Shown one piece after another: positions 1 through 64,000 of a stretch of DNA of 64,000 bases; the stretch's first letter is position 1; each line of letters opens with the position of its first letter. The position numbers and the translations under genes were made by a program. The stretch covers positions 485,223 to 549,222 of the forward strand of contig NZ_ML214300.1 in the NCBI RefSeq assembly GCF_004785955.1, given 5' to 3'. Origin of the DNA: Halostella litorea (GTDB lineage: Archaea > Halobacteriota > Halobacteria > Halobacteriales > Natronoarchaeaceae). The notes under the pieces are model-generated. The model was not told where the DNA came from. It worked only from the letters and a program-made list of their open reading frames with translations, and ran no database searches.

Positions 1-2
1 GC

Positions 3-1448
3 CACGGGATCACGATGCTGTTCCTGTTCGGGACGCCGATCATCGCGGCGTTCGCGAACTACCTCGTCCCGCTGCTCATCGACGCGGACGACATGGCGTT
101 CCCGCGGATCAACGCCATCGCGTTCTGGCTGCTCCCGCCCGGCGCGTTGCTCATCTGGGGCGGCTTCTTCATCGCGCCTTTCACCGACGCGGTGTCGAAC
201 GCCGCCGCGACGTCGTGGACCATGTACCCGCCGCTGTCGGTCGAGCAGACCAACCCCACGGTCGACCTCATGCTGCTCGGTCTCCACCTGACGGGAGTCT
301 CGGCGACCATGGGGGCGATCAACTTCATCGCCACCATCTTCACCGAGCGCGGCGAGGAGGTCGGCTGGTCGAACCTCGACATCTTCTCGTGGACGATCCT
401 CACCCAGTCCGGGCTCATCCTGTTTGCCTTCCCGCTTCTGGGCAGCGCGATCGTGATGCTGCTGCTCGACCGGAACTTCGACACGATGTTCTTCGCCGTG
501 GAGGGCGGCGGGACGATACTCTGGCAACACCTGTTCTGGTTCTTCGGCCACCCCGAGGTGTACATCCTCGTCCTCCCGCCGATGGGGATCGTCAGCTACG
601 TCCTCCCACGGTTCGCCGGGCGGAAGCTGTTCGGGTTCAAGTTCGTCGTCTACTCCACGCTGGCCATCGGCGTGCTCTCGTTCGGCGTCTGGGCCCACCA
701 CATGTTCACGACGGGCATCGACCCGCGCCTCCGCGCTAGCTTCATGGCGGTGTCGCTGGCCATCGCCATACCGAGCGCGGTCAAGACGTTCAACTGGATC
801 ACGACGATGTGGAACGGCAACATCCGGCTGACGACGCCGATGCTGTTCTGCATCGGGTTCATCTCGAACTTCATCATCGGCGGGGTCACGGGCGTGTTCC
901 TCGCGGCCATCCCGGTCGACCTCGTGCTCCACGACACGTACTACGTCGTCGGGCACTTCCACTACGTCGTGATGGGCGCCATCGCCTTCGCCGGCTTCGC
1001 CGGGCTGTACTACTGGTACCCGATGTACACCGGGCGGATGTACCAGCGGACGCTCGGGAAGTGGCACTTCTGGCTGTCGATGATCGGCACGAACCTGACG
1101 TTCTTCACCATGATCCTGCTGGGCTACGCCGGCTTCACGCGCCGCTACGCCACCTACGGCGGGCTCACCGTCGGGCCGGTCGAGACCATCACCGTGCTCC
1201 ACCAGCTCGCCACCGTCGGCGCGTTCATCCTGCTCATCGGGCAGGTCATCTTCGTCTGGAACATGGTGAGCTCCTGGATCGACGGGCGGAAGATCGAGGA
1301 CGGCGACCCGTGGAACCTGGAGGAGAACGGCGTCCACACCCGCGAGTGGACCTGGTTCGACCGGAAGATAAGCACGACGCTCATGGACGGCGGCGACGAG
1401 ACGGAGACGCTCCCCGACGGCGGGCAGGAGCCGACCGACGACTCCTGA
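3..1448 (+). CDS. Haem-copper terminal oxidase subunit I, 5' end missing
   Basis: This membrane subunit of the aerobic terminal oxidase reduces oxygen at a haem-CuB centre. The reading frame is already open at the left edge: the first codons give HGITMLFLFG, whose His is the helix II low-spin haem ligand, so only the N-terminus (helix I and part of II) is missing. Visible core motifs are GHPEVYILVLPP (CuB His and the cross-linked Tyr), AHHMFTTG (two CuB His) and HDTYYVVGHFHYVV (haem a3 and haem a His). About eleven hydrophobic segments are followed by an acidic cytoplasmic tail of roughly 40 residues. The other oxidase subunits must lie to the left. The ATG at 15 is an internal Met, not the start. 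Family assignment is secure; the exact type (aa3 or ba3-like) is not decided here. Confidence 0.95.
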   Translation, partial: HGITMLFLFGTPIIAAFANYLVPLLIDADDMAFPRINAIAFWLLPPGALLIWGGFFIAPFTDAVSNAAATSWTMYPPLSVEQTNPTVDLMLLGLHLTGVSATMGAINFIATIFTERGEEVGWSNLDIFSWTILTQSGLILFAFPLLGSAIVMLLLDRNFDTMFFAVEGGGTILWQHLFWFFGHPEVYILVLPPMGIVSYVLPRFAGRKLFGFKFVVYSTLAIGVLSFGVWAHHMFTTGIDPRLRASFMAVSLAIAIPSAVKTFNWITTMWNGNIRLTTPMLFCIGFISNFIIGGVTGVFLAAIPVDLVLHDTYYVVGHFHYVVMGAIAFAGFAGLYYWYPMYTGRMYQRTLGKWHFWLSMIGTNLTFFTMILLGYAGFTRRYATYGGLTVGPVETITVLHQLATVGAFILLIGQVIFVWNMVSSWIDGRKIEDGDPWNLEENGVHTREWTWFDRKISTTLMDGGDETETLPDGGQEPTDDS

Positions 1449-1522
1449 CGGCGTCCGCCGCCGAAAACTAACCGCGGTTCGTTCGTCCGGGCGGTCCGAC
1501 CGCCGACCCGTTTTTCGCCGCC

Positions 1523-1609
1523 TTACCCCATGACGAGGACGATCCCCATCACGAACATCAGCACGACGATCCCCCCGAGGACGAGCCCCAGCAGTTCCTT
1601 CTCGCTCAT
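1523..1609 (-). CDS. 28-residue single-helix membrane mini-protein
   Basis: A 28-codon frame starting MSEKELLGLVLGG encodes a short charged N-terminus followed by one hydrophobic helix that ends MGIVLVMG. It lies between the oxidase subunit I gene and a second small membrane protein gene. A weak TATA-like GGCTTTTGC on the minus strand (1632-1640) is about 28 bp upstream of the ATG, which fits a leaderless transcript. Tiny single-helix subunits are known in haem-copper oxidases, so an accessory oxidase role is possible, but this rests on position and shape only. No family was recognised. Confidence 0.5.
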   Translation of the reverse strand: MSEKELLGLVLGGIVVLMFVMGIVLVMG

Positions 1610-1667
1610 ACCCGCGGTACGGACGGAGAGCGCAAAAGCCTAACCGTTCCCGCCCCTACGTCGGTGC

Positions 1668-1940
1668 ATGTCGACGATCACGGACGCCTCGGTCGGCGGG
1701 AAGCGGATGGTGCTTGGCATCTACGCCGCCATCGTCGCGCTCGCCGCCGTCTTCGGCGCGATGGTCGGGCTGGTGCTCCCGGCGAAGGAGAACGCGCCGG
1801 AGACGGCCGGCTTCGGCCCGTTCGTCTTCGAGATTAACCCGCTGAACTTCGCGGTGTACGGGGCCGTGAACATCGCCGTCGTCCTCGGGGTCCTCCTGCT
1901 TCTGATGTGGGCCGTGTCGAACCGCTACCCGGACGCCTAG
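1668..1940 (+). CDS. Small two-helix membrane protein next to oxidase subunit I
   Basis: The 90-residue protein has a short polar N-terminus (MSTITDASVGGKR) and two hydrophobic segments, about residues 16-38 and 62-84, ending in a short basic/acidic tail (SNRYPDA). It follows the terminal oxidase gene on the same strand. A role as an oxidase accessory or assembly subunit is an inference from position. Its last 4 bp overlap the stop of the convergent acyl-CoA synthetase gene. No family motif was recognised. Confidence 0.75.
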   Translation: MSTITDASVGGKRMVLGIYAAIVALAAVFGAMVGLVLPAKENAPETAGFGPFVFEINPLNFAVYGAVNIAVVLGVLLLLMWAVSNRYPDA

Positions 1941-3556
1941 CCCTGGCCGACCATCCCCTCCTCGTCGTCCCACTCCTCCTCGCGTAGTTCGTACTTCTGG
2001 ACCTTGCCGGTCGCCGTCGTCGGGAGTTCCTCGACGAACTCGAACCGGCGGACGACCTTGTACCCCGCCAGCCGCGACTCGCAGAACTCCTTGAGTTCGT
2101 CCGGCGAGACCGGCGGGTCGTCGGGGTCGCCGTTCGACGGGACGACGAACGCCTTGGGCGTCTCGCCCCACTGCTCGCTGGGGGCGGGGATGACCGCGAC
2201 CTGCTGGACCGCGTCGTGGTCGTAGAGCGTGTCCTCGAGTTCGATGCTCGAGATGTTCTCCCCGCCGGAGATGATGATGTCCTTCTTCCGGTCCTGGATG
2301 GCGATCATGCCGTTGTCGTCGACGGTCGCCAGGTCGCCGGTGTGGTAGTAGCCCTCGACCCGGTCCGTGAACGCCTCCTCGGTCGCCTCGGGCTTGTTCC
2401 AGTAGCGGTCCATCACCTGGTTGCCCCGCACGACTATCTCGCCGACCGACGCGTCGTCGCGGGCGACGTCCGCGCCGTTCTCGTCGACGACGCGCACCTC
2501 GGTGCCGAGATAGCCCATCCCCTGTCGCTTTTTGATCTTGAATCGGGCGTCGCTGTCCCCGTCGAACAGCCGACGGGCGTCGGAGGTGGTGATGAGCGGT
2601 CCCGTCTCGGTCGCGCCGTAGACGTGCTTGAGCCGCCAGCCAAACTCGTCCTCGACCGTGCGGATGGTCGCCTCCGGCGGGGCGCTGCCGGCAGTCGCGA
2701 TCCGCACGTCGTTGTCGCCGGTCGTCTCGACGTCGCCGTCGCGCGCGTCGTAGTGGTCGCTCAGCATGTTCAACACGGTCGGCGCGCCACAGAGGTAGGA
2801 GACGTCCTCCGCGGCGACGGTGTCGAAGATCCACTCGGCGTCGACGCCGCGGGTGCAGACGTGGGTCGCGCCCATCCCGGTGACGGCGTAGATGTGCCCC
2901 CAGCCGTTGACGTGGAACATCGGCAGGGTCCAGAGGTAGACGTCGTCGTCCCGGAGTTCCTGGTGGACGGAGACGAGGTAGGCGTGCAGCACCTCGTTCC
3001 GGTGGGTCCGGACGACGCCCTTCGGGTCGCCGGTCGTCCCGGAGGTGTAGTTGATGGTGATGTCGTCGTCCTCGCTCATCTCCGGCCGGTCGTAGTCGGT
3101 GCCGGCCGCCTCGATGACGTCGTCGAACGCCTCCCAGTCGCCGTCGACGGCCCCGGCGTCGTTGGTGACGAACGTCTCCGTGGGCACGTCGTCCCGGACT
3201 GCCTCGATCCGGTCGGCGTACTCGTAGTCGGCGTAGACGGCGTCGACGCCCGCGTCCGAGAGGATGTACTCGAAGTCGTCCGGCACCAGCCGGTAGTTCA
3301 GCGGCGTGTGGACGGCCCCGACCTGCATGCTCCCGAACGCCGCTTCGAGGTGGTAATGGGTGTTCGGGTCGAGCACGGCCACGCGGTCGCCCTTCTCGAT
3401 CCCCCGGTCCTGCAGGAAGGCGGCGAACCGGTCGGCCCGTTCGCCCAGTTCGTCGTAGCTGTACCGCTCCCCGGTGGTCGCGACGACGGCTTCCTGCTGG
3501 CCGTAGTGCCGGCGCGCCCGGTCGAGGAAGTCAGTAACTAGCAGTGGCTTCTCCAT
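1937..3556 (-). CDS. AMP-forming acyl-CoA synthetase
   Basis: This 539-residue ANL-superfamily enzyme activates a carboxylic acid to acyl-AMP and then acyl-CoA. Visible motifs in order are the P-loop YTSGTTGDPKGVV (about residues 168-180), the adenylate-binding VYGATETGPLI, the hinge-region YHTGDLATVDDNG, and the C-terminal catalytic Lys in TATGKVQKYELRE. Length is normal for medium/long-chain fatty acid ligases. The start MEKPLLVTDFLDRA is supported by a TATA-like box about 29 bp upstream. The methylmalonyl-CoA mutase gene lies just upstream on the same strand, which suits fatty-acid or propionate metabolism, but the chain-length specificity cannot be read from the sequence. Confidence 0.93.
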   Translation of the reverse strand: MEKPLLVTDFLDRARRHYGQQEAVVATTGERYSYDELGERADRFAAFLQDRGIEKGDRVAVLDPNTHYHLEAAFGSMQVGAVHTPLNYRLVPDDFEYILSDAGVDAVYADYEYADRIEAVRDDVPTETFVTNDAGAVDGDWEAFDDVIEAAGTDYDRPEMSEDDDITINYTSGTTGDPKGVVRTHRNEVLHAYLVSVHQELRDDDVYLWTLPMFHVNGWGHIYAVTGMGATHVCTRGVDAEWIFDTVAAEDVSYLCGAPTVLNMLSDHYDARDGDVETTGDNDVRIATAGSAPPEATIRTVEDEFGWRLKHVYGATETGPLITTSDARRLFDGDSDARFKIKKRQGMGYLGTEVRVVDENGADVARDDASVGEIVVRGNQVMDRYWNKPEATEEAFTDRVEGYYHTGDLATVDDNGMIAIQDRKKDIIISGGENISSIELEDTLYDHDAVQQVAVIPAPSEQWGETPKAFVVPSNGDPDDPPVSPDELKEFCESRLAGYKVVRRFEFVEELPTTATGKVQKYELREEEWDDEEGMVGQG

Positions 3557-3581
3557 CGCGGTTCACAGCACGGCCGAAAAC

Positions 3582-3588
3582 ATAATAG
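3582..3588 (-). promoter_or_regulatory. TATA box of the acyl-CoA synthetase gene
   Basis: The minus strand reads CTATTATG here, centred about 29 bp upstream of the ATG at 3556, in an A/T-rich island within G+C-rich DNA. The spacing fits an archaeal leaderless promoter. Confidence 0.6.
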
Positions 3589-3696
3589 ATGTTTTTGATA
3601 TTCTCGCCCGTTGGGAACCTCCGTCGCGGGTGGGCGACGCGCGCGGCCGCACCCGGAGATCTACACCCCGTCGGACCACGGAGGCGTCGGTTCGCG

Positions 3697-5397
3697 TCAG
3701 GCCGTCCCGACTGTCTCCCGGTAGGAGCCGTGGCGGGCCTCGAACACGTCCATGATCTCGCCCATCGTGGCGTAGGCCTTCACCGCCCGGACGATCGGCG
3801 GCATCACGTTCTCGCCGCTTCCGATCGCCTCGTCGACGGCGGCCAGCGCGGCCTCGACGGCCTCGTCGTCGCGCTCCTCCTTGACCGCCGCAAGCCGGTC
3901 ACGCTGGCGCTCCTGGACCGTCTCGTCGACCTTGAGGATCTCCGGGCGGGTGTCCTCCTCTATCTCGTACTCGTTGACGCCGACGACGACCTCCTCGCCC
4001 GACTCGACGCGTTCCTGGTACTCGTAGGAGGCGTCCTGGATCTCCCGGTGGAAGTACCCCCGTTCGATACCCGCGAGCACGCCGTCGCGGACCGAGCCGT
4101 CGCCCATCTCGCGGATCTCCTCGATGTACTCCATCGCCGCCGCCTCGACGTCGTCGGTGAGGCTCTCGACGGCGAAGCTCCCGCCGAGCGGGTCGACGAT
4201 GTCGGCCGCGCCGCTCTCCTCGGCGATGATCTGCTGGGTCCGCAGGGCGACGCGGACGGCCTCCTCGCTCGGCAGCGCCAGCGCCTCGTCGAAGCTGTTG
4301 GTGTGGAGGCTCTGCGTGCCGCCGAGCACGCCCGCCAGCGCCTGGATCGTGACGCGGACGACGTTGTTCATGGGCTGTTGGGCCGTCAGCGACTGGCCGG
4401 CCGTCTGCGTGTGGAACTTGAGCTGTCGGGAAGCGTCGGCCTCCGCGCCGTACCACTCCTTCATCACGCGGGCGTAGATGCGCCGGGCGGCGCGGAACTT
4501 CGCGACCTCCTCGAAGATGGAGTTGTGGGCGTTGAAGAAAAAGGACAGTTGCGGGGCGAACTCGTCGACGTCCAGCCCGCGGTCCAGGCAGTCCTCGACG
4601 TACGCGAAGCCGTCCGCGAGGGTGAAGGCGAGTTCCTGGACGGCCGTGGACCCGGCCTCACGGATGTGGTAGCCCGACACCGAGATCGGCTTGAATTTCG
4701 GCGTCTCGTCGACGGCGAACTCGATGGTGTCGGTCACCACGTCCAGACTGGGCTCCGGCGGGACGACCCACTCCTTCTGCGCGATGAACTCCTTCAGCAT
4801 GTCGTTCTGGAGCGTGCCACGGATCTCCTCGCGGGGGACGCCCTGCTGGTCGGCCAGCGCGACGTACATCGCGTAGATGACGGGCGCGGAGGGGTTGATC
4901 GTGAAGGAGGTCGACACCTCGCCCAGATCGATGCCGTCGAACAGTATCTCCATGTCCCGGAGCGTGTCGACGGCGACGCCCTCCTTGCCGACCTCCCCGT
5001 CCGAGAGGGGGTCGTCGGAGTCCTTCCCCATCAGCGTCGGCATGTCGAACGCCGTCGACAGCCCGGTCTGGCCCTCGTCGGTGAGGTAGTGGAACCGCTC
5101 GTTGGTCTCCTCGGCGGTGCCGAAGCCGGCGAACTGCCGCATCGTCCACGTCCGGCCGCGGTACATCGTCGGGTAGGGGCCGCGGGTGAAGGGCGGTTCG
5201 CCCGGGAAGCCCAGATCGTCCTCGTAGTCGACGTCGGCGACGTCCTCGGGGGTGTACAGGCGGTCGACGTCCATGTTCGACACCGTCGCGAAGCGGTCGC
5301 GCCGCTCGCCGTGTCGCTCCAGGGTCGGGTCCAGCGTCTCCGCCTCCCACTCCTCCCGGGCCTCGCGGATGGCCGCGAGATCGTCATCGTCGTACAT
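3697..5397 (-). CDS. mcmA: Methylmalonyl-CoA mutase, catalytic (large) subunit
   Basis: This is the TIM-barrel subunit of adenosylcobalamin-dependent methylmalonyl-CoA mutase, which interconverts methylmalonyl-CoA and succinyl-CoA. Recognisable blocks include GEPPFTRGPYPTMYRGRTWT, GFGTAEETNERFHYL and AFDMPTLMGKDSDD near the N-terminus, and FHTQTAGQSLTAQQPMNNVV and GTQSLHTNSFDEALALP further on. At 566 residues it ends before a cobalamin-binding domain, as in archaea where that domain is a separate small protein; no such gene is in the window. I start at MYDDDDLAAIREAREEWE (5397), because a TATA-like box lies 28 bp upstream and the family begins this way. The longer frame from 5424 would start inside that box. 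Confidence 0.93.
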   Translation of the reverse strand: MYDDDDLAAIREAREEWEAETLDPTLERHGERRDRFATVSNMDVDRLYTPEDVADVDYEDDLGFPGEPPFTRGPYPTMYRGRTWTMRQFAGFGTAEETNERFHYLTDEGQTGLSTAFDMPTLMGKDSDDPLSDGEVGKEGVAVDTLRDMEILFDGIDLGEVSTSFTINPSAPVIYAMYVALADQQGVPREEIRGTLQNDMLKEFIAQKEWVVPPEPSLDVVTDTIEFAVDETPKFKPISVSGYHIREAGSTAVQELAFTLADGFAYVEDCLDRGLDVDEFAPQLSFFFNAHNSIFEEVAKFRAARRIYARVMKEWYGAEADASRQLKFHTQTAGQSLTAQQPMNNVVRVTIQALAGVLGGTQSLHTNSFDEALALPSEEAVRVALRTQQIIAEESGAADIVDPLGGSFAVESLTDDVEAAAMEYIEEIREMGDGSVRDGVLAGIERGYFHREIQDASYEYQERVESGEEVVVGVNEYEIEEDTRPEILKVDETVQERQRDRLAAVKEERDDEAVEAALAAVDEAIGSGENVMPPIVRAVKAYATMGEIMDVFEARHGSYRETVGTA

Positions 5398-5421
5398 GAA
5401 CGTAAATATTGCCGGCACGGT

Positions 5422-5429
5422 CATTAATG
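5422..5429 (-). promoter_or_regulatory. TATA box of the methylmalonyl-CoA mutase gene
   Basis: The palindromic CATTAATG is centred 28 bp upstream of the chosen ATG at 5397. This spacing decides the start: the ATG at 5424 would place its own first codon inside the box. Confidence 0.5.
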
Positions 5430-5446
5430 ATGCGGGTCCGGCCGGG

Positions 5447-6262
5447 TCAGTAGTCGCCCATCACCCCGCGCCGACGGGCGACGCCGGTACAGTACGCGAA
5501 GACGGCGTAGCCGAGGGCGGCGTAGCCGACGCCGGTCCCGACGAGGAGTGCGAGGTTCGCGGCCGAGAACTCCCAGAGGTGGACGCCGTCCCGCATCGCC
5601 AACTGGAGCATCGCACTCCCCTGGGACAGCGGCAGGAGGCGGACGACCGCGACTTCGGAGACCGGCGCGGCGATGAGCGCGATCAGCACGAACTGCATCA
5701 GTTGCGTGACGTTCTCGACGCGCTTGTACACCATCGCCAGCCCGGCGAAGACGAAGCCGACGCCGACGACGGAGGCGACCGCGAACACGCTGATCGGGAC
5801 GACCGTCAGCAGGTCGACCGCGAGGCTCCGGTCCGTCGTCAGCAACATTAGTGCGAGCACGATCCCGCCCCAGACGAGGCTTTCGAGGACGTTCGCCACG
5901 ACCTTCGCGCCCATGACGCTCCCGAAGCCGTAGGGGGACATGTACAGCTGTTCGAGCGTCCCCCACTGGGACTCCCGCGTGACGTTCATGGCGAGCCCGA
6001 AGTAGGCGGTCAACGACATCGTCCAGAGGAACCAGCCCACGACGAGGCCGTCGAGCGTCGACGACAGGCTCCCGACGCCGCCGACGCTCGACGCGGCGGC
6101 CCGCCCGCCGAAGAAGATGACCGCGAAAAAGAGATACACCGAAACGATCTGCGACAGCGTGTTCACAGGGTACCGGACCAGCAGGAGGGCCTTCTTGTAG
6201 ACCACCGCGCGGAGGAGCGTGAGCCGTCCCGCCGTCCCGCCGTCCGCCGGGGGCGTGCTCAC
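5447..6262 (-). CDS. ABC-2 type transporter permease
   Basis: This 271-residue integral membrane protein has about six hydrophobic segments and a cytoplasmic N-terminus (MSTPPADGGTAGRL). It includes the ABC-2 family pattern of a long first helix after LLLVRYPVNTLSQ and the conserved stretch NVTRESQWGTLEQLYMSPYG. It should form the channel of an exporter. The start ATGA overlaps the stop of the ATP-binding protein gene by 4 bp, so the two are translated as one operon. The substrate is unknown; drug or lipid-like exporters are typical of the family. Confidence 0.9.
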   Translation of the reverse strand: MSTPPADGGTAGRLTLLRAVVYKKALLLVRYPVNTLSQIVSVYLFFAVIFFGGRAAASSVGGVGSLSSTLDGLVVGWFLWTMSLTAYFGLAMNVTRESQWGTLEQLYMSPYGFGSVMGAKVVANVLESLVWGGIVLALMLLTTDRSLAVDLLTVVPISVFAVASVVGVGFVFAGLAMVYKRVENVTQLMQFVLIALIAAPVSEVAVVRLLPLSQGSAMLQLAMRDGVHLWEFSAANLALLVGTGVGYAALGYAVFAYCTGVARRRGVMGDY

Positions 6263-7317
6263 GACCGGTCACCCCCGGTCGCGCCGTCCGTCGGCCGGTC
6301 CCCGTCGGTGACGTGCAGGAACACGTCCTCCAGGTCCGGCTCGACCGCGTTCCAGGAGGCCACCGTGCAGTCGGCCGCCCGCAGCGCGTCGACGAGGTCG
6401 TAGAACTCGTCGCCGGTCACCCGCGTGACGAACCGCTCTCGGTCGCCCGCACGTCGGAACTCCTCGCCACCGAACTGCCGGCGGATCTCGCGGCGGAGCG
6501 GCTCCGGGAGCGCGTCGTCGACGGTGACCTCGTAGGCGCGGGTCCGGAACAGGTCGAGCAGGTTCTCGACGGTGTCGTCGGCGACGATCCCGCCCTCGTT
6601 CATGATGACGACCCGGTCGCAGACGGCCTGGACCACGTCCATGTCGTGGCTCGAGAGGACGACGGTCGTCCCCTCGCCGTCGACCAGCCGGCGCAGTTCC
6701 CGCCGGAGTTCGACCGAACTCTCGACGTCGAGGCCGAGGGTCGGCTCGTCCAGAAACACCACGTCGCCGCCGCGGGCGAGCGTCGCCGCCAGCGACGTCT
6801 TCTGTTTCATCCCACGCGAGAGGTCCCGGACGGCCTCGTCGGCCTTGTCGGCGAGGCCGAACTGCTCCAGCAGGGCGTCGTGCCGGTCGGCGAGCGCGTC
6901 GGGACGCTGGCCACCGAGGGCGGCGAAAAACCGGAGGTTCTCCCGGACGGTGAGCCGCCAGTACACGTTGCGCGCGCCCTCCAGCATCGCGCCGGCGGTG
7001 CGGTAGGCGGCGCGGGGGTTCGCGGCCACGTCGTGTCCGGAGAGCCTGACCGTGCCGTCGGTCGGCTCTATCAGCCCGAGCATCGACTTGATCGCGGTCG
7101 TCTTGCCGGCCCCGTTCGGCCCGAGGATCCCGACGGCGGTCCCGGGGGCGACGTCGAGGTCGATCCCGTCGACGGCCCGGACCGTCGACCCGCCGTCGCC
7201 GTACACCTTCGTCAGGTTCCGCACCGAGACTGCGGGGGTGCCGTCGGGGTCCGCCCCGCCGCTCCCGTCCGCGTCGCTTCCGTCGTCGGCCCGCGGGGAC
7301 GTTGCTTCGCTCGACAT
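6259..7317 (-). CDS. ABC transporter ATP-binding protein
   Basis: This 352-residue ATPase energises the permease encoded immediately downstream. Motifs are Walker A GPNGAGKTT, signature LSRGMKQK, Walker B DVVFLDEPTLG and the switch His in LSSHDMD. It is followed by a C-terminal extension of about 80 residues typical of DrrA/CcmA-like exporters. I prefer MSSEATSPRADD at 7317: GAGGTG lies just upstream, and a GTTAAT box on the minus strand (near 7341-7346) sits about 27 bp upstream. The ATG at 7326 would add only three residues. The first 30 residues are acidic and disordered-looking. A divergent regulator gene lies upstream and may control this operon. Confidence 0.92.
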   Translation of the reverse strand: MSSEATSPRADDGSDADGSGGADPDGTPAVSVRNLTKVYGDGGSTVRAVDGIDLDVAPGTAVGILGPNGAGKTTAIKSMLGLIEPTDGTVRLSGHDVAANPRAAYRTAGAMLEGARNVYWRLTVRENLRFFAALGGQRPDALADRHDALLEQFGLADKADEAVRDLSRGMKQKTSLAATLARGGDVVFLDEPTLGLDVESSVELRRELRRLVDGEGTTVVLSSHDMDVVQAVCDRVVIMNEGGIVADDTVENLLDLFRTRAYEVTVDDALPEPLRREIRRQFGGEEFRRAGDRERFVTRVTGDEFYDLVDALRAADCTVASWNAVEPDLEDVFLHVTDGDRPTDGATGGDRS

Positions 7318-7405
7318 GCACCTCACTGGCGGGGGCCGCTCATTAACGCTTTCCGGAACGGTCTTTCAGTTAATCTTCTGACACGTTCGGCGATCCGGTA
7401 CCGAC

Positions 7406-8350
7406 ATGTTCGGGGCGGCCGTTCGCCCGGCCATGGCCGAAGACGCGACAGGTGGCGCCGACGCGGACGACGAACGTGGGCGGGCCGACGACGGCCCGGC
7501 GAAAACGGACCCGACAGACGCGTTCGACGCCCTCGGCGACGGGACCCGACTGACGATAGTCGAGGCGCTCGCCGACCACCGGCGACGGAACTGGGAGTGG
7601 GTCGGCCTCTCGTTTAGCGACCTCCGGAAGGCCGTCGGCGTGCGGGACGCCGGCCGGTTCAACTACCACCTGGACGAGTTGCGCGACACGTTCGTGGTGA
7701 AGGAGGGCGACGAGTACGTGGCGACCACGGCCGCTATGGAGGTCGCCGGGGCCGTCCGGGCGGGGACTTACACCGAGAGCAGGCGGTTTCGGGAGGAACT
7801 CGACCGGGCGTGTCCCGCCTGCGGGAGCGGTCTCGTCGCGGAGTACCGCCGCGGGACGCTTCTGGTCACCTGCCCGGACCACGGCACCGTCTTCGCCAAC
7901 AGCGTCCCCGGCGGCGCGGTCGCCGACCGCGACCCGTCGACGGTGCTCGCGCTGGCCGACATGAAGGCCCGCCACGACCTTGAACGCGCGCGACGCGGGG
8001 CCTGCGTCCACTGCTGGGGGGACGTGTCGACGACGATGCCGGCCGAGCCGCCGGAGAGCGAGTCCGAGCAGGTCTTCGCGCGGCTGTCGTGTGCCGACTG
8101 CGGGATGGTGTTTTGTGTCCCTGCAGCGGCCTGTGTCGTCGAGCACCCCGCGGTCGTCGCCTTCTACTACGACCGGGGCGTCGACATCCGCGACCGGAGC
8201 TACCTCGATCTGGAGTTTCTGACCGCCGAAAACGGCGTCGTCGTGAGCGAGGACCCCGTCCGGGTCCGCGTCGACGTGGAACTCGACGACGACAGGCTGG
8301 AGCTCCTGCTCGATGGGGCAGCGTCGGTTGTCAAAGTGGCTGGACCCTGA
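7406..8350 (+). CDS. Winged-helix regulator with zinc-ribbon segments
   Basis: This 314-residue protein has an ArsR-like winged-helix domain at about residues 30-110 (DPTDAFDALGDGTRLTIVEA, then FSDLRKAVGVRDAGRFNYHL). Cys-rich segments follow: CPACGSG with a second Cys-Pro-Asp-His pair, CVHCWGD, and CADCGMVFC. The pattern resembles haloarchaeal regulators in which zinc ribbons follow the DNA-binding domain. It is divergent from the ABC exporter operon and is a likely regulator of it and of itself. A second possible start is the ATG at 7433 (MAEDATGGAD), giving 305 residues; the first start has a TTAATC box about 35 bp upstream. The effector is unknown. Confidence 0.85.
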   Translation: MFGAAVRPAMAEDATGGADADDERGRADDGPAKTDPTDAFDALGDGTRLTIVEALADHRRRNWEWVGLSFSDLRKAVGVRDAGRFNYHLDELRDTFVVKEGDEYVATTAAMEVAGAVRAGTYTESRRFREELDRACPACGSGLVAEYRRGTLLVTCPDHGTVFANSVPGGAVADRDPSTVLALADMKARHDLERARRGACVHCWGDVSTTMPAEPPESESEQVFARLSCADCGMVFCVPAAACVVEHPAVVAFYYDRGVDIRDRSYLDLEFLTAENGVVVSEDPVRVRVDVELDDDRLELLLDGAASVVKVAGP

Positions 8351-9142
8351 TTACTGCAGTCGCTCGGTCGTCTCGACGAGCGGGTGGCGGGCGTAGTCGA
8401 CCACCTCCACGTCCGAGAGGCTCTCGAGGCCCTCCTCGTCGGCGGTACGCTCCATGCCGAGCGTCACGTCGTCGTCGACGACGATGACGTACGCGTCCAT
8501 CTCGCCGAGGTCGAGCCGGTCGGCCGCGAGCACGCGGTGGTGGCCGTCGGCAAGCAGGAGCGTCCCGTTGTTGTCGATGACGACGAGCGGCTCCGCGAGG
8601 CCACGCTCCAGTTCGTAGCGCCGCCCCTCCAGTTCGTCGGCGTACACCCGGCCCTGCGTCGGGACCAGTTCGTCGAGCGGGACCTCGCGGCGCTCCTCCC
8701 GGAGGTCGATGCCGTGGATGTTCTCCAGGGTCCGCCGGAGCTTGCCCACCTTCTCCGGCGTCGCCCGCTCGATGTGGCTTCGGATCACGTCGGCGTTGCT
8801 GATGATGCCGACGAGGTTGCCGGCGTCGTCGACGACCGGGAGCTTCTGGATGCCCGACCGCAGGATGACGCGGGCGGCGTCGGTCACCTTCATCTCCGGA
8901 TGGGCGACGATGAGGTCGTCGGTCATCACCGTGAAGATGGGGGCGTCGTCGTCCGCCAGCAGGAGGTCCCGCGCGGTGATGAACCCCTCGACCCGCCGGC
9001 GGTCCGTCACCGGGAACCCGGAGTGTTCGTCGCTCGCCGCGATCCGCTCGGAGACGGTCCCGACGGAGTCGTCGGGCGATACCGTCGCCACGTCGCGGGT
9101 CATGTACTCCCGCACTCGGGCCCTGCCCTCGGCGTCGCTCAT
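8351..9142 (-). CDS. CBS-domain pair fused to a ParB-like domain
   Basis: The 263-residue protein begins MSDAEGRARVREYMTRD and carries two CBS motifs (about residues 9-65 and 70-125; V(E)GFITARDLL and NLVGIISNADVI are typical strand-helix ends) that usually bind adenine nucleotides. The C-terminal third has a ParB/sulfiredoxin-like pattern, with a target-site region LDELVPTQGRVY followed by LLLADGHHRVLAADRLDLGE, including the DGHHR motif that in this superfamily binds or hydrolyses nucleotides. A role as an energy-sensing enzyme or regulator is inference. The stop abuts the convergent regulator gene with no gap. The ATG at 9169 is less likely because it adds a non-conserved arginine-rich leader. 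Confidence 0.85.
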   Translation of the reverse strand: MSDAEGRARVREYMTRDVATVSPDDSVGTVSERIAASDEHSGFPVTDRRRVEGFITARDLLLADDDAPIFTVMTDDLIVAHPEMKVTDAARVILRSGIQKLPVVDDAGNLVGIISNADVIRSHIERATPEKVGKLRRTLENIHGIDLREERREVPLDELVPTQGRVYADELEGRRYELERGLAEPLVVIDNNGTLLLADGHHRVLAADRLDLGEMDAYVIVVDDDVTLGMERTADEEGLESLSDVEVVDYARHPLVETTERLQ

Positions 9143-9211
9143 GACGGACCGGAGGGTCGCGCGGCCCAAAAACCCCGCGTTGGGCGGTCGCGCCGCCCCG
9201 GCTCCGCCCGC

Positions 9212-10714
9212 TCAGGGGTCGGCGTCGTCCGGCGGTTCGGCCTCGCCGTCGCCGACGTACGGGAACGCCGCGTCCACGTCGGGGAGAAACGAGCTCTCGC
9301 GGTCGAGCCGCCGTTCGCGCACCGCGTCGAAGAACCGGTCGGTGACCACGTCGCGGACGACGGCCTCCAGCCGCTCGTCGCCCTCCACCTCGCCGATGAC
9401 GCCGAGCGGAATCTGGGCGCCGGCCATGTCGGCGTGCCCGCCCGCGCTCCCGATCCGGTCGAACGCCGTCCGGAGCGTCGCCCCGAGGTCCAGGTCCGAG
9501 CCGCGGGTGCGGGCCGAGACGTAGACGACGCCGCCGTCGTACCCGTAGACGACGGTGGTGTGGACGCCGTCCATGTCCAGCAGCCTGTCGGCGGCCTGGG
9601 CGAGCGCGTCGCGCTCGGCGACTTCGCCGACGCAGGAGCAGAGGACGCCGTCGTCGACCTCGCGGTTGCGGATCGCGGCGGCGACCGTCTCGAACGTCTC
9701 CGGGTCGACGCTCGGCGACTCGACGCGCTCCAGCACGCCGTCGTCCGCGTGGGGCAACAGCGCCGCCGCCGCCTCGAAGTCCGCGGCCGACACCTCCCTG
9801 CTGAAGTCGGCGGTGTCGATCCGGATGCCGTACAGGAGCGCCGTCGCGACCGTCCGGTCGATCCCCACGCCGAACTGCCGGAGGTAGCCGGTCAGCAGCG
9901 TGCTGGTCGCGCCCACGTCGCTCCGCAGGTCGACGAACTTCGCCTCGACCGGCGCGCGGGGCGGGTGGTGGTCGATGACCACGTCGACGGGCGTCCCCTC
10001 CGGGAGCTGGTCGTTGACCCCCGGCTGGGAGTGGTCGACCAGGGCGATCCCGCCGAACACGGAGACGTCGTCCCCGGGGCCGAGTTGCCGCAGGTCGAGT
10101 TCGAGCAGGTTCACGAGCGCCCGGTTCTCCTGGTGGCTTATCTCGCCGTAGTAACAGACCACCGTCTCGACGCCGACGGCGGCCGCGATCCGGGACAGCG
10201 CGACCGCGCTGGCGATGGCGTCGGGGTCCGGGTTGTCGTGCATGACGACTGCGAGCGTCCCGTCGATCCGCCGGAGCGTCCGCCGCAGGCGGCGCGACTG
10301 GACGCCCGCCTCGCTGGCGACGAGGTCAACGACGTGCGCCGCCGTCGCCGTCCCGGGGTCGACGACCGAGTCGACGGCCGCCTCGATGGCCGCCCTGTCC
10401 GCCGGCGTCGCGCCGACCCCGACGTAGGCCAGCCGGAACGCGTCGGGGTACAGCTCCCGTGCGAGTTCCGCCGCCGCGACGTTCCTCCGCGGGTCGTCGC
10501 CGGCGACGACGACGGTGTCCGCCTCGGGCGCGATCTCGGAGACGGCCGCCGCGTCGGTCGGGTCCGCCCGCCGCGCCGGGACGCCGTCCTCGCGGAGCGT
10601 CTGCACGTGGTCGCGGTCGGAACAGACGACGTTCAGCTCCCCGTCCCGGTCCGCCACCGACTCGATGAGACGCCGCCCGACGGACCCACACCCCAGCAGT
10701 AGCCGGGATACCAT
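9212..10714 (-). CDS. TrkA-N / DHH-family phosphoesterase
   Basis: The 500-residue protein fuses an N-terminal Rossmann (TrkA-N) domain, beginning MVSRLLLGCGSVGRRLIES with a GxGxxG-like turn, to a DHH phosphoesterase module starting near residue 155 (VVMHDNPDPDAIASAVAL). The DHH signature itself appears as VVIDHHPP, and a DHHA1-like C-terminal domain has the GSAGGHADMAGA motif. Such proteins are annotated as RecJ-like or as cyclic-dinucleotide/oligonucleotide phosphodiesterases. The nucleotide-sensing N-terminus suggests coupling to NAD(H) or a second messenger. Substrate is unknown. Confidence 0.88.
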   Translation of the reverse strand: MVSRLLLGCGSVGRRLIESVADRDGELNVVCSDRDHVQTLREDGVPARRADPTDAAAVSEIAPEADTVVVAGDDPRRNVAAAELARELYPDAFRLAYVGVGATPADRAAIEAAVDSVVDPGTATAAHVVDLVASEAGVQSRRLRRTLRRIDGTLAVVMHDNPDPDAIASAVALSRIAAAVGVETVVCYYGEISHQENRALVNLLELDLRQLGPGDDVSVFGGIALVDHSQPGVNDQLPEGTPVDVVIDHHPPRAPVEAKFVDLRSDVGATSTLLTGYLRQFGVGIDRTVATALLYGIRIDTADFSREVSAADFEAAAALLPHADDGVLERVESPSVDPETFETVAAAIRNREVDDGVLCSCVGEVAERDALAQAADRLLDMDGVHTTVVYGYDGGVVYVSARTRGSDLDLGATLRTAFDRIGSAGGHADMAGAQIPLGVIGEVEGDERLEAVVRDVVTDRFFDAVRERRLDRESSFLPDVDAAFPYVGDGEAEPPDDADP

Positions 10715-10819
10715 ACGCTCACTCTCGGCTCCGACGGTTAAAACGTAGCGCTACGGGCGGGCGGCGATGCGAGAAGCGGAAACCGGGTCAACGCGGGTCG
10801 AAACGGGTCGACGGACCGG

Positions 10820-12328
10820 TCAGGGCAGCAGCGTCGTCGCCGCGTCGACCGCCGTCGAGGAGACGGGGCCGAACGCGGGCAGCAGCGCGACCGTCACGAC
10901 GGCCGCGACCACGATGGCCGCGTACAGCCCGACCGGCTGACTCCGGATGCCGATGCTCGCGACGTCGTCGCCGGGGTCCTCGATCCAGAGGGCCTTGACG
11001 ACCCGCGAGTAGTAGTACAGCGACAGCGCGCTGTTTATCGCGCCGATAGCGGCCAGCCACCAGAAGCCGGCGTTGACCGCGCCCATGAACAGGATGTACT
11101 TGCTGGCGAAGCCGCCGAAGGGCGGCAGGCCGGCGAGGCTGAACATGAACACCGTCATCGCGAGCGAGGCGACCGGCGCGCGGGCGGCCAGTCCGTTGAA
11201 GTCCTCGAACGTGCGGCCCACGTCCCAGTATTCGGTCAGCGCGATGAACAGGAACGCGCCGGTGTTCATGAAGCCGTAGACGAGCAGGTGCATCATCCCG
11301 GCCCCGAGCACGAGTTCGCTGTTCGGCCCGGTGATCGCCGCGAGCCCGATGAGCGCGTAGCCGGCGTGCCCGACCGAGGAGTACGCGAGCATGCGCTTGA
11401 CCTCGTCCTGGGTCGCCGCCGCGAAGTTGCCCAGCGTCATCGTCACCACCGCGAGGATCTGGATCGCGAACACCCAGTCGATCCCCATGTCGAGGAACGC
11501 GTCGACCGGGAACGCGACCGTGAACACGCGGAACGCGACGACGAAGCCGGCGGCCTTCGACGCCGAGGAGAGGAACGCGCTGATCGGCGCTGGCGCGCCC
11601 TCGTATGCCTCCGGCGCCCAGAAGTGGAACGGCACGCTGGCGGTCTTGAACGCGATCCCGCCCAGCACCAGCAACACGCCGACGCCGAGCACGCCGACCA
11701 GTTCCGTGCCGGCGGCGGCCTCCGCGACGGCCGCCAGTTCGAGCGAGCCGGTGACGGCGTACACGAGGCTGATGCCGTAGACGAACACCGCCGAGGAGAG
11801 CGCGCCGACGAGGAAGTACTTCAGCCCCGCCTCGACGCTCCCGCGGTTCTCCTTCAGGAACGCGACCAGCGCGTACGACGAGAGGCTGAGCAGTTCGAAG
11901 CTGACGAACACGGTCGCCAGGCTCGTCGCGCTCGCCATCGTCGCCATGCCCGTCGCCGCGAGCATGATGAGCGAGTAGTACTCCGCCTGGTAGCTGTGGT
12001 CGCGCAGGTAGTCGTAGCTCGCGACGGTCACCATCGACGTCACGCTCGTGAAGATGAACGTGAACAGCAGGCTGGCCTGGTCGACGACCAGCTGGCCGCC
12101 GAACAGCTCGATGACGCCGCGACCGTTCGGATCGCCGACGCCGGCCATGAGATACCAGCCCGTGACCGCGAGCGCGAGCAGGCTCCCGGCGGTCGCGGTG
12201 CCGGCGAGCGCCGGGCGGTTCGACGAGTCGGGGTCGATGCTGTCGACGACGAGCAGGACCAGCGACGTCGCGGCCAGGATCAGCGCCGGCGCGAGCGCGG
12301 CCCAGGTCGGGAGTTCGTATGCAGCCAT
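10820..12328 (-). CDS. nuoN: Complex I proton-pumping subunit N
   Basis: This 502-residue antiporter-like subunit of respiratory complex I has about 14 transmembrane helices. Family features include SYDYLRDHSYQAEYYSLIML, the helix with FELLSLSSYALVAFLKEN (the conserved charged Glu) and the Lys in KTASVPFHFWAPEAYEGAP. It is the last gene of the nuoJ1-J2-K-L-M-N block and overlaps the nuoM stop by one base (TGATG). Confidence 0.96.
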   Translation of the reverse strand: MAAYELPTWAALAPALILAATSLVLLVVDSIDPDSSNRPALAGTATAGSLLALAVTGWYLMAGVGDPNGRGVIELFGGQLVVDQASLLFTFIFTSVTSMVTVASYDYLRDHSYQAEYYSLIMLAATGMATMASATSLATVFVSFELLSLSSYALVAFLKENRGSVEAGLKYFLVGALSSAVFVYGISLVYAVTGSLELAAVAEAAAGTELVGVLGVGVLLVLGGIAFKTASVPFHFWAPEAYEGAPAPISAFLSSASKAAGFVVAFRVFTVAFPVDAFLDMGIDWVFAIQILAVVTMTLGNFAAATQDEVKRMLAYSSVGHAGYALIGLAAITGPNSELVLGAGMMHLLVYGFMNTGAFLFIALTEYWDVGRTFEDFNGLAARAPVASLAMTVFMFSLAGLPPFGGFASKYILFMGAVNAGFWWLAAIGAINSALSLYYYSRVVKALWIEDPGDDVASIGIRSQPVGLYAAIVVAAVVTVALLPAFGPVSSTAVDAATTLLP

Positions 12329-13866
12329 CAGTGACCACCTCCGAGGCCCGCTTCAACGAGGGGCATCTGGTTGACGGCGTCCCGGATCATCTCGAAGAAG
12401 AGATCCGGCGCGACGCCGAGCGCGATGACGAGCAGCAGTAGCGCGAACAGCGGGGCGACGTCGTGCAGCGGCGCGCGCGTCACCTCGTAGTCGGTGTCCA
12501 GCCGGAAGGGACCGAACAGCGTCCGCTGCATCGCGAACAGCAGGTAGCCCGCCACGATGACGATGCCGAACATCGCCACCGCCGTGAACACCGGCGCGCC
12601 CGAGAGCGTGCCCGAGCGGAACGCGCCGAGGAACACGAAGAACTCGGCGGCGAAGCCGGACATCAGCGGCAGGCCCATGTAGCCGAAGGCGCCGCCGATG
12701 AGGATGCCGACCGTCACCGGCATGCGGTCGGCCAGCCCGGACATGTCCGTCACCATCCGGGTGTGGGTCGTGTTGTAGATGACGCCGACCGCCATGAACA
12801 TCAGCCCCGAGATGAGGCCGTGGGAGATCATCTGGAACGTCGCGCCGCCGACGCCGTACGTCGTGTACGCGACGAGGCCCAGTATCACGTACCCCATCGA
12901 GGAGACCGAGGAGTACGCGACGATGCGTTTCAGGTCCTGCTGGGCCAGCGCCAGCAGCGCGCCGTAGATGACGCTCACCACGGCGAAGATGGCGATGAGT
13001 TCGGCGTTGGCGGCGGCCACGTCCGACAGCATCGTGAAGTTGAACCGCAGCAGCGCGTACGTCCCCATCTTCAGCAGGACGCCGGCCAGAAGCACCGACA
13101 CGGGCGTCGGGGCCTCGACGTGGGCGTCCGGCAGCCACGTGTGGAACGGGACGACGGGCACCTTCACCGCGAACCCGGCGAACATCACGAGGAACGCGGC
13201 GTTCTTGAGCGTGCTCACGCTCGTCCAGCTCGGCGCCGTCAGTTCGCCCGCGTTGAGCGACTGGGCGACCGTCGGCAGGTCGAACGTGTCGACTGGCAGG
13301 TTGAAGACGAGCGCGACGAAGCCGATGAACATCGCCAGGCTGGCGACGTTGGTGTAGACGAACACCTTGATCGCCGCGTACTTCCGGCGCGGGCCGCCCC
13401 AGACGCCGATGAGCAGGTACAGCGGGACCAGCACGGCCTCCCAGAAGACGAACCAGACGAAGAAGTCCAGCGCGGCGAACACGCCGAGCAGGCCCGCCTC
13501 CATGAACAGCACCAGCCCGTAGAACTGGGACTGGCGCTCGTCGATGGGGGTCCACGCCGAGACGATGGCAAGCGTCGTCAGCACCGTCGTCAGGACGATG
13601 AGCGGCATGCTGATGCCGTCCAGCCCGACGTGCCAGTTGAGCGAGTACGAGCCGAGCGTGATCCACTCGGCCGAGTTCTCGAAGGCGAGCGACCCGCCCT
13701 CAAGCAGGGCGTTGCCCGACCCGTCGAAGCGGCTGTACATCACGAGGCTCCCGACCAGGGGGAGCACGCTGATCGCCGCCGCCAGCTCGCCGGCGTAGCG
13801 GTTCGGCGCGACGAAAGCGACCAGCGACCCGACGAACGTGACCGCCATGAGCGTCTCTATCAACAT
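12328..13866 (-). CDS. nuoM: Complex I proton-pumping subunit M
   Basis: This 512-residue antiporter-like subunit carries the conserved helix V Glu in FVFWEAVLVPLYLLIG, the Lys-bearing VKVPVVPFHTWLPDAHVEAP and the broken-helix region KRIVAYSSVSSMGYVILG. Length and helix number (about 14) are normal. It sits between nuoL and nuoN with one-base spacing on each side, so translation is coupled. Confidence 0.96.
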   Translation of the reverse strand: MLIETLMAVTFVGSLVAFVAPNRYAGELAAAISVLPLVGSLVMYSRFDGSGNALLEGGSLAFENSAEWITLGSYSLNWHVGLDGISMPLIVLTTVLTTLAIVSAWTPIDERQSQFYGLVLFMEAGLLGVFAALDFFVWFVFWEAVLVPLYLLIGVWGGPRRKYAAIKVFVYTNVASLAMFIGFVALVFNLPVDTFDLPTVAQSLNAGELTAPSWTSVSTLKNAAFLVMFAGFAVKVPVVPFHTWLPDAHVEAPTPVSVLLAGVLLKMGTYALLRFNFTMLSDVAAANAELIAIFAVVSVIYGALLALAQQDLKRIVAYSSVSSMGYVILGLVAYTTYGVGGATFQMISHGLISGLMFMAVGVIYNTTHTRMVTDMSGLADRMPVTVGILIGGAFGYMGLPLMSGFAAEFFVFLGAFRSGTLSGAPVFTAVAMFGIVIVAGYLLFAMQRTLFGPFRLDTDYEVTRAPLHDVAPLFALLLLVIALGVAPDLFFEMIRDAVNQMPLVEAGLGGGH

Positions 13867-13867
13867 G

Positions 13868-15877
13868 TCAGAACCACCCTCCTTGGAGACCGACGATGAC
13901 GAGCAGCGCCACGAGCCCCAGCGTTATCAGGGCCGCGTAGTTCGACACGACCCCCGTCTGGATCCGCTTCACGCGGCTCCCGCTGGCGAGGCTGACGCGG
14001 CTGATGCCGTTGACCGCGCCGTCGACGACCGTCTGGTCGAACTTGTTGGCGGCGCGGGCGATGGGCTGCGTGACGCCCTCGGCGAGCCACACCTGGTACT
14101 CGTCCTGGTAGTAGTTGTGCGCGAGCAGCGTCTTGATGCCCCCGAGCTTCTCGGTGTGGGGCTCGGGGTCCGGAACGTTGTACAGGCGGTAGGCCAGCCC
14201 GGCACCGGCAAGCGCCAGCCCCAGCGAGATCGCCGCGGGCAGGTACGGGCCGATACTGCCGGCCTCGTAGTGGGCCGCCTCGTGGATCAGTTCCTCGTAG
14301 TGGTGGACCGAGGTGATCGTCTCCTCGGGCCCGTCGAGCCACTGGTGGAGGAACTCGATGTCCGCGCCGAGCAGGTCGGCGACGGGCACCATGTTGACGA
14401 AGCCGATGAACGTCGCCAGCAGGCCGAGCACGACCAGCGGTAGCTTGATCGACCAGCCGACCGGGTGCGGGTCGCGCGCGGTGTCGCTCCGCGGCTCGCC
14501 GTGGAACGTCAGGAACACCATCCGGAAGGTGTAGAAGCCGGTGAAGAACACGGCGATAAGTCCCATCGCGTACGCGCCGAGCAGGAGCGGCTGGTTGCCG
14601 AGGCCGTAGTGGAGCGCCTCGAACAGTATCTCGTCCTTGCTCCAGAACCCGGAGAACGGGACGATGCCGGCGAGCGCGAGTGCGCCCGCGAGGAACGTGT
14701 AGTAGGTGACGGGCGCTTTCGACTTCAGGCCGCCCATCTTCCACATGTCCTGCTCGTGGTGCATCAGGACGATGACCGAACCGGCACCGAGGAACAGCAG
14801 CGCCTTGAAGAACGCGTGGTTCATCAGGTGGAAGGTCCCGGCGACGAAGCCGCCCGCGCCGAGCCCGAGCATCATGTAGCCGTACTGCGAGATGGTCGAG
14901 TACGCGAGCACCTGCTTGATGTCGTCCTTGACGACGCCCATCGACGCCGCGAACAGCGCCGTGAAGCCGCCGACGAAGGCGATGAGCGCCAGCGCGGTCG
15001 GCGAGAGCGCGTAGAAGCCGTACATCCGCGCGACGAGGTAGACGCCGGCCGCGACCATCGTCGCCGCGTGGATGAGCGCGGAGACGGTGGTCGGACCCTC
15101 CATCGCGTCGGGCAGCCAGGTGTGCAGCGGGTACTGGGCGGACTTACCGATGACGCCGCCCAGCACGAGCAGCCCGAGCACCGTCACCCAGTTCTGCTCG
15201 CTCAGGCCGAGGAACGTGGTGAAGGAGCCCTCGCCCTCGACGAGGACGTGTTCGGCCATGACGGGGAACGACTCCGGCCCGGCGAACTGCGCCGTGCCGA
15301 ACGTGGCGATGACCCCGACGACGCCGACCAGGAAGAAGTAGTCGCCGAAGCGCGTGACCAGGAACGCCTTCTTGGCGGCGCTGGCCGCGCTCTCGGTGCG
15401 GAACCAGAAGCCGATGAGCAGGTACGAGCAGAGCCCGACCAGCTCGAAGAACATGAACGCCATCAGCAGGTTGCTGGCGTACACGAACGAGAGCATGCTG
15501 AACGTGAACAGGCCCAGCTCGGCGTAGTAGCGCGGCAGGCCGGTCTCGCCCTCGTCGTTCATGTAGCCCAGGCTGAACACGTGGACGAGCAGCGCGACCA
15601 GGCTGACGATGACGAGCATCATCGCCGACAGCGGGTCGACGAGGATGCCGAACTGGAGGCTGATGCCGTCGGCGGCGACCCAGGTGTACAGGTCCGGTTC
15701 GTTGTACACCTCGCCGCCCGAGACGGTGACGAACGCCCAGATGGACAGCAGCAGGGAGCCGCCCGTCGCGGCGATCCCGGCGAACGCGCCCTTCTTGGGC
15801 ATGTACTTCCCGACCGACAGGGCGATCAGGAACGATGCGAACGGAAGCAGGGAGATCGCGGGTGCGTATTCGTACAT
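13868..15877 (-). CDS. nuoL: Complex I proton-pumping subunit L
   Basis: The 669-residue protein is the distal antiporter-like subunit with the long lateral helix. Recognisable segments are FFELVGLCSYLLIGFW (conserved Glu), GKSAQYPLHTWLPDAMEGPT (conserved Lys), KDDIKQVLAYSTISQYGYMM and, near the C-terminus, an amphipathic region ending in a final hydrophobic anchor. The length matches NuoL. It lies 4 bp after nuoK and 1 bp before nuoM. Confidence 0.97.
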   Translation of the reverse strand: MYEYAPAISLLPFASFLIALSVGKYMPKKGAFAGIAATGGSLLLSIWAFVTVSGGEVYNEPDLYTWVAADGISLQFGILVDPLSAMMLVIVSLVALLVHVFSLGYMNDEGETGLPRYYAELGLFTFSMLSFVYASNLLMAFMFFELVGLCSYLLIGFWFRTESAASAAKKAFLVTRFGDYFFLVGVVGVIATFGTAQFAGPESFPVMAEHVLVEGEGSFTTFLGLSEQNWVTVLGLLVLGGVIGKSAQYPLHTWLPDAMEGPTTVSALIHAATMVAAGVYLVARMYGFYALSPTALALIAFVGGFTALFAASMGVVKDDIKQVLAYSTISQYGYMMLGLGAGGFVAGTFHLMNHAFFKALLFLGAGSVIVLMHHEQDMWKMGGLKSKAPVTYYTFLAGALALAGIVPFSGFWSKDEILFEALHYGLGNQPLLLGAYAMGLIAVFFTGFYTFRMVFLTFHGEPRSDTARDPHPVGWSIKLPLVVLGLLATFIGFVNMVPVADLLGADIEFLHQWLDGPEETITSVHHYEELIHEAAHYEAGSIGPYLPAAISLGLALAGAGLAYRLYNVPDPEPHTEKLGGIKTLLAHNYYQDEYQVWLAEGVTQPIARAANKFDQTVVDGAVNGISRVSLASGSRVKRIQTGVVSNYAALITLGLVALLVIVGLQGGWF

Positions 15878-15881
15878 GCTG

Positions 15882-16187
15882 TTACCACCTCATCGTCGTC
15901 GCCTTCGTGACGTCCACGTCCCGGAAGTTCCGGTAGAGGACGAGGATGATGCCGATGCCGACGGCGACCTCGGCGGCGGCAAGCGCCATCGTGAACAGGC
16001 TGAACACCTGGCCCGTGAGGTTGCCGTGGTAGTGCGAGAACGCGATGAAGTTGATGTTGGCGGCGTTGAGCATGAGCTCGACCGACATCAGGAACAGCAG
16101 CGCGTTCCGCCGCGTGAGGATCCCGAAGAGGCCGATACAGAACACCGCGGCCGACAGCAGCAGGTAGTACTCGACGGCCACCGCCAT
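15882..16187 (-). CDS. nuoK: Complex I membrane subunit K
   Basis: The 101-residue, three-helix subunit contains the characteristic buried Glu in MSVELMLNAANINFIAF and the N-terminal EYYLLLSAAVFCIGLFG. Normal length for NuoK (about 100 residues). The start overlaps the nuoJ2 stop by one base. Confidence 0.96.
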   Translation of the reverse strand: MAVAVEYYLLLSAAVFCIGLFGILTRRNALLFLMSVELMLNAANINFIAFSHYHGNLTGQVFSLFTMALAAAEVAVGIGIILVLYRNFRDVDVTKATTMRW

Positions 16188-16558
16188 CAGTCCTCACCCC
16201 CCGGACGGCCGCCGTCGGCGGCCGTCGGTTCCTCCTCGGCGTCCGATTTGAGCGGGTTGACCACCGCGCCGTCCTCCTCGCGCTTGGCGAGCATGACCGC
16301 GCCTTCGAGGGCGGCGTCGAGCGCGATGGCGATCACGATAAACGAGACCAGAAAGCCCTCGGCCGGGATCGTCTGGAGCGACGCCATGTCGAACATCGCG
16401 AGCCCGATGTTCTCCGTGATGCTCTCGCCGCCCGGGAACCCCGCCGAGTCGCCGAACTCCGCGGTGACGAACGTGTACGCGAAGACGGCGAACAGCGCGA
16501 CGGCCCCGAGCCCCGGCAGGAGTTCCCTGCCGAGGCGTAACTTCGGCTTGCTGGTCAT
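16187..16558 (-). CDS. nuoJ2: Complex I subunit J, C-terminal half (J2)
   Basis: The 123-residue protein begins MTSKPKLRLGRELLPGLGA and has two hydrophobic helices (about residues 16-36 and 64-90) followed by a charged tail. In haloarchaea the NuoJ subunit is split into two adjacent genes, and this is the downstream one. The ATGA start overlaps the stop of nuoJ1 by 4 bp. A longer frame from 16855 is an artefact, since its first 100 residues are the arginine-rich shadow of nuoJ1. Confidence 0.88.
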   Translation of the reverse strand: MTSKPKLRLGRELLPGLGAVALFAVFAYTFVTAEFGDSAGFPGGESITENIGLAMFDMASLQTIPAEGFLVSFIVIAIALDAALEGAVMLAKREEDGAVVNPLKSDAEEEPTAADGGRPGGED

Positions 16559-16824
16559 GTCTCGACCACCTCCTGGGCGTCGGTGTCGCGCGTGAACATC
16601 ACGGCGAACGTGACGAGGATGAGGACCCCGCCCACGTAGACGAGGACCTGCATCGCTGCGAGGAACTCGGCCTGCAGCATCACGTAATGCACCGCGACGC
16701 TGAGCAGCGCGACGCCGAGCAGCAGTGCGGAATGCCACACGTCCCGCATCAGCACGACGCCGAGACTGCTCGCCACCGTGATGGCGGCAAACAGCGCGAA
16801 CGCGATGGTCTCGTAAGGTGCCAT
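16555..16824 (-). CDS. nuoJ1: Complex I subunit J, N-terminal half (J1)
   Basis: The 89-residue protein has three hydrophobic helices and the NuoJ hallmark HYVMLQAEFLAAMQVLVYVG, including the pi-bulge region GGVLILVTFAVM. It is the first gene after the 455-bp break in the nuo cluster, so a separate promoter upstream is likely; I could not single out its TATA box. Confidence 0.92.
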   Translation of the reverse strand: MAPYETIAFALFAAITVASSLGVVLMRDVWHSALLLGVALLSVAVHYVMLQAEFLAAMQVLVYVGGVLILVTFAVMFTRDTDAQEVVET

Positions 16825-17073
16825 TGGTACACTCTCTTGCCGGGCGCCCTTTCAAGATTTCGAGACAGCGACGAGACAGCAGGCCGGATCCGGGAGCGGC
16901 CTCCCGGCGTACGTCCAGTTCGTGTTATGTGGTACCAATAGCCGACCCGAACGTATTCGTTCCCTGTGCGTACGGGCGTACAGCCGGCTAACAGTCCGGT
17001 ACTGAGGATAAGCGGCGTCACGGCAACAACGGATACGCCGGTCGAAAGAACCGAAGCCGCAGAACGGAACGGC

Positions 17074-17149
17074 CTACTGGTAGTCCAGTTCGCCTTCGCC
17101 CTCGCCGATCCACGCACCGCGGTCCGGTTCGCGGGATTCGAGCGGGTCG
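17074..17149 (-). pseudogene. Duplicated 3' end of nuoI
   Basis: Bases 17075-17149 match 17281-17355 at 74 of 75 positions (the difference is at 17131 versus 17337). On the minus strand the copy reads DPLESREPDRGAWIGEGEGE followed by LDYQ and a TAG stop, identical to the NuoI C-terminus. Just before it the frame reads KKVVDT where nuoI has KDI. The frame is closed by a TGA about 78 bp upstream of the copy and has no plausible start codon, so it is a fragment, not a second gene. It lies in a different frame from nuoI, 206 bp downstream. Confidence 0.85.
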
Positions 17150-17213
17150 GTATCCACCACCTTTTTCCGCTCGGGTTCGCCTCCGGCGAACCACTCGCGC
17201 AAAAACGTGGGCG

Positions 17214-17243
17214 AAAAAACGGGACCTCACTTCGTTCGGTCCC
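17214..17243 (-). terminator. Hairpin plus T-run after nuoI
   Basis: On the minus strand, 37 bp after the nuoI stop, GGGACC and GGTCCC form a six-base-pair stem around an 11-base loop (17221-17243). One base later comes a run of six T (17214-17219). This resembles an intrinsic terminator and would separate nuoABCDHI from nuoJKLMN. The loop sequence (TCACTTCGTTC on the plus strand) is also seen in similar form near 61.3 kb, so it may instead be part of a dispersed palindromic repeat. Confidence 0.5.
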
Positions 17244-17279
17244 GGGAATCACAGGAGCGGACCTGCGAGACGGTGACGG

Positions 17280-17741
17280 TTACTGGTAGTCCAGTTCGCC
17301 TTCGCCCTCGCCGATCCACGCACCGCGGTCCGGTTCCCGGGATTCGAGCGGGTCGATGTCCTTGTACCACGGGACGTTCTTCAGCTGTTCCTTGTTGTAC
17401 ACCAGGTCGTCCTTGGTGTCGCCCGTGAACTCGAAGTTCTGGGTCAGCAGGATGGCGTCGACGGGGCAGACCTCCTCGCACAGCCGGCAGTAGATGCACT
17501 GGCCGATGTGGAGGTTGTACTGCTCGCCGTTGCGCTGGTCGTCGGTGACGATCTGGATCGTGTCGTTCGGGCAGACGTTCTCGCACTGCCGGCACCAGAT
17601 GCACCGCTCCTGACTGAACTTGTGGACGCCCCGGAACCGCGGGCTGACCTCGGGTGCGGTCTCGGGGTACTCGACGGTGAACGTGTTGCCGTCGAGCGCG
17701 TGTTTCATCGTCGTCGCCATCGATTTGAGCAGTCCGATCAT
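17280..17741 (-). CDS. nuoI: Complex I iron-sulfur subunit I
   Basis: The 153-residue protein carries two 4Fe-4S ferredoxin motifs: CIWCRQCENVCPND and CIYCRLCEEVCPVDAI. These pass electrons toward cluster N2 in the peripheral arm. Start MIGLLKSMATTMKHALDG. Its ATGA start overlaps nuoH by 4 bp. The last 25 codons are duplicated downstream. Confidence 0.96.
   Translation of the reverse strand: MIGLLKSMATTMKHALDGNTFTVEYPETAPEVSPRFRGVHKFSQERCIWCRQCENVCPNDTIQIVTDDQRNGEQYNLHIGQCIYCRLCEEVCPVDAILLTQNFEFTGDTKDDLVYNKEQLKNVPWYKDIDPLESREPDRGAWIGEGEGELDYQ
17281..17355. repeat. 75-bp direct repeat, copy inside nuoI
   Basis: This stretch covers the nuoI stop codon and last 24 codons and recurs at 17075-17149 with one mismatch, in the same orientation, with 131 bp between copies. 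Similarity ends abruptly after the TAA/TAG codon on one side. On the other side it fades over about four codons. Confidence 0.9.
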
Positions 17742-18811
17742 GCTATCACTCCCACGATGATGGCCGTGAGCACCAGGTTAGCGAAGGAGAGCACGAGCAT
17801 CCCCTTCCAGCCGATCTCGATGAGCTGGTCGATACGAACGCGCGGGATCGCCGAGCGACACCACTGGGTGAACAGGAAGACGGCCCAGATCTTGACGATG
17901 AACCAGACCAGCCCCGGCAGCACGGGACCGGCGGGACCGCCGAGGAACACCGTCGCGATGATGGCGCCGCCGAGGAAGATGTGCAGGAACTCGCCCAGGT
18001 AGAACAGGACGAAGTAGACGGAGGAGTACTCCGTCTGGTACCCGGCGACGATCTCCGTCGGCGCTTCCGGCGTGTCGAACGGGTTGCGGCCGACCTCCGC
18101 GAGGTTCGCCACCACGAACAGCACGAACGCGAACGGGTTGACGAAGGCGAACCACGACGGGATCGTGACCCCGGCGAGCGTCACCAGCGGCTCGGCCTGC
18201 TGTTCGACGATGGTCGACAGCTGGAGCGAGCCGGTGAAGATGACGACCGAGGCCGCGGTGATGACCAGCGGGATCTCGTAGGCGACGTTCTGCGCGATCG
18301 CGCGCAGGCCGCCGAGCAGCGAGAACTTGTTCGCCGACGCGTACCCGCCCATCGCCAGCCCGACGCTCGCGATGCCGGCGACGGCGAACACGTACGCGAG
18401 GCCGACCTCGGGGTCGGCCAGCTGGACGCCGCTCCCCATCGGGATGACGGCAAAGCCCAGCAGCGCCGACGACGCGACGACGATGGGAGCCAGGTCCCAC
18501 GCCGGGCGGTCGACGTTCTCGGGGACGATCAGTTCCTTCGACAGCAGGCGGACCGCGTCGGCTACGATGATGAACAGGCCGAACGGCCCGATGCGGTTGA
18601 CGGCGATGCGGTCCGTGAACGCGGCGGTGATCTTCCGCTTCGCCCACGGGCCGGCGACGGCCGCGTTCGTCAGCATCAGGACGCTGACCAGCGCGGCGGC
18701 CAGCAGCGCCGCGACGAGCTCGCCGGCGACGCCGTAGCCGCCGAAGCCGAGCATGTCGCTGATGCGCTGGGGAAGCAGCGGGCCGCCGCCCACCTGTGCG
18801 ACCGCGCTCAT
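17738..18811 (-). CDS. nuoH: Complex I membrane subunit H
   Basis: The 357-residue, roughly eight-helix subunit joins the membrane and peripheral arms and lines the quinone channel. Hallmarks are GGYASANKFSLLGGLRAIAQ, NVAYEIPLV and RNPFDTPEAPTEIVAGYQTE. Length is normal. It overlaps nuoCD by one base and nuoI by four. Confidence 0.97.
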   Translation of the reverse strand: MSAVAQVGGGPLLPQRISDMLGFGGYGVAGELVAALLAAALVSVLMLTNAAVAGPWAKRKITAAFTDRIAVNRIGPFGLFIIVADAVRLLSKELIVPENVDRPAWDLAPIVVASSALLGFAVIPMGSGVQLADPEVGLAYVFAVAGIASVGLAMGGYASANKFSLLGGLRAIAQNVAYEIPLVITAASVVIFTGSLQLSTIVEQQAEPLVTLAGVTIPSWFAFVNPFAFVLFVVANLAEVGRNPFDTPEAPTEIVAGYQTEYSSVYFVLFYLGEFLHIFLGGAIIATVFLGGPAGPVLPGLVWFIVKIWAVFLFTQWCRSAIPRVRIDQLIEIGWKGMLVLSFANLVLTAIIVGVIA

Positions 18812-20472
18812 CAGCGGTCCACCTCCCCGAGGATGATGTCGAGGCTACCCAGCGAGGCGATCATGTCGGCGATGTACTCGCCGTTTGCCATCTCCGGCAG
18901 CACCGAGAGGTTGTGGAAACAGGGGCTGCGGATCTTGAACCGGCCGGGCTTGTCCGTCCCGTCGCTCCGGATATAGATGCCGAGCTCGCCCTTCGCGCCC
19001 TCGACGGCGCGGTAGATCTCCGTGTCGGGGTCCGGCTTGAGCGTCCGCGGGACGTTGCTCTGGATCTCGCGGTCGTCCTCCGGCCAGTCCTCGAGCAGGT
19101 CGACACACTGCTCGATGATCTTCGCGGACTCCTCGACCTCCTGCAGGCGGACGAGCACGCGGGAGTAGTTGTCGCAGCCGTCCTCGGTGACGACGTCCCA
19201 GTCGAGCTCGTCGTAGTAGCCGTACGGGTCGTCGCGGCGCAGGTCGTAGTCGATGCCCGAACCGCGGGCGACCGGCCCGGTCGCGCCGTACTGCTTCGCC
19301 ACCTCGGGTTCGAGGACGCCGGTGTCGAGACAGCGCGACTGGAAGATCTCGTTGCCCGTCAGCAGGTCGTGGTACTCCTCCAGGGCCGTCGGCAGCTCGT
19401 CGAGGAAGTCCCGGGTCTTCTCGAAGAACTCGTCGCGTGGTTCCGGCAGGTCCCAGGCGACGCCGCCGAGCCGGAAGTAGTTGAACATCATGCGCTGGCC
19501 GGTCAGGTCCTCCAGGATCGACTGGGTCCGCTCCCGGTCGCGCATGGCGTACATGAACACGGCGGTGAAGTCGCCGTACACGTCGAGTGCGAACGTACCG
19601 ACCGCGAGCATGTGGGCGGCGATGCGACACAGTTCCGCGCCCATCGTCCGGATGACCTGCGCGTACTCCGGCACGTCGAGGTCAGCCAGGTCCTCCGCCG
19701 TGCGCGCGTACGCCCACTCGTTCAGCAGGCCCGCCGAGGCGTAGTCCCAGCGGTCGGGGTACGGCATGATCTGGTGGCGGTAGGTGCCCTGCTGGGCCAT
19801 CTGCTCCTCGCAGCGGTGGAGGTAGCCGATGTCGGGCTCCACGTCCGCGACGGTCTCGCCGTCGAGGGTCGCCTCCAGGTGGAGGACGCCGTGGGTCGCC
19901 GGGTGGTGCGGCCCGATGTTGACGAACATCGTGTCGGACTCGGCGTCCATGTGGTCCTCCTCCAGGGGGTTGGCGTGTTCCTGGAAGGGGACGATCTGGG
20001 GCTTGTCCTGGTCGTAGTCACGGCCCATCGGGTGGCCCTGCCACGTCTCGGGGAGCAGGATGCGCCGCAGGTCGGGGTGGTCGTCGTACTCGATCCCGAC
20101 GAGGTCGTAGGCCTCCCGCTCGTGCCAGTCCGCCGTGCGGAACACCGGCTCGGCGGACTCGCTGACCGGCTGGTCCCGCGGCGTCGGCACGACGACGCTG
20201 ACCTCCTCGGTCGGGTCGTCGTACTTCCGCAGGTGGTAGATCGACTCGTAGCGGTCCTCGTACTCCTGGGCGGTGAGGCAGGCCAGGTGGTCGAAGCCGG
20301 CCTCGTCCCGGAGCGTCGACAGGGCGTCCTGCACCTCGTCGGGCCGGACGACGAACCCGTCGGCGTTCTTGTGGGACTCGCGGCCGATCGCCGTCTCGCC
20401 CAGCAGTTCCGCGAGCGCGTCGTAGTCGACGCCCTCGGTGACCGGGGCGGGGGATTCCTCCTGCGTGCTCAT
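18811..20472 (-). CDS. nuoCD: Complex I fused subunits C and D
   Basis: The 553-residue protein joins NuoC (about residues 1-150; EREAYDLVGIEYDDHPDLRR is the NuoC signature) to NuoD (about 170-553), with NIGPHHPATHGVLHLEATLD, EPDIGYLHRCEEQMAQ, GSGIDYDLRRDDPYGYYDEL and a C-terminal DIILGEVDR. NuoD helps form the quinone pocket. Fusion of C and D is usual in haloarchaea. It overlaps nuoB by 4 bp. Confidence 0.96.
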   Translation of the reverse strand: MSTQEESPAPVTEGVDYDALAELLGETAIGRESHKNADGFVVRPDEVQDALSTLRDEAGFDHLACLTAQEYEDRYESIYHLRKYDDPTEEVSVVVPTPRDQPVSESAEPVFRTADWHEREAYDLVGIEYDDHPDLRRILLPETWQGHPMGRDYDQDKPQIVPFQEHANPLEEDHMDAESDTMFVNIGPHHPATHGVLHLEATLDGETVADVEPDIGYLHRCEEQMAQQGTYRHQIMPYPDRWDYASAGLLNEWAYARTAEDLADLDVPEYAQVIRTMGAELCRIAAHMLAVGTFALDVYGDFTAVFMYAMRDRERTQSILEDLTGQRMMFNYFRLGGVAWDLPEPRDEFFEKTRDFLDELPTALEEYHDLLTGNEIFQSRCLDTGVLEPEVAKQYGATGPVARGSGIDYDLRRDDPYGYYDELDWDVVTEDGCDNYSRVLVRLQEVEESAKIIEQCVDLLEDWPEDDREIQSNVPRTLKPDPDTEIYRAVEGAKGELGIYIRSDGTDKPGRFKIRSPCFHNLSVLPEMANGEYIADMIASLGSLDIILGEVDR

Positions 20473-21176
20473 GGTGAATCAGCCCAGTTGTAGCGCATGA
20501 CCAGCGTCTCCTCGTCTATCTCCTTTGCCAGTTCGTCGACGATCTCGTCCCGTTCGAGGTCGGCGAACTGCTCCAGTTCGTAGGGCTTGACCGTCACCGG
20601 CGCGGACTCGCCGTTGGCGATCCGCTCCTGAAGCTTGACGACGCCGTAGACGAGCGCCTCGGGGCGGGGCGGGCAGCCCGGGACGTGGATGTCGACCGGG
20701 ATGACCTCCTCGGCCCCCTTCACGACGTTGTACCCCTCCTGGAACGGGCCGCCGGAGATGGTACACGAGCCCATGCCGACGACGAACTTCGGCTCGGGCA
20801 TCTGGTCGTAGACGCGCTTCATCCGGGGCGAGAACTTCGAGACGATGGTGCCCGGAACGATCATCACGTCGGCCTGGCGCGGCGAGGCGCGCGGGACGCC
20901 CGACCCGAACCGGTCCAGGTCGTGCTTGACCGCGTAGGTATGCATCATCTCGATGCTGCAGCAGGCGATCCCGAACTGCAGCATGAACATCGACGACCCC
21001 CGCACCCAGTTCATGAACTTGTCGAACTTCGTGAGGATGAACGGGGACGCGCCGAACGCCTCGCGCAGCTTCGAGTTGAAGCGGTCGTCGACGCCCTCGC
21101 CCATGCGGGCCTCGCGCGTCTTGGTCTGTGGGGCTGTACTGTCGACGATCGACTCCCGCGGGTTATCGCTGCTCAT
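20469..21176 (-). CDS. nuoB: Complex I N2 iron-sulfur subunit B
   Basis: The 235-residue protein holds cluster N2, with ligands in the adjacent Cys pair of IACCSIEMMHTY, in GMGSCTISGGPF and in VPGCPPRPEALVYG. The N-terminal 35 residues are a polar extension (MSSDNPRESIVDSTAPQ). The gene begins inside nuoA (14-bp overlap). Confidence 0.96.
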   Translation of the reverse strand: MSSDNPRESIVDSTAPQTKTREARMGEGVDDRFNSKLREAFGASPFILTKFDKFMNWVRGSSMFMLQFGIACCSIEMMHTYAVKHDLDRFGSGVPRASPRQADVMIVPGTIVSKFSPRMKRVYDQMPEPKFVVGMGSCTISGGPFQEGYNVVKGAEEVIPVDIHVPGCPPRPEALVYGVVKLQERIANGESAPVTVKPYELEQFADLERDEIVDELAKEIDEETLVMRYNWADSP

Positions 21177-21576
21177 TGGTTACCCTCCGTGTTTGCTGCG
21201 GGCTCCGTGCCCACTCGACTGCGCCGTTGCGCCACGCCCACGCGAGTGCGACGACGAGAACGCCGACGAACACGAGCATCGGTGCGAGCACCTGCATCAG
21301 ACTCGCCCCGTTCTCCAGCGCCGAGCGGTACATGACCGTCCACGGGAAGATGAGGACGGTCTCGATGTCGAAGACGAGAAACAGCAGGGCGACCATGTAG
21401 TACTGGATGTTGAACCGGATCTTGGTGCCCCCCGTCGGGATCTCGCCGCTCTCGTAGGTGGCGCGTTTGCTGTCTTCCGGGACGCTCGGCCGGAGGAGAC
21501 TCGACACCGCCATCATTCCGAGCGGAATGAGGAGTCCCACCAGACCTAGCGCGCCGACTGCTATCCACTGGTTCAT
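21163..21576 (-). CDS. nuoA: Complex I membrane subunit A
   Basis: This 137-residue, three-helix subunit has the loop YESGEIPTGGTKIRFNIQYY and the helix FLVFDIETVLIFPW with the conserved Asp/Glu pair. It is the first gene of the cluster. A TATA box lies about 37 bp upstream, giving a short leader. Confidence 0.96.
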   Translation of the reverse strand: MNQWIAVGALGLVGLLIPLGMMAVSSLLRPSVPEDSKRATYESGEIPTGGTKIRFNIQYYMVALLFLVFDIETVLIFPWTVMYRSALENGASLMQVLAPMLVFVGVLVVALAWAWRNGAVEWARSPQQTRRVTNEQR

Positions 21577-21609
21577 TCTCCGTAACGTGCGCAGGTTAGA
21601 AACGCACCC

Positions 21610-21617
21610 ATATAAGG
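21610..21617 (-). promoter_or_regulatory. TATA box of the nuo operon
   Basis: The minus strand reads CCTTATAT, centred about 37 bp before the nuoA ATG, inside the only A/T-rich stretch of the 138-bp purE-nuoA gap. It predicts a transcript with a leader of roughly ten bases. Confidence 0.65.
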
Positions 21618-21714
21618 GTTGATTCTTGCCGTTTTGCCGGTATTCGATTCCGCCGCGGTTCCAGTCGGTTCGATCCGGGTGTTGCGGGCGGCCGGCGCGA
21701 ACCGCGCCCGTCCG

Positions 21715-22350
21715 CTACCGCTCGCGGAAGCCGGGCGTCCCGAGTTCGTGGAGGTCCCGGGAGACTTCGCCGACGTCCTGCTGGAGGCCGTCGTGGTAGG
21801 CGACCAGCCGGTCCCGGAGCACCTCGTGCTCGCGCGCGAGGATCTGTACTGCGGACAGCGCGGCGTTGAACGACTTCCCCGCGTCGACGGCGACCAGCGG
21901 CGCGCCGGTCGGCATCCCGATGACCGAGTCGACTGACTTCTCCTGGACGGGGACGCCGATAGTCGGAACCGGGTAGGCGATGGAGGCGGTCATGTTCGGG
22001 AGGTCTGCGGATTTCCCGCCGGCCCCCGCGATGATCACGTCGACGCCGCGGTCCGCGGCCGTTTCCGCGTACGCGTACATCAGTTCCGGCGTCCGGTGGG
22101 CGGAGACGACGTACGTCTCGAAGGTGAACCGCACCTCCGGGGGGTCGTCGTAGTCGGTCACCTCCTCGAAGCCCAGTTCCCGGAGCGCGTCGTACGCGCC
22201 GGGGTCGTCGTCAGTGCCCATCATCACGTCGAGGTCGGAGTCGCTCCCCATCACGATCCCCACGTCGGGGGTCTCGGCGGGGTCCCGGTCCCGTTCGGCC
22301 TCGGCTTCGAGCGATGCGATCAGGTCGGAGACGGAGTCTGCCTGTGTCAT
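21715..22350 (-). CDS. purE: N5-carboxyaminoimidazole ribonucleotide mutase
   Basis: PurE moves the carboxyl group of N5-CAIR to form CAIR in purine synthesis. The 211-residue protein has the VGIVMGSDSDLDVM motif (here after a 27-residue acidic leader), the catalytic-loop region VVSAHRTPELMYAYA, the glycine-rich IAGAGGKSADLPNMTA and PTIGVPVQ. An acidic insert (about residues 43-67, GTDDDPGAYDALRELG) lies between the first two motifs. It follows purK with a 6-bp gap, so the two act as a pair. Confidence 0.95.
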   Translation of the reverse strand: MTQADSVSDLIASLEAEAERDRDPAETPDVGIVMGSDSDLDVMMGTDDDPGAYDALRELGFEEVTDYDDPPEVRFTFETYVVSAHRTPELMYAYAETAADRGVDVIIAGAGGKSADLPNMTASIAYPVPTIGVPVQEKSVDSVIGMPTGAPLVAVDAGKSFNAALSAVQILAREHEVLRDRLVAYHDGLQQDVGEVSRDLHELGTPGFRER

Positions 22351-22356
22351 GGTGTG

Positions 22357-23508
22357 CTACTCGAACGTCAGTTCGTCGCGGGCCGCGCGGGCCCGGGAGA
22401 GCGCGTCGTCGCCGACGGCGGTCACGTGGCCCATCTTCCGGAGCGGGTACACCTCGCGCTTGCCGTACCAGTGGAAGCCGACGCCCGGCGCCGCGAGCGC
22501 TTCGTCGACGCCCGCCAGCGCCGCCGACCGGCGCTCGTCGACGTCGCCCAGCACGTTCGCCATCGCCGTCGGTGCACGCAGGTCGGTGGCACCGAGGGGG
22601 CGGCCCGTGACCGCCCGGACGTGCTGCTCGAACTGCGAGGCCAGCGCCCCCTCGATCGTCCAGTGGCCGGAGTTGTGGGGCCGCGGCGCGATCTCGTTGA
22701 CCGAGATGTCGCCGTCGGGGGTCTCGAACAGTTCGATCCCGTAGGTCCCGCGCCCGTCGAGCAGGTCGAGCACGTCGCGGGCGACCGTCTGCGCGCGTTC
22801 GCGGACGGCGTCGGTCGTCCGGGCCGGCACGACCGTCTCCCGGAGGATCTCCTCCTCGTGGACGTTCTCCCCGACGGGGAACGTGGCGACCTCGCCGTCG
22901 CCCTTGACGCCGATGACCGACACCTCGCGCTCGAAGTCGACGAACGACTCGACCATCGCGCCGCCGTCCCCGGCGCCGACTGCCTCCAGCACCGACTCGG
23001 CGTCGGCGGGGTCGGTTATCGGCGCGTTGCCGCGGCCGTCGTAGCCGCCGGTGCGGGCTTTCACCATCGCGGGCGTCCCGAGGTCGTCGAGCGCGTCGCG
23101 CAGTTCCGCGGCGTCGTCGACGGCGCGGAACGGCGGGACGGGGATCCCGGCGTCGGCGAGCGCCCGCTTCTGGACGAGCTTGTCCTGGATCGTCCGCAGC
23201 GTGTCCGGGTCCGGGTGGACGGGGGCGCCGGCCGCCTCGCCCGCCGATTCGAGCAGGTCCGGGTCCGCGAGTTCTATCTCGAAGGTGAGGAAGTCCGACC
23301 GCTCCGCGAGCTCGCGGACGGCCGCCTCGTCGTCGAATTCGGCGACGATCTGGTCGCGGACGACCGGCGACGCGGGGCAGTCCGGCGTCGGGTCGAGGAC
23401 GACCAGCTCGACGCCGAGCGGCGACGCGGCCTCGGCGAGCATCCGGCCGAGCTGGCCGCCGCCGACCACGCCGAGCGTCGGTCCGGGCGTCGACAGCGGT
23501 GGTGTCAT
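22357..23508 (-). CDS. purK: N5-carboxyaminoimidazole ribonucleotide synthase
   Basis: This 383-residue ATP-grasp enzyme makes N5-CAIR from AIR, ATP and bicarbonate. Motifs are the N-terminal LGVVGGGQLGRMLAEAA, the ATP-grasp lysine in PAMVKARTGGYDGRGN, MVESFVDFEREVSVIGV, and INEIAPRPHNSGHWTIEG near the metal-binding site. Upstream of purE in a two-gene operon. Confidence 0.95.
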   Translation of the reverse strand: MTPPLSTPGPTLGVVGGGQLGRMLAEAASPLGVELVVLDPTPDCPASPVVRDQIVAEFDDEAAVRELAERSDFLTFEIELADPDLLESAGEAAGAPVHPDPDTLRTIQDKLVQKRALADAGIPVPPFRAVDDAAELRDALDDLGTPAMVKARTGGYDGRGNAPITDPADAESVLEAVGAGDGGAMVESFVDFEREVSVIGVKGDGEVATFPVGENVHEEEILRETVVPARTTDAVRERAQTVARDVLDLLDGRGTYGIELFETPDGDISVNEIAPRPHNSGHWTIEGALASQFEQHVRAVTGRPLGATDLRAPTAMANVLGDVDERRSAALAGVDEALAAPGVGFHWYGKREVYPLRKMGHVTAVGDDALSRARAARDELTFE

Positions 23509-23539
23509 GTGAGCGGGCGTTTCCCGCGTCGTCGTTTAA

Positions 23540-25336
23540 CTACGTCGATTCGTTCAGCGCCGCGCGGTCGACGTAGACGACGATCTCCGTCCCCGGCGCG
23601 GTGAGTTCGTGCGTGTGGGCGTCGTACCCGTCGAGGGAGCCCTCGATGGCGTCGGTCGCGTTCGCGCGGGCGACGACGACCGGCGGCGACTCCTCGGCGA
23701 GCGTCTCGTTGAACGCCGCCGTCCCGGCGACGCTGGCCGACTCCGCCCCGGCCGCCTCGAAGTACCACGGGAGCGGCAGGCGGTGGTACCAGTTGCCGTT
23801 GTTCTCCACCATGACCCCGTTGTCGTCGGTCACGTTCCGCACGGGGAGGCTGGCCGCCCGGCTCTCGTTGTCGACGTGGAAGAACTCGCCGTAGTAGAGC
23901 ACCCCGACGCCGTCGCTCCCGCCGGCGGCCGCGGTCGCGTCGTCGAGCGTCCCGCGCAGTTCGCCGGCGGGCTGGCCGTACTGGACCATCGGGTTGTCGG
24001 CGGACTGCGGGGCGACGTGGGCGTACTGGACGCCGGCACCGACCGTCCCGAGGACGACCGCCACGATCAGGATGGCGGCGACCGCCGTCCGCAGCGGGCT
24101 GTCCTCGGCGAGCGACGTCGCGCCCCAGCGGTACACCAGCGCGAGGCCGACCGCGGCCGGCAGCGCGAGCGGGACGACGACGTGGACGAGCGTCCAGGCC
24201 GCCTTCGTCGCGCTGACGATGGGGTAGAACACGAGGCTCGCCCCGGCCCAGTACGCGCCGAGCGCGACCAGGTCGCGGGGGCCGTCGTCGGCGTAGCGGT
24301 CCGCCACGAACCCGGCGACGGCGAGCACCGTCACCGGGGCGGCCGCGACCGCGAGCGTCCGGACGTAGTACACCAGCCACGAGATGTACGGGTGGCTCAA
24401 CTGGGCCCCGCTCGTCCAGAACCCGACCCGGTCCCAGGTGTCGGCCAGCGCCGCATCGACGACCGCCGGCAGGAGCGTCGGGTCGGCGAGGGCGTTCCCG
24501 AGCGTCGCGCCCGCGTCGCCCCGCGGCGCGTAGAACAGGACGAGCACGAGGACGACCTCGACGGCCGCCAGCATGACCGGGCCGCTCCAGTACCGCAGGT
24601 CGTCGGCGCGGGTCGTCACGGCTTCCCGGAGTCGGGCGACCGGGTCGGTCGCCGCGCCGTCCGCGTCGGCCGTCGCGTCCTCGGTGCCCGCCGGTTCGCC
24701 CCCGTCGGCCGACGCCGCCGGCTCCGTGGCGCGCAGGACCCGGCCGTCGAGCAGGAGCAGGCCGCCGCCGACCCACGCCAGCAGGTACAGGAGGGCGTTC
24801 TCCTTCGTCGTCAGCCCGAGGCCCAGCGCGAGCGCGCCGGCGTAGAGGTGCCACGCCGACCCGCGGTCGTACGCCCGGACGAGAAAGCCCAGCGCGAACA
24901 CCATGAACCCGGCGACGAGGACGTCGTTTCGCATGAACCGCGAGTAGTACAGCAGGACCGGGTTCAGCGCGAGAAAGAGGGCGAACGCGACCGTCTCGTC
25001 GTCGGCCAGCCGCGAGCGAAAGAGGAGGGCGGCGAGCGGGAGCGCCCCGCCGACCAGCGCGACGACCAGCCGCGCCGCGAAGTCCGTCGGCCCGAGCAGG
25101 CCGAACAGGAACTCGTTGACGTGAAAGAGGAACGGGCCGTGGAGCGCGGGGTCGTACGTCCACGCGCCCGTGTCGGCGTACCGCAGGACGGCGTAGCCGA
25201 TCCGACCCTCGTCCCAGTGGGCGACCCGGGACCCGAGGCCGACCAGCCGGACCAGCAACGCGAGGGCGGCGAGCCCGACGACCGCCGCCGCGGTCCGGTC
25301 GCGGCGCGGGTCGCGGGCGGAGGATTCGTCTGCCAT
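23540..25336 (-). CDS. Agl23-like polytopic membrane protein (glycosyltransferase-type)
   Basis: This 598-residue protein has about ten hydrophobic segments and an extracytoplasmic C-terminal region of about 160 residues. After the first helix come GLGSRVAHWDEGRIGYAVL and LHGPFLFHVNEFLFGLLG, the acidic loop pattern of GT-C glycosyltransferases acting on lipid-linked sugars. The haloarchaeal family is labelled flippase-activity-associated protein Agl23. A role in protein N-glycosylation is inferred from that family. I start at MADESSARDPRRDRT; the frame is open to 25489, but that extension would overlap the divergent ribH promoter. Confidence 0.8.
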   Translation of the reverse strand: MADESSARDPRRDRTAAAVVGLAALALLVRLVGLGSRVAHWDEGRIGYAVLRYADTGAWTYDPALHGPFLFHVNEFLFGLLGPTDFAARLVVALVGGALPLAALLFRSRLADDETVAFALFLALNPVLLYYSRFMRNDVLVAGFMVFALGFLVRAYDRGSAWHLYAGALALGLGLTTKENALLYLLAWVGGGLLLLDGRVLRATEPAASADGGEPAGTEDATADADGAATDPVARLREAVTTRADDLRYWSGPVMLAAVEVVLVLVLFYAPRGDAGATLGNALADPTLLPAVVDAALADTWDRVGFWTSGAQLSHPYISWLVYYVRTLAVAAAPVTVLAVAGFVADRYADDGPRDLVALGAYWAGASLVFYPIVSATKAAWTLVHVVVPLALPAAVGLALVYRWGATSLAEDSPLRTAVAAILIVAVVLGTVGAGVQYAHVAPQSADNPMVQYGQPAGELRGTLDDATAAAGGSDGVGVLYYGEFFHVDNESRAASLPVRNVTDDNGVMVENNGNWYHRLPLPWYFEAAGAESASVAGTAAFNETLAEESPPVVVARANATDAIEGSLDGYDAHTHELTAPGTEIVVYVDRAALNEST

Positions 25337-25412
25337 CGGTTCCCTCACCGTGGCCCCGGGTTGAAACTCTTTATCTTCCGACCGGCCGCCAGTGTCGCCA
25401 CGAACGGCAGTC

Positions 25413-25418
25413 CTTATG
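25413..25418 (+). promoter_or_regulatory. TATA-like box of ribH
   Basis: CTTATG is centred 27 bp before the ATG at 25443, which supports that start over the in-frame ATG at 25392 and predicts a leaderless transcript. Confidence 0.5.
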
Positions 25419-25442
25419 TTCGCGGTCCCGGAACCGTCGGGT

Positions 25443-25844
25443 ATGGTAACGCTCGGACTGGTGGTCGCGGAGTTCAACGCTCCGGTCACCGAGGAGATGG
25501 AGCGGTCGGCGCGGGCGGCCGCCGACGAGGCCGACGCCGAGGTCGCGGAGACGCTCTACGTCCCCGGCGCGTACGACTCGCCGCTGGCGGCCGACCGGCT
25601 GGCCCGCCGCGACGGGATCGACGCCGTCGCGGTCGTCGGCGCGATAATCACCGGCGACACCGACCACGACCAGGTGATCGCCGAGGCGGCGTACGGCCGG
25701 CTCACCGACGTGAGCCTCGACCGCGACACGCCGGTCACCCTCGGGATATCCGGCCCCGGGATGAGCGCCGACGAGGCCCGAGCGCGTACCGACAACGGCG
25801 CGAAGGCGGTCGAGAGCGCCGTCCAACTCGCCGAGGAACTATGA
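25443..25844 (+). CDS. ribH: 6,7-dimethyl-8-ribityllumazine synthase
   Basis: RibH condenses 5-amino-6-ribitylaminouracil with dihydroxybutanone phosphate in riboflavin synthesis. The 133-residue archaeal-type protein shows MVTLGLVVAEFNAPVTEEM, the ETLYVPGAYDSPLAADRLA substrate loop, VVGAIITGDTDHDQVIAE with the catalytic His, and TLGISGPGMSADEA. Its TGA stop overlaps the ATG of the aminotransferase gene (ATGA), so both are translated together although the pathways differ. Confidence 0.93.
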   Translation: MVTLGLVVAEFNAPVTEEMERSARAAADEADAEVAETLYVPGAYDSPLAADRLARRDGIDAVAVVGAIITGDTDHDQVIAEAAYGRLTDVSLDRDTPVTLGISGPGMSADEARARTDNGAKAVESAVQLAEEL

Positions 25845-27037
25845 CCATGGACTTCGCCAACAGAGTCGAACGAGTCGAACCGAGCGCGACGCTTGCGATC
25901 AGCGACAAGGCGTCCGAACTGGAGGCAGAGGGCGTCGACGTCGTGGACCTGAGCGTCGGCGAACCGGACTTCCCGACCCCAGAGAACATCGTCGAGGCCG
26001 GCCAGGCCGCGATGGACGCGGGCCACACCGGCTACACGCCGTCGAAGGGCATCCCCGAACTCCGCGAGGCGATCGCCGAGTACCTGCGGGACGACTGCGG
26101 GCTTGGCTACGAGGCCGACAACGTCATCGTCACGCCCGGCGGCAAGCAGGCGCTGTTCGAGACGTTCCAGTCGCTGATCGACGACGGCGACGAGGTCGTC
26201 CTGCTGGACCCGGCGTGGGTCTCCTACGAGGCGATGGTGAAGCTCTCGGACGGGAGCGTCTCCCGCGTCGACACCGCTTCCCACGACTTCCAGCTGGAGC
26301 CGGCGCTCGACGACCTGGCCGAGACGGTGTCGGACGACACCGAACTGCTCGTCGTCAACTCGCCGGGCAACCCCCACGGCGCGGTGTACTCCGACGCCGC
26401 GCTGGAGGGCGTCCGCGACCTGGCCGTCGAGCACGACCTCACGGTCATCTCCGACGAGATATACCGCGAGATCACCTACGGCGCGGAGCCGACCAGCCTC
26501 GGCACCCTCGACGGGATGGCCGAGCGCACGGTGACGGTGAACGGCTTCTCCAAGGCCTACTCGATGACCGGCTGGCGGCTCGGCTACGTCGCCGCGCCGG
26601 AGGCCCTCATCGACCAGGCCGGGAAGCTCCACTCCCACTCCGTCTCGTGTGCGACCAACTTCGTCCAGCACGCTGGCGTCGAGGCCCTGGCAAACACCGA
26701 CGAGGCCGTCGCCGAGATGGCCGAGGCGTTCGAGGAGCGCCGAGACATGCTGGTCGACCTGTTCGCCGACCACGGCGTCGACGTGGCCACGCCCGACGGC
26801 GCGTTCTACATGATGCTGCCCGTCGACGAGGACTGCGCTGCTCTGGAAGAGCAGCGAGTTGGAGACGGTGAAACCGTCGACACCGCGTGGTGCGAGGGCG
26901 CCATCGAGGACGCCCACGTCGCCACGGTGCCGGGCAGCGCCTTCGGCACGCCGGGCTACGCCCGCATCTCCTACGCCAACAGCAAGGAGCGGCTCCGCGA
27001 GGCCGTCGACCGGTTGTCCGCGGACGGCTACCTGTAA
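25841..27037 (+). CDS. Class I/II pyridoxal-phosphate aminotransferase
   Basis: The 398-residue protein resembles aspartate/aromatic aminotransferases of fold type I. Motifs are LSVGEPDFPTPENIVEAGQA, the PLP-phosphate-binding VTPGGKQALFETFQ, NSPGNPHGAVYSD (Asn to the PLP ring), ISDEIYREITYG (Asp/Tyr) and the Schiff-base Lys in VNGFSKAYSMTGWRLGYVA. The expected MMLPVDED..AWCEGAIEDAH region contains an extra segment of about 17 residues (AALEEQRVGDGETVDT), encoded by two perfect DNA hairpins. The ATG at 25847 is an equally possible start. Substrate not fixed by sequence. Confidence 0.93.
   Translation: MTMDFANRVERVEPSATLAISDKASELEAEGVDVVDLSVGEPDFPTPENIVEAGQAAMDAGHTGYTPSKGIPELREAIAEYLRDDCGLGYEADNVIVTPGGKQALFETFQSLIDDGDEVVLLDPAWVSYEAMVKLSDGSVSRVDTASHDFQLEPALDDLAETVSDDTELLVVNSPGNPHGAVYSDAALEGVRDLAVEHDLTVISDEIYREITYGAEPTSLGTLDGMAERTVTVNGFSKAYSMTGWRLGYVAAPEALIDQAGKLHSHSVSCATNFVQHAGVEALANTDEAVAEMAEAFEERRDMLVDLFADHGVDVATPDGAFYMMLPVDEDCAALEEQRVGDGETVDTAWCEGAIEDAHVATVPGSAFGTPGYARISYANSKERLREAVDRLSADGYL
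26838..26878. repeat. Double-hairpin insert within the aminotransferase gene
   Basis: Two perfect inverted repeats lie nine bases apart inside the coding sequence: CTGCTCT-GGA-AGAGCAG (26838-26854) and GACGGT-GAA-ACCGTC (26864-26878). They encode the in-frame segment between VDED and AWCEG. Codon choice here is less G+C-rich at third positions than in the rest of the gene (GCT, GAA, GTT, GGA, GGT, GAA, ACC). The arrangement resembles a palindromic element inserted without breaking the frame. Confidence 0.7.
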
Positions 27038-27075
27038 CGCCGCGCGTGGGTCCCTGTCCGGGCGTCAACCCGCCG

Positions 27076-27780
27076 TCAGGGCCGCTTCGCCTGCAGTATC
27101 GGTATTTCGTCGATCTTCTCGTCGTCCAGCGCCGCCCAGTCGACGCCGTCCGGTTTTTCGTACTCGCCTCCGGTCGCTATCGTCCGCTCGGGCGTGACGA
27201 CGTGGTCCATCGGCACGTCGTGGGCGTCGTGGGGGAGGACCTCGTCGGCGACCTGTAGCTCGTGGACGGTCGTGACGACCGTCGTGTCGTCGCCGACCAG
27301 TCCGACCTCGCGCAACAGCGCGAACTCCAGGTCGCTGTACCCCTCGCCTTTCCCGATCCGCGCGCCGCGGTCGTCGACGGCGACGCTGCCGGAGACGATC
27401 AGGTCGACCGCGCTCATCCCCTCGGGCGCGACCTGCACGCCGAGTTCGTCCGCGCCGGAGATGGTCGTCGCCTCGTCGTAGTCGTCGATCCGCTCGGGGT
27501 CGAGTTCGAGGAAGGGCCGCTCGTCGGCCAGCCGCGGGACCGCGACATAGACGGTCTTGCCCGCCTCCAGCGCGCGGCGGCGGACGGGCCGCTGCGGCGA
27601 GTCGGGGTTCGCCTTGATGGCGTCGGCGTCCTGCCACGCGTCCAGGTCGGTCAGCCGCTCGGCCGCCGCTTTCGCCCCGGCGAAGTTGGGGATCCGGCCG
27701 TGGGGCGGGAACGGGAACCGCGCCTCGCCGCTCTCCTCCAGGTCGTCCCAGACGCGCTCGCGGAGTTCCTGCTTGTCCAT
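27076..27780 (-). CDS. 5-formyltetrahydrofolate cyclo-ligase family protein
   Basis: The 234-residue protein matches the family that converts 5-formyl-THF to 5,10-methenyl-THF with ATP. It shows an N-terminal basic/aromatic region (PFPPHGRIPNFAGAKAAAER), DSPQRPVRRRAL, and the nucleotide-binding ARIGKGEGYSDLEFALL, matching the family's glycine-rich G-x-G-x-G-Y-x-D motif. The C-terminus is longer than the bacterial enzyme. It is convergent with the aminotransferase gene, 38 bp away. Confidence 0.88.
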   Translation of the reverse strand: MDKQELRERVWDDLEESGEARFPFPPHGRIPNFAGAKAAAERLTDLDAWQDADAIKANPDSPQRPVRRRALEAGKTVYVAVPRLADERPFLELDPERIDDYDEATTISGADELGVQVAPEGMSAVDLIVSGSVAVDDRGARIGKGEGYSDLEFALLREVGLVGDDTTVVTTVHELQVADEVLPHDAHDVPMDHVVTPERTIATGGEYEKPDGVDWAALDDEKIDEIPILQAKRP

Positions 27781-27835
27781 ATCGGTCCCTGTCGGGCGGG
27801 CCTAATAGAACGCGCCGGTCGTGCCGCCGCGAGGC

Positions 27836-28270
27836 TCACCCGCTCCGGCAGTCCGCCTCGAACGCGGGTTCGCCGTTCTCGACCGTCGCCTCCACGAGGA
27901 AGTCGCCACACTCCAGCGGGTCCCACGTTCGGCCGCGCTGTCCCGCCGGGGTGTTGACGGCGACCTCGTGTTGCTCGTCGGTCGCGCGGACCGTGGCGAC
28001 CATCTCCTCGGACCCTGCCATGTTCGCGGGGAGTTCCCCCGTGAAACTGTTCGTCGTGCGCCCGGCCCGCCGGACGACGACCTCGAACTCGCGCTCGACG
28101 CGGTCCAGGTTCCTGATCCGGACCGTTACCGTCGCCTCCTCGGCCGTCCGTTCGGCCCCCTCATCGTTCGATCCGGAGAGACACCCCGAGAGCCCCCCGA
28201 CGAGGCCGACGCCGGACAGCGAGAGGAGTCGTCGCCGCCCGACCATCGCCCCGTCGCCGTGTTCAGTCAT
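27836..28270 (-). CDS. Secreted lipoprotein, unknown function
   Basis: The 144-residue protein begins MTEHGDGAMVGRRRLLSLSG, giving a twin-arginine motif (RRRLLSL) and a lipobox-type LSGC. It should therefore be exported folded by Tat and lipid-anchored. The mature part is a small beta-rich domain (VTVRIRNLDRVEREFEVVVR, then VAVNTPAGQRG) with two conserved-looking Cys (ECGDF, EADC). A longer frame from 28297 is unlikely because it buries the signal. No family recognised. Confidence 0.75.
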   Translation of the reverse strand: MTEHGDGAMVGRRRLLSLSGVGLVGGLSGCLSGSNDEGAERTAEEATVTVRIRNLDRVEREFEVVVRRAGRTTNSFTGELPANMAGSEEMVATVRATDEQHEVAVNTPAGQRGRTWDPLECGDFLVEATVENGEPAFEADCRSG

Positions 28271-28327
28271 GTTGCATACGTTTCCGTGAACCGACAAAAC
28301 GGTTCGCCCGCGCCGCCGGCCCGCAGT

Positions 28328-28768
28328 TTACCCGCGCTCCTCGACGATCCGGTCTAAGATGTCGCCGGTCGAGAGCAGTTCGCCCTCGAACCGCGGCTCG
28401 CGGGCCGAGGCCCTGCGGAGTTCGCAGTCGATCCCCCGGCGGTCCAGTTCGTCGGCGATGGCGTCCTCGTCGTGGTGCTGGTCGTGGCCCAGCACGATGT
28501 AGTCCGGCGCTATCTCCTCGATGGGGACGAAGATGTCCTCCCGGTGGCCGAGGCGGGCGCGGTCGACGACGTCGAGCGCGTCGACCATGTCCCGCCGCTG
28601 GCGGTCGGGGAGCACCGGCGGCGCCTTGTGCGTGACGTTCCCGCGCCGGGCGACGATGACGTGGAGTTCGTCGCCGAGTTCGGCCGCCTCCCGCAGGTAG
28701 TGGACGTGGCCCGGGTGGAGAACGTCGAACGTGCCCTGTGCGATCACCCTCGTCGTGTGTGCGTTCAT
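28328..28768 (-). CDS. ribL: Archaeal FAD synthetase
   Basis: This 146-residue cytidylyltransferase-fold protein should adenylylate FMN to FAD. Signature motifs are [19 protein letters not shown] (HxGH) and the C-terminal [13 protein letters not shown] (in place of ISSTxI), with [14 protein letters not shown] between them. It pairs functionally with ribH about 3 kb away. Its start overlaps the JAMM gene stop by 4 bp. Confidence 0.9.
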
Positions 28769-29277
28769 CGTCCCAAGTCGTCGTCGCGGAGTTCGTCGTC
28801 GATGTCCATCTGTGTGAAATCGAAGAAGTCCTCGGCGTCCGGGACGGGGACGTCGATCACGTCCAGGTCCCGGGGGTCGCCGTAGCGGTCGAAGGCGCGC
28901 CAGTCGCCGCGGCCGTACGGCGCGCCGATGATGATGTGGACGTCGCCGGAGCCGAACGTCGACAGGTCCGCGTCGCTCGGCCGGAGGACGCCGTTGGGGT
29001 GGGAGTGGACCGACCCGAGCGACTGCACGTCGTTTGGCTTCATGCTCGTCTTCACGGTCGCGCTCACCGGGTTCGACTCGGTACCGGGGATCACGACGAC
29101 GTCGGTGATGACCGTGCCGTCGCGGTCCAGCCCGAGGTCGCGGGCGTCCATCCCCCGCAGAAAGCCCATGTACTCGTTCGGGTGCGCGTCCTCCGAGGCC
29201 TCCAGCGCGAACTCCAGCGTCTCGGCCGCGATGCCGAGGAGTTCGCTCGACCGGAACAGCGACCCGAACAGGCCCAT
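28765..29277 (-). CDS. JAMM/Mov34-family metalloprotease
   Basis: The 170-residue protein has the full JAMM zinc motif: an upstream Glu in [11 protein letters not shown], then [14 protein letters not shown] (H-x-H followed by ten residues and Asp). Haloarchaeal JAMM proteins include desampylases that remove ubiquitin-like SAMP proteins; whether this one does so is unproven. I start at [20 protein letters not shown] (29277), which has a TATA-like CGTTTAG 29 bp upstream. The acidic C-terminus ([13 protein letters not shown]) overlaps ribL. Confidence 0.88.
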
Positions 29278-29302
29278 GTCCGCCACTCGGGGACTGCGGA
29301 TG

Positions 29303-29356
29303 CTAAACGTTCCGGATGCGGCGTGGGCCCGTCGTGATGCTTGACAAGCGTTAAAC
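29303..29356. promoter_or_regulatory. Divergent TATA boxes for the JAMM and RecJ-like genes
   Basis: The minus-strand box CGTTTAG (29303-29309) lies 29 bp before the JAMM ATG and the plus-strand TTAAAC (29351-29356) lies 29 bp before the ATG at 29383. Both spacings predict leaderless transcripts from a 105-bp intergenic region. Confidence 0.6.
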
Positions 29357-29382
29357 CCGGCGCTTCCGAACGTTGACGCAAG

Positions 29383-31272
29383 ATGACTACCGACGACGCC
29401 GGCGACCCCGCCGGCACCACCGTCTACGATCTCGATTCGGGCTGTACGATAGCGGACGTCGAGGAAGGGAACCGCTACCTCGCCACCGTCAACGGCGTGG
29501 TCGACTACGGCGTCTTCGTCGACCTCTCCGACCACGTCTCCGGGCTCGTCCACGAGTCGAACCTCTCGGGGACGTACGCCGTCGGCGACGAACTCGTCGT
29601 CGAACTCGATCAGGTCCGCGACAACGGCGACGTGGCATTCGACGCCGTCGACGTCGACGGGTACGACGTCGAGTCCGTCGGCCACGAGTACGACGTCGCG
29701 GACGCCGACTCGCTGGAGGACCGCGTCGGCGAGACGGTCACGCTGGAGGGCGAGGTCGTACAGGTCAAACAGACCGGCGGCCCGACGATCTTCCACGTCC
29801 GCGACGAGACGGGCATCGTCCCCTGCGCGGCGTTCGAGGAGGCGGGCGTCCGCGCCCACCCCGAGATAGACGTCGACGACCTCGTCCGCGTCGGCGGCGA
29901 CGTGGAGCGCCGCGAGGACGCCATCCAGGTGGAGGTCGACACGCTGGACGAACTCGACGGCGACGACGCCGCCGACGTCCGCGACCGCCTCGACGCCGCG
30001 CTGGCGGAGCGCGCCGAACCCCACGACGCCGAGCCGCTCGTCGACTGGCCGGCCTTCGAGAAGCTCCGCCCGAACCTGCGGGAGGTCGCGCAACTGCTCC
30101 GCGAGACGGTCCTGGAGAGCCGCCCGATCCGCGTCCGCCACCACGCCGACGGAGACGGGATGTGCGCCTCGGTCCCCGTCCAGTACGCGCTGGAGCGGTT
30201 CATCGAGGACACCCACGAGGACCCCGAGGCCCCGCGGCACCTCCTCAAGCGCCTGCCGAGCAAGGCCCCGTTCTACGAGATGGAGGACGCCACCCGCGAC
30301 CTCAACTTCGCGCTGGAGGACCGCTCCCGCCACGGTCAGAAGCTCCCGCTGCTCCTGATGCTGGACAACGGTAGCACCGCCGAGGACGTGCCCGCCTACG
30401 AGAACCTCGCGCACTACGACATCCCCATCGCCGTCGTCGACCACCACCACCCCGACCCCGACGCCGTCGAGGACCTCCTCGACGCCCACGTCAATCCGTA
30501 CCTCCACGACGAGGACTACCGCATCACGACGGGCATGATGTGCGTCGAACTCGCCCGGATGATCTACCCCGACATCGAGGACGAACTCCGCCACGTCCCC
30601 GCCGTCGCCGGCCTCTCGGACCGCTCGAAGGCCGACGCGATGGACGACTACCTCGAACTGGCCGCCGAGGAGGGGTACGACGAGGACACCCTGCGCGACA
30701 TCAGCGAGGCGCTCGACTACGAGGCCCACTGGCTGCGCTACGACGACGGCCGCCACCTCATCAACGACGTGCTGAACGTCGACTGCGACGACGAGCAGCG
30801 CCACCGCGAGCTCGTCGACTTCCTCGCCGACCGCGCCCGCGAGGACGTCGAGGACCAGCTCGACGCCGCCATGTCCCACGTCGAGCACGAGGAACTCGAC
30901 AACGGCGCGCACCTCTACCGGATCGACGTGGAGAACCACGCCCACCGCTTTACCTACCCCGCGCCGGGCAAGACGACGGGCGAGATCCACGACCGCAAGG
31001 TCGAGGAGACGGGTGACCCCGTGATCACCATCGGCTACGGCCCCGACTTCGCCGTCCTACGCTCGGACGGCGTCCGCCTCGACATCCCGACGATGGTCTC
31101 CGAACTCGACGAGGGGATCGTCGGCGGCGGCGTCAGCGGCGGCGGCCACCTGGTCGTCGGCTCGATCAAGTTCGTCCAGGGCCGCCGGGAGGAGGTGCTC
31201 GACTCGCTCGTCGGGAAGATGGCCGCCGCGGACATCGACGAGGAGCTGTCGAGCACGCTGCAGCGCGACTAA
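29383..31272 (+). CDS. recJ: RecJ/GAN-like DHH nuclease with S1 and OB domains
   Basis: The 629-residue protein has an N-terminal S1 domain (about 25-70, TVNGVVDYGVFVDLSDHVSG), an OB-fold nucleic-acid domain (about 110-165, VTLEGEVVQVKQTGGPTIF), then a DHH phosphoesterase core (IRVRHHADGDGMCASVPVQ; VVDHHHPDPDAVEDLL) and a DHHA1 domain ending GGGVSGGGHLVVGSI. This matches the haloarchaeal RecJ family related to Cdc45 and the GINS-associated nuclease. A role in replication or repair is family-based. It overlaps the convergent phospholipase D gene by 4 bp. Confidence 0.9.
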   Translation: MTTDDAGDPAGTTVYDLDSGCTIADVEEGNRYLATVNGVVDYGVFVDLSDHVSGLVHESNLSGTYAVGDELVVELDQVRDNGDVAFDAVDVDGYDVESVGHEYDVADADSLEDRVGETVTLEGEVVQVKQTGGPTIFHVRDETGIVPCAAFEEAGVRAHPEIDVDDLVRVGGDVERREDAIQVEVDTLDELDGDDAADVRDRLDAALAERAEPHDAEPLVDWPAFEKLRPNLREVAQLLRETVLESRPIRVRHHADGDGMCASVPVQYALERFIEDTHEDPEAPRHLLKRLPSKAPFYEMEDATRDLNFALEDRSRHGQKLPLLLMLDNGSTAEDVPAYENLAHYDIPIAVVDHHHPDPDAVEDLLDAHVNPYLHDEDYRITTGMMCVELARMIYPDIEDELRHVPAVAGLSDRSKADAMDDYLELAAEEGYDEDTLRDISEALDYEAHWLRYDDGRHLINDVLNVDCDDEQRHRELVDFLADRAREDVEDQLDAAMSHVEHEELDNGAHLYRIDVENHAHRFTYPAPGKTTGEIHDRKVEETGDPVITIGYGPDFAVLRSDGVRLDIPTMVSELDEGIVGGGVSGGGHLVVGSIKFVQGRREEVLDSLVGKMAAADIDEELSSTLQRD

Positions 31273-32876
31273 CCGAACGCGACTTTTCGCCGCGCGTACA
31301 GCGCCGCGGCGACCGACGCGGCCGCAACTGCACCGGCGACGCCGACCGGGAGTCGCCACGCGCCCCCGCGCCAGTCCGCCCGGAACAGCCGCGCGTAGTA
31401 CGCGCCGACGTCGTCGCCGACGAGCACCAGCGCCACCTCGCGGTTCTCCCGCAGCGAGTTGTTGTTCCAGTTGACGCTGCCGAGCACCACGCGCCGCCCG
31501 TCGACCACGACGCCCTTGGCGTGGATTTTCCCGTAGCGCGACCGCGGGTCGGCGACCCGGGCTTCGAGGTCCAGCCCCTCCCGGTCCGCGAGGTCGTTCA
31601 GCCAGCGGACCAGCGCGCGGTTGTCCTCGCGGGCGTACCACGCGCCCGAGAGCAGGATGCGGACGCGGACGCCGCGGCGCGCGGCCGCGACCGTCGCCCG
31701 CACGGGCGGGGTCTCCCGCCCGCCGAGGGTCACCTGCTGGACCAGCACCGACTCCTCGGCCGCCGCTATCTCGCCGGTGATCCCCGACTCGGCGTTGTCC
31801 GGCGCGGTCAGCAGCCGAACCCCGTCGACGGTGACGTTCCGCGGCGCGAACCGCTCGGGGTAGTCGGCACGGTCGGCTCCGCCCCCCACCGGGTCGACGG
31901 CGTCGCGGTAGTCGGGCCACGGGCGCGCGTCGCGTGCCGCCCAGTCGCTGCGGAACACCGTCGCCAGTTCGGCGGCGAACTCGCCGTCCCGGACGAGCGC
32001 GCCCCAGCCGCGACTTGACCCGCCGCCGGTTCCCGCCGGCTTCCAGTTCTCCGTCAGCACCAGCGCCCGGTCGTCGACGACGGCGTACTTCGCGTGGTGG
32101 AAGCGGTAGCGCGCGTAGTCGCCGCCGACCGCCCGCACGGCGACGCCGTTCGAGGCGAGGCGGTCGAGCGCGCGCACCTGCCGCGCCGACGTCCCGCCGA
32201 CCGGGCCGCCGTCGACCAGCACTCGGACGTCGACGCCGCGGTCGGCCGCCCGCCGCAAAGCGCGGACGACGCGGTCGGAGGTGAGCGTGTAACCCGCCAG
32301 CAGGATCCGGTCGTCGGCGTCCGCCAGCGCCCGGCGGGGGACCCCCGGCGAGTCGGGGAGCGCGAACGCCTCGACCGACGCCTCTCCGACCCCGGCGGGC
32401 GCGTGGTCGGTCGCGCCGAACGGCACCCACTCGCCGCCGGTCCAGCGCTCGCCCTCGGGCGCGTCGGCGTACCTCGCGCTGTCGACGGTGGCGTTTCCGC
32501 GACGGAGCGCGACCGTCTCGCCGCCGTTGGCGAGGCCGAGCCCGTCCGCGAGCGGGAGAACGGGCACGTCGGTCACGTTCCGCGCCGCGGCCGGAGCGGC
32601 ACTGAACGCGACCCGCCCGGAGACGGTGCGGTTCGGGAGCGGGACGGTCGCGTCGTCGTCCGCGAGCGACCATCCCGCGAGGGCCGTCCTCTCGGGGAAC
32701 TCCACGACGATGAACTCGCCGCGGTCGCCGTCGGCGACGGGGTTCGGGTAGACGGCGACGATGCGGGGCTCGGCCGGGCGGTCCGAGTTCGTGGCGTGCG
32801 CGTCCGCGACGGCGCCGCCGCTGGCCGGGGCGAGCAACGCGAGGGCGAGCGCGACGGCCAGCGCGCGGCGGAACAC
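31269..32876 (-). CDS. Exported lamin-tail / phospholipase D-family protein, membrane-anchored
   Basis: The 535-residue protein has a cleavable-looking signal (MFRRALAVALALALLAPASG) and a lamin-tail-like beta domain (about 35-150; RIVAVYPNPVADGDRGEFIV). Two PLD catalytic motifs follow: HHAKYAVVDDRALVLTENW and KIHAKGVVVDGRRVVLGSVN, both with the H-x-K-x4-D pattern. A final helix (PVGVAGAVAAASVAAALYA) has basic residues after it. It would sit on the outer face of the membrane. PLD-family enzymes cut phosphodiesters, so nuclease or phospholipase activity is possible. Confidence 0.88.
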   Translation of the reverse strand: MFRRALAVALALALLAPASGGAVADAHATNSDRPAEPRIVAVYPNPVADGDRGEFIVVEFPERTALAGWSLADDDATVPLPNRTVSGRVAFSAAPAAARNVTDVPVLPLADGLGLANGGETVALRRGNATVDSARYADAPEGERWTGGEWVPFGATDHAPAGVGEASVEAFALPDSPGVPRRALADADDRILLAGYTLTSDRVVRALRRAADRGVDVRVLVDGGPVGGTSARQVRALDRLASNGVAVRAVGGDYARYRFHHAKYAVVDDRALVLTENWKPAGTGGGSSRGWGALVRDGEFAAELATVFRSDWAARDARPWPDYRDAVDPVGGGADRADYPERFAPRNVTVDGVRLLTAPDNAESGITGEIAAAEESVLVQQVTLGGRETPPVRATVAAARRGVRVRILLSGAWYAREDNRALVRWLNDLADREGLDLEARVADPRSRYGKIHAKGVVVDGRRVVLGSVNWNNNSLRENREVALVLVGDDVGAYYARLFRADWRGGAWRLPVGVAGAVAAASVAAALYARRKVAFG

Positions 32877-32901
32877 GGCGGGGCTGGCCGCCCCCTCGGA
32901 C

Positions 32902-32907
32902 TTAAAC
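32902..32907 (-). promoter_or_regulatory. TATA box of the phospholipase D-family gene
   Basis: The minus strand reads GTTTAAG centred 28 bp before the ATG at 32876, between the upstream HEAT-repeat gene stop and this start. Confidence 0.55.
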
Positions 32908-32918
32908 CTGTAGAATTC

Positions 32919-34163
32919 TCAGACCGCTTTCTCTGCCTCGGACTGCACGCGGTACGCACGGTCGTCGGCGTAGTCGGCGACGACGCCCAGGGCGGCCTCG
33001 GTGCCGATCTGGTTGAGCGCCCACGCCGCGCTCGCACGGACCGTGTCCGAGTCGTCGTCTTCCAGCACGTCCGCAAGCGGCTCGACCGCGCGGGTGTCGC
33101 CAAGCAGGCCGAGTGCGCGGGCGGCGTGGCTCCGGACCGTCTCGTCGTCGGCGACGAGGTTGTCGGCGATCGGCTGGGTCGCCTCCTCGCTGCCGATCTC
33201 GCCGAGCGCCTTCATCGTCACCGTCTGGAGCCCGGGGTTGCCCTCGTCGTCGACGTAGTCGACGAGCGTATCGACGGCCTCGTCGCTGCCGATCTTGCCG
33301 AGGATCTCGATGGCGTCCTTGTCGCGCTTGCCGGCCCGCTGGAGCATCGGGTCGACGGCCTCCTCCGGGGCCATCCGCTTCAGGGCGTCGAGCGCGTTCT
33401 CCTCCATGAAGTCGGAGTCGAACGTCTCCAGCGCGAGCAACACCATGTCGGCGCGGCCGCGCTTCGTCCAGACCTTCATCGCGCCCCACTCGGGCGGGTA
33501 GTCCTTCCGGTGGTCGAGCACGTCGTAGTACCCCTGCGCCTGGAGCTGCTCGCGCACGGAGAGGTCGTCCCACGTCTCGGCGGCCTCCAGGTCGTCGGTC
33601 AGCTCGCCGGTCGCCGCCAGCAGGTCGGCGATCGTCTCCGCGTCGTCGTCGGGGTCGAGGTCGGCCGTCTCGACGGCCGCCCCGGTGTCCTCCAGCGCGG
33701 CGGTCAGCCCCTCGATCGAGGTGTCGTCGACGGCGAGCGACTCGTCGAGGATCCCGTCGACGGTCTCGACGAACGACTCGACGGCCTCGGCGACCTCGTC
33801 CTCGCCGCGGTCGGTCCACTCGGTGTCGGCGACCGTGGACTCGGCGTCGTCGATCTCGCCGACGACGTCCTCGGCGTACGGGCCGCGGGCCTCCTCGAGC
33901 TGGGATTCGAGGTCCTCCTTCTCGCTCGCCAGCTCCTCGGCCGGCGGCTCCTCGTCCTCGTCGTCGGGTTCGGGCAGGTCGGCCGCGTCGAGGTCGGCTT
34001 CGAGGTCCTCGATGTCGGCCTCGACCTCGTCCAGTTCGGCCTCCGTCTCGGCGTCGTCGAGGCGGCCCCCGATCGCTTCGAGGCGCTCCCGGAGCGAGTC
34101 GACGGTGACCTCCTCGGTCCCGTCGGCGGCCTCGTCGGCCGAGTCGCCCCCGTCGTCGCTCAT
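32919..34163 (-). CDS. Acidic HEAT-repeat protein
   Basis: The 414-residue protein has a very acidic, helical N-terminal half (residues 1-200) followed by about six HEAT/PBS-lyase-type repeats: EEAVDPMLQRAGKRDKDAIE, GSDEAVDTLVDYVDDEGN, GSEEATQPIADNLVADDETV, GDTRAVEPLADVLEDDDSDT and GTEAALGVVADYADD. Such repeats make a protein-binding solenoid. Homologues lie near chemotaxis/archaellum or phycobilin-lyase genes in various prokaryotes, but nothing here points to a partner. The start MSDDGGDSADEAADGTEE follows AGGTGTCCCC. Confidence 0.85.
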   Translation of the reverse strand: MSDDGGDSADEAADGTEEVTVDSLRERLEAIGGRLDDAETEAELDEVEADIEDLEADLDAADLPEPDDEDEEPPAEELASEKEDLESQLEEARGPYAEDVVGEIDDAESTVADTEWTDRGEDEVAEAVESFVETVDGILDESLAVDDTSIEGLTAALEDTGAAVETADLDPDDDAETIADLLAATGELTDDLEAAETWDDLSVREQLQAQGYYDVLDHRKDYPPEWGAMKVWTKRGRADMVLLALETFDSDFMEENALDALKRMAPEEAVDPMLQRAGKRDKDAIEILGKIGSDEAVDTLVDYVDDEGNPGLQTVTMKALGEIGSEEATQPIADNLVADDETVRSHAARALGLLGDTRAVEPLADVLEDDDSDTVRASAAWALNQIGTEAALGVVADYADDRAYRVQSEAEKAV

Positions 34164-34263
34164 GGGGACACCTCCTGAGTCTCGTTCCGACCGGATTCGC
34201 GGCGCGCGGCGACCGCCGTCGGCGCACTCGGGTTCATATGTCCGAACTCCGTTCCTACGCCCC

Positions 34264-34977
34264 CTAAGCGTTTCCGTTCGCGGCCGGGTCGCCCTCGCGC
34301 CAGTAGAACCGCGGGCTGAGCGTCAGGTACGCGAGCCCGAGCGTGAGCAGGGCGTAGGGGAACGCCATCCCGGCGAACTCCGGGAACAGCACCGCGAGCG
34401 AGTGGACGACGCCCATCAGGAGGGCATCGCGGGCGAGCAGGTCGGGGTACCGGACGGTCGACACCATGAGGTAGACGAACACTGCGGTCCCGGCGAGCAG
34501 CACCTGCGGTTGCGCGACCCCCGCGAGTACCGCCGACGCGAGGATCGTCGCCGCGAGCGTGCTCGGCGCGCCCTCCGTGTGCTTCGCCGCGGTGTCGAAG
34601 GCGGTGTACATCCCCAGCCGCGTCACCGCCATGGCGACGAACAGCGCCGGCAGCCCGACCGCCAGAACGGTCCGCGCGGTCGGGTCGGCGACGGAAACCT
34701 CCCACGCCTCCCCGACGACCGCGACGACGACGACCGCCGGGGCGACGGCGAAGGAGGCGACGTCGGCCAGCGAGTCGAGGTATTCGCCGGCGGCGGAACT
34801 GCCCGCCCACCGGGCGACGACGCCGTCGAGCCCGTCCGCGACGGCGGCGAGCAGCACCAGCCGCGCCGCGAGTTCGGGGTCCCCCGGCGCGACAACCACC
34901 GCGACGAACCCGACCATCGCGTTCGTCACGGTCACCGCGTCGGCGAGGCTGAGTCGCCCGACGAACCGGGGTTGCAT
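34264..34977 (-). CDS. pssA: CDP-alcohol phosphatidyltransferase (archaetidylserine synthase type)
   Basis: This 237-residue membrane enzyme has the CDP-alcohol transferase signature split across VADGLDGVVARWAGSSAAGE and YLDSLADVAS (D-x2-D-G-x2-A-R ... D-x3-D). It has about seven hydrophobic segments. It would exchange CMP in CDP-archaeol for an alcohol such as serine; the serine assignment comes from family resemblance (TNAMVGFVAVV N-terminus). Start MQPRFVGRLSLADAV, with an A/T-rich box on the minus strand near 35003-35014. Confidence 0.88.
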   Translation of the reverse strand: MQPRFVGRLSLADAVTVTNAMVGFVAVVVAPGDPELAARLVLLAAVADGLDGVVARWAGSSAAGEYLDSLADVASFAVAPAVVVVAVVGEAWEVSVADPTARTVLAVGLPALFVAMAVTRLGMYTAFDTAAKHTEGAPSTLAATILASAVLAGVAQPQVLLAGTAVFVYLMVSTVRYPDLLARDALLMGVVHSLAVLFPEFAGMAFPYALLTLGLAYLTLSPRFYWREGDPAANGNA

Positions 34978-35078
34978 ATGCCCGGGGTTGCGTGGGGCGT
35001 CCTTACGTTTTTATGTTCGACCGCGGCCGCCGCGACCGAACCGGCGAGCATTTGTCCCCGCCGTCCCGAGTCGGGGGT

Positions 35079-35507
35079 ATGAAGCGCCGCACGTACCTCG
35101 CCGGCCTGAGCGCCGGGAGCGCGGCCGGCCTCTCCGGGTGTCTCGCGAGTCTCGGCTCCGCCGGCGACTCCTGTGACGGGAACTGCGACATCGGGATGAC
35201 CGCGGTGGACTTCGACCCACAGGAGTACGAGGTGAGCGTCGGCGACACCGTCACCTGGAAAAACACCAGTTCGAAGGGCCACACCGTCACCGCCTACGCG
35301 GATCAGATCCCCGACGACGCCGACTACTTCGCCTCCGGCGGCTTCGACTCCGAGGACGCCGCCCGGGACGGTTGGCAGCAAAACGAGGGGGTGCTCACGT
35401 CCGGCGACACGTACGAGCACACCTTCGAGGTCGCCGGGGAGTACGACTACGTCTGTCTGCCCCACGAGAACAGCGGGATGGTCGGCACGATAATCGTCAC
35501 CGAGTAG
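35079..35507 (+). CDS. Halocyanin-like blue copper lipoprotein
   Basis: The 142-residue protein begins MKRRTYLAGLSAGSAAG with a twin-arginine type signal and the lipobox LSGC, so it should be a Tat-exported, lipid-anchored electron carrier. The cupredoxin domain follows: FDPQEYEVSVGDTVTWKN, the first ligand His in KGHTVTAY, and the C-terminal YVCLPHENSGMVG giving Cys, His and Met. It contains an acidic loop (DDADYFASGGFDSEDAAR). Such proteins feed terminal oxidases. An in-frame ATG at 34992 is too far upstream and would bury the signal. Confidence 0.92.
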   Translation: MKRRTYLAGLSAGSAAGLSGCLASLGSAGDSCDGNCDIGMTAVDFDPQEYEVSVGDTVTWKNTSSKGHTVTAYADQIPDDADYFASGGFDSEDAARDGWQQNEGVLTSGDTYEHTFEVAGEYDYVCLPHENSGMVGTIIVTE

Positions 35508-35526
35508 CGGGCGCGGGACCGGACGG

Positions 35527-38505
35527 CTACTCCTCGTCGCCGACCTCGACCTGCGTCGGCGAGATGTCGATCACGTACCGGTTGGTGTCGTCCGCCCGGT
35601 CGTCGGGGTCCTCGTAGTCCCCCCGGTCGCCGGCGTCGGCGTCGTACAGGAACACCGCGTAGTTGGTGTGACTCCCCCCACTGCTGTCGAGTTCGACCAG
35701 CACGACCGCCTGGCTCTCGTCCAGGTCGAACTTGTTCCCCGTGTACAGGTCCTCGTCGTAGGTGTCGAGCACGTCCTTGATGCCGGGCTGCCACCACGCC
35801 GTGTTCAGTTCGGCCGGCCCCGGCAGGTCGTCGTCGTCGGTGTAGATCCGGTGGTCGCTGTCCGAACTGTTGTCGGTGCTGTCTATCCGGGTCGTCGTCC
35901 CGTTACAGGTGGTGTGGGCGTACGTCTCCCCGCCGTGGTCCTCCGTGACCCCCGTCGACGTTCCGTTCGTACAGTCGACCGACTGCGCGGAGAACGAGAC
36001 CAGCGACCCGACCGGGACGTTGTCGACTCTGAAGGCGACCGACGTGTTCTGCCTCGGGTCGTTGATGCCGGTAGCGCCGCTGTCCAGGGAGTCGTTCGCG
36101 TTGACCGTCTCGTTGTAGCTGGCGGGGTCGAGCGGGTAGCTCTGTCCGCCGATGCGGACCGACGTCGAGACGTCCTTGTGCTGGACCTGCCGGAAGCGGT
36201 CCTCCGTCACGTCGCCGGCGATCTGGTCGAACCGTTCCTCCAGGTCGTCGGCGTCCTCGACGTAGAAGTACTGCCCGCCGGTCGTGTTGGCGACGTCCTG
36301 GAGGAGTTCCTCGTCGGCCTCGTCCCCGAGCCCGATCGTGTACACCGTGACGTTGTTCGCCGCCGCGTCCTCCGCGGCGTCGTAGGTCTTCTGGTCGGTC
36401 GCGCCGTCGTTTTTCCCGTCGGTCAGGAGCACGACGACGCGTTCGGCATCGGCCGGCCGGGGGCTGTCATCGAACTCGTCGAGCGCCCCGTAGAGGCCCG
36501 CGCCGATGTCCGTGCCGCCGTTGGCGTTTCCGCTGAGGCTTCCGTTCACATCGCTGAAGTCGTGCGTGAGCTCCTCCCGGAGCGTCGCCTCGCTGTTGAA
36601 CTCGACGGCCCCGGCGCGGTCCTGTTCGGACTCGTTCAACGCCGCGGAGTTGTTGAGCGCGCCGATGAAGCTCTTGGCCGCGTCGACGCGTTTCTCGTCG
36701 GGGTCGCTCCCGACGGGGCCGTACTCGGCGTCGCGTATCTCGACGGGGTCGCCTATCGCGTCCTCGGACACCTCCTGGCCGGGGTTGGCGACCACGGTCC
36801 CGTAGATGGTCTCAGCTCGGACCTGCTTCCCGCTGGGGACGGTGTACTCCGTATCGTCCCACCAGCTGGGCCCGCCCTCGTCGACGTTCGCCCACGCCAC
36901 TTCGTCCCGCGGCACTTCCTCCCAGTCGCTCGTCCCCTGCCATGCGCTGTAACCCTGGTCCATCGACCCGGACTCGTCCAGCACGAACATCACGTCCAGC
37001 GGCTGGCGCTCGCCGGCGGTCCGGTTGACGACCACTTCCTCGGCGACCTGGGTGCCGACGAGTTCCAGCGTCGCCGAGGAACTGTTCACGCGCAGCGCGT
37101 TCGCGTCCTCGGAGACGACGCCACAGCCGAACCGGCCCTGTCCCTCGGTGCCGGGACACTGGTCGGCGAAGTCGGGGACGTCGTCCTCGTCGGTGTCGGT
37201 GCGGTTCGCCAACAGGCCGTCGGCCACGTCGTCGATGGGCAGTTGCCCGGTCCGACGGTTGTCGCTGTCGTCGTTTAGCGTCGCCGTGACGTTGTACGTG
37301 CCGGGCGCGCCGGGGTTGGTCACTTTCCCGTCCTTGCCGTTCCGCGTCTGGCTGCCGTACTCCAGCATGAGCGTGTCGTTCGTTCGGATCTCGACGGAGT
37401 CGTCGAACTGGAAGCCGATGGTCCCGTCGCTCGTATCGACGTTGTAGCTACTGAGGTTGGACTTCAGGTTGACGACGCCCCCGTCCTCGCGGTAGATCTT
37501 GGACTGCTCGGGGTTGATCTGGCCCTTGCCGTTTCCGACCATGTTCGACAGGTCGGTCTCGCCCTCCTCGTACTTGATCTCGACCGCTTCGAGCGTGTTG
37601 CCGGTTATCTTGTCGTCCCCGACGTCGAACGTCAGTTTGTGGCTGGTCTCGGCCCCGGCGGTGTCGTTGACGGCCACGAGCAGGTTGTCGGGTTCTTCCC
37701 GGGTCCGGTTGTCGACGGTCCGGCCCATCGGCAGGTCACGGGCGATCACCGTCTGATTCCCGTCGTAGACGTTCACGGTGCCGGCGTCGCCCATCCGGTC
37801 GTCGAGGAACCGGCCCCAGGCGTCGTAGTAGGTGCTGCCCCGGACGACGATGGTGAGGCTGTCGACCTGCGTGACGTTCGAGGCCGCGTCGTCCCGGCAG
37901 AACATCTCCCGTTCGATCTGCTTGCGGCGCTCCATCGACCGCGTCTGGTTCACCGAGGCGGTCGTTCCGCCGGCGTCGACCCTGCCGGAGAGGTTCGCGA
38001 TATTGAAATCGAACGTGCGGCGTTCGGTCCCGTTTATCTCCTCGGTTCGGTAGGAGAGCGCGGGCGGCGAGACCATCGTGCTCCCGCTTCCGCTCGTCCG
38101 CCAGACGCCGCCGGCCTGGTATGCGACGTGTTCGCCGGCGTCGTTTTCGGACCGGAATGCACTGAGCGTGAGGTTCGTCGTGCAGGTGCGGGTCGCCCCG
38201 ACCGGGGTCCGCCCGCGTATCTTGAACGACATCGACCCGTCGGTCCGGATCGAGACGTTGTCGCCCTCACCGACCCGCAGTTCGGTCGACCCCTCGCCGT
38301 CGGCCGCGAGCGAGGACAGGTCGGACCGGACCTCCTGCATCGACATCTCCGCGGACCGCATCTCGCTCTGGTCCTCGATCCCGTTGAGCGCCATGCCGCC
38401 AACGAGAAAGACGAGCGTCGCACCCGTCACGACCATCCCGAACAGCAACACGATACCGACTGTGTTCGAGATGGCCCGCTCGCCGGAGTCGTTCCCTGTC
38501 CTCAT
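35527..38505 (-). CDS. Large pilin-like surface protein with von Willebrand A domain
   Basis: The 992-residue protein starts MRTGNDSGERAISNTVGIVL, an archaeal type IV pilin-like leader followed by one hydrophobic helix, so a prepilin peptidase may process it. A long beta-rich region follows, then a calcium-binding thrombospondin-type stretch (DTDEDDVPDFADQCPG, about residue 438). A VWA domain comes next (about 500-760) with MIDAS motif FVLDESGSM and VVLLTDGKNDG, and a C-terminal beta domain ends the protein. It has very many Asn-x-Ser/Thr sequons, as expected for an N-glycosylated surface protein. Adhesion or pilus function is inference. Confidence 0.85.
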   Translation of the reverse strand: MRTGNDSGERAISNTVGIVLLFGMVVTGATLVFLVGGMALNGIEDQSEMRSAEMSMQEVRSDLSSLAADGEGSTELRVGEGDNVSIRTDGSMSFKIRGRTPVGATRTCTTNLTLSAFRSENDAGEHVAYQAGGVWRTSGSGSTMVSPPALSYRTEEINGTERRTFDFNIANLSGRVDAGGTTASVNQTRSMERRKQIEREMFCRDDAASNVTQVDSLTIVVRGSTYYDAWGRFLDDRMGDAGTVNVYDGNQTVIARDLPMGRTVDNRTREEPDNLLVAVNDTAGAETSHKLTFDVGDDKITGNTLEAVEIKYEEGETDLSNMVGNGKGQINPEQSKIYREDGGVVNLKSNLSSYNVDTSDGTIGFQFDDSVEIRTNDTLMLEYGSQTRNGKDGKVTNPGAPGTYNVTATLNDDSDNRRTGQLPIDDVADGLLANRTDTDEDDVPDFADQCPGTEGQGRFGCGVVSEDANALRVNSSSATLELVGTQVAEEVVVNRTAGERQPLDVMFVLDESGSMDQGYSAWQGTSDWEEVPRDEVAWANVDEGGPSWWDDTEYTVPSGKQVRAETIYGTVVANPGQEVSEDAIGDPVEIRDAEYGPVGSDPDEKRVDAAKSFIGALNNSAALNESEQDRAGAVEFNSEATLREELTHDFSDVNGSLSGNANGGTDIGAGLYGALDEFDDSPRPADAERVVVLLTDGKNDGATDQKTYDAAEDAAANNVTVYTIGLGDEADEELLQDVANTTGGQYFYVEDADDLEERFDQIAGDVTEDRFRQVQHKDVSTSVRIGGQSYPLDPASYNETVNANDSLDSGATGINDPRQNTSVAFRVDNVPVGSLVSFSAQSVDCTNGTSTGVTEDHGGETYAHTTCNGTTTRIDSTDNSSDSDHRIYTDDDDLPGPAELNTAWWQPGIKDVLDTYDEDLYTGNKFDLDESQAVVLVELDSSGGSHTNYAVFLYDADAGDRGDYEDPDDRADDTNRYVIDISPTQVEVGDEE

Positions 38506-38509
38506 ATCC

Positions 38510-38528
38510 TGTTCTTACGGGAAGAACA
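38510..38528. promoter_or_regulatory. Palindrome over the predicted start of the VWA-protein transcript
   Basis: TGTTCTT-ACGGG-AAGAACA is a perfect 7-bp inverted repeat. It lies between the TATA box at 38537-38545 and the ATG at 38505, so it covers the predicted transcription start. A dimeric repressor site or a 5' leader hairpin would both fit. Confidence 0.5.
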
Positions 38529-38536
38529 ACAGTCGG

Positions 38537-38545
38537 TATAATAAA
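38537..38545 (-). promoter_or_regulatory. TATA box of the VWA surface-protein gene
   Basis: The minus strand reads TTTATTATA, centred about 36 bp before the ATG at 38505, predicting a leader of about ten bases. It is the clearest A/T-rich box in this part of the window. Confidence 0.65.
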
Positions 38546-38589
38546 CCTACCGTCGGGCAGTAATGAACGTAGAGCCCGTGAGAAGGAGT

Positions 38590-39579
38590 TTATCGCAGCG
38601 CAGCCGGCGGCCCGCCGGGCAGCCGGTCGCGGTCATGAGGGGCGGTGAAATCCACGTCGGGACCAGCGGGGACGAGCCCCGAGGGATTGAGGTCAGTGTG
38701 GGACCGGTAGTAGTGTTCCGTGATGTGGGCCATGTTCACCGTGTCGGCGACGCCGGGGAGCTGGTACAGTTCGCGCAGGTACGGCCAGAGGTTGTCGTAG
38801 TCGGCGATCCGACGGACGTTGCACTTGAAGTGGGTGTGGTAGACCGCGTCGAACCGGACGAGCGTGGTGAACATCGCCACGTCGGCCTCGGTGAGGCGGT
38901 CGCCGGCGAGGTAACGCTGGTCGGCGAGTACCTCGTCCCAGCGGTCCAGCGCGTCGAACAGGTCCGCGACGGCCTCGTCGTACGCGCCCTGGGACCCCGC
39001 GAAGCCGGCGCGGTAGACCCCGTTGTTGATCGGCTCGTATATCTCGTCGATGATCCGGTCGACGTCCTCGCGGTAGCCTTCGGGGTAGAGGTCGACGTCG
39101 TTGGTCGCGTACTCGTCGAACGCGACGTCCAGCATCCGCATGATCTCCTCGGACTCGTTATTGACCACGGTCTCGCGCTCGCGGTCCCAGAGGACCGGCA
39201 CCGTCACGCGGCCGGTGAACTCGGGGTCGGCCGCGGTGTACACCTCGCGCAGGTAGTCCGAGCCGTGGATCGAGTCCGGCGTACAGCCCTCCTTTCCTGG
39301 CGCGAACTCCCAGCCGTCGTTCCTCCGGTGCGGGTCGACGACGTCCACCGAAACGGCGTCGTGAAGTCCCTTCAGCGCGCGCGTGACGAGCGTCCGGTGT
39401 GCCCACGGGCACGCCAACGAGACGTACAGGTGGTAGCGGCCCGCCTCGGCCGGGAACTCGGCGTCGGGGTCGGCCTCGATCCAGTCGCGGAACGAGGTCT
39501 CCTGTCGCTCGAACTCGCCCTCCTCGTTCGTGGACTCGTAGGCGTCGGTACGCCACTCGCCGTCGACGAGCATGTTCAT
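38590..39579 (-). CDS. Glutathionyl-hydroquinone reductase-type GST-fold protein
   Basis: The 329-residue protein resembles Xi-class GSTs (ECM4/YqjG). A thioredoxin-fold region has the active-site Cys in YVSLACPWAHRTLVTRALKG, followed by PHRRNDGWEFAPGKEGC and PVLWDRERETVVNNESEEIM. The helical C-terminal domain includes DRLTEADVAMFTTLVRFDAV. Haloarchaea use gamma-glutamylcysteine rather than glutathione, so the thiol partner probably differs. The start MNMLVDGEWRTDAYE at 39579 is set by a TATA-like box 28 bp upstream; the frame open to 39693 lacks support. Confidence 0.9.
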   Translation of the reverse strand: MNMLVDGEWRTDAYESTNEEGEFERQETSFRDWIEADPDAEFPAEAGRYHLYVSLACPWAHRTLVTRALKGLHDAVSVDVVDPHRRNDGWEFAPGKEGCTPDSIHGSDYLREVYTAADPEFTGRVTVPVLWDRERETVVNNESEEIMRMLDVAFDEYATNDVDLYPEGYREDVDRIIDEIYEPINNGVYRAGFAGSQGAYDEAVADLFDALDRWDEVLADQRYLAGDRLTEADVAMFTTLVRFDAVYHTHFKCNVRRIADYDNLWPYLRELYQLPGVADTVNMAHITEHYYRSHTDLNPSGLVPAGPDVDFTAPHDRDRLPGGPPAALR

Positions 39580-39603
39580 GACCCGAAGTTGGCGCTCGCG
39601 ACG

Positions 39604-39610
39604 GTTATAC
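39604..39610 (-). promoter_or_regulatory. TATA box of the GST-fold protein gene
   Basis: GTATAAC on the minus strand is centred 28 bp before the ATG at 39579, predicting a leaderless transcript and fixing that start. Confidence 0.6.
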
Positions 39611-39753
39611 TCCCTGCCGACGGCACGCCCGGCCGGTAGCCCGCCGGACGAATCGGCCGAATTGGGCGGGTAACCGGCGGCTACTCCCCGCATCAGAGAA
39701 TTATAGGTCGGGTAACAATTACGGCGGGCGTGTCGGTTCCGGGTAGGAAACCG

Positions 39754-39834
39754 ATGCCCAGGTTCAAAACGGTTCTCGGCGTGCTCCTGTTGCTCGCGCC
39801 GATGCTCGGGGTCCTCGTTCTCGCGCTGGCGTAG
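39754..39834 (+). CDS. 26-residue hydrophobic mini-protein
   Basis: The frame MPRFKTVLGVLLLLAPMLGV continues to LVLALA and a TAG stop. It has a basic N-terminus and one membrane-spanning helix. The stop abuts the stop of the convergent gene with no gap, which is typical of real genes in this compact genome. A/T-rich boxes lie at 39701-39706 and 39715-39721. There is no family match and the call rests on shape and context. Confidence 0.45.
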   Translation: MPRFKTVLGVLLLLAPMLGVLVLALA

Positions 39835-40998
39835 CTACCAGTCGCCCTGAAACATCGGGCGGAGGCCGGCCTCGTCGGCGAGTTCCGCGACGACCGTCCG
39901 GGCCGACGCGGCGTCGAGCGTCGCGAGCAGGTGGTAGCCGTTCGCGAGTTGCTCGGTCGCCTCCATCGGTGCGCCGTTCGGATGCATCGGGTCGTGGTTG
40001 AGCACGGCGCGGCCGTCGTCGTCCGCCGCGTCCGGCCGCCACGGGAGCGTGAGTCCCGCGGCCAGCGCGTGTCGCTCGATCAGGTACTCGACTGCCGCCG
40101 CCGTCGCCCCGACGGGCGTGTCGGTGCCGACCGCGCCGACGGACGTGCGACCGCTGAAGAACCGGACCACGTACTCCCCCGAATCCTCGTCGCTCGCCGG
40201 GTCCGGCCGGTCGTCGTCGGCGGTCGGGCCGGCCGCTGAGTCGCTGCCTGACGCGGCGTCGACGCGCTCCCCGCCCTGCTGTGGTGCCCCGTCTGAGGCC
40301 GGCGGCTCGGAGCCGTTCGCGTTCCCGCGACGCTCGGTCGCGGGTCCGTCCCGGTCGGTCGCGTCCGAGTCGGGCCGCTCCCCGGCGAGCGCCGCCAGGA
40401 GGTCGTCGAGGAACCGGTCGACGGCCGCGGCGAGGTCGTCGGCCGCCGCGCCGTCGGCCGCCCCGACGAGCCGGTCGGTCACGTCGGCGGCCACCTCGTC
40501 GCGCCGCGCCGCGATCCGGTCGGCCGCCGCCCGTCGGTCGGCCGCGGTCCCGACGCGCGACTCGGCGGCCGAACGGGTGTACGGCGCGACCGCGTCGGGC
40601 CGGTCGGGCAGGTCGTCGAGCCGGCACTCCTCGCGGCTCCCGTCGCGGCCGACGAAGACGAACGACCGGCCGTTCGTGAGGAGGCCGCGGTCGACCCCGG
40701 CGGCGGCGAGCGCCGCGTCGAGCCGGTCGACGTCGGCCTCCCGCAGCGGCTCCCCGCAGGCGACCACGTCGACGAACACCGCCGGCCGGCCGTCGACCGA
40801 GAGGGCGTAGTTCACGGGGTCGCGGTCGGCGGCGACGTCGACCGCGGCCGTCACGGCGGGGCCGTGGACGTCCCAGCCGAGGGCGGCGAGCAGCGGCTGC
40901 ACGAGCCGGAGTTCCGTGTTTCGCAGCGACAGGTCGCCGGCGTCGGCGACCGCCGCCCGCGCCCGCTCGACGTGTTCCCGGAGGTCCGGTTCGGTCAT
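39835..40998 (-). CDS. Restriction-fold (HsdR N-terminal-like) protein, probably inactive nuclease
   Basis: The 387-residue protein has an N-terminal domain resembling the type I restriction enzyme N-terminal nuclease fold: NTELRLVQPLLAALGWDV, then PVNYALSVDGRPAVFVDVVA. The usual E-x-K is replaced by D-V-V, so the PD-(D/E)xK site looks broken. A helical, Ala/Asp-rich middle (about 150-275) contains no methylase or helicase motifs. The C-terminal 100 residues (YVVRFFSGRTSVGAVGTDTP) form a separate conserved-looking domain. No restriction partners are nearby. Confidence 0.75.
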   Translation of the reverse strand: MTEPDLREHVERARAAVADAGDLSLRNTELRLVQPLLAALGWDVHGPAVTAAVDVAADRDPVNYALSVDGRPAVFVDVVACGEPLREADVDRLDAALAAAGVDRGLLTNGRSFVFVGRDGSREECRLDDLPDRPDAVAPYTRSAAESRVGTAADRRAAADRIAARRDEVAADVTDRLVGAADGAAADDLAAAVDRFLDDLLAALAGERPDSDATDRDGPATERRGNANGSEPPASDGAPQQGGERVDAASGSDSAAGPTADDDRPDPASDEDSGEYVVRFFSGRTSVGAVGTDTPVGATAAAVEYLIERHALAAGLTLPWRPDAADDDGRAVLNHDPMHPNGAPMEATEQLANGYHLLATLDAASARTVVAELADEAGLRPMFQGDW

Positions 40999-41031
40999 CG
41001 GTCCCCACTTTTCGGTCGCCCGTAGTAGAAG

Positions 41032-41157
41032 CTACGGGTAGAACAGGTCGGCGTGGTCGAACGCCCTGCCACAGTCGGGACACTCGTAGTCGGTGCCGTT
41101 CGCCGTCTCCACGACGGCTCCGCAGTCGGGGCAGTCCGAACCGTTGACGAACGTCAT
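41032..41157 (-). CDS. Small zinc-ribbon protein
   Basis: The 41-residue protein MTFVNGSDCPDCGAVVETAN continues to YECPDCGRAFDHADLFYP. It has two CPDCG knuckles that should bind one zinc ion. Haloarchaea encode many such one-domain zinc-finger proteins. I start at 41157: the frame is open to 41253 but the added part is an Arg/Ala/Pro-rich shadow. It lies 33 bp upstream of the restriction-fold gene on the same strand. Confidence 0.75.
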   Translation of the reverse strand: MTFVNGSDCPDCGAVVETANGTDYECPDCGRAFDHADLFYP

Positions 41158-41349
41158 CCCCGGTTGCTGGGGCGCGGGACAGCAAAAGCGTTCCCCCCGG
41201 ACTGCCGATAGCTTCGGCCGTCCGGCGCCCGCGGTGGCGGCCGCGCGTCGCACCTGGGAATGGGGTGCGGAAACGGCTCTTTCCCCACGGACAGTCCCTG
41301 TAATCAGCGTCTAGTCCCCGGGTATCAGACATGATAACGGTCGGTGAGG

Positions 41350-41356
41350 ATTTATG
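41350..41356 (+). promoter_or_regulatory. TATA box of the chemotaxis transducer gene
   Basis: ATTTATG is centred 28 bp before the ATG at 41381, predicting a leaderless transcript. The remaining 180 bp upstream hold no supported gene. Confidence 0.6.
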
Positions 41357-41380
41357 TGGAGGTAGCATCGGTTCGAAGGT

Positions 41381-44300
41381 ATGATAGGCGGTCTTCGTCG
41401 GATCGTACCGGCCTTTATCAGGAAGCGATACGCGCTCAAGTTCGGGATAGCGCTTCTGGTACTCGGTCTTTCCGTCGGTGCAATCGGTTACGTCGGGACA
41501 GCACAGCTACAGGGCGAGATCACCCAGAACATCAACGAGAACTACGCGGACACGGCCCAGCAGGAGGCGGCGAACCTCCGGAACTGGAACGAGCGGAACA
41601 AGATTCTGACGGAGTCGGCGGCGTCGTCCGACGCCGTCCAGAGCGGGGAGGTGCGGACCATCAACCAGGAACTCACGACCCGCTTGGGCGTCGGCGGTGA
41701 GGACGTCAGCATCGACTACGTCGACACCGTCGACGAACGCATCGAGGCGAGTTCGAACGTCGAACGGCGAAACACCACGTTCTCGGAGATAAACGAGCCG
41801 TGGACCCGAGAGGCGTCGCCGGGGATGGGGAGCGACGTTCTCATCTCCGACGTGTACACCCGGCAAACGGGCGCGGGCGATACGACGCGCGTAGTGACGT
41901 ACATCCGGTCGGTCCCCCTCAGCACGGACCACGTGATCGCCTACACCTTCAGCCTCGACCGCTACGCCACGCGGTTCCAGAGCGCTGACGACGAGGACGT
42001 GCTGACCGTCGTCGCCAGCCAGGACAACCGCATCCTCTTCGACGACGCGAGCAACGCCACGATGGGCCAGTCGTTCGGCCAGCAGTACTCCGAGGACGGC
42101 TCGTTGCTCGCGAGTGCGACCACGAGAGGGAACTCCGAGGTCATCGACTGGGGCGAGGAGGGGCCGTCTAGCGTCTACGACATGGACGGCGGCGAGTACG
42201 TCGTCGGCTACGCGCAGGTCGACGACCTCGACACCCAGTGGGTCCTGATCACTCACGAGTCCACCGACAGCGCGTACGGGTTCGCGGGCGACGTCTCGGA
42301 GTACGGGACCTACGCGACGTTCGGCGGCGTCCTCCTCATCGGTCTGGTCGGCGCGGTGCTGGGCCGCAACACGGCCGCGTCGGTCGACCGCCTGACGACC
42401 AAGACCGAGCAGATGGAGGAGGGGAACCTGGACGTCGAGTTCGAGACGAGCCGGATCGACAACGTCGGCCGGCTGTACCAGGGGTTCGCGAACATGCGCG
42501 ACGCCCTGAAAGAACAGATCCAGGAGGCACAGATGGCCCGCGAGGAGGCCGAGCAGGCCCGCGCCCGCGCGGAGGAGATGAACCGGCACCTCGAATCCAA
42601 GGCCGACGAGTACAGCGAGGTCATGCAGGACGCCGCCGAGGGCGACTTCACCCGCCGGATGGAGCCGGACCCGGCGAACGAGGCGATGGACGACATCGCC
42701 GCGGAGTTCAACGAGATGATCGGCCAGATCGAGGAGACGACCGAGCAGCTCAAGAACTTCGCGAACGAGGTCGCAACCTCCAGCGAGGAAGTGACCGCAA
42801 GCTCCGAGGAGGTCCGGTCGGCCAGCGAGCAGGTGACCGAGTCCATCCAGGAGATTTCCGACGGGGCCGAGCGGCAGAACGACCAGCTCCAGTCGGTGTC
42901 CAGCGAGATGTCCGGGCTGTCGACGACCGTCGAGGAGATCGCCTCCTCGTCGAACGAGGTCGCCGACATCGCCGAGCGCACCGCCGAGACCGGCCGCGAG
43001 GGCCGCGAGGCCGCGGAGGCCGCCATCGAGGGGATGCGCCAGATCGAGGACGAGTCCGAGCAGGCCGTCGCCGAGATCGAGGCCCTGGAGGCCGAGATGG
43101 AGCAGATCGACGAGCTGATCGACTTCATCGCGGAGATCGCCGAGCAGACCAACATGCTCGCGCTGAACGCCAACATCGAGGCCGCGCGGTCGGGCGAGTC
43201 CGGCGAGGGCTTCTCGGTCGTCGCGGGCGAGGTCAAGGACCTGGCCGAGGACACGAAAGACGCCGCCGAGGAGATCGAGGACCGGCTGGGCAGCATCCGC
43301 GAGCAGACCGAACGGACCGCCGAGGAGGTCCAGAACGCCAGCGACCAGGTGTCCGAACACACGGACTCCGTGGAGAACGCGGTGGACGCGCTGGAGGAGA
43401 TCGCCGGCTACGCCCAGGAGACGAACACGGGCGTTCAGGAGATCAGCGCGGCGACCGAACAGCAGGCCGCCTCCACCCAGCAGGTCGTCGCCATGGTCGA
43501 CGAGGCCGCGACGATCAGCCAGGAGACGACCGCCGAGGCCGAGAACGTCGCGGCCGCCGCCGAGGAGCAGACGACCGCGCTGACCGAGGTGTCGCGCAGC
43601 GCGAGCGACCTCGCCGGGCAGGCGTCGCGGCTCTCCGAGGCGCTGGACCGCTTCGACACCGACGCCGACTCCAGCTTCGAGATGGGCGACCCCGGGAACC
43701 TCCTCGGCGACGAGCCCGGTGAGGCCGCGTCGGGCGACGAGGCGGCCGCCGACCCGCTGAGCGACGACGAACTGGTTGACGACGAACTGACCGGCGACGA
43801 GTTAGCCGGCGACGACGACCTGCTGAGCAGCGACGATCCGGTGTCCGACGACGGGCCGGCCGGCGACGTCGGCGGGTCGGCCGCCGGGGTCGACCACGGG
43901 GACGATGCGTCCGGGGTCGACGGCCTCGAAGACGCCGACGTCGAGTTCCCGGAGGGCGTCGGTGCCGACGACGGCTCGCTCGGGGGCAACGCGGCCTCGT
44001 TCGACGACGAAGCAGACGCGGCCGCGGGCGACGACCCGCTCGCAGCCGGCGACGACGCGGACGATGACGACGACCCGCTCGCGCCGCCGGCCGACGAGAG
44101 CGGCAGCGACATCCCGACGGGCGACCTGGCGGGCGGGGACGACGCGGACGACGGATTCCCGCTCGACGGGGCGGACGACTCCGGTGAGGCCGACGACGGG
44201 TTCCCGCTCGACGAGGCGGACGACTCCGGTGAGGCCCCCGACGGGGACGACTCGCTGGCGCTCGGGAGCGCTGACGACGCCGGCGACGACTCCGATGAGG

Positions 44301-44503
44301 GCGGCGGGGAGGACCCGCTGGCGCTCGGCGGGACCGACGACGCCGGCGACGACGCGGACGACGCCGCTACCGGACTGTCGTTCGAGGCGACCGAGACCGA
44401 GGAAGCCGACGACGGCGCGGACGACGAGGACGAGTCGACCGACGACGACGGCGACGAGGACGACATGTTCTCGTTCGTGCAGGACGAGCCGAACGAGGAC
44501 TAG
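41381..44503 (+). CDS. Methyl-accepting chemotaxis transducer with long acidic tail
   Basis: The 1040-residue transducer has TM1 (about 21-42), an extracytoplasmic sensor of about 260 residues (Cache-like by size and [17 protein letters not shown]), TM2 (about 310-330) and HAMP (about 330-385). The long coiled-coil signalling domain has its hairpin tip near residues 580-625 ([36 protein letters not shown]). After about residue 765 comes a 275-residue acidic low-complexity tail rich in Asp, Gly and Ala, with a duplicated DGFPLD unit, ending [14 protein letters not shown]. It should signal through CheW/CheA encoded nearby. The ligand is unknown. It overlaps the convergent cheR by 4 bp. Confidence 0.93.
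44147..44236 (+). repeat. Tandem 45-bp repeat in the transducer tail
   Basis: Two adjacent 45-bp units (44147-44191 and 44192-44236) encode [15 protein letters not shown] and [15 protein letters not shown] and differ at only two bases. Related but looser units (DPLALG, DSLALG with TDDAGDD) follow up to 44370. The pattern suggests growth of the tail by slippage or unequal crossing over. Confidence 0.85.
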
Positions 44504-45303
44504 TCGCGCCGGTAGATCCTGAGCCGTCCGTCCTGGACGGCGAAGGCGGACTTCAACTGCGGCGGTATCGTCTCCGCTTTCCCGATGACGAGATAGCCGT
44601 CGGGCCGGAGCGACCGGCCGACCGTGCGGAGGATCGGCTCCTTGTACTCGTCGTCGATGTAGATGAAGAGGTTCCGGCAGACGACGAGGTCGAAGCCCTC
44701 CTTGGGCCCGTCGTTGATCAGGTCGTGGCGCTCGAAGGCGACCCGGCGCTTGACCTCGTCCCGCACCGCGAACGTGTCGCCGCTCCGGTCGACGAAGCGG
44801 TGGTAGTTCGACAGGTAGCTCAACTGCTCGTCGATGTCGACGGTGCGGCTGCTCTCGTAGACGCCCTTCCGGGCGGCGGCCAGCGCCGCGTCGTTGATGT
44901 CCGTCGCCAGCACCGACACCGACGACTCGTCGATCCGGGGGTCGTCGGCGGCCAGCATCGACAGCGAGTACGGCTCGCGGCCGTCGGCGCAGGCGGCGCT
45001 CCAGACGGAGGTCTGACCGGACTCGTCGGTGAGTTCCCGGAGCACGTCCCGGATCCCGTCCCAGACGTCCTCGTTGCGGAAGAAGCCTGTGACGTTGATG
45101 CTCAGGGCATCGAGCAGCGCCTGCTGTTCCTCCGGGTCGCCGCGGAGCGCCCCCAGGTAGTCGTCGTACGACTCACAGCCGGTGCGGCGCATCCGCGAGG
45201 CGAGCCGGCGCTGGAGGTAGCTGTCGTTGTAGTGGCTCGTCGCGAACCCCATCTCGTCCTCGACGAAGGTGACGAGGCGGTCGTACTGGTCCCCGGCGCT
45301 CAC
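44500..45303 (-). CDS. cheR: Chemoreceptor methyltransferase CheR
   Basis: The 267-residue enzyme methylates glutamates on transducers using S-adenosylmethionine. The N-terminal helical domain ([20 protein letters not shown]) is followed by the SAM-binding [20 protein letters not shown], with [16 protein letters not shown], and the [15 protein letters not shown] motif. It ends the minus-strand che operon, with its ATGA start overlapping cheD. Confidence 0.95.
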
Positions 45304-45824
45304 AGTTCGGTGATGCCGTCCGCTTCCTCGTCGGACGTGCGGATGCGTAACGTCCCGTCGCCGGTGTCGAACTCGACGGTGCGCCCGCGCTGGCCGCCGA
45401 CCTCCTCGGCGGCGATCGGCACGCCGAGCTTGTCGAGTTCCTCGCGGGCCGCGTCGACGTTGCGCTTGCCGACGGCCTCGCCGAAGCTATCGAACTCGAA
45501 CATGTCGCTGCCGCCGGCCAGCTTCGCCTCCACGCCGGTGTAGGTGGCCCCGGACTCGACCATCTGGCGGAGCATCGCGCGGATCGCGGTGTCCGCGAAC
45601 TTGCCGGGGTTCCCCCCGCTCGTCTCGTTGGCGTCGCCGTCCGGGAGCATGACGTGTGCCAGCCCGCCGATGCCGGACTCGTCGTCGTACAGCGCGACCG
45701 CGACACACGACCCCAGCCCGTAGGACTTGAGCGTCACGTCCTCCCCGGTGACGTAGAACTCCGAGATGCCGACCTGGATGGGGTCCGTCGTCGGCGCGCC
45801 CGGCTCGCTGCCGTAGGTCTTCAT
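45300..45824 (-). CDS. cheD: Chemoreceptor deamidase CheD
   Basis: The 174-residue protein shows the CheD catalytic Cys in SYGLGSCVAVALYDDES and the His in GGLAHVMLPDGDANETSGGN, followed by KFADTAIRAMLRQMVE and GKRNVDAAREELDKLGVPI. It deamidates receptor glutamines and in Bacillus-type systems is controlled by CheC, which is encoded immediately upstream. Overlaps of 4 bp on both sides. Confidence 0.94.
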   Translation of the reverse strand: MKTYGSEPGAPTTDPIQVGISEFYVTGEDVTLKSYGLGSCVAVALYDDESGIGGLAHVMLPDGDANETSGGNPGKFADTAIRAMLRQMVESGATYTGVEAKLAGGSDMFEFDSFGEAVGKRNVDAAREELDKLGVPIAAEEVGGQRGRTVEFDTGDGTLRIRTSDEEADGITEL

Positions 45825-47059
45825 GGCGACTCGGCCTCGTCGACCGGGAACTCCGCGGTCGTCTTCGCGTCCTCGACCCGGTCCACGTCGAGGTCGTTGA
45901 GCGCCCGCTCCAGGTCCGCCTCGTCGGGGATGGCGTAGATGTCGCAGTCGAATTCGCGGTCGTCGGCCTCGATCTGCGTGTCGAAGACGAAGGCGTACTC
46001 CTGGTTCTCCCCGAGGTCGATGACCACGGGGTCGATGACGGCCGGGCCGACGTCGTGGACGAACTCGGGCGTCGAGTGGTCTATCGTCGTGTCGAGCACG
46101 TTCGCCCAGCCGTCGAGGAAGCCACTCGCCATGATGTTGCCCAGTTCCTTGATCGCGGAGGTGCCCATCTCGCCGAACTCGTCCTCGGGCGGGGACGGCA
46201 CGGTCGCCTCGACGACCTCCCGGGCCGAGGACTCGTCGAACAGGAAGAGGAGATAGCCCGATGGCGTCCCGTCGAACGAGAAGGCGACGCCGACCAGCGG
46301 CTCGTCGGATATCTCCTCGGGGATCGTCTCCAGCGAGACGAAGTTGAGCCGGCGGATGTCGACCTCCGTCTCGATGCCGGTCAGCGTCGTCACGGCGTTT
46401 GCCACCTCCGTCGCCCCCTGCTGGGCGAGCTTGTCGAAGCCGACGAGTTTGTCGTACTCGATGCCGCCGCCGTCGCTCTGCCGGTCGAGTATCTCCGCCA
46501 TCGACTCGTGCTCGGGCAGCAGGTAGTGCTTGTAGCCGATCTCCGTGTCGACGGCCTCGATCTGGCTGCGGAACAGGAGCGCCAGGTCCTCCTCGCTCGG
46601 GGCGGTGTCGAGGTCGCCGAAGAACGGCTCGGCGGTCCGCCCCTCGATGAACTCCGGCGTCGAGACGTCTATCACCGTGCCGAGCACGTCCGCCCAGCCG
46701 TCGATGAAGCCGTTGGTCATGATCTGGCCGACCTCGGTGACGGCGCTCTGGTCCATCCCCGAGAAGTCGCCGGTCCCCTGCTCCTGCAGCAGCGTCCGGG
46801 TGATCTCCTCAGCGGCCTCCCTGTCGAAGATGATGATCGAGTGCCCGGCCAGCCCGGCGCTCAACTCGACCCGGACGCCGACCTTTTCGCGGCCGTCGTC
46901 TATCTCCGCGCGGATCTCCGACCCGCGCATGAAGTTCAGCTTCGTGACGCCGACCCGGGTGCCGACGCCGGTCATGCTGGTCAGGCGGCCGGCGGCCAGC
47001 CCCGACCCTTCGCGAGCCATGCGGTAGAACGTGCCGAGTGCGTTGACATCCAGCTTCAT
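45821..47059 (-). CDS. cheC: Double-domain CheC-family protein
   Basis: The 412-residue protein contains two CheC-like halves (about 1-200 and 205-400). CheC proteins dephosphorylate CheY-P and bind CheD. The second half has an intact S-x3-E-x2-N phosphatase motif in TSAIKELGNIMASGFLDGWA. The first half has the equivalent QSAVTEVGQIMTNGFIDGWA with Gln in place of Asn, so one site may be weak or structural. It lies between the single-domain cheC and cheD with 4-bp overlaps. Confidence 0.9.
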   Translation of the reverse strand: MKLDVNALGTFYRMAREGSGLAAGRLTSMTGVGTRVGVTKLNFMRGSEIRAEIDDGREKVGVRVELSAGLAGHSIIIFDREAAEEITRTLLQEQGTGDFSGMDQSAVTEVGQIMTNGFIDGWADVLGTVIDVSTPEFIEGRTAEPFFGDLDTAPSEEDLALLFRSQIEAVDTEIGYKHYLLPEHESMAEILDRQSDGGGIEYDKLVGFDKLAQQGATEVANAVTTLTGIETEVDIRRLNFVSLETIPEEISDEPLVGVAFSFDGTPSGYLLFLFDESSAREVVEATVPSPPEDEFGEMGTSAIKELGNIMASGFLDGWANVLDTTIDHSTPEFVHDVGPAVIDPVVIDLGENQEYAFVFDTQIEADDREFDCDIYAIPDEADLERALNDLDVDRVEDAKTTAEFPVDEAESP

Positions 47060-47661
47060 GCGGGTTGTGCCTCGATGCTGTTGATCATTTCGACGAACTC
47101 CTCCAGGTCCGGGAACGCGTATATCTCCGCCTCGACCTCGTAGGACGGGACATGCATCTGCGAGTCGAAAAACAGGGCGAGGTCCTCCCCGCCCAGCCCG
47201 GCGGTGCGCTCGACGACCTCGTCGGCCTCGGCGTACACGAGCTGGGGCGTCGCGATGTCTATCGTGCGGCCGAGTACGTCCGCCCAGCCGTCGATGAAGC
47301 CGCTTGCCATCATGTTGCCCAGCTCCTCGACCGCGCTTCTGGCCATCTCGCCGGAGACCGACGAGAGGTCGTCGACCATGTCCGACAGCATCAGCGCCGT
47401 GATCTTCTTGGCGCTCGCCTCCGGGAAGAGGATGAGGATGTGCCCGTGGGGCGGCTCCATGAGCCTGACGCGGACGCCGACGCGACGGCCCTCGTCCAGT
47501 TGGGCCGTGATGTCCTCGACGTCGACGAAGTTCGTCTTCGTCACCTCCATCTTGGCGTCCTCGCCGGTGAGTTTGCTCATGTTGTCGGCGACGCCGTTCG
47601 TCCCGACCTTCGCCATCTCGTTGATGAAGCTCAGCTTCCGGATGTCGACCATCAGGCTCAT
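47056..47661 (-). CDS. cheC: Single-domain CheC
   Basis: The 201-residue protein has one CheC domain. The second-helix motif RSAVEELGNMMASGFIDGWA keeps the catalytic Ser-Glu-Asn set, while the first helix (LSFINEMAKVGTNGVADN) has Lys where Asn is expected. It probably acts on CheY-P and/or CheD. The two cheC genes look like relatives (shared NMMASGFIDGWADVLGRTID-type segment). It follows cheA after 22 bp. Confidence 0.91.
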   Translation of the reverse strand: MSLMVDIRKLSFINEMAKVGTNGVADNMSKLTGEDAKMEVTKTNFVDVEDITAQLDEGRRVGVRVRLMEPPHGHILILFPEASAKKITALMLSDMVDDLSSVSGEMARSAVEELGNMMASGFIDGWADVLGRTIDIATPQLVYAEADEVVERTAGLGGEDLALFFDSQMHVPSYEVEAEIYAFPDLEEFVEMINSIEAQPA

Positions 47662-47683
47662 AGTTGCCTCCGTCTGTCTCGGA

Positions 47684-50600
47684 TCATAGTGACTCCACGT
47701 CCAGGATGTTGACCACGTCGCCCTCGCCGAGCACCGTCGCGCCCGAGAGGCCGGGTATGTCGCCGAGGACGCCCTCGTAGGGTTTGACCACGACCTCCTG
47801 TTGGCCGCGGACCTCGTCGCACTCTATCGCGACCGGGCGGATGTCGTCGCGCACCCGGACGAGCATGTGCTCCCCGCTCCGCCGCGGCCCCGGCACGTCG
47901 AGTTCCTCGGCCAGGTCCAACAGCGGGTACTCCTCGCCGTCGCGCCGGACGACCCGCTGGCCGTCGACCGTCGCCACGTCGTCGAGCGGCCCGATCTCCT
48001 GTACGTCCTTGATCGGGATCCCGTACTCCTCCTCGCCGGCCGCGACGAACAGCACGTCGGCGATGGCGACGTTCACCGGCAGCGACAGCCGGACCGTCGT
48101 CCCCTCGCCCGGGTCGCTCTCGACGGTGACGTCGCCGTCCAGTTCCTCGACGGTGCTGGCGACCACGTCCATGCCGACGCCGCGACCGCTGACGTCGGTC
48201 ACCTCCTCGGAGGTGGAGAAGCCGGCGGTGAAGACGAGGTCGTACACCGCCTCGTCGTCCATCCCCTCGACCTCCTCGCGCGTCCGGATCCCCTCCTCCA
48301 CGGCGGTCTCGCGGAGGCGGTCGGGGTCGAGGCCGCGCCCGTCGTCCTCCACCTCGATGACGACGCGGTCGCGCTCGCGCCGCGCCCGGAGCTCCACCGA
48401 CGCCTCGGGGTCCTTGCCGGCGGCCTCGCGCTCCTCCGGCGGCTCGACCCCGTGGTCGACCGCGTTGCGCACGATGTGGACCAGCGGATCGCCGATCTCG
48501 TTGAGGACGCTGCGGTCCAGTTCCACGTCGCCCCCGAGCAGCTCGAAGTCGACCTGTTTGCCCTGCTCGCGGGCGATGTCCCGGACCGTCCGAGGGAGCC
48601 GGTTGGTGACGGTCGACAGCGGCACCAGCCGGATGTCCATCACGGTGTCTTGCAGTTCCGTCGTGATGTCCTCCAGTTCGTCCAGTTCCTGGTCAAGCAG
48701 CGCCAGCGAGTCGCCCCGCTCTATCGCCCGGCGCAGCCGGACGCGGCTCGTGACCATCCCCTCGACGAGGTTCAGCAGCCGGTCGACCTTCTCGACGTCG
48801 ACGCGGACGGACTGGATCTCCTCCCCGCCGCTCGTCGGACCGCTCTGGTCGACGGCCGACCGGGGGCCGTCCCCGGCGTCGGCGTCCGCGGTCCCGGTCG
48901 ACGCGGCCGCCGCTTCGTCGGCGGTGGCATCGGTTTCCGGCTCCTCTGCCACGGCGGCGTCGGCCGCCGCAGCGTCGTCCGACGCGGCGGTTTCGTCGGC
49001 CACGTCCTCGGCCTCCGCGGACTCCTCGGCCGTATCGGGCGCGTCGAACCCCTCGAACTCGCCGACGTCGGTCGCCGTGTCGACGGTCGTCCCGGTGTCG
49101 AGGTCGACGTCGCCGAAGCCGCCGGTGTCGGCGGTCCCCGTCTCTGCCTCGTCGTCGCCGAAGCCGACGTCGTCGAACGCGCCGTCCGCGTCCGCCCCGG
49201 CGTCGCTCTCCGCGGTCGCCGTGCCGGCGCCGCTCCCGGCGTCCGCCGCCTCGGCGTCGGCCTCCGCGACGGCGTCGCCGAACGGGTCGGCGGTACCGGC
49301 GTCGTCCGCGGCGACGCCTTCGTCCGCGTCGACGGTGTCGTCCCCGGAAGCGTCGTCGACGAGGTCGTCGAACGCGCCGGACTCGGGTTCGAGCCCGTCG
49401 TCCGCGTCGGCCGCGTCGTCCTCGGCCAGCGCCGCGTCGACGTCGTCCAGCGCGTCCTCGAACGGGTCGTCGTCGACGTCGGCCTCGTCGCCGAGCAGTT
49501 CGTCGAAGCCGACCTCGTCCTCGTCGTCGTACTCGTCGAACTCCAGTTCGTCGAGTTCGTCCTGCAGTTCGTCGAAGCCGACCGGGTCGACCTCGTCCTG
49601 TAGCTCCGCGAACGTCGAGGACGCGTCCTCGACTTCGTCGTCGCCGTCGTCGGTCCCGGCGTCGCCCGCCGGCTCCGCCGTCTCGGCGGGTTCGACCGCT
49701 TCGTCGGCCGCTTCGCTTGCATCGTCGGCGGCCGCCTCGCCGGCCGATTCGTCGAGCGTCGACACCTCCGGTTCGGCGTCGATCCCCTCGAACGAGCCGG
49801 CCTCGCCAAGGTCGTCCAGCCCCTCGACCTCGCCGACCTCGTCGACCATCGAGTCGAGGTCGTCGAACTGGTCGACCTCGTCGTCGTCCAGCAGTTCGTC
49901 GACGGACACGTCCTCCGGGTCCGCCGCCGGCTCGGCGTCCGCGCCCGCCTCGGGCTCGGTTTCCGCAGTCGGTGCGGCGTCGGTCGGCTCCGCCGTCTCG
50001 GCGAGGTCGTCGGCCACCGCGGTCGCGTCGGTGATGATCGCCGCCTCGACGGCGCCGACCGGGTCGAGCGCGGCGCTTATCGCCGTCTCGCCGACGGGGC
50101 TGGCGAAGGCGGCGTCGAACGTCCCGTCGTAGTCGCCGTCCGCGATGGCGTCCTCGGACGGGTCCGTGCCGAGCAGGTCGAAGGCGTCGCGGAGCGCCTC
50201 CACGACGAGGACCCCGTCGCCCGAGTCGGTCCCGCCCGCGATGTCGAGGCGGGCGTGGTACACGTCGTGTGCGTCGTCGTCAGGCGCGTCGACCGCCGAG
50301 AGCAGCGACTCCACGGCGTCGTCGTCCGGCGCTTCGATCCCGGCCTCGGGGACGTACTCCCGGAGCGACGCGATGACCGGCCCCGGGTCCGACTGCGGTT
50401 CGCCGTGTCGCCGGGTCTCGTCCAGCATCGCTTCGAGGGAGTCGACGCCCTCGAACACCCGGTCCATCAGCGTCGGGGTGACCTCCACGTCGCCGGCCCG
50501 GACCGCGTCGAGCAGGTCCTCTATCGCGTGGGCGAGGTCGCTCGCGTCGGTAAAGCCCATCGCGCCGCAGTTGCCCTTGAGCGTGTGTGCGGTCCGGAAT

Positions 50601-50716
50601 ATCTCGTCCATCGCGGCGTCGTCGTCCGGGTCGTTCTCCAGGTCCAGCAACGCGTTGTTCAGCGTCGTGATCCCTTCCTCGCTCTCCTGTACGAAGTCCC
50701 TGACGTACTCATCCAT
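47684..50716 (-). CDS. cheA: Chemotaxis histidine kinase CheA
   Basis: The 1010-residue kinase has domains in order. P1 has phospho-His 44 in FRTAHTLKGNCGAMGF. A CheY-docking P2 domain follows (about 150-230; DVYHARLDIAGGTDSGDGVL). Next is an acidic, Ala/Asp-rich linker of about 390 residues. P3 starts near 635 (VDRLLNLVEGMVTSRVRLRR), then the P4 ATPase with VRNAVDHGVEPPEER, VEDDGRGLD and GRGVGMDVV, and P5 CheW-like (NVAIADVLFVAAGEEEYGIP). The linker makes it much longer than usual CheA. Start MDEYVRDFVQESEEG overlaps cheB by 8 bp; an upstream GTG at 50725 is less likely. Confidence 0.95.
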   Translation of the reverse strand: MDEYVRDFVQESEEGITTLNNALLDLENDPDDDAAMDEIFRTAHTLKGNCGAMGFTDASDLAHAIEDLLDAVRAGDVEVTPTLMDRVFEGVDSLEAMLDETRRHGEPQSDPGPVIASLREYVPEAGIEAPDDDAVESLLSAVDAPDDDAHDVYHARLDIAGGTDSGDGVLVVEALRDAFDLLGTDPSEDAIADGDYDGTFDAAFASPVGETAISAALDPVGAVEAAIITDATAVADDLAETAEPTDAAPTAETEPEAGADAEPAADPEDVSVDELLDDDEVDQFDDLDSMVDEVGEVEGLDDLGEAGSFEGIDAEPEVSTLDESAGEAAADDASEAADEAVEPAETAEPAGDAGTDDGDDEVEDASSTFAELQDEVDPVGFDELQDELDELEFDEYDDEDEVGFDELLGDEADVDDDPFEDALDDVDAALAEDDAADADDGLEPESGAFDDLVDDASGDDTVDADEGVAADDAGTADPFGDAVAEADAEAADAGSGAGTATAESDAGADADGAFDDVGFGDDEAETGTADTGGFGDVDLDTGTTVDTATDVGEFEGFDAPDTAEESAEAEDVADETAASDDAAAADAAVAEEPETDATADEAAAASTGTADADAGDGPRSAVDQSGPTSGGEEIQSVRVDVEKVDRLLNLVEGMVTSRVRLRRAIERGDSLALLDQELDELEDITTELQDTVMDIRLVPLSTVTNRLPRTVRDIAREQGKQVDFELLGGDVELDRSVLNEIGDPLVHIVRNAVDHGVEPPEEREAAGKDPEASVELRARRERDRVVIEVEDDGRGLDPDRLRETAVEEGIRTREEVEGMDDEAVYDLVFTAGFSTSEEVTDVSGRGVGMDVVASTVEELDGDVTVESDPGEGTTVRLSLPVNVAIADVLFVAAGEEEYGIPIKDVQEIGPLDDVATVDGQRVVRRDGEEYPLLDLAEELDVPGPRRSGEHMLVRVRDDIRPVAIECDEVRGQQEVVVKPYEGVLGDIPGLSGATVLGEGDVVNILDVESL

Positions 50717-51896
50717 CGGTATCACCGTCCGCTGTCGCGGCGTCGACGATCCCGGCGGCCATCGACCGCGCGTCGAGGACGGCGTCGACGGCCCCCGTCT
50801 CGATCGCCTTCCGTGGGATGCCGAACACGGGGCTCGACGCCTCGTCCTGTGCTATCGTGGTCCCGCCGGCCGCGTGTATCGCTTCGATGCCGGCCGCGCC
50901 GTCCCTGCCCATGCCGGTGAGCGCGACGCCGACCAGGCCGTCGTCGACCGCGTCGGCCGCCGACTCCATGGTCACGTCGATGGCCGGCCGGACGCCGTGG
51001 CGGCGCTTTTCCTCGGTGAGTTGAAGCTGGAGGTCGTCGCCGTCCGTGGGGACCACGCGCATGTGGTACTCGCCTTTCGCGACGACTGCCTCGCCGGGGC
51101 CGACCACGTCGCCGTGGGCCGCCTCGCGCACGTCGTACGTCGAGAGGTCGTCGAGGCGCGCGGCGAGCCGGCCGGTGAAGCTCGCGGGCATGTGCTGGAC
51201 GACCAGCACCCTTGCATCGAGGTCGGCCGGGAGTTCGCGGAGGATCCGCTCGACGACTTTCGGCCCGCCGGTCGACGCCCCGACGACGACGGTCGGCGGC
51301 GTCGCGGGTCGGTCCCCCGCCAGTTCGGCAGACAGGTCGCCGTCGACGGTGGGGGGCGACGCCGTCGGTTCGGCCGTCGGTTCGACCGTCGGACCGTCGA
51401 CCGCCGGGGCGTCGACGGTCGCTGTGCCGCCCGACGCGGCCGCCGCCGTCTGCTGGGCGGCCGCCGCGGCGCGGTCGGCCGCGCGCTGGGCGATGACCGA
51501 GGAGAGGTCGACCCGCTCGACCGCCCGAAGCTTCTCGACGACGCGCTCGGCCAGCGTCCCCGCGTCGCCGGGGACCGTCTCGCCGCTCTTGGCGAGGAAG
51601 TCGACCGCGCCCTTCGAGAGTGCTTCGAGGGTCGCGTCCGCGCCCGCCTCCGTGTGGGCCGACAGCATGAGGATCCGCGTCGGGTTGGCCGACATGATGC
51701 GGTCGACGGCCTCGATGCCGTCCATCCCCGGCATCACGACGTCCATCGTGACCAGGTCCGGGTCGTGTTCGGCGACCGCCCGGACCGCGCTCTCGCCGTC
51801 CGACGCCTCGCGGACCTCGTAGCCGTGGTCCGACAGCGCGTTGCCGATCACCGTCCGCACGAACTCCGAGTCGTCGACAACGAGAACGCTCGTCAT
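50709..51896 (-). CDS. cheB: Chemoreceptor methylesterase CheB
   Basis: The 395-residue protein has a receiver domain (VVDDSEFVRTVIGNAL; phospho-Asp in DLVTMDVVMPGMDG; KGAVDFLAK), an Ala/Thr/Pro-rich linker, and a methylesterase domain. The catalytic triad lies in VVGASTGGPKVVERIL (Ser), VVQHMPASFTGRL (His) and VGVALTGMGRDGAAGIEA (Asp). The ATGA start overlaps the cheY stop by 4 bp; the frame continues open upstream to 52082 only as a shadow of cheY. Confidence 0.95.
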   Translation of the reverse strand: MTSVLVVDDSEFVRTVIGNALSDHGYEVREASDGESAVRAVAEHDPDLVTMDVVMPGMDGIEAVDRIMSANPTRILMLSAHTEAGADATLEALSKGAVDFLAKSGETVPGDAGTLAERVVEKLRAVERVDLSSVIAQRAADRAAAAAQQTAAAASGGTATVDAPAVDGPTVEPTAEPTASPPTVDGDLSAELAGDRPATPPTVVVGASTGGPKVVERILRELPADLDARVLVVQHMPASFTGRLAARLDDLSTYDVREAAHGDVVGPGEAVVAKGEYHMRVVPTDGDDLQLQLTEEKRRHGVRPAIDVTMESAADAVDDGLVGVALTGMGRDGAAGIEAIHAAGGTTIAQDEASSPVFGIPRKAIETGAVDAVLDARSMAAGIVDAATADGDTDG

Positions 51897-52255
51897 GCCG
51901 GAACGACGTCCGTGAGGGCCTTCCTGACGCTTGGCTCCTCGAACGGTTTCGTCACGTAGCCGTCCGCGCCGGCCTTGACCGCCAGCTTCATCTTCTCGCG
52001 TTGGCCGACGCTCGTACACATGATGACCCGCGAGTCGGGGTCGAGCTTCTTGATCGCGGCCGTCGCCTTGATCCCGTTGCATTTGGGCATCACGATGTCC
52101 ATCATCACGATGTCCGGGTTCTTCTCCTTGTACAGTTTCACCGCTTCAGCCCCGTTGGACGCCTCTCCGACGATGTGGTAGTCGTCTTCGAGAATCTGTC
52201 GCAGTAGATTCCGCATAAAATGAGAGTCGTCCACGATGAGGACCCCTGTCGACAT
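51893..52255 (-). CDS. cheY: Chemotaxis response regulator CheY
   Basis: The 120-residue single-domain receiver has Asp 9/10 (VLIVDDSHFMRN), phospho-acceptor Asp 53 (DIVMMDIVMPKCNG), Thr 81 (RVIMCTSVGQ) and Lys 103 (YVTKPFEE). In archaea CheY-P acts on the archaellum motor through CheF, which is not in the window. The start MSTGVLIVDDS has a TATA box about 39 bp upstream. First gene of the cheY-B-A-C-C-D-R operon. Confidence 0.95.
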   Translation of the reverse strand: MSTGVLIVDDSHFMRNLLRQILEDDYHIVGEASNGAEAVKLYKEKNPDIVMMDIVMPKCNGIKATAAIKKLDPDSRVIMCTSVGQREKMKLAVKAGADGYVTKPFEEPSVRKALTDVVPA

Positions 52256-52290
52256 TTGTTTCACCAGGGTCGGATACAGGCAGTACGACC

Positions 52291-52329
52291 ATAAATGCTG
52301 TCGCCCGGTTATCACAACCGATAACCGGG
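52291..52329 (-). promoter_or_regulatory. cheY promoter: TATA box with adjacent 10-bp palindrome
   Basis: On the minus strand the TATA-like CATTTAT (52291-52297) lies about 39 bp before the cheY ATG. Just upstream, CCCGGTTATC (52304-52313) and GATAACCGGG (52320-52329) form a perfect 10-bp inverted repeat with a 6-base spacer. It is placed where an activator, or a repressor of BRE recognition, would bind. Since it also lies 37 bp after the cheW stop, it could be a weak terminator, but there is no T-run. Confidence 0.55.
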
Positions 52330-52366
52330 GCGTCCGGGCGTCGACCCGGGCAGTTCGTCGGGTCGG

Positions 52367-52921
52367 TCAGTTCGCCGCGGCCAGCAGCGTCCCCACGTCG
52401 AGTATCGACGTGCGCTCGGGGGCCGCGTCCTCGTCCTCGGCCGGCACCTCGACGACGGCCTTCACGAGGCTCCCCGCGGGCATCTCGAACGACGGGTCCT
52501 CCCGCCGTATCTGGCTCACCGGATACGACCTGACGCCCTCGATAGCGTCCACCCGGATGCCGGCGCTCTGGTCGTCGGCGGGCCGGTCGAACACGATGAC
52601 CCGCTGGTTCTCCGGCGCCGTCCCGACGGGGACCGGGAGGAGCTTCCGTGGGTCGATGAGCGCCGTGATGTCGCCCCGCAGGTCCATGATCCCGTCGATG
52701 GCGTCCCCGGACCGCGGGACGCGGGTCCGCTCGCCGAGTTCGACGATGCTGCGGACGTCCCCCACGTCGAGCCCGTAGGTCCGGTCCCCGACGCGGAACA
52801 CGAGCACGCGCTCCTGTTCCTCGGGTTCGTCGTCCCCGTCGCCGCCCTCCGGGTCCCGCTTTTCCTCGTCGAACCCGACGTCGTCGATGTCGAGCAGTTC
52901 GTCCGGCAGATCGGTGGACAT
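52367..52921 (-). CDS. cheW: Chemotaxis coupling protein CheW
   Basis: The 184-residue protein begins with an acidic 50-residue leader (MSTDLPDELLDIDDVGFDEE) followed by a CheW domain: RVLVFRVGDRTYGLDVGDVR, RSGDAIDGIMDLRGDITALI and DPRKLLPVPVG. It couples transducers to CheA. The same strand as cheY but separated by 111 bp containing a separate promoter. The frame upstream of the ATG at 52921 is not protein-like. Confidence 0.93.
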   Translation of the reverse strand: MSTDLPDELLDIDDVGFDEEKRDPEGGDGDDEPEEQERVLVFRVGDRTYGLDVGDVRSIVELGERTRVPRSGDAIDGIMDLRGDITALIDPRKLLPVPVGTAPENQRVIVFDRPADDQSAGIRVDAIEGVRSYPVSQIRREDPSFEMPAGSLVKAVVEVPAEDEDAAPERTSILDVGTLLAAAN

Positions 52922-53034
52922 CCGTTGTGACGCCTTTCGGGGACAGGCACAAAAACGTTCACCCTCGCCGGGAGGTCCGCCGACCGCTCGCCGTTGAGAA
53001 AGGTTCACGTCGCCGGACTTCGCACCCGAAAGGC

Positions 53035-53463
53035 GTGAGCGAACACCGCCGGATGCTGCCGTTCGACCTCGCCGACGAGCGCTACTGCGTCGCGATAGAC
53101 AGGGTCAGAAACGTCCTCGAACGCGGCGCGCTCGACGCGGACGACGCGGACGGCGTCGTCGCCGGACGACTGGACGCCGACGGCCAGACGATACGGGTCG
53201 TAAACCTGAAGCGTCTGTTCGGCGCGAGCGTCGAGATCCACCGCGGCGGGGAGATCGAACCGGGCGAGCGCGTCGTCGTCTTCGACTCGCGGACGGGCGG
53301 CGAGGTCGACGCATGGCTGGTCGACGAGGTGTACAGCGCGGTCCGCATCGACGTCGCGGCCGTCGATCGGCCGTCGAACACGGTGCCCCACGTCGAGGGG
53401 GTCGTCGACGCGGACGGCGAGCGCGCGCTCTGGGTGGACGCGGACTCGATCAACGGCTCCTGA
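53035..53463 (+). CDS. Second CheW-like protein
   Basis: The 142-residue protein starts at a GTG (VSEHRRMLPFDLADERYCVA); an ATG at 53053 gives MLPFDLADERYC. It matches a CheW fold: CVAIDRVRNVLERG, GVVAGRLDADGQTIRVVNLK, RLFGAS, ERVVVFDS and a C-terminal VPHVEGVVDADGERALW. It is divergent from cheW (113 bp apart) and may serve another transducer or another CheA surface. Several CheW hallmark positions differ, so its coupling role is inferred. Confidence 0.75.
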   Translation: MSEHRRMLPFDLADERYCVAIDRVRNVLERGALDADDADGVVAGRLDADGQTIRVVNLKRLFGASVEIHRGGEIEPGERVVVFDSRTGGEVDAWLVDEVYSAVRIDVAAVDRPSNTVPHVEGVVDADGERALWVDADSINGS

Positions 53464-53496
53464 CGGCCGCCTGACGCATCCGTCGGCCGGAAGATT

Positions 53497-53511
53497 CAAT
53501 TATGATAATTG
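53497..53511 (+). promoter_or_regulatory. Perfect palindrome containing the HTH gene TATA box
   Basis: CAATTAT-G-ATAATTG is a perfect 7+1+7 inverted repeat. Its centre is 25 bp before the ATG at 53529, exactly where a TATA box for a leaderless transcript belongs. A dimer bound here would block TBP, so it is a candidate autoregulatory operator. Confidence 0.6.
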
Positions 53512-53528
53512 GAAACGCTTTCGACAGG

Positions 53529-53882
53529 ATGGCGAGTAGCCGAACGAAGACGGACGATATCGGGTCGCGGGACCTCCTCGCGGCACTCGGTAGCAAGTAC
53601 AGCGTCGAGATCCTCCACGCGACCCGGACGCCGACGTCGGCTCAGCGGCTGAGCGAAGAACTCGACGTGCCCATCGCGACGTGTTACCGGCGGATCGAGG
53701 AACTTGTCGAGGCCGGCCTACTGGAGTGTGAGGGCCGCAACCTCTCCGAGGAGGGGCGACGGACCAACGTCTACCGCCGGACGCTGGACGAGATCACCGT
53801 CGACCTGACCTGTGACGCCCCGACGATCACCCGCAAGGAGCGCTCCGAGGCGAAAAACCGGCTACAGGACCAGATCGACTGA
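53529..53882 (+). CDS. Winged-helix transcriptional regulator
   Basis: The 117-residue protein MASSRTKTDDIGSRDLLAAL has an ArsR-like winged helix: KYSVEILHATRTPTSAQRLS (helix 2), ELDVPIATCYRRIEELVEAG (recognition helix) and the wing ending NVYRRTLDEITVDL, then a short basic/acidic tail. I choose the ATG at 53529 because the TATA box/palindrome lies 25 bp upstream. The ATG at 53502 sits inside that palindrome. Placed at the end of the che island, it may regulate it, but its target is not shown. Confidence 0.82.
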   Translation: MASSRTKTDDIGSRDLLAALGSKYSVEILHATRTPTSAQRLSEELDVPIATCYRRIEELVEAGLLECEGRNLSEEGRRTNVYRRTLDEITVDLTCDAPTITRKERSEAKNRLQDQID

Positions 53883-53885
53883 CCG

Positions 53886-54785
53886 CTACGGCGCGGACCC
53901 CGCCCGTTCGGTCGTCGTGACGTAGATCCCCGCGAGGACGACCGCGCCGCCGAGCGCCGTCGCCGCCGACGGGATCTCCGCGAGCAGGAGGGCGGCGAGC
54001 AGCGTGCTCCCGACCGGTTCGCCGAGCAGGGAGACGCTGACGACGCTCGACTCGACGTGTTCGAGCGCCCAGTTGACGACCGTGTGCCCGAACACGCCCG
54101 GACCGACGGCCATGGCCACGAAGAGCAACCACTCCCGGGGTGGGTAGTCCACGAGCGGCGCGTCGCCCGCCGCGACCAGCGCGAACAGCGTCGCGGCGCA
54201 GGCGGCGTACACGACGGTGACGTAGGGGAACAGCGCGACCCGCTGGCGGACCGACCGGCCGGCGAGCACGTAGCCCGCGGCGGTCACCGCGCCGAGCACC
54301 GCCAGGGCGTTGCCGAAGGTCGCGCGCCCGCCGACCGCGGCCGTCCCGCCGCCGGTCAGCGACATCGCGGCCGCGCCGACCACGGCGACGCCGATGCCGC
54401 CGGCGACCCGCCGGGAGACGCGTTCGTTCAGGAGGACGGCCGCGCCCGCGGCGACGAACACGGGCTGGGTCTGGACCAGCGTCACCGAGGCGGCGACGCT
54501 GGTGTGGTTCAGGCTCTCGAACCACGACGCGAAGTGGACCGCGAGCGCGACCCCCGCGACGACCGCCGCGACGCCGTCCCGGAGCGATAACCGCCGGAAG
54601 TCGGCCGCGTGGCGCGCCGCCGCGACCGGCGCGACGAGCGCCACGGTGAAGAGGACGCGGTAGAACGCCATGACGGCGCTGCTCGCCGCGCTCCAGCGGA
54701 CGAGGATGGCGCTCGTGCTGACCGCGACCACGGCGACGGCGAGCGCACCCATCGGCGGGACGCGGTCGGCGACCGACTCGCTCAT
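53886..54785 (-). CDS. DMT-superfamily (EamA) transporter
   Basis: The 299-residue membrane protein has ten hydrophobic segments in two EamA repeats. In the first, SAASSAVMAFYRVLFTVALV and SLNHTSVAASVTLVQTQPVF are typical; in the second, GPGVFGHTVVNWALEHVESS and SLLGEPVGSTLLAALLLAE. It probably exports a metabolite or amino acid. The start MSESVADRVPPMGALAV is chosen because the longer frame is arginine-rich shadow. It is convergent with the HTH gene, 3 bp apart. Confidence 0.9.
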   Translation of the reverse strand: MSESVADRVPPMGALAVAVVAVSTSAILVRWSAASSAVMAFYRVLFTVALVAPVAAARHAADFRRLSLRDGVAAVVAGVALAVHFASWFESLNHTSVAASVTLVQTQPVFVAAGAAVLLNERVSRRVAGGIGVAVVGAAAMSLTGGGTAAVGGRATFGNALAVLGAVTAAGYVLAGRSVRQRVALFPYVTVVYAACAATLFALVAAGDAPLVDYPPREWLLFVAMAVGPGVFGHTVVNWALEHVESSVVSVSLLGEPVGSTLLAALLLAEIPSAATALGGAVVLAGIYVTTTERAGSAP

Positions 54786-54829
54786 GCCACGAGGGTTCCG
54801 TTCGCCCCGCTTACCGGTTGCGGTTCCGG

Positions 54830-55612
54830 TCAGCGCACGCCGTCGAGCCACGTCCGGACGCTCCCCCACGCGGCGTCGGCCACGCGGTCGGTGTGGCCCC
54901 GGACGCCGGCGGCCGGTTCCCCGTTCGGCGTCCCGCCCGAGAACGCCTCCGGGAGCCGCCCTGTCCCGGGCCAGGTCGTGTCGGCACACGCCCGCACGCC
55001 CCGGCCGCACTCCGGGCCGGCGTACCGCACGTAGGCGGTCGCCATCGGCGACACGTCGGCGTACGCCGGCCCGTCGTCCCCCTTCTCGTAGGCGACCGTC
55101 CCGTCGCGGTGGTCGGCGTCGAACGCGTGGAGGGTCTCGTGGACGACGATGTTCCGGGCGACCGCCGGCCCGTCCCAGTACCGGGCGGCCCCGACGTTGG
55201 CCACGGTCGCACCGTCGCCGTCCCCGACGCGCTCGATGCGGTGGCCGTAGCCGTTGCCGTAGTCGCCGGGGGCGTTGACCAGGAACAGGTGGACCGCGTC
55301 GCCGCCCCGGGAGTCGACCACCGACTGCCACTCCCGCCGGAGCGTCGCCCGGTCGGCGGGCCAGGCCGTCGGCACGGCGAGCGTCCACGAGAGGCCGTAC
55401 CCGTCGACGCGGTCGCCCATCCCCTCGACGACGGTCCGGGCGGCGGCCGTCGCGGCGCGAACGTCGCCGCGCTCGCAGTTCTCGTGGACGTGGACGACGA
55501 GCGTGAGGTAGTCGACCCCGCTGACCGTCCCGACCCGGGCGGCGTCCGCGTTGCCGAGCGCGGCGCGCCGCTCGGGCGGGGCGGTCCCGTCGCCGGCGTC
55601 GCCCCCGGGCAT
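54830..55612 (-). CDS. Unknown protein with zincin-like HExxH motif
   Basis: The 260-residue protein (MPGGDAGDGTAPPERRA) has no signal peptide or membrane helix. It carries NIVVHETLHAFDADHRDG, i.e. H-E-x-x-H followed by five residues and a third His, the spacing of metzincins but with Asp where their Gly would be. An upstream segment YLTLVVHVHENCERGDVRAA and GHRIERVGDGDG suggest a folded enzyme. A metallopeptidase role is inference. It shares an operon with the SRPBCC gene (2-bp gap). Confidence 0.7.
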   Translation of the reverse strand: MPGGDAGDGTAPPERRAALGNADAARVGTVSGVDYLTLVVHVHENCERGDVRAATAAARTVVEGMGDRVDGYGLSWTLAVPTAWPADRATLRREWQSVVDSRGGDAVHLFLVNAPGDYGNGYGHRIERVGDGDGATVANVGAARYWDGPAVARNIVVHETLHAFDADHRDGTVAYEKGDDGPAYADVSPMATAYVRYAGPECGRGVRACADTTWPGTGRLPEAFSGGTPNGEPAAGVRGHTDRVADAAWGSVRTWLDGVR

Positions 55613-55614
55613 GG

Positions 55615-56097
55615 TCAGTCCTCCAGCAGCCGTTTCGTCTCCCGGTGGCGGTACCGGAACATCGGCTCGAACCCGACGTACGCCAGCGGGCCGGCCGCCT
55701 CGCCCAGCCGTCCGCCGGGGAGTTCGTACTCGACGCGGTCGCGGACGACCGTCTCGTCGCCGTCCGCGAAGAAGCGGTGGGTGTGGACCCAGCGGTCGAA
55801 CGGGCCGTCCTCCATGGCGTCGCGGAACGTCGCGGTCCCCTCCCCCTCCTCGCGCTCGGTGATGACGGAGGTCCAGCGCTGGCGCGGGCCGACGCCGAAC
55901 GGCTGCATGGACATCCGGATCCGCGACCCCGCTTCCAGCACGTCCGGGTCGCGCTCGCCGTCCGGCCCCGCGACCGCCTCGATCCGGAGGCCGGCGAAGC
56001 CGGGCGTCAGCGCCTCCAGCCCCGACACCCGGGAGTGAAACTCCCACACCTCCGACAGCGGCGCGGCGACCCGCGTTTCCCGACGGTAGACGGACAT
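55615..56097 (-). CDS. SRPBCC-superfamily ligand-binding protein
   Basis: The 160-residue protein MSVYRRETRVAAPLSEVWEF has the START/SRPBCC pattern: an N-terminal strand, then helix (LSEVWEFHSRVSGLEALTPG), a central beta sheet (GSRIRMSMQPFGVGPRQRWT) and a long C-terminal helix (GPLAYVGFEPMFRYRHRETK). Relatives bind hydrophobic ligands or act in cell-division inhibition. An ATG three codons upstream is also possible. Confidence 0.85.
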   Translation of the reverse strand: MSVYRRETRVAAPLSEVWEFHSRVSGLEALTPGFAGLRIEAVAGPDGERDPDVLEAGSRIRMSMQPFGVGPRQRWTSVITEREEGEGTATFRDAMEDGPFDRWVHTHRFFADGDETVVRDRVEYELPGGRLGEAAGPLAYVGFEPMFRYRHRETKRLLED

Positions 56098-56173
56098 GTC
56101 CCTCATTACGGACGACAGCGGTAAAACAGTCGCGGCGGGACCGGCCGGCCCGGCGGCGCCGGGCGGGCGCGGC

Positions 56174-57205
56174 TCACTTGATGGTGGTGTGCTCGCTCTC
56201 CTCGTTCAGCGCGAGGTTCGCGGCGATCTCGGCGTTCCGCATGGCGAACTCGGCGGTCTGCTGGAGGCTGACCAGCACCTCGCGGACCTCCAGCAGGGCG
56301 TCGTTTTCCATCTCGGGGAGGTCGTCGAGGATCTCCTGCTGGCGGTCGCCGATGTCGTGGAACAGCTTCCGGACCTCGATGGTGAGGTCGTAGTCCCGCT
56401 TGACCGCCGACTCGACGGCCAGCGCGGTTATCTCGTCGACGTCGTCGGTGAACTCGCGGATGCGTCGCATCGTGCCGCTGTCGATGTCGAGGCTGTGCCC
56501 CTCGGTTTCGAGGACGATCTCCGCGATGTCCTCGGCGTTGTCCGCGGTGAGTTCGAGGTTCTTGGCGATCGAGCGGTAGCCGATGAGCGGGAAGCCGTCG
56601 CCCAGGCCGACCGCGCGGGCGAGGTTGGGGTTCTGGTAGGCGGTGAAGATCAGCCGCAGGAGGAGCACGAAGATCTTGTTGGCCTGCCGCTCCCGGTTCA
56701 GGGCCCGCTGGGCGAGGTCGGGGTTACCGTGGGCCAGCGCCTTGATCGCCTCGCCGCGCATCGTCGAGCCGGTGGATTCGAGCCGTTCGAGCAGGTTGTC
56801 GAGGGTGAAGTCCTCAGGGTCGACCGAACAGCGGATCGAGATGCTCTCGGGCGTCTCCTCGATGACGCCAAGCCCCATGAGCTGGGTCTCGGCCTTGTAG
56901 ACGGCGTTGATGTGGTCGGAGTCGAGCGCGCCGGAGGACTGCTCGACGCGGATGACCCGCCGCCCGAGCACGTACTGCGCGAGGATCGCCCGCTCGACGG
57001 CGTCGGCGTCCAGGTCGTCGGCGTGGATGATCGCCTCCGAGTCGCCCGTGCTGACCGACTCCGGCATGACGGTGAGCGTCCCCTTGCCGCCCATCCGGAG
57101 CGACACCTCGTCGCCCTTCTCGACGTCGTGTTCCTGCGCCCACTCCGCCGGTAACGTCATCGCCAGCGTGGACGGCCCCAACCGCTGCACTTTACGCGTT
57201 TCCAT
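56174..57205 (-). CDS. AbrB-PhoU phosphate-signalling regulator
   Basis: The 343-residue protein has an N-terminal AbrB/SpoVT-type DNA-binding domain (METRKVQRLGPSTLAMTLPA, EWAQEHDVEKGDEVSLR) joined to two PhoU-like helical bundles (DNLLERLESTGSTMRGEAIK; NAEDIAEIVLETEGHSLDID and LEVREVLVSLQQTAEFAMRN). This architecture is common in archaeal phosphate uptake regulators. No pst genes are adjacent. A TATA box lies 28 bp upstream. Confidence 0.9.
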   Translation of the reverse strand: METRKVQRLGPSTLAMTLPAEWAQEHDVEKGDEVSLRMGGKGTLTVMPESVSTGDSEAIIHADDLDADAVERAILAQYVLGRRVIRVEQSSGALDSDHINAVYKAETQLMGLGVIEETPESISIRCSVDPEDFTLDNLLERLESTGSTMRGEAIKALAHGNPDLAQRALNRERQANKIFVLLLRLIFTAYQNPNLARAVGLGDGFPLIGYRSIAKNLELTADNAEDIAEIVLETEGHSLDIDSGTMRRIREFTDDVDEITALAVESAVKRDYDLTIEVRKLFHDIGDRQQEILDDLPEMENDALLEVREVLVSLQQTAEFAMRNAEIAANLALNEESEHTTIK

Positions 57206-57230
57206 GGCGGTTCAATGGCGAGCGGATACC

Positions 57231-57236
57231 TTAACG
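57231..57236 (-). promoter_or_regulatory. TATA-like box of the AbrB-PhoU gene
   Basis: CGTTAAGG on the minus strand is centred about 28 bp before the ATG at 57205. A second A/T-rich run, ATTATAATAT (about 57268-57277), lies further upstream and may be an alternative box. Confidence 0.5.
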
Positions 57237-57281
57237 TTGACTATACGCCCATTAACACTTGAGACGATATTATAATGCCAA

Positions 57282-57295
57282 CCCCACTCGTGGGG
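57282..57295 (-). terminator. Short perfect hairpin between the NAD-kinase-like and PhoU genes
   Basis: CCCCAC-TC-GTGGGG is a six-base-pair stem with a two-base loop, 14 bp after the stop of the NAD-kinase-like gene on the minus strand. It is followed by A/T-rich sequence but no clean T-run, so the terminator call is weak. Confidence 0.35.
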
Positions 57296-57308
57296 GCCGA
57301 AGGGCGGC

Positions 57309-58373
57309 TCAGACGACCTGCAACAGCCGCCGCTCGACGCGGCCCACGCGGACCTTCCGCCAGCCCCGCAGCGACTCGTCGACGGCCTCGTCGCCCGTGT
57401 CGACCCGGAGGACGCCGACCGTGTCGAGTTTGGCCCGCGACGCGACGACCTCGACCTCGGAGCGCCGGATGACGGCCGGCGATATCTGGTCGTTGCCCCG
57501 CCCGAAGACGAACCCCTGGCCGCCGATCGGCGAGACCACGACGACGTTGCGGTCGCCGAGCGCGTCGAGTATCTCCGCCTCGGTGGCGTCCCGGACGAGC
57601 ACCTCGCCGTCCCGCCACACGTCGACGCCCAGCGGCGACCCGTCGAAGCCGAGCGCCGCCTTGACCGCGCCGACGGTACTGCCGGGGCCGAGCACGTACG
57701 TCGTGCCCGGCTCCGCGTCCGCGGCGACGCCCTCGGCGAGCCCCTCGACGCTGCCGCCGCCGAGCTGCTTGCTCGACTGCACCGCGTCGGCGACCGGCAC
57801 CGGCCTGACGGCTTTCAGCTCCGTCTCGACCTCGCCGCCGCGGTAGGCGTCCTCGTCGATGTCGTTTATCTCGCGGTCGGCCGCGGCCTCGAACGTCGCG
57901 GCGATCCGGCCGGCGTCCCGCGGCGAGACGCCGAACACCGAGGAGTACACCTTCACGCCGGCCGGGATCCCCAGCATCGGTACGTCGCTGCCGCGCTCGT
58001 CCAGGGCCGCGGCCACGTCGACCGCGGTACCGTCGCCGCCGGCGAACAGCACGAGGTCGACGCCCCGGTCGACGAACTCCCGGACCGCCTCGCGGGTGTC
58101 CGCGGCGGTCGTCTCGTCGCCGGGCCGGGTGACGACTTCGGGGTCGAACCCCGCGGCCGCGGCTTCGTCCGCGCCCATCCGTCCGCCGGCGGCGAGCAGT
58201 GCCACCTCGTCGGCCCGGTCGGCGAGGGCGTCGAGCGCCTCGCGGGCGCGGTCCGGCGCGCGCGGCTCCGCGCCGCGCTCGCGGGCCTCCGCGACCTTCC
58301 CGTCGGTCCCCTTCAGCCCGACGCGACCGCCCATACCGGCGACCGGGTTGACGACGACCCCGATGCGTCGCAT
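57309..58373 (-). CDS. ATP-NAD kinase family protein
   Basis: The 354-residue protein has the NAD/diacylglycerol kinase-type fold: IGVVVNPVAGMGGRVGLKGT at the N-terminus, the GGDGT motif in VLFAGGDGTAVDVAAALDER, and VLGIPAGVKVYSSVFGVSP. These match the archaeal ATP-NAD kinase-like family, distinct from classical NadK. Substrate NAD is likely but not proven; lipid kinases share the motif. Start MRRIGVVVNPVAG. Confidence 0.87.
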   Translation of the reverse strand: MRRIGVVVNPVAGMGGRVGLKGTDGKVAEARERGAEPRAPDRAREALDALADRADEVALLAAGGRMGADEAAAAGFDPEVVTRPGDETTAADTREAVREFVDRGVDLVLFAGGDGTAVDVAAALDERGSDVPMLGIPAGVKVYSSVFGVSPRDAGRIAATFEAAADREINDIDEDAYRGGEVETELKAVRPVPVADAVQSSKQLGGGSVEGLAEGVAADAEPGTTYVLGPGSTVGAVKAALGFDGSPLGVDVWRDGEVLVRDATEAEILDALGDRNVVVVSPIGGQGFVFGRGNDQISPAVIRRSEVEVVASRAKLDTVGVLRVDTGDEAVDESLRGWRKVRVGRVERRLLQVV

Positions 58374-58430
58374 GGACGGTGGTTCGGCCGCGGCGACAAA
58401 AGCGGTCCGACCGCGGCCGGTTCGTCAAGA

Positions 58431-58436
58431 GTTAAG
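58431..58436 (+). promoter_or_regulatory. TATA-like box of the 36-residue protein gene
   Basis: GTTAAG is centred 28 bp before the ATG at 58461, the spacing expected for a leaderless haloarchaeal gene. Confidence 0.5.
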
Positions 58437-58460
58437 AGCGCGGCCCCGGAACGCCCGGGT

Positions 58461-58571
58461 ATGACGACGATCCTCGCCGAGACCGTGCTGCCGATGGACG
58501 CCGTCGGCTACGGCGTGCTGGGAGTCAGCCTGCTCATCACCGTCGCCTGGCTCACGTACCTGTACCGCTAG
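58461..58571 (+). CDS. 36-residue single-helix membrane protein
   Basis: The frame reads MTTILAETVLPMDAVGYGVL then one hydrophobic helix ending AWLTYLYR, with a positively charged cytoplasmic end. It has its own TATA-like box, a normal codon pattern, and a 4-bp overlap with the convergent CinA-like gene. This makes a real gene likely despite its size. Function unknown. Confidence 0.6.
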   Translation: MTTILAETVLPMDAVGYGVLGVSLLITVAWLTYLYR

Positions 58572-59260
58572 TTCTCGACCGGTTCGACCCGCTCCCGGAT
58601 CCAGTCGGCCGCGGCGGCCACCTCCTCGGGGTCGCCGCCGCTTATCTTCACCCGCACGTAGTCGCCCGGATAGCAGCCGACGGTCACGTCGAACCGCGAC
58701 CGGAGGTCGTCGACCCGCGAGAGCAGGGCGCTTTCCGGCTCGTCGGCCTCGACGACCGTCACGTGCTTTTCGGCCCCCTGGAACTCGTCGGCGACGCGCT
58801 CGAACATCGCCTCCATCTCTGCGGGGACGCCCGGCAGGACGTAGACGGAGTCGACGACACAGCCCGGGGCGACGCCCACCTCGTTGTGGAGCACGCGGGC
58901 ACCCCGCGGGAGGTCCGCGGTCCCCTCGGTGAGGTCGTCGCGGGTGTAGCCGCCGTGCTCGGCGAGCCACTCCAGGGCGGCCTCGTGTTCGACCACGTCC
59001 CGGCCGAGGGCGGCCGCGACCGCCTCCATCGTCACGTCGTCGTGGGTCGGGCCGAGCCCGCCGGTGACGAGGACGGCGTCGTACTCCGCGCGGTACTCGT
59101 TGACGACCCGGGCGATGTCCGCCTCCCGGTCCGGGACGACGGTCACCCGCTCGACCGTCACCCCGCGGCCGTCCAGTCGGTCGCAGAGCCAGGTCGCGTT
59201 CGTGTTGGTCGTGTCGCCCGACAGGAGTTCGTCGCCGACAGTGACCACCGCGGCGTTCAT
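58568..59260 (-). CDS. CinA/molybdopterin-binding-domain protein
   Basis: The 230-residue protein has the MoCF-type domain of the competence/damage-inducible CinA family: MNAAVVTVGDELLSGDTTNT, then VLVTGGLGPTHDDVTMEAVA and LPGVPAEMEAMFERVADEF. It lacks the C-terminal deamidase domain of full CinA. Relatives are ADP-ribose/nucleotide pyrophosphatases. The longer frame from 59521 is a shadow. Confidence 0.9.
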   Translation of the reverse strand: MNAAVVTVGDELLSGDTTNTNATWLCDRLDGRGVTVERVTVVPDREADIARVVNEYRAEYDAVLVTGGLGPTHDDVTMEAVAAALGRDVVEHEAALEWLAEHGGYTRDDLTEGTADLPRGARVLHNEVGVAPGCVVDSVYVLPGVPAEMEAMFERVADEFQGAEKHVTVVEADEPESALLSRVDDLRSRFDVTVGCYPGDYVRVKISGGDPEEVAAAADWIRERVEPVEN

Positions 59261-59298
59261 GGCCGTCGATTGCGCCCGCGGGAGTAAAAGTTCGCGGG

Positions 59299-60057
59299 CT
59301 ACCGCATCCCCGGCGGCGGCTCGTCGTCGAACTCGTCGTCGTCCGTCTCCACGTCCAGCCCCATCTCCTCGCGGCGGCGCTCCAGTTCGCGGATCTGCCG
59401 GAGGTAGTAGATCAGGCCGGCGACCATGACGACCCCGAGCACGGCGACGATGCCGCCGAAGATGTAGATGTCGCGGTCGAGGTAGTACCGGACGAACACG
59501 TTGCCCTCGGGGTCGTCCCACCGCAGGTGAACGCGGCCGTCGACGACTTCCTTCTCGGGGTTACCCGGGCTGACGTGGCTAAAGAGGAAGTTCCCGGTCC
59601 GGTGGTTCGGCGGGAGGATCACCTCGTGGGACCCCTCGACGAGCACCGGCGACCCGAACTCCTTGGGCCGGGTGTCGGCGGTGTAGGCGACCGTCCCGTT
59701 CTCGGCCGGGAGGTCGATCACCGTCTCGCCGCCCTGCTTCTCGACGTCGAGGGCCGAACCGTTGACGAACGTCCCGTTCGCGTACCGGAACTTGACCGCG
59801 CGGACGTTCACCGGCTCGTTGCCGGCAAAGCCCTGCTGGTACACCGACAGCCGCGAGCGGTTGGCGGTGTCGTACACCGCCTGATACTCCGCGCCCTCGA
59901 TCGTTATCGTCACGGTGGCGTCGGTCTCCCAGTCGTAGTCGGCGTTCTCGTCTAGCTCCTCGTCGGTGATGTCGTCGGCGAACGGTCCGACGCTACAGCC
60001 GGCCGTGACCGCAAGCAGGCCGACCAGCGCCGCGCCGACGAGGAGTCGCCTGTTCAT
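59299..60057 (-). CDS. DUF5803-type lipoprotein with membrane anchor
   Basis: The 252-residue protein has a lipoprotein signal (MNRRLLVGAALVGLLAVTAG followed by Cys) and a beta-rich extracellular domain with several Asn-x-Ser/Thr sites. A transmembrane helix at about 195-220 (DIYIFGGIVAVLGVVMVAGL) leads to a cytoplasmic coiled, acidic tail (IRELERRREEMG). I associate it with the haloarchaeal DUF5803 family from memory of its position next to DUF2110 and tfe. Function unknown; overlaps the DUF2110 gene by 4 bp. Confidence 0.78.
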   Translation of the reverse strand: MNRRLLVGAALVGLLAVTAGCSVGPFADDITDEELDENADYDWETDATVTITIEGAEYQAVYDTANRSRLSVYQQGFAGNEPVNVRAVKFRYANGTFVNGSALDVEKQGGETVIDLPAENGTVAYTADTRPKEFGSPVLVEGSHEVILPPNHRTGNFLFSHVSPGNPEKEVVDGRVHLRWDDPEGNVFVRYYLDRDIYIFGGIVAVLGVVMVAGLIYYLRQIRELERRREEMGLDVETDDDEFDDEPPPGMR

Positions 60058-60734
60058 GGGACGACACAGCGGAGTTCGGCGGGGAGGTGCTCCCCGATGC
60101 TCGCGAGCAGCCCCGGCGGGTCCGTCCCCTCGCCGCAGACGATCGACTGTTCGAGCAGACCCAGCCGCTCAACCGTGACGATGTCCCGGGCGTGGCCGGC
60201 GCGGTTGACCGTCGCCCGCACCTCGGCGCGGGTCGCGCTGTTGACGTTGACGCGGCCGTCGCCGCGGGTCCACTCGTAGAGACGGTCGCGCTCCTCGTCG
60301 GCGAGGCGGTGTGCCTCGCCGTCCCCCTCGCCGCCGTACACGAAGCGCAGCGGGAGGTGCTGGACCAGCCCGAACCGCTCGCGGATCTGCTCGGGCGAGC
60401 CCTGACCGAGGCCGAGTTCGTCCGCCGGGATCCGGACCGACTCGCCGGCGTCGAGGACGAACCCGTCCTCGTCCCACCGCTCCAGCGTGCCCACGTACGT
60501 CTCGCCGGCCTCGAACTCGCCGGTGATCTCCCCCCACTCCTCGCGCAGCAGGTTCCGCGCGACGACGGCGTCCTCGCCGGAGACGGTGACCGACGGGAAG
60601 TCGTCGTGGCGGACGCCGACCTCGTAGCTCACGTCCAGGTCGCCCAGGGCGTTGTCGACCAGCGACCGCAGCGAGTCGACCGCGCGCTCCCGGGCGTCGC
60701 CCGCCACGTACAGCTTGGTTGCGAGGACGACCAT
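60054..60734 (-). CDS. DUF2110-family protein
   Basis: The 226-residue protein (MVVLATKLYVAGDARERAVD) ends with a helix-hairpin-helix-like segment (VNVNSATRAEVRATVNRAGH) and three beta-rich regions before it (YVGTLERWDEDGFVLDAGES looks like an OB/S1 strand set). It is translationally linked to tfe (one-base overlap), the usual archaeal arrangement, which hints at a role in transcription or RNA binding. No catalytic motif is visible. Confidence 0.82.
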   Translation of the reverse strand: MVVLATKLYVAGDARERAVDSLRSLVDNALGDLDVSYEVGVRHDDFPSVTVSGEDAVVARNLLREEWGEITGEFEAGETYVGTLERWDEDGFVLDAGESVRIPADELGLGQGSPEQIRERFGLVQHLPLRFVYGGEGDGEAHRLADEERDRLYEWTRGDGRVNVNSATRAEVRATVNRAGHARDIVTVERLGLLEQSIVCGEGTDPPGLLASIGEHLPAELRCVVP

Positions 60735-61252
60735 TATGCCTCGACGTTCAGTTCGTCGCGGAGCGCCGCGATGCGGTCCTCCATCGAGTCGACGAGCCGG
60801 GTGTTCTCCATCGCCTCCAGCGGCGAGCCGCACTCGGGACACTCGAAGCCGAAGTCCATCGCCTCGCCGAACTCGAAGCGGATGGAGTCGACCTCACAGA
60901 GGTAGAACTCGTGGTTGCGCTCGTACTCCTCGCGGTTCTCCAGGGCCTCCAGCAGCCGGTGCATCTCCTCCTCTAAGTTCTCCGGGATGTTCTCGTACTG
61001 GAACGTCCAGAGGTAGGTGAGCCACCCGGAGTCCTCGTCGCGCAGGCGGCGGTACGTCGCCAGGTCGTTCTCGTAGAGGATAAACAGCGCCCGGCGCACG
61101 TCGTTGAGTTCGAGGTCCAGCTCTTCGGCCAGTTCCTCGTCGGTCACCTCGCCGTCCGGCGGGGCGGCGGCGACCGGCATCCCCTTCGGTCCGACCAGCT
61201 CGTGAAGGTACTTCTGAATGACGGGGTCCTCGAGCAGGTCCTCAAAAGCCAT
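60734..61252 (-). CDS. tfe: Transcription factor E (TFIIE-alpha homologue)
   Basis: The 172-residue factor assists promoter opening. The N-terminal winged helix (MAFEDLLEDPVIQKYLHELV, ELAEELDLELNDVRRALFIL) is followed by a zinc ribbon whose C-terminal knuckle is FECPECGSPLEAMENTRLVD. The N-terminal knuckle is FYLCEVDSIRF, with only one clear Cys where two are usual. A TATA box lies 29 bp upstream; its transcript should be leaderless. Confidence 0.93.
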   Translation of the reverse strand: MAFEDLLEDPVIQKYLHELVGPKGMPVAAAPPDGEVTDEELAEELDLELNDVRRALFILYENDLATYRRLRDEDSGWLTYLWTFQYENIPENLEEEMHRLLEALENREEYERNHEFYLCEVDSIRFEFGEAMDFGFECPECGSPLEAMENTRLVDSMEDRIAALRDELNVEA

Positions 61253-61277
61253 TGGTAATAACGGCGTCCGTCAGGCG

Positions 61278-61284
61278 TTTAAAA
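61278..61284 (-). promoter_or_regulatory. TATA box of tfe
   Basis: TTTTAAA on the minus strand is centred 29 bp before the tfe ATG and is the clearest TATA box in this part of the window. Confidence 0.65.
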
Positions 61285-61289
61285 CCTCC

Positions 61290-61339
61290 GAATCACTCAC
61301 TCCGTTCGTGATTCGTGGCTCGCAGTCCCGAGGGACTGC
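61290..61339. repeat. Pair of inverted repeats upstream of tfe
   Basis: GAATCA (61290-61295) pairs with TGATTC (61308-61313) around a 12-base spacer, and nearby GCAGTCCC-GA-GGGACTGC (61322-61339) is a perfect 8-bp stem. Both lie between the lipoprotein gene stop and the tfe promoter. The spacer text CACTCCGTTCG resembles the loop of the hairpin after nuoI (TCACTTCGTTC), so these may belong to a dispersed palindromic repeat. Confidence 0.5.
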
Positions 61340-61367
61340 TCACCTCCGGAACTTCACTTCGTGCCGT

Positions 61368-61808
61368 TCAACAGCCGTACCACGACTCGAACCCCTCCTC
61401 CGTCAGCGTGATCCCGACGTCTTTCCCCTCGCAGTCCAGGTCGTCGTCGGGCGCATAGGCCCACGTCGCCGCCGTGCCGTCCGGCGTGAACGCCCGCACC
61501 GTCGCCGGCGTGGCGTCGACGCCCGCGGACTGGTCGAGGTGGTCCGGTTCAAGGCTGTAGACGCGGCTGAACAGGGCGGCTCCGTCGTCGTCCTCCACCC
61601 GGACGCCGATCCGCGTGGGGTCGGCCGTCCTGTTCTCGACGAGTATCTCGACGGTGTCGCCCTCGCCCTCCCGCTCGGAGCCGCCGGGGAGGTCGACCGC
61701 GGCACAGCCGGCAAGCGACCCGGCGGTCGCCACGCCGACGGTCGCGAGAAACCGCCGGCGGGAGCGGCCGGGCATGCCGCCGGAGTCGGAGTTCCGGTTC
61801 GGGGACAT
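61368..61808 (-). CDS. Tat-exported lipoprotein, unknown function
   Basis: The 146-residue protein has a twin-arginine signal (MPGRSRRRFLATVGVATAG) and a lipobox Cys (SLAGC). The mature domain is a small beta fold (TVEILVENRTADPTRIGVRV; then a C-terminal DVGITLTEEGFESWYGC with a terminal Cys). The same general plan appears in the lipoprotein at 27.8-28.3 kb. The ATG at residue 12 is an alternative start. Function not recognised. Confidence 0.75.
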   Translation of the reverse strand: MSPNRNSDSGGMPGRSRRRFLATVGVATAGSLAGCAAVDLPGGSEREGEGDTVEILVENRTADPTRIGVRVEDDDGAALFSRVYSLEPDHLDQSAGVDATPATVRAFTPDGTAATWAYAPDDDLDCEGKDVGITLTEEGFESWYGC

Positions 61809-61886
61809 GGTCGCATGTTCGCCCGGAGCGCCGTCAGCGTTTCCCCCGTTCCGCCGGCGTCCGTCGCGACACGCGTGGCTCCGCCC

Positions 61887-62426
61887 TCACTCGTCGTCGG
61901 CCGACTCGACCCGCTTGCCCGTCGCCATCGGCACCACGCGCTGGTCGGCGTCGGCCCACTCGCGGTCGAGTTCGCGGCCCTCGAACAGCCGGTCCAGGAA
62001 GACGGCCAGCCCGGCGACCTCCGAGTGGGGCTGGTTGGTGACGCCGACGTTCCAGTCGGCGGCCTCGTACACGTCGAAGGGGACCTTCTCCGCGCCGACG
62101 ACGACGAGCACCGGGTCGGTCCCGTGGGCTTCGCGTATCTCTTCTTCCACGTCCTGGACGCGCTCGCCGTACATGGTCAGGTGGACGACGACGCCGGGCC
62201 AGTCCCGGATCGTCGCCTTTGGCGAGTCGGTGAGTTCGGCCGAGAAGGGGCCGCCGAACCGCCCGGTGATGTCCTCGATCGTCTCCTTGGCCTGCGTGGA
62301 CGAGGTCAGGAGCACGCGGTCCGCTCCGAGCGCGCGGGCGGTCAGTCCGACATGAGTCGTCATCCGCCCGTCGCGACCGGGCCGGTGGCCGAGCCGCAGC
62401 ACGGCGACCTCGGGTTCCCCCTGCAT
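61887..62426 (-). CDS. trm56: tRNA (cytidine-56-2'-O)-methyltransferase
   Basis: The 179-residue SPOUT-class enzyme methylates C56 in the T-loop of archaeal tRNAs. Hallmarks are VAVLRLGHRPGRDGRMTTHV at the N-terminus and the knot region LVVVGAEKVPFDVYEAADWN, VGVTNQPHSEVAGLAVFLDR. Length is normal for the archaeal family. Confidence 0.93.
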   Translation of the reverse strand: MQGEPEVAVLRLGHRPGRDGRMTTHVGLTARALGADRVLLTSSTQAKETIEDITGRFGGPFSAELTDSPKATIRDWPGVVVHLTMYGERVQDVEEEIREAHGTDPVLVVVGAEKVPFDVYEAADWNVGVTNQPHSEVAGLAVFLDRLFEGRELDREWADADQRVVPMATGKRVESADDE

Positions 62427-62476
62427 GGGGGAACGGTCGCGTGGGAGCGGTTAGGGGGTTTCGCTTCCGCCGCGGG

Positions 62477-62941
62477 TTACTCCTCCTCGTCGCGCGCGTC
62501 GACGACGAGCACGGGGATCGTCGCCGTACGGACGACCCGTTCGGTGACGCTGCCGAGCAGCATCCGGCTGATGCCAGAGCGACCGTGGGAGCCCATCACC
62601 GCCAGGTCGATGTCGTTGTCCGCGATGTACGCGACGATCTCGTCGTGGGGGCTGCCGACCGCGACGTGTTCGACCGCCTCCAGCCCCGCGTCGGCCGCCT
62701 GTCGGGCGACCTCGGCAGTCGCCTCCTCGGCCTTCTGCTGTACCTCCGGCATCTCGGATAGCTTCCCCTGGCGCAGGCGCTCGACCTGCTCGGTGCCGAG
62801 GCTGTAGTTGGTCGCCTGCAGGTCGACGACGTACAGCGCGTGTACGGTCGCCCCGTACCGCTCGGCGATGTCGACGCCGTGCCGTATCGACCTGCGAGCC
62901 GGTTCGCTTCCGTCCGTCGGGATCAGGATGTTGTCGTACAT
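62477..62941 (-). CDS. Universal stress protein
   Basis: The 154-residue UspA-fold protein has the N-terminal [19 protein letters not shown] and the ATP-binding glycine motif [20 protein letters not shown] with [11 protein letters not shown]. It lies 6 bp downstream of the symporter gene on the same strand; haloarchaeal symporters are often paired with Usp proteins, suggesting nucleotide-dependent control of transport. Confidence 0.92.
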
Positions 62942-62947
62942 TGTGAA

Positions 62948-64000
62948 TCAGTCGTCCGCCGGGGCGTCGCCCTCGACGATGTCCTCGGCCGAGTCCATCT
63001 GCTGCATGGGCTCGGGGCTGTGACACTGCCGGACGAGGCGCTTGATGTCCTCGGGCGGTTCCTCGGTCGCCATCGAGACGGCGATGGTGACGGCGAACAC
63101 GACCGGGACGGCGATGAGCGCCGAGCCGATCGCCGGGACCCACTGGGCCAGCGTCGGCGAGATGGTCCCGTCGATCGAGCCGACGTACGTCGGCAGCACC
63201 TCGTTTATCATCGGCACGGTCCAGATGACGAGGCCGGTCGTCATCCCGGCGAGCGCGCCCTGACGGTTCGTGTTCTCCCACCAGAGCCCGAGGAAGAACA
63301 TCGGGAACAGCACCGCGCCCGCGAGCGAGAACGCGTAGGACACCAGCGCGGCGATGGGGGCCGCCGGGTCCAGCGCGGCCAGCGTCGTGATGACGCCGAG
63401 CGCGACGATGGCGGCCCGGCCGACGAACACCTGCTGGCGCTGGGTCGCGTCCTCGTTGATGATGTTGGCGTAGATGTCGTGGGAGATCGCCGACGACCCG
63501 GCGATGAACAGGCCGGCGGTCGTCGCGATCGCCGCGGCGATGCCGCCGGCGGCGACGAAGCCGACGAACCAGGTCGGCAGTTGCGCCAGTTGCGCCGCCA
63601 ACACGACGATCGTGTCCGCTTCGGCCGGGCCCATCCCGACGCCGCCGTAGAGGTCGACGCCGAACGCCGCGAACGCCGGCGCGCTCAGGTACAGGAGGCA
63701 GATGAAAAACAGCCCCCAGACCGTCGACCAGCGGGCGGTCCGCTCGCTCTCGACCGTGTAGAACCGCACCAGGACGTGTGGTAACCCGCAGGTCCCGACG
63801 ACCAGCGAGAACGCCGTCGCGATCCACAGGTAGTAGCTCTCGTTGGTGAACGGGTCGCTGAACTCGCTGCTAAGCTGGCTGAACAGCGCGCCGTACTCGA
63901 TCTGCGGCAGCACCGTCGAATAGCCCTGCGAGAGGCCGACGGCGTACAGGCCGGCCAGGAACGCCACGATGAGGATGACGTACTGGACGGCCATGTTCTT
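62948..64000 (-). CDS. Sodium:solute symporter, 5' end missing
   Basis: This is the C-terminal part (about 350 residues) of an SSS-family symporter; the frame is still open at the right edge, and the MAVQYV Met at 63994 is internal. Features are SLVVGTCGLPHVLVRFYTVE (conserved GxxxxPHxxxRF), VAAGGIAAAIATTAGLFIAG and SAISHDIYANIINEDATQRQ, with about eight visible helices and an acidic tail. The PH-x-L-x-RF segment is typical of acetate/cation symporter-like members (ActP or VC2705 group). The substrate is not certain. Confidence 0.9.
   Translation of the reverse strand, partial: KNMAVQYVILIVAFLAGLYAVGLSQGYSTVLPQIEYGALFSQLSSEFSDPFTNESYYLWIATAFSLVVGTCGLPHVLVRFYTVESERTARWSTVWGLFFICLLYLSAPAFAAFGVDLYGGVGMGPAEADTIVVLAAQLAQLPTWFVGFVAAGGIAAAIATTAGLFIAGSSAISHDIYANIINEDATQRQQVFVGRAAIVALGVITTLAALDPAAPIAALVSYAFSLAGAVLFPMFFLGLWWENTNRQGALAGMTTGLVIWTVPMINEVLPTYVGSIDGTISPTLAQWVPAIGSALIAVPVVFAVTIAVSMATEEPPEDIKRLVRQCHSPEPMQQMDSAEDIVEGDAPADD

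Follow-up and report, generated by a model that had tools for sequence, protein, structure and literature searches.

In-frame double-hairpin DNA elements in protein genes of haloarchaea

We found that an in-frame insert in an aminotransferase gene, located in the 64-kb stretch of haloarchaeal DNA analysed here (the window), is one copy of a haloarchaeal family of double-hairpin DNA elements of ~45-57 bp which occur in unrelated protein genes. The family is very probably an archaeal analogue of the Rickettsia palindromic elements (RPE), that is, a set of short mobile palindromes which are tolerated as acidic loops and have spread into unrelated genes. The patchy occupancy of the insertion sites suggests that the elements are mobile.

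An extra segment with two hairpins in an aminotransferase gene

The host gene and the features of the insert are listed in Table 1. Comparison of the AlphaFold model of the host protein with solved structures identified the Thermus aspartate and plant prephenate aminotransferases as its nearest solved folds. The open reading frame directly upstream (25392-25844, plus strand) overlaps the alternative start of the aminotransferase gene and, as read by eye, is presumably 6,7-dimethyl-8-ribityllumazine synthase (RibH). A sequence-only reading of this DNA had described two perfect hairpins within the aminotransferase gene that leave its frame unbroken, and this was confirmed, with stems of 9 and 6 bp. 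It had put the extra segment at about 17 residues (26838-26878); comparison with orthologues upheld the presence of an insert but set it at 15 codons (26834-26878). The lower G+C content of third positions relative to the flanks, also described in that reading, was clear, with a GC3 of 0.47 in the 15 inserted codons against 0.95 across the remaining gene, and no 15-codon stretch elsewhere in this gene has a GC3 below 0.67. Folding of the 60-nt stretch in comparison with dinucleotide shuffles gave z = -4.0 as RNA and z = -4.7 as DNA. When the gene was codon-shuffled 2000 times, 4 of the products contained a comparable hairpin pair, and the 64-kb window has no second place where a perfect hairpin of at least 8 bp has another of at least 6 bp no more than 15 nt further on. 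The GAC codons that enclose the insert may be a 3-bp target duplication; the empty site is itself a natural run of Asp codons, from which such a duplication cannot be told apart.

Table 1. Positions of the host gene, the insert and its parts in the window
Feature	Position	Strand	Evidence
Host gene, class I/II PLP aminotransferase, 396 aa	25847..27037	+	Aminotran_1_2, Pfam E 4e-70
In-frame type A insert, 45 bp, CAALEEQRVGDGETV, residues 330-344	26834..26878	+	Absent from most orthologues; R2 match
Hairpin 1, 9-bp perfect stem CGCTGCTCT/AGAGCAGCG, 3-nt loop GGA	26836..26856	+	Folding, covariation over 25 copies
Hairpin 2, 6-bp perfect stem GACGGT/ACCGTC, 3-nt loop GAA	26864..26878	+	Folding, covariation
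Left flank codon GAC (Asp), pairs with 26879-26881 as GAC...GAC around the insert	26831..26833	+	Empty site GAC GAC GAC GAC in G003

The AlphaFold model of the host protein has a mean pLDDT of 92.6. The insert connects the strand at residues 321-325 to the helix at residues 344-356 and falls within the block of lowest confidence (70), as expected for a tolerated loop in the predicted structure. A sequence search of the PDB with the insert peptide and with that of the related element type B, described below, gave no match, which means that the loop is not seen in any solved structure. Rfam covariance models gave no match up to E 1 against positions 26500-27200, and a search of a phage collection was also negative.

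Aligning homologues, the check proposed by the sequence-only reading, showed that the insert is missing from most haloarchaeal orthologues. This comparison took in 40 named haloarchaeal loci besides the orthologues of related genomes, and the majority read ...PVDDDDQAWCEGAI... at this position. The insert is absent from the sister genome G003, whose protein is 95% identical to that of the window's genome (G000). The elements are of two sequence types, A and B, which share the two-hairpin layout. Within the family, just two of the eight further genomes, G002 and G008, have the type A insert at this site, and occupied and empty sites can be paired as G000/G003, G002/G001 and G008/G006. In other lineages the same codon gap holds a different double-hairpin element, type B, in at least nine genomes, for example TPSASDASGGEPRA (G021), SEALRASDASDDESRA (Salinadaptatus) and PRSGSSASGDGPRA (G028, close to Halorubrum), while Haloglomus carries an intermediate form, DCEALRASGTGDEPV. 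A class-wide scan of 394 genomes with a degenerate flank pattern identified inserts at the gap in 17 genomes: three of type A, two of the Haloglomus type, nine of type B and three without such hairpins, so that 14 of 17 are double-hairpin inserts. On a maximum-likelihood gene tree of 80 rows, built with the insert left out, occupancy requires 12 changes, at least 11 of which are forced by well supported branches, and its clustering is no stronger than with shuffled labels. This pattern points to frequent gains and losses at the aminotransferase site. Other inserts without such hairpins, such as DTRVEGDGEEAQDV, were seen at the same gap in Halosimplex carlsbadense (L102) and in G184, G293 and G323.

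Copies in unrelated genes, reading frame and stem pairing

Exact searches of the window's own genome with a 71-bp DNA sequence and a 22-aa peptide returned the window copy alone. The sequence-only reading had looked to the exact 41-bp sequence and its peptide for further in-frame copies; these occur only once, but in-frame relatives were found by structure and degenerate consensus. A search with the type B core pattern located further genes that carry copies; two of these, for endonuclease III (nth) and dihydrolipoamide dehydrogenase, lie in the window's genome. We then used two covariance models, R1 for type B (trained on 12 sequences, mainly coding copies) and R2 for type A (trained on four). 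With R1, the window's own genome yielded five clear copies (E < 1e-4), and 34 of 59 related genomes yielded 157 matches at E <= 1e-5, with up to 16 copies per genome, the richest being G002. The predominance of coding copies in the training set of R1 biases the ratio of coding to intergenic matches. R2 gave 64 matches at E <= 1e-3 in 29 of the 59 genomes, of which the weakest are doubtful and some may be places that match both models; its match at the window copy (26831-26881, 80.5 bits) is to a member of its own training set. Copy numbers of the two types are correlated across genomes (rho 0.61). Of 295 genomes drawn from the phylum, 42 carry R1 matches, and every one of these belongs to the window's own order, a range to which lower GC outside the order may contribute.

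The unrelated conserved genes that host the elements include nth, lpd, purK, trpA, uvrC, a topoisomerase gene and SBP56. Pfam-checked hosts further include an ArgZ-like enzyme, a chlorite-dismutase-like protein, an argininosuccinate lyase type lyase, AICARFT, a class I tRNA synthetase and an AMP-binding enzyme. Type B was also found in the same frame in RefSeq-annotated plasmid genes of Halorussus and Haloterrigena, encoding a thioredoxin family protein, ppc and a P-type ATPase. A pattern for hairpin 1 run over the class gave mostly chance matches, its reversed control pattern being commoner; through it, a Cys-rich protein of G199 was recognised as carrying type A. The insert in nth also sits in a stretch of variable length. 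Its site is occupied in G000 and G002, empty in G003, G004 and most others, and in G001 it holds an apparent decayed remnant, GGGEARAGDRD.

Several other arrangements of the elements were observed. The nth genes at L308 (G058) and L311 (G051) carry long composite inserts of about 30 residues or more, for example ASQRDARSASGARRERREGLDDANGEAVSGRSRA, which look like several fused or nested elements, and at G079:C1:2553411-2553554 three type B elements in head-to-tail order repeat exactly every 48 bp, forming a tandem array. Relatives of type B with longer hairpins (GTGAACGAAGTGAAC, GTGCGAGTGAAGCGAGCAC) are mostly extragenic (L207, L212, L244, L246, L263, L267), which suggests a wider family of intergenic repeats in haloarchaea. 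At L168, L249 and L255 elements lie immediately 3' of stop codons, a position in which they could serve as transcription terminators or replace them.

The coding frames of the flanks of 93 type B copies were determined with a codon log-odds score blind to the element itself. A strict test for continuous coding was passed by 65 of the 93, representing 48 gene families, and all 65 are read in one orientation and in one of the six possible frames, giving SEARSASExSSGDEPRD. No copy was found to code in any of the other five frames, though the consensus is stop-free in all of them. Nine of the 93 R1 matches are noncoding, and others lie just past stop codons. Both flanks of 21 of 24 strong type A copies are coding in the frame of the peptide DSVAPEEQREGDGEAVD, the remaining three having one unclear flank; none of the 24 is in another frame. 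In two copies (L283, L284) the match register is off by one base and the peptide is unchanged. In types A and B alike, the frame used is the most acidic of the six.

The stems are also maintained. Across 94 type B copies 99.0% of helix cells are paired, with 98 double-change cells against 16.7 when shuffled and 2-10 with the partners slid; across 25 type A copies 97.8% of cells are paired, with 65 double-change cells against 17.7 and 2-6. These alignments were fitted to the models and hence lean towards structure, but the training sets are small (12 and 4) and the excess is large. At the aminotransferase site, every stem difference between G000 and G008 is a compensated pair, and the remaining differences lie outside the stems. 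In hairpin 1 a T:A pair has become C:G (GCT>GCC with GAG>GGG, E>G), and in hairpin 2 a T:A pair has become G:C (GGT>GGG with ACC>CCC, T>P), each pair consisting of one silent and one amino acid-replacing change. Since the compensated pairs replace amino acids, pairing is kept at the expense of the peptide.

Proposed spread of the elements and alternative explanations

We propose that the machinery that spreads the elements recognises their palindromic DNA or the RNA made from it, and such recognition would explain why pairing is preserved. The stems could be kept either by selection for mobility, through recognition by a mobilising enzyme, or by the correction of quasi-palindromes through template switching, which would require no selection; our data do not separate the two. 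The element would land in many places, and the survivors would be those copies that are located in loops and read in the hydrophilic acidic frame. The salt-in acidic proteome would provide the setting for such selection on the peptide, which is probably translated and retained as a tolerated part of the protein. A site may gain an element by repeated insertion and lose it when homologous recombination brings in an empty allele. Where genomes share an occupied site, the insertion could in some cases be an old one, passed down or exchanged together with the gene, and not a fresh hit.

The fixed frame could also have arisen at the insertion step. Insertion itself might be strand- and frame-biased, always sense and in one frame, for example through mRNA or by coupling to transcription or translation, so that the elements would be coding-compatible selfish elements whose sequence came to encode a salt-adapted acidic peptide without loss of the hairpins. 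We regard this as unlikely.

Y1 transposases are a natural candidate for the mobilising enzyme. The palindrome-associated transposable elements (PATEs) of Haloquadratum are IS605-related and include a 52-bp form consisting of the termini only (PMC3119063), and this is the reason to consider these enzymes. The two hairpins, one per half, might then be the left and right ends of a minimal IS200/IS605-type element moved by Y1, a possibility that would refine rather than replace the RPE-like explanation. However, the number of Y1 transposases is not correlated with that of the elements (rho -0.15), which speaks against a Y1 transposase as the mobiliser. In addition, 20 of 34 carrier genomes lack a Y1 transposase, and none was detected in G000 or in the richest genome, G002. 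IS200/IS605 derivatives insert beside a fixed target of 4-6 nt without duplicating it; in the flank profiles no fixed upstream target motif was visible, only a codon-like acidic-loop bias, and empty sites are too few to fix the boundaries of the element. Hairpins that serve as IS200/IS605-type ends are a rather improbable refinement.

A further possibility is that the elements have been domesticated: in molar salt the acidic disordered peptide might make the protein more soluble or more stable, or hairpins in the RNA might tune translation speed or mRNA stability. The single, most acidic frame would fit such a role, as would stems preserved in place and the occupation of the same sites in different families. 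At both sites examined closely, in the aminotransferase gene and nth, near relatives live without the element, so it is not needed there, and the nth remnant in G001 looks like decay. We therefore consider domestication distinctly improbable.

The hairpins in conserved enzymes, and the existence of occupied and empty pairs, are also what would be seen if the element were removed before or during translation, as an archaeal bulge-helix-bulge intron or by translational bypass of the kind known for the mitochondrial byps of Magnusiomyces, leaving a protein without the insert. A removed segment need not keep a frame or encode anything, but all strictly coding copies share one frame and the same acidic peptide, which makes splicing or bypass very unlikely. 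In addition, the minimum-energy fold is two separate hairpins, with no closing helix with two bulges as in such an intron. An ordinary indel with coincidental hairpins, to which the variable loop and its hairpin-free inserts (Halosimplex, G323) could point, is refuted by the copies in unrelated genes and scarcely credible given the multi-copy family, the covariation and the uniform frame.

Relation to known palindromic elements and significance

The similarity to RPE suggested by the sequence-only reading was thus supported by the absence of the insert from most orthologues and by its in-frame relatives in many haloarchaeal genes. RPE are protein-coding palindromes of about 105-146 bp found in frame in many genes (PMC2229807), and the Wolbachia palindromic elements are also protein-coding palindromes (PMC10969869). 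The haloarchaeal elements resemble both in being short, multi-copy palindromic DNA which is found both between genes and, in frame, within unrelated conserved genes, and which encodes a family-typical peptide (PMC2229807, PMC10969869). They differ in having two small hairpins in about 45-57 bp rather than a long stem-loop in about 100-150 bp, and in being archaeal and GC-rich with an acidic peptide. In its behaviour the family resembles RPE, but this does not make it one of them, and we do not claim homology.

Other known systems share some of these features. The PATEs of Haloquadratum walsbyi are likewise haloarchaeal, non-autonomous and palindromic, with no clear target duplication, but in the portion of their description consulted are not presented as in-frame coding inserts (PMC3119063); the new elements showed no link to Y1 transposases. 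REP and BIME repeats with RAYT transposases are also small hairpins, sometimes paired, in many copies. By definition REPs lie outside genes, and the majority have a GTAG or CGTC tag at one end (PMC3733652). In contrast, the new elements are mostly intragenic and in frame, and their consensus ends, GCGAGG and CCGCGAG, carry no GTAG or CGTC tag. The mitochondrial byp elements of Magnusiomyces are short hairpin-bearing mobile inserts inside genes as well. Byps are skipped by the ribosome and have no frame requirement, whereas the frame of the haloarchaeal elements is fixed. No earlier description of haloarchaeal coding palindromes was found in open PMC text, and the family is apparently undescribed so far.

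Rickettsia and Wolbachia are bacteria whose genomes are reduced and drifting. In free-living archaea, whose genomes are big and recombine, a large independent family would show that mobile DNA can make new in-frame segments of conserved enzymes beyond that setting. The many natural pairs with and without the insertion provide material for testing how proteins accept new loops, what moves short palindromes and why a single frame survives. For annotators, these elements explain the recurrent 'SEARSAS..SGDEPRD' and 'VAPEEQR' segments inserted in haloarchaeal proteins.
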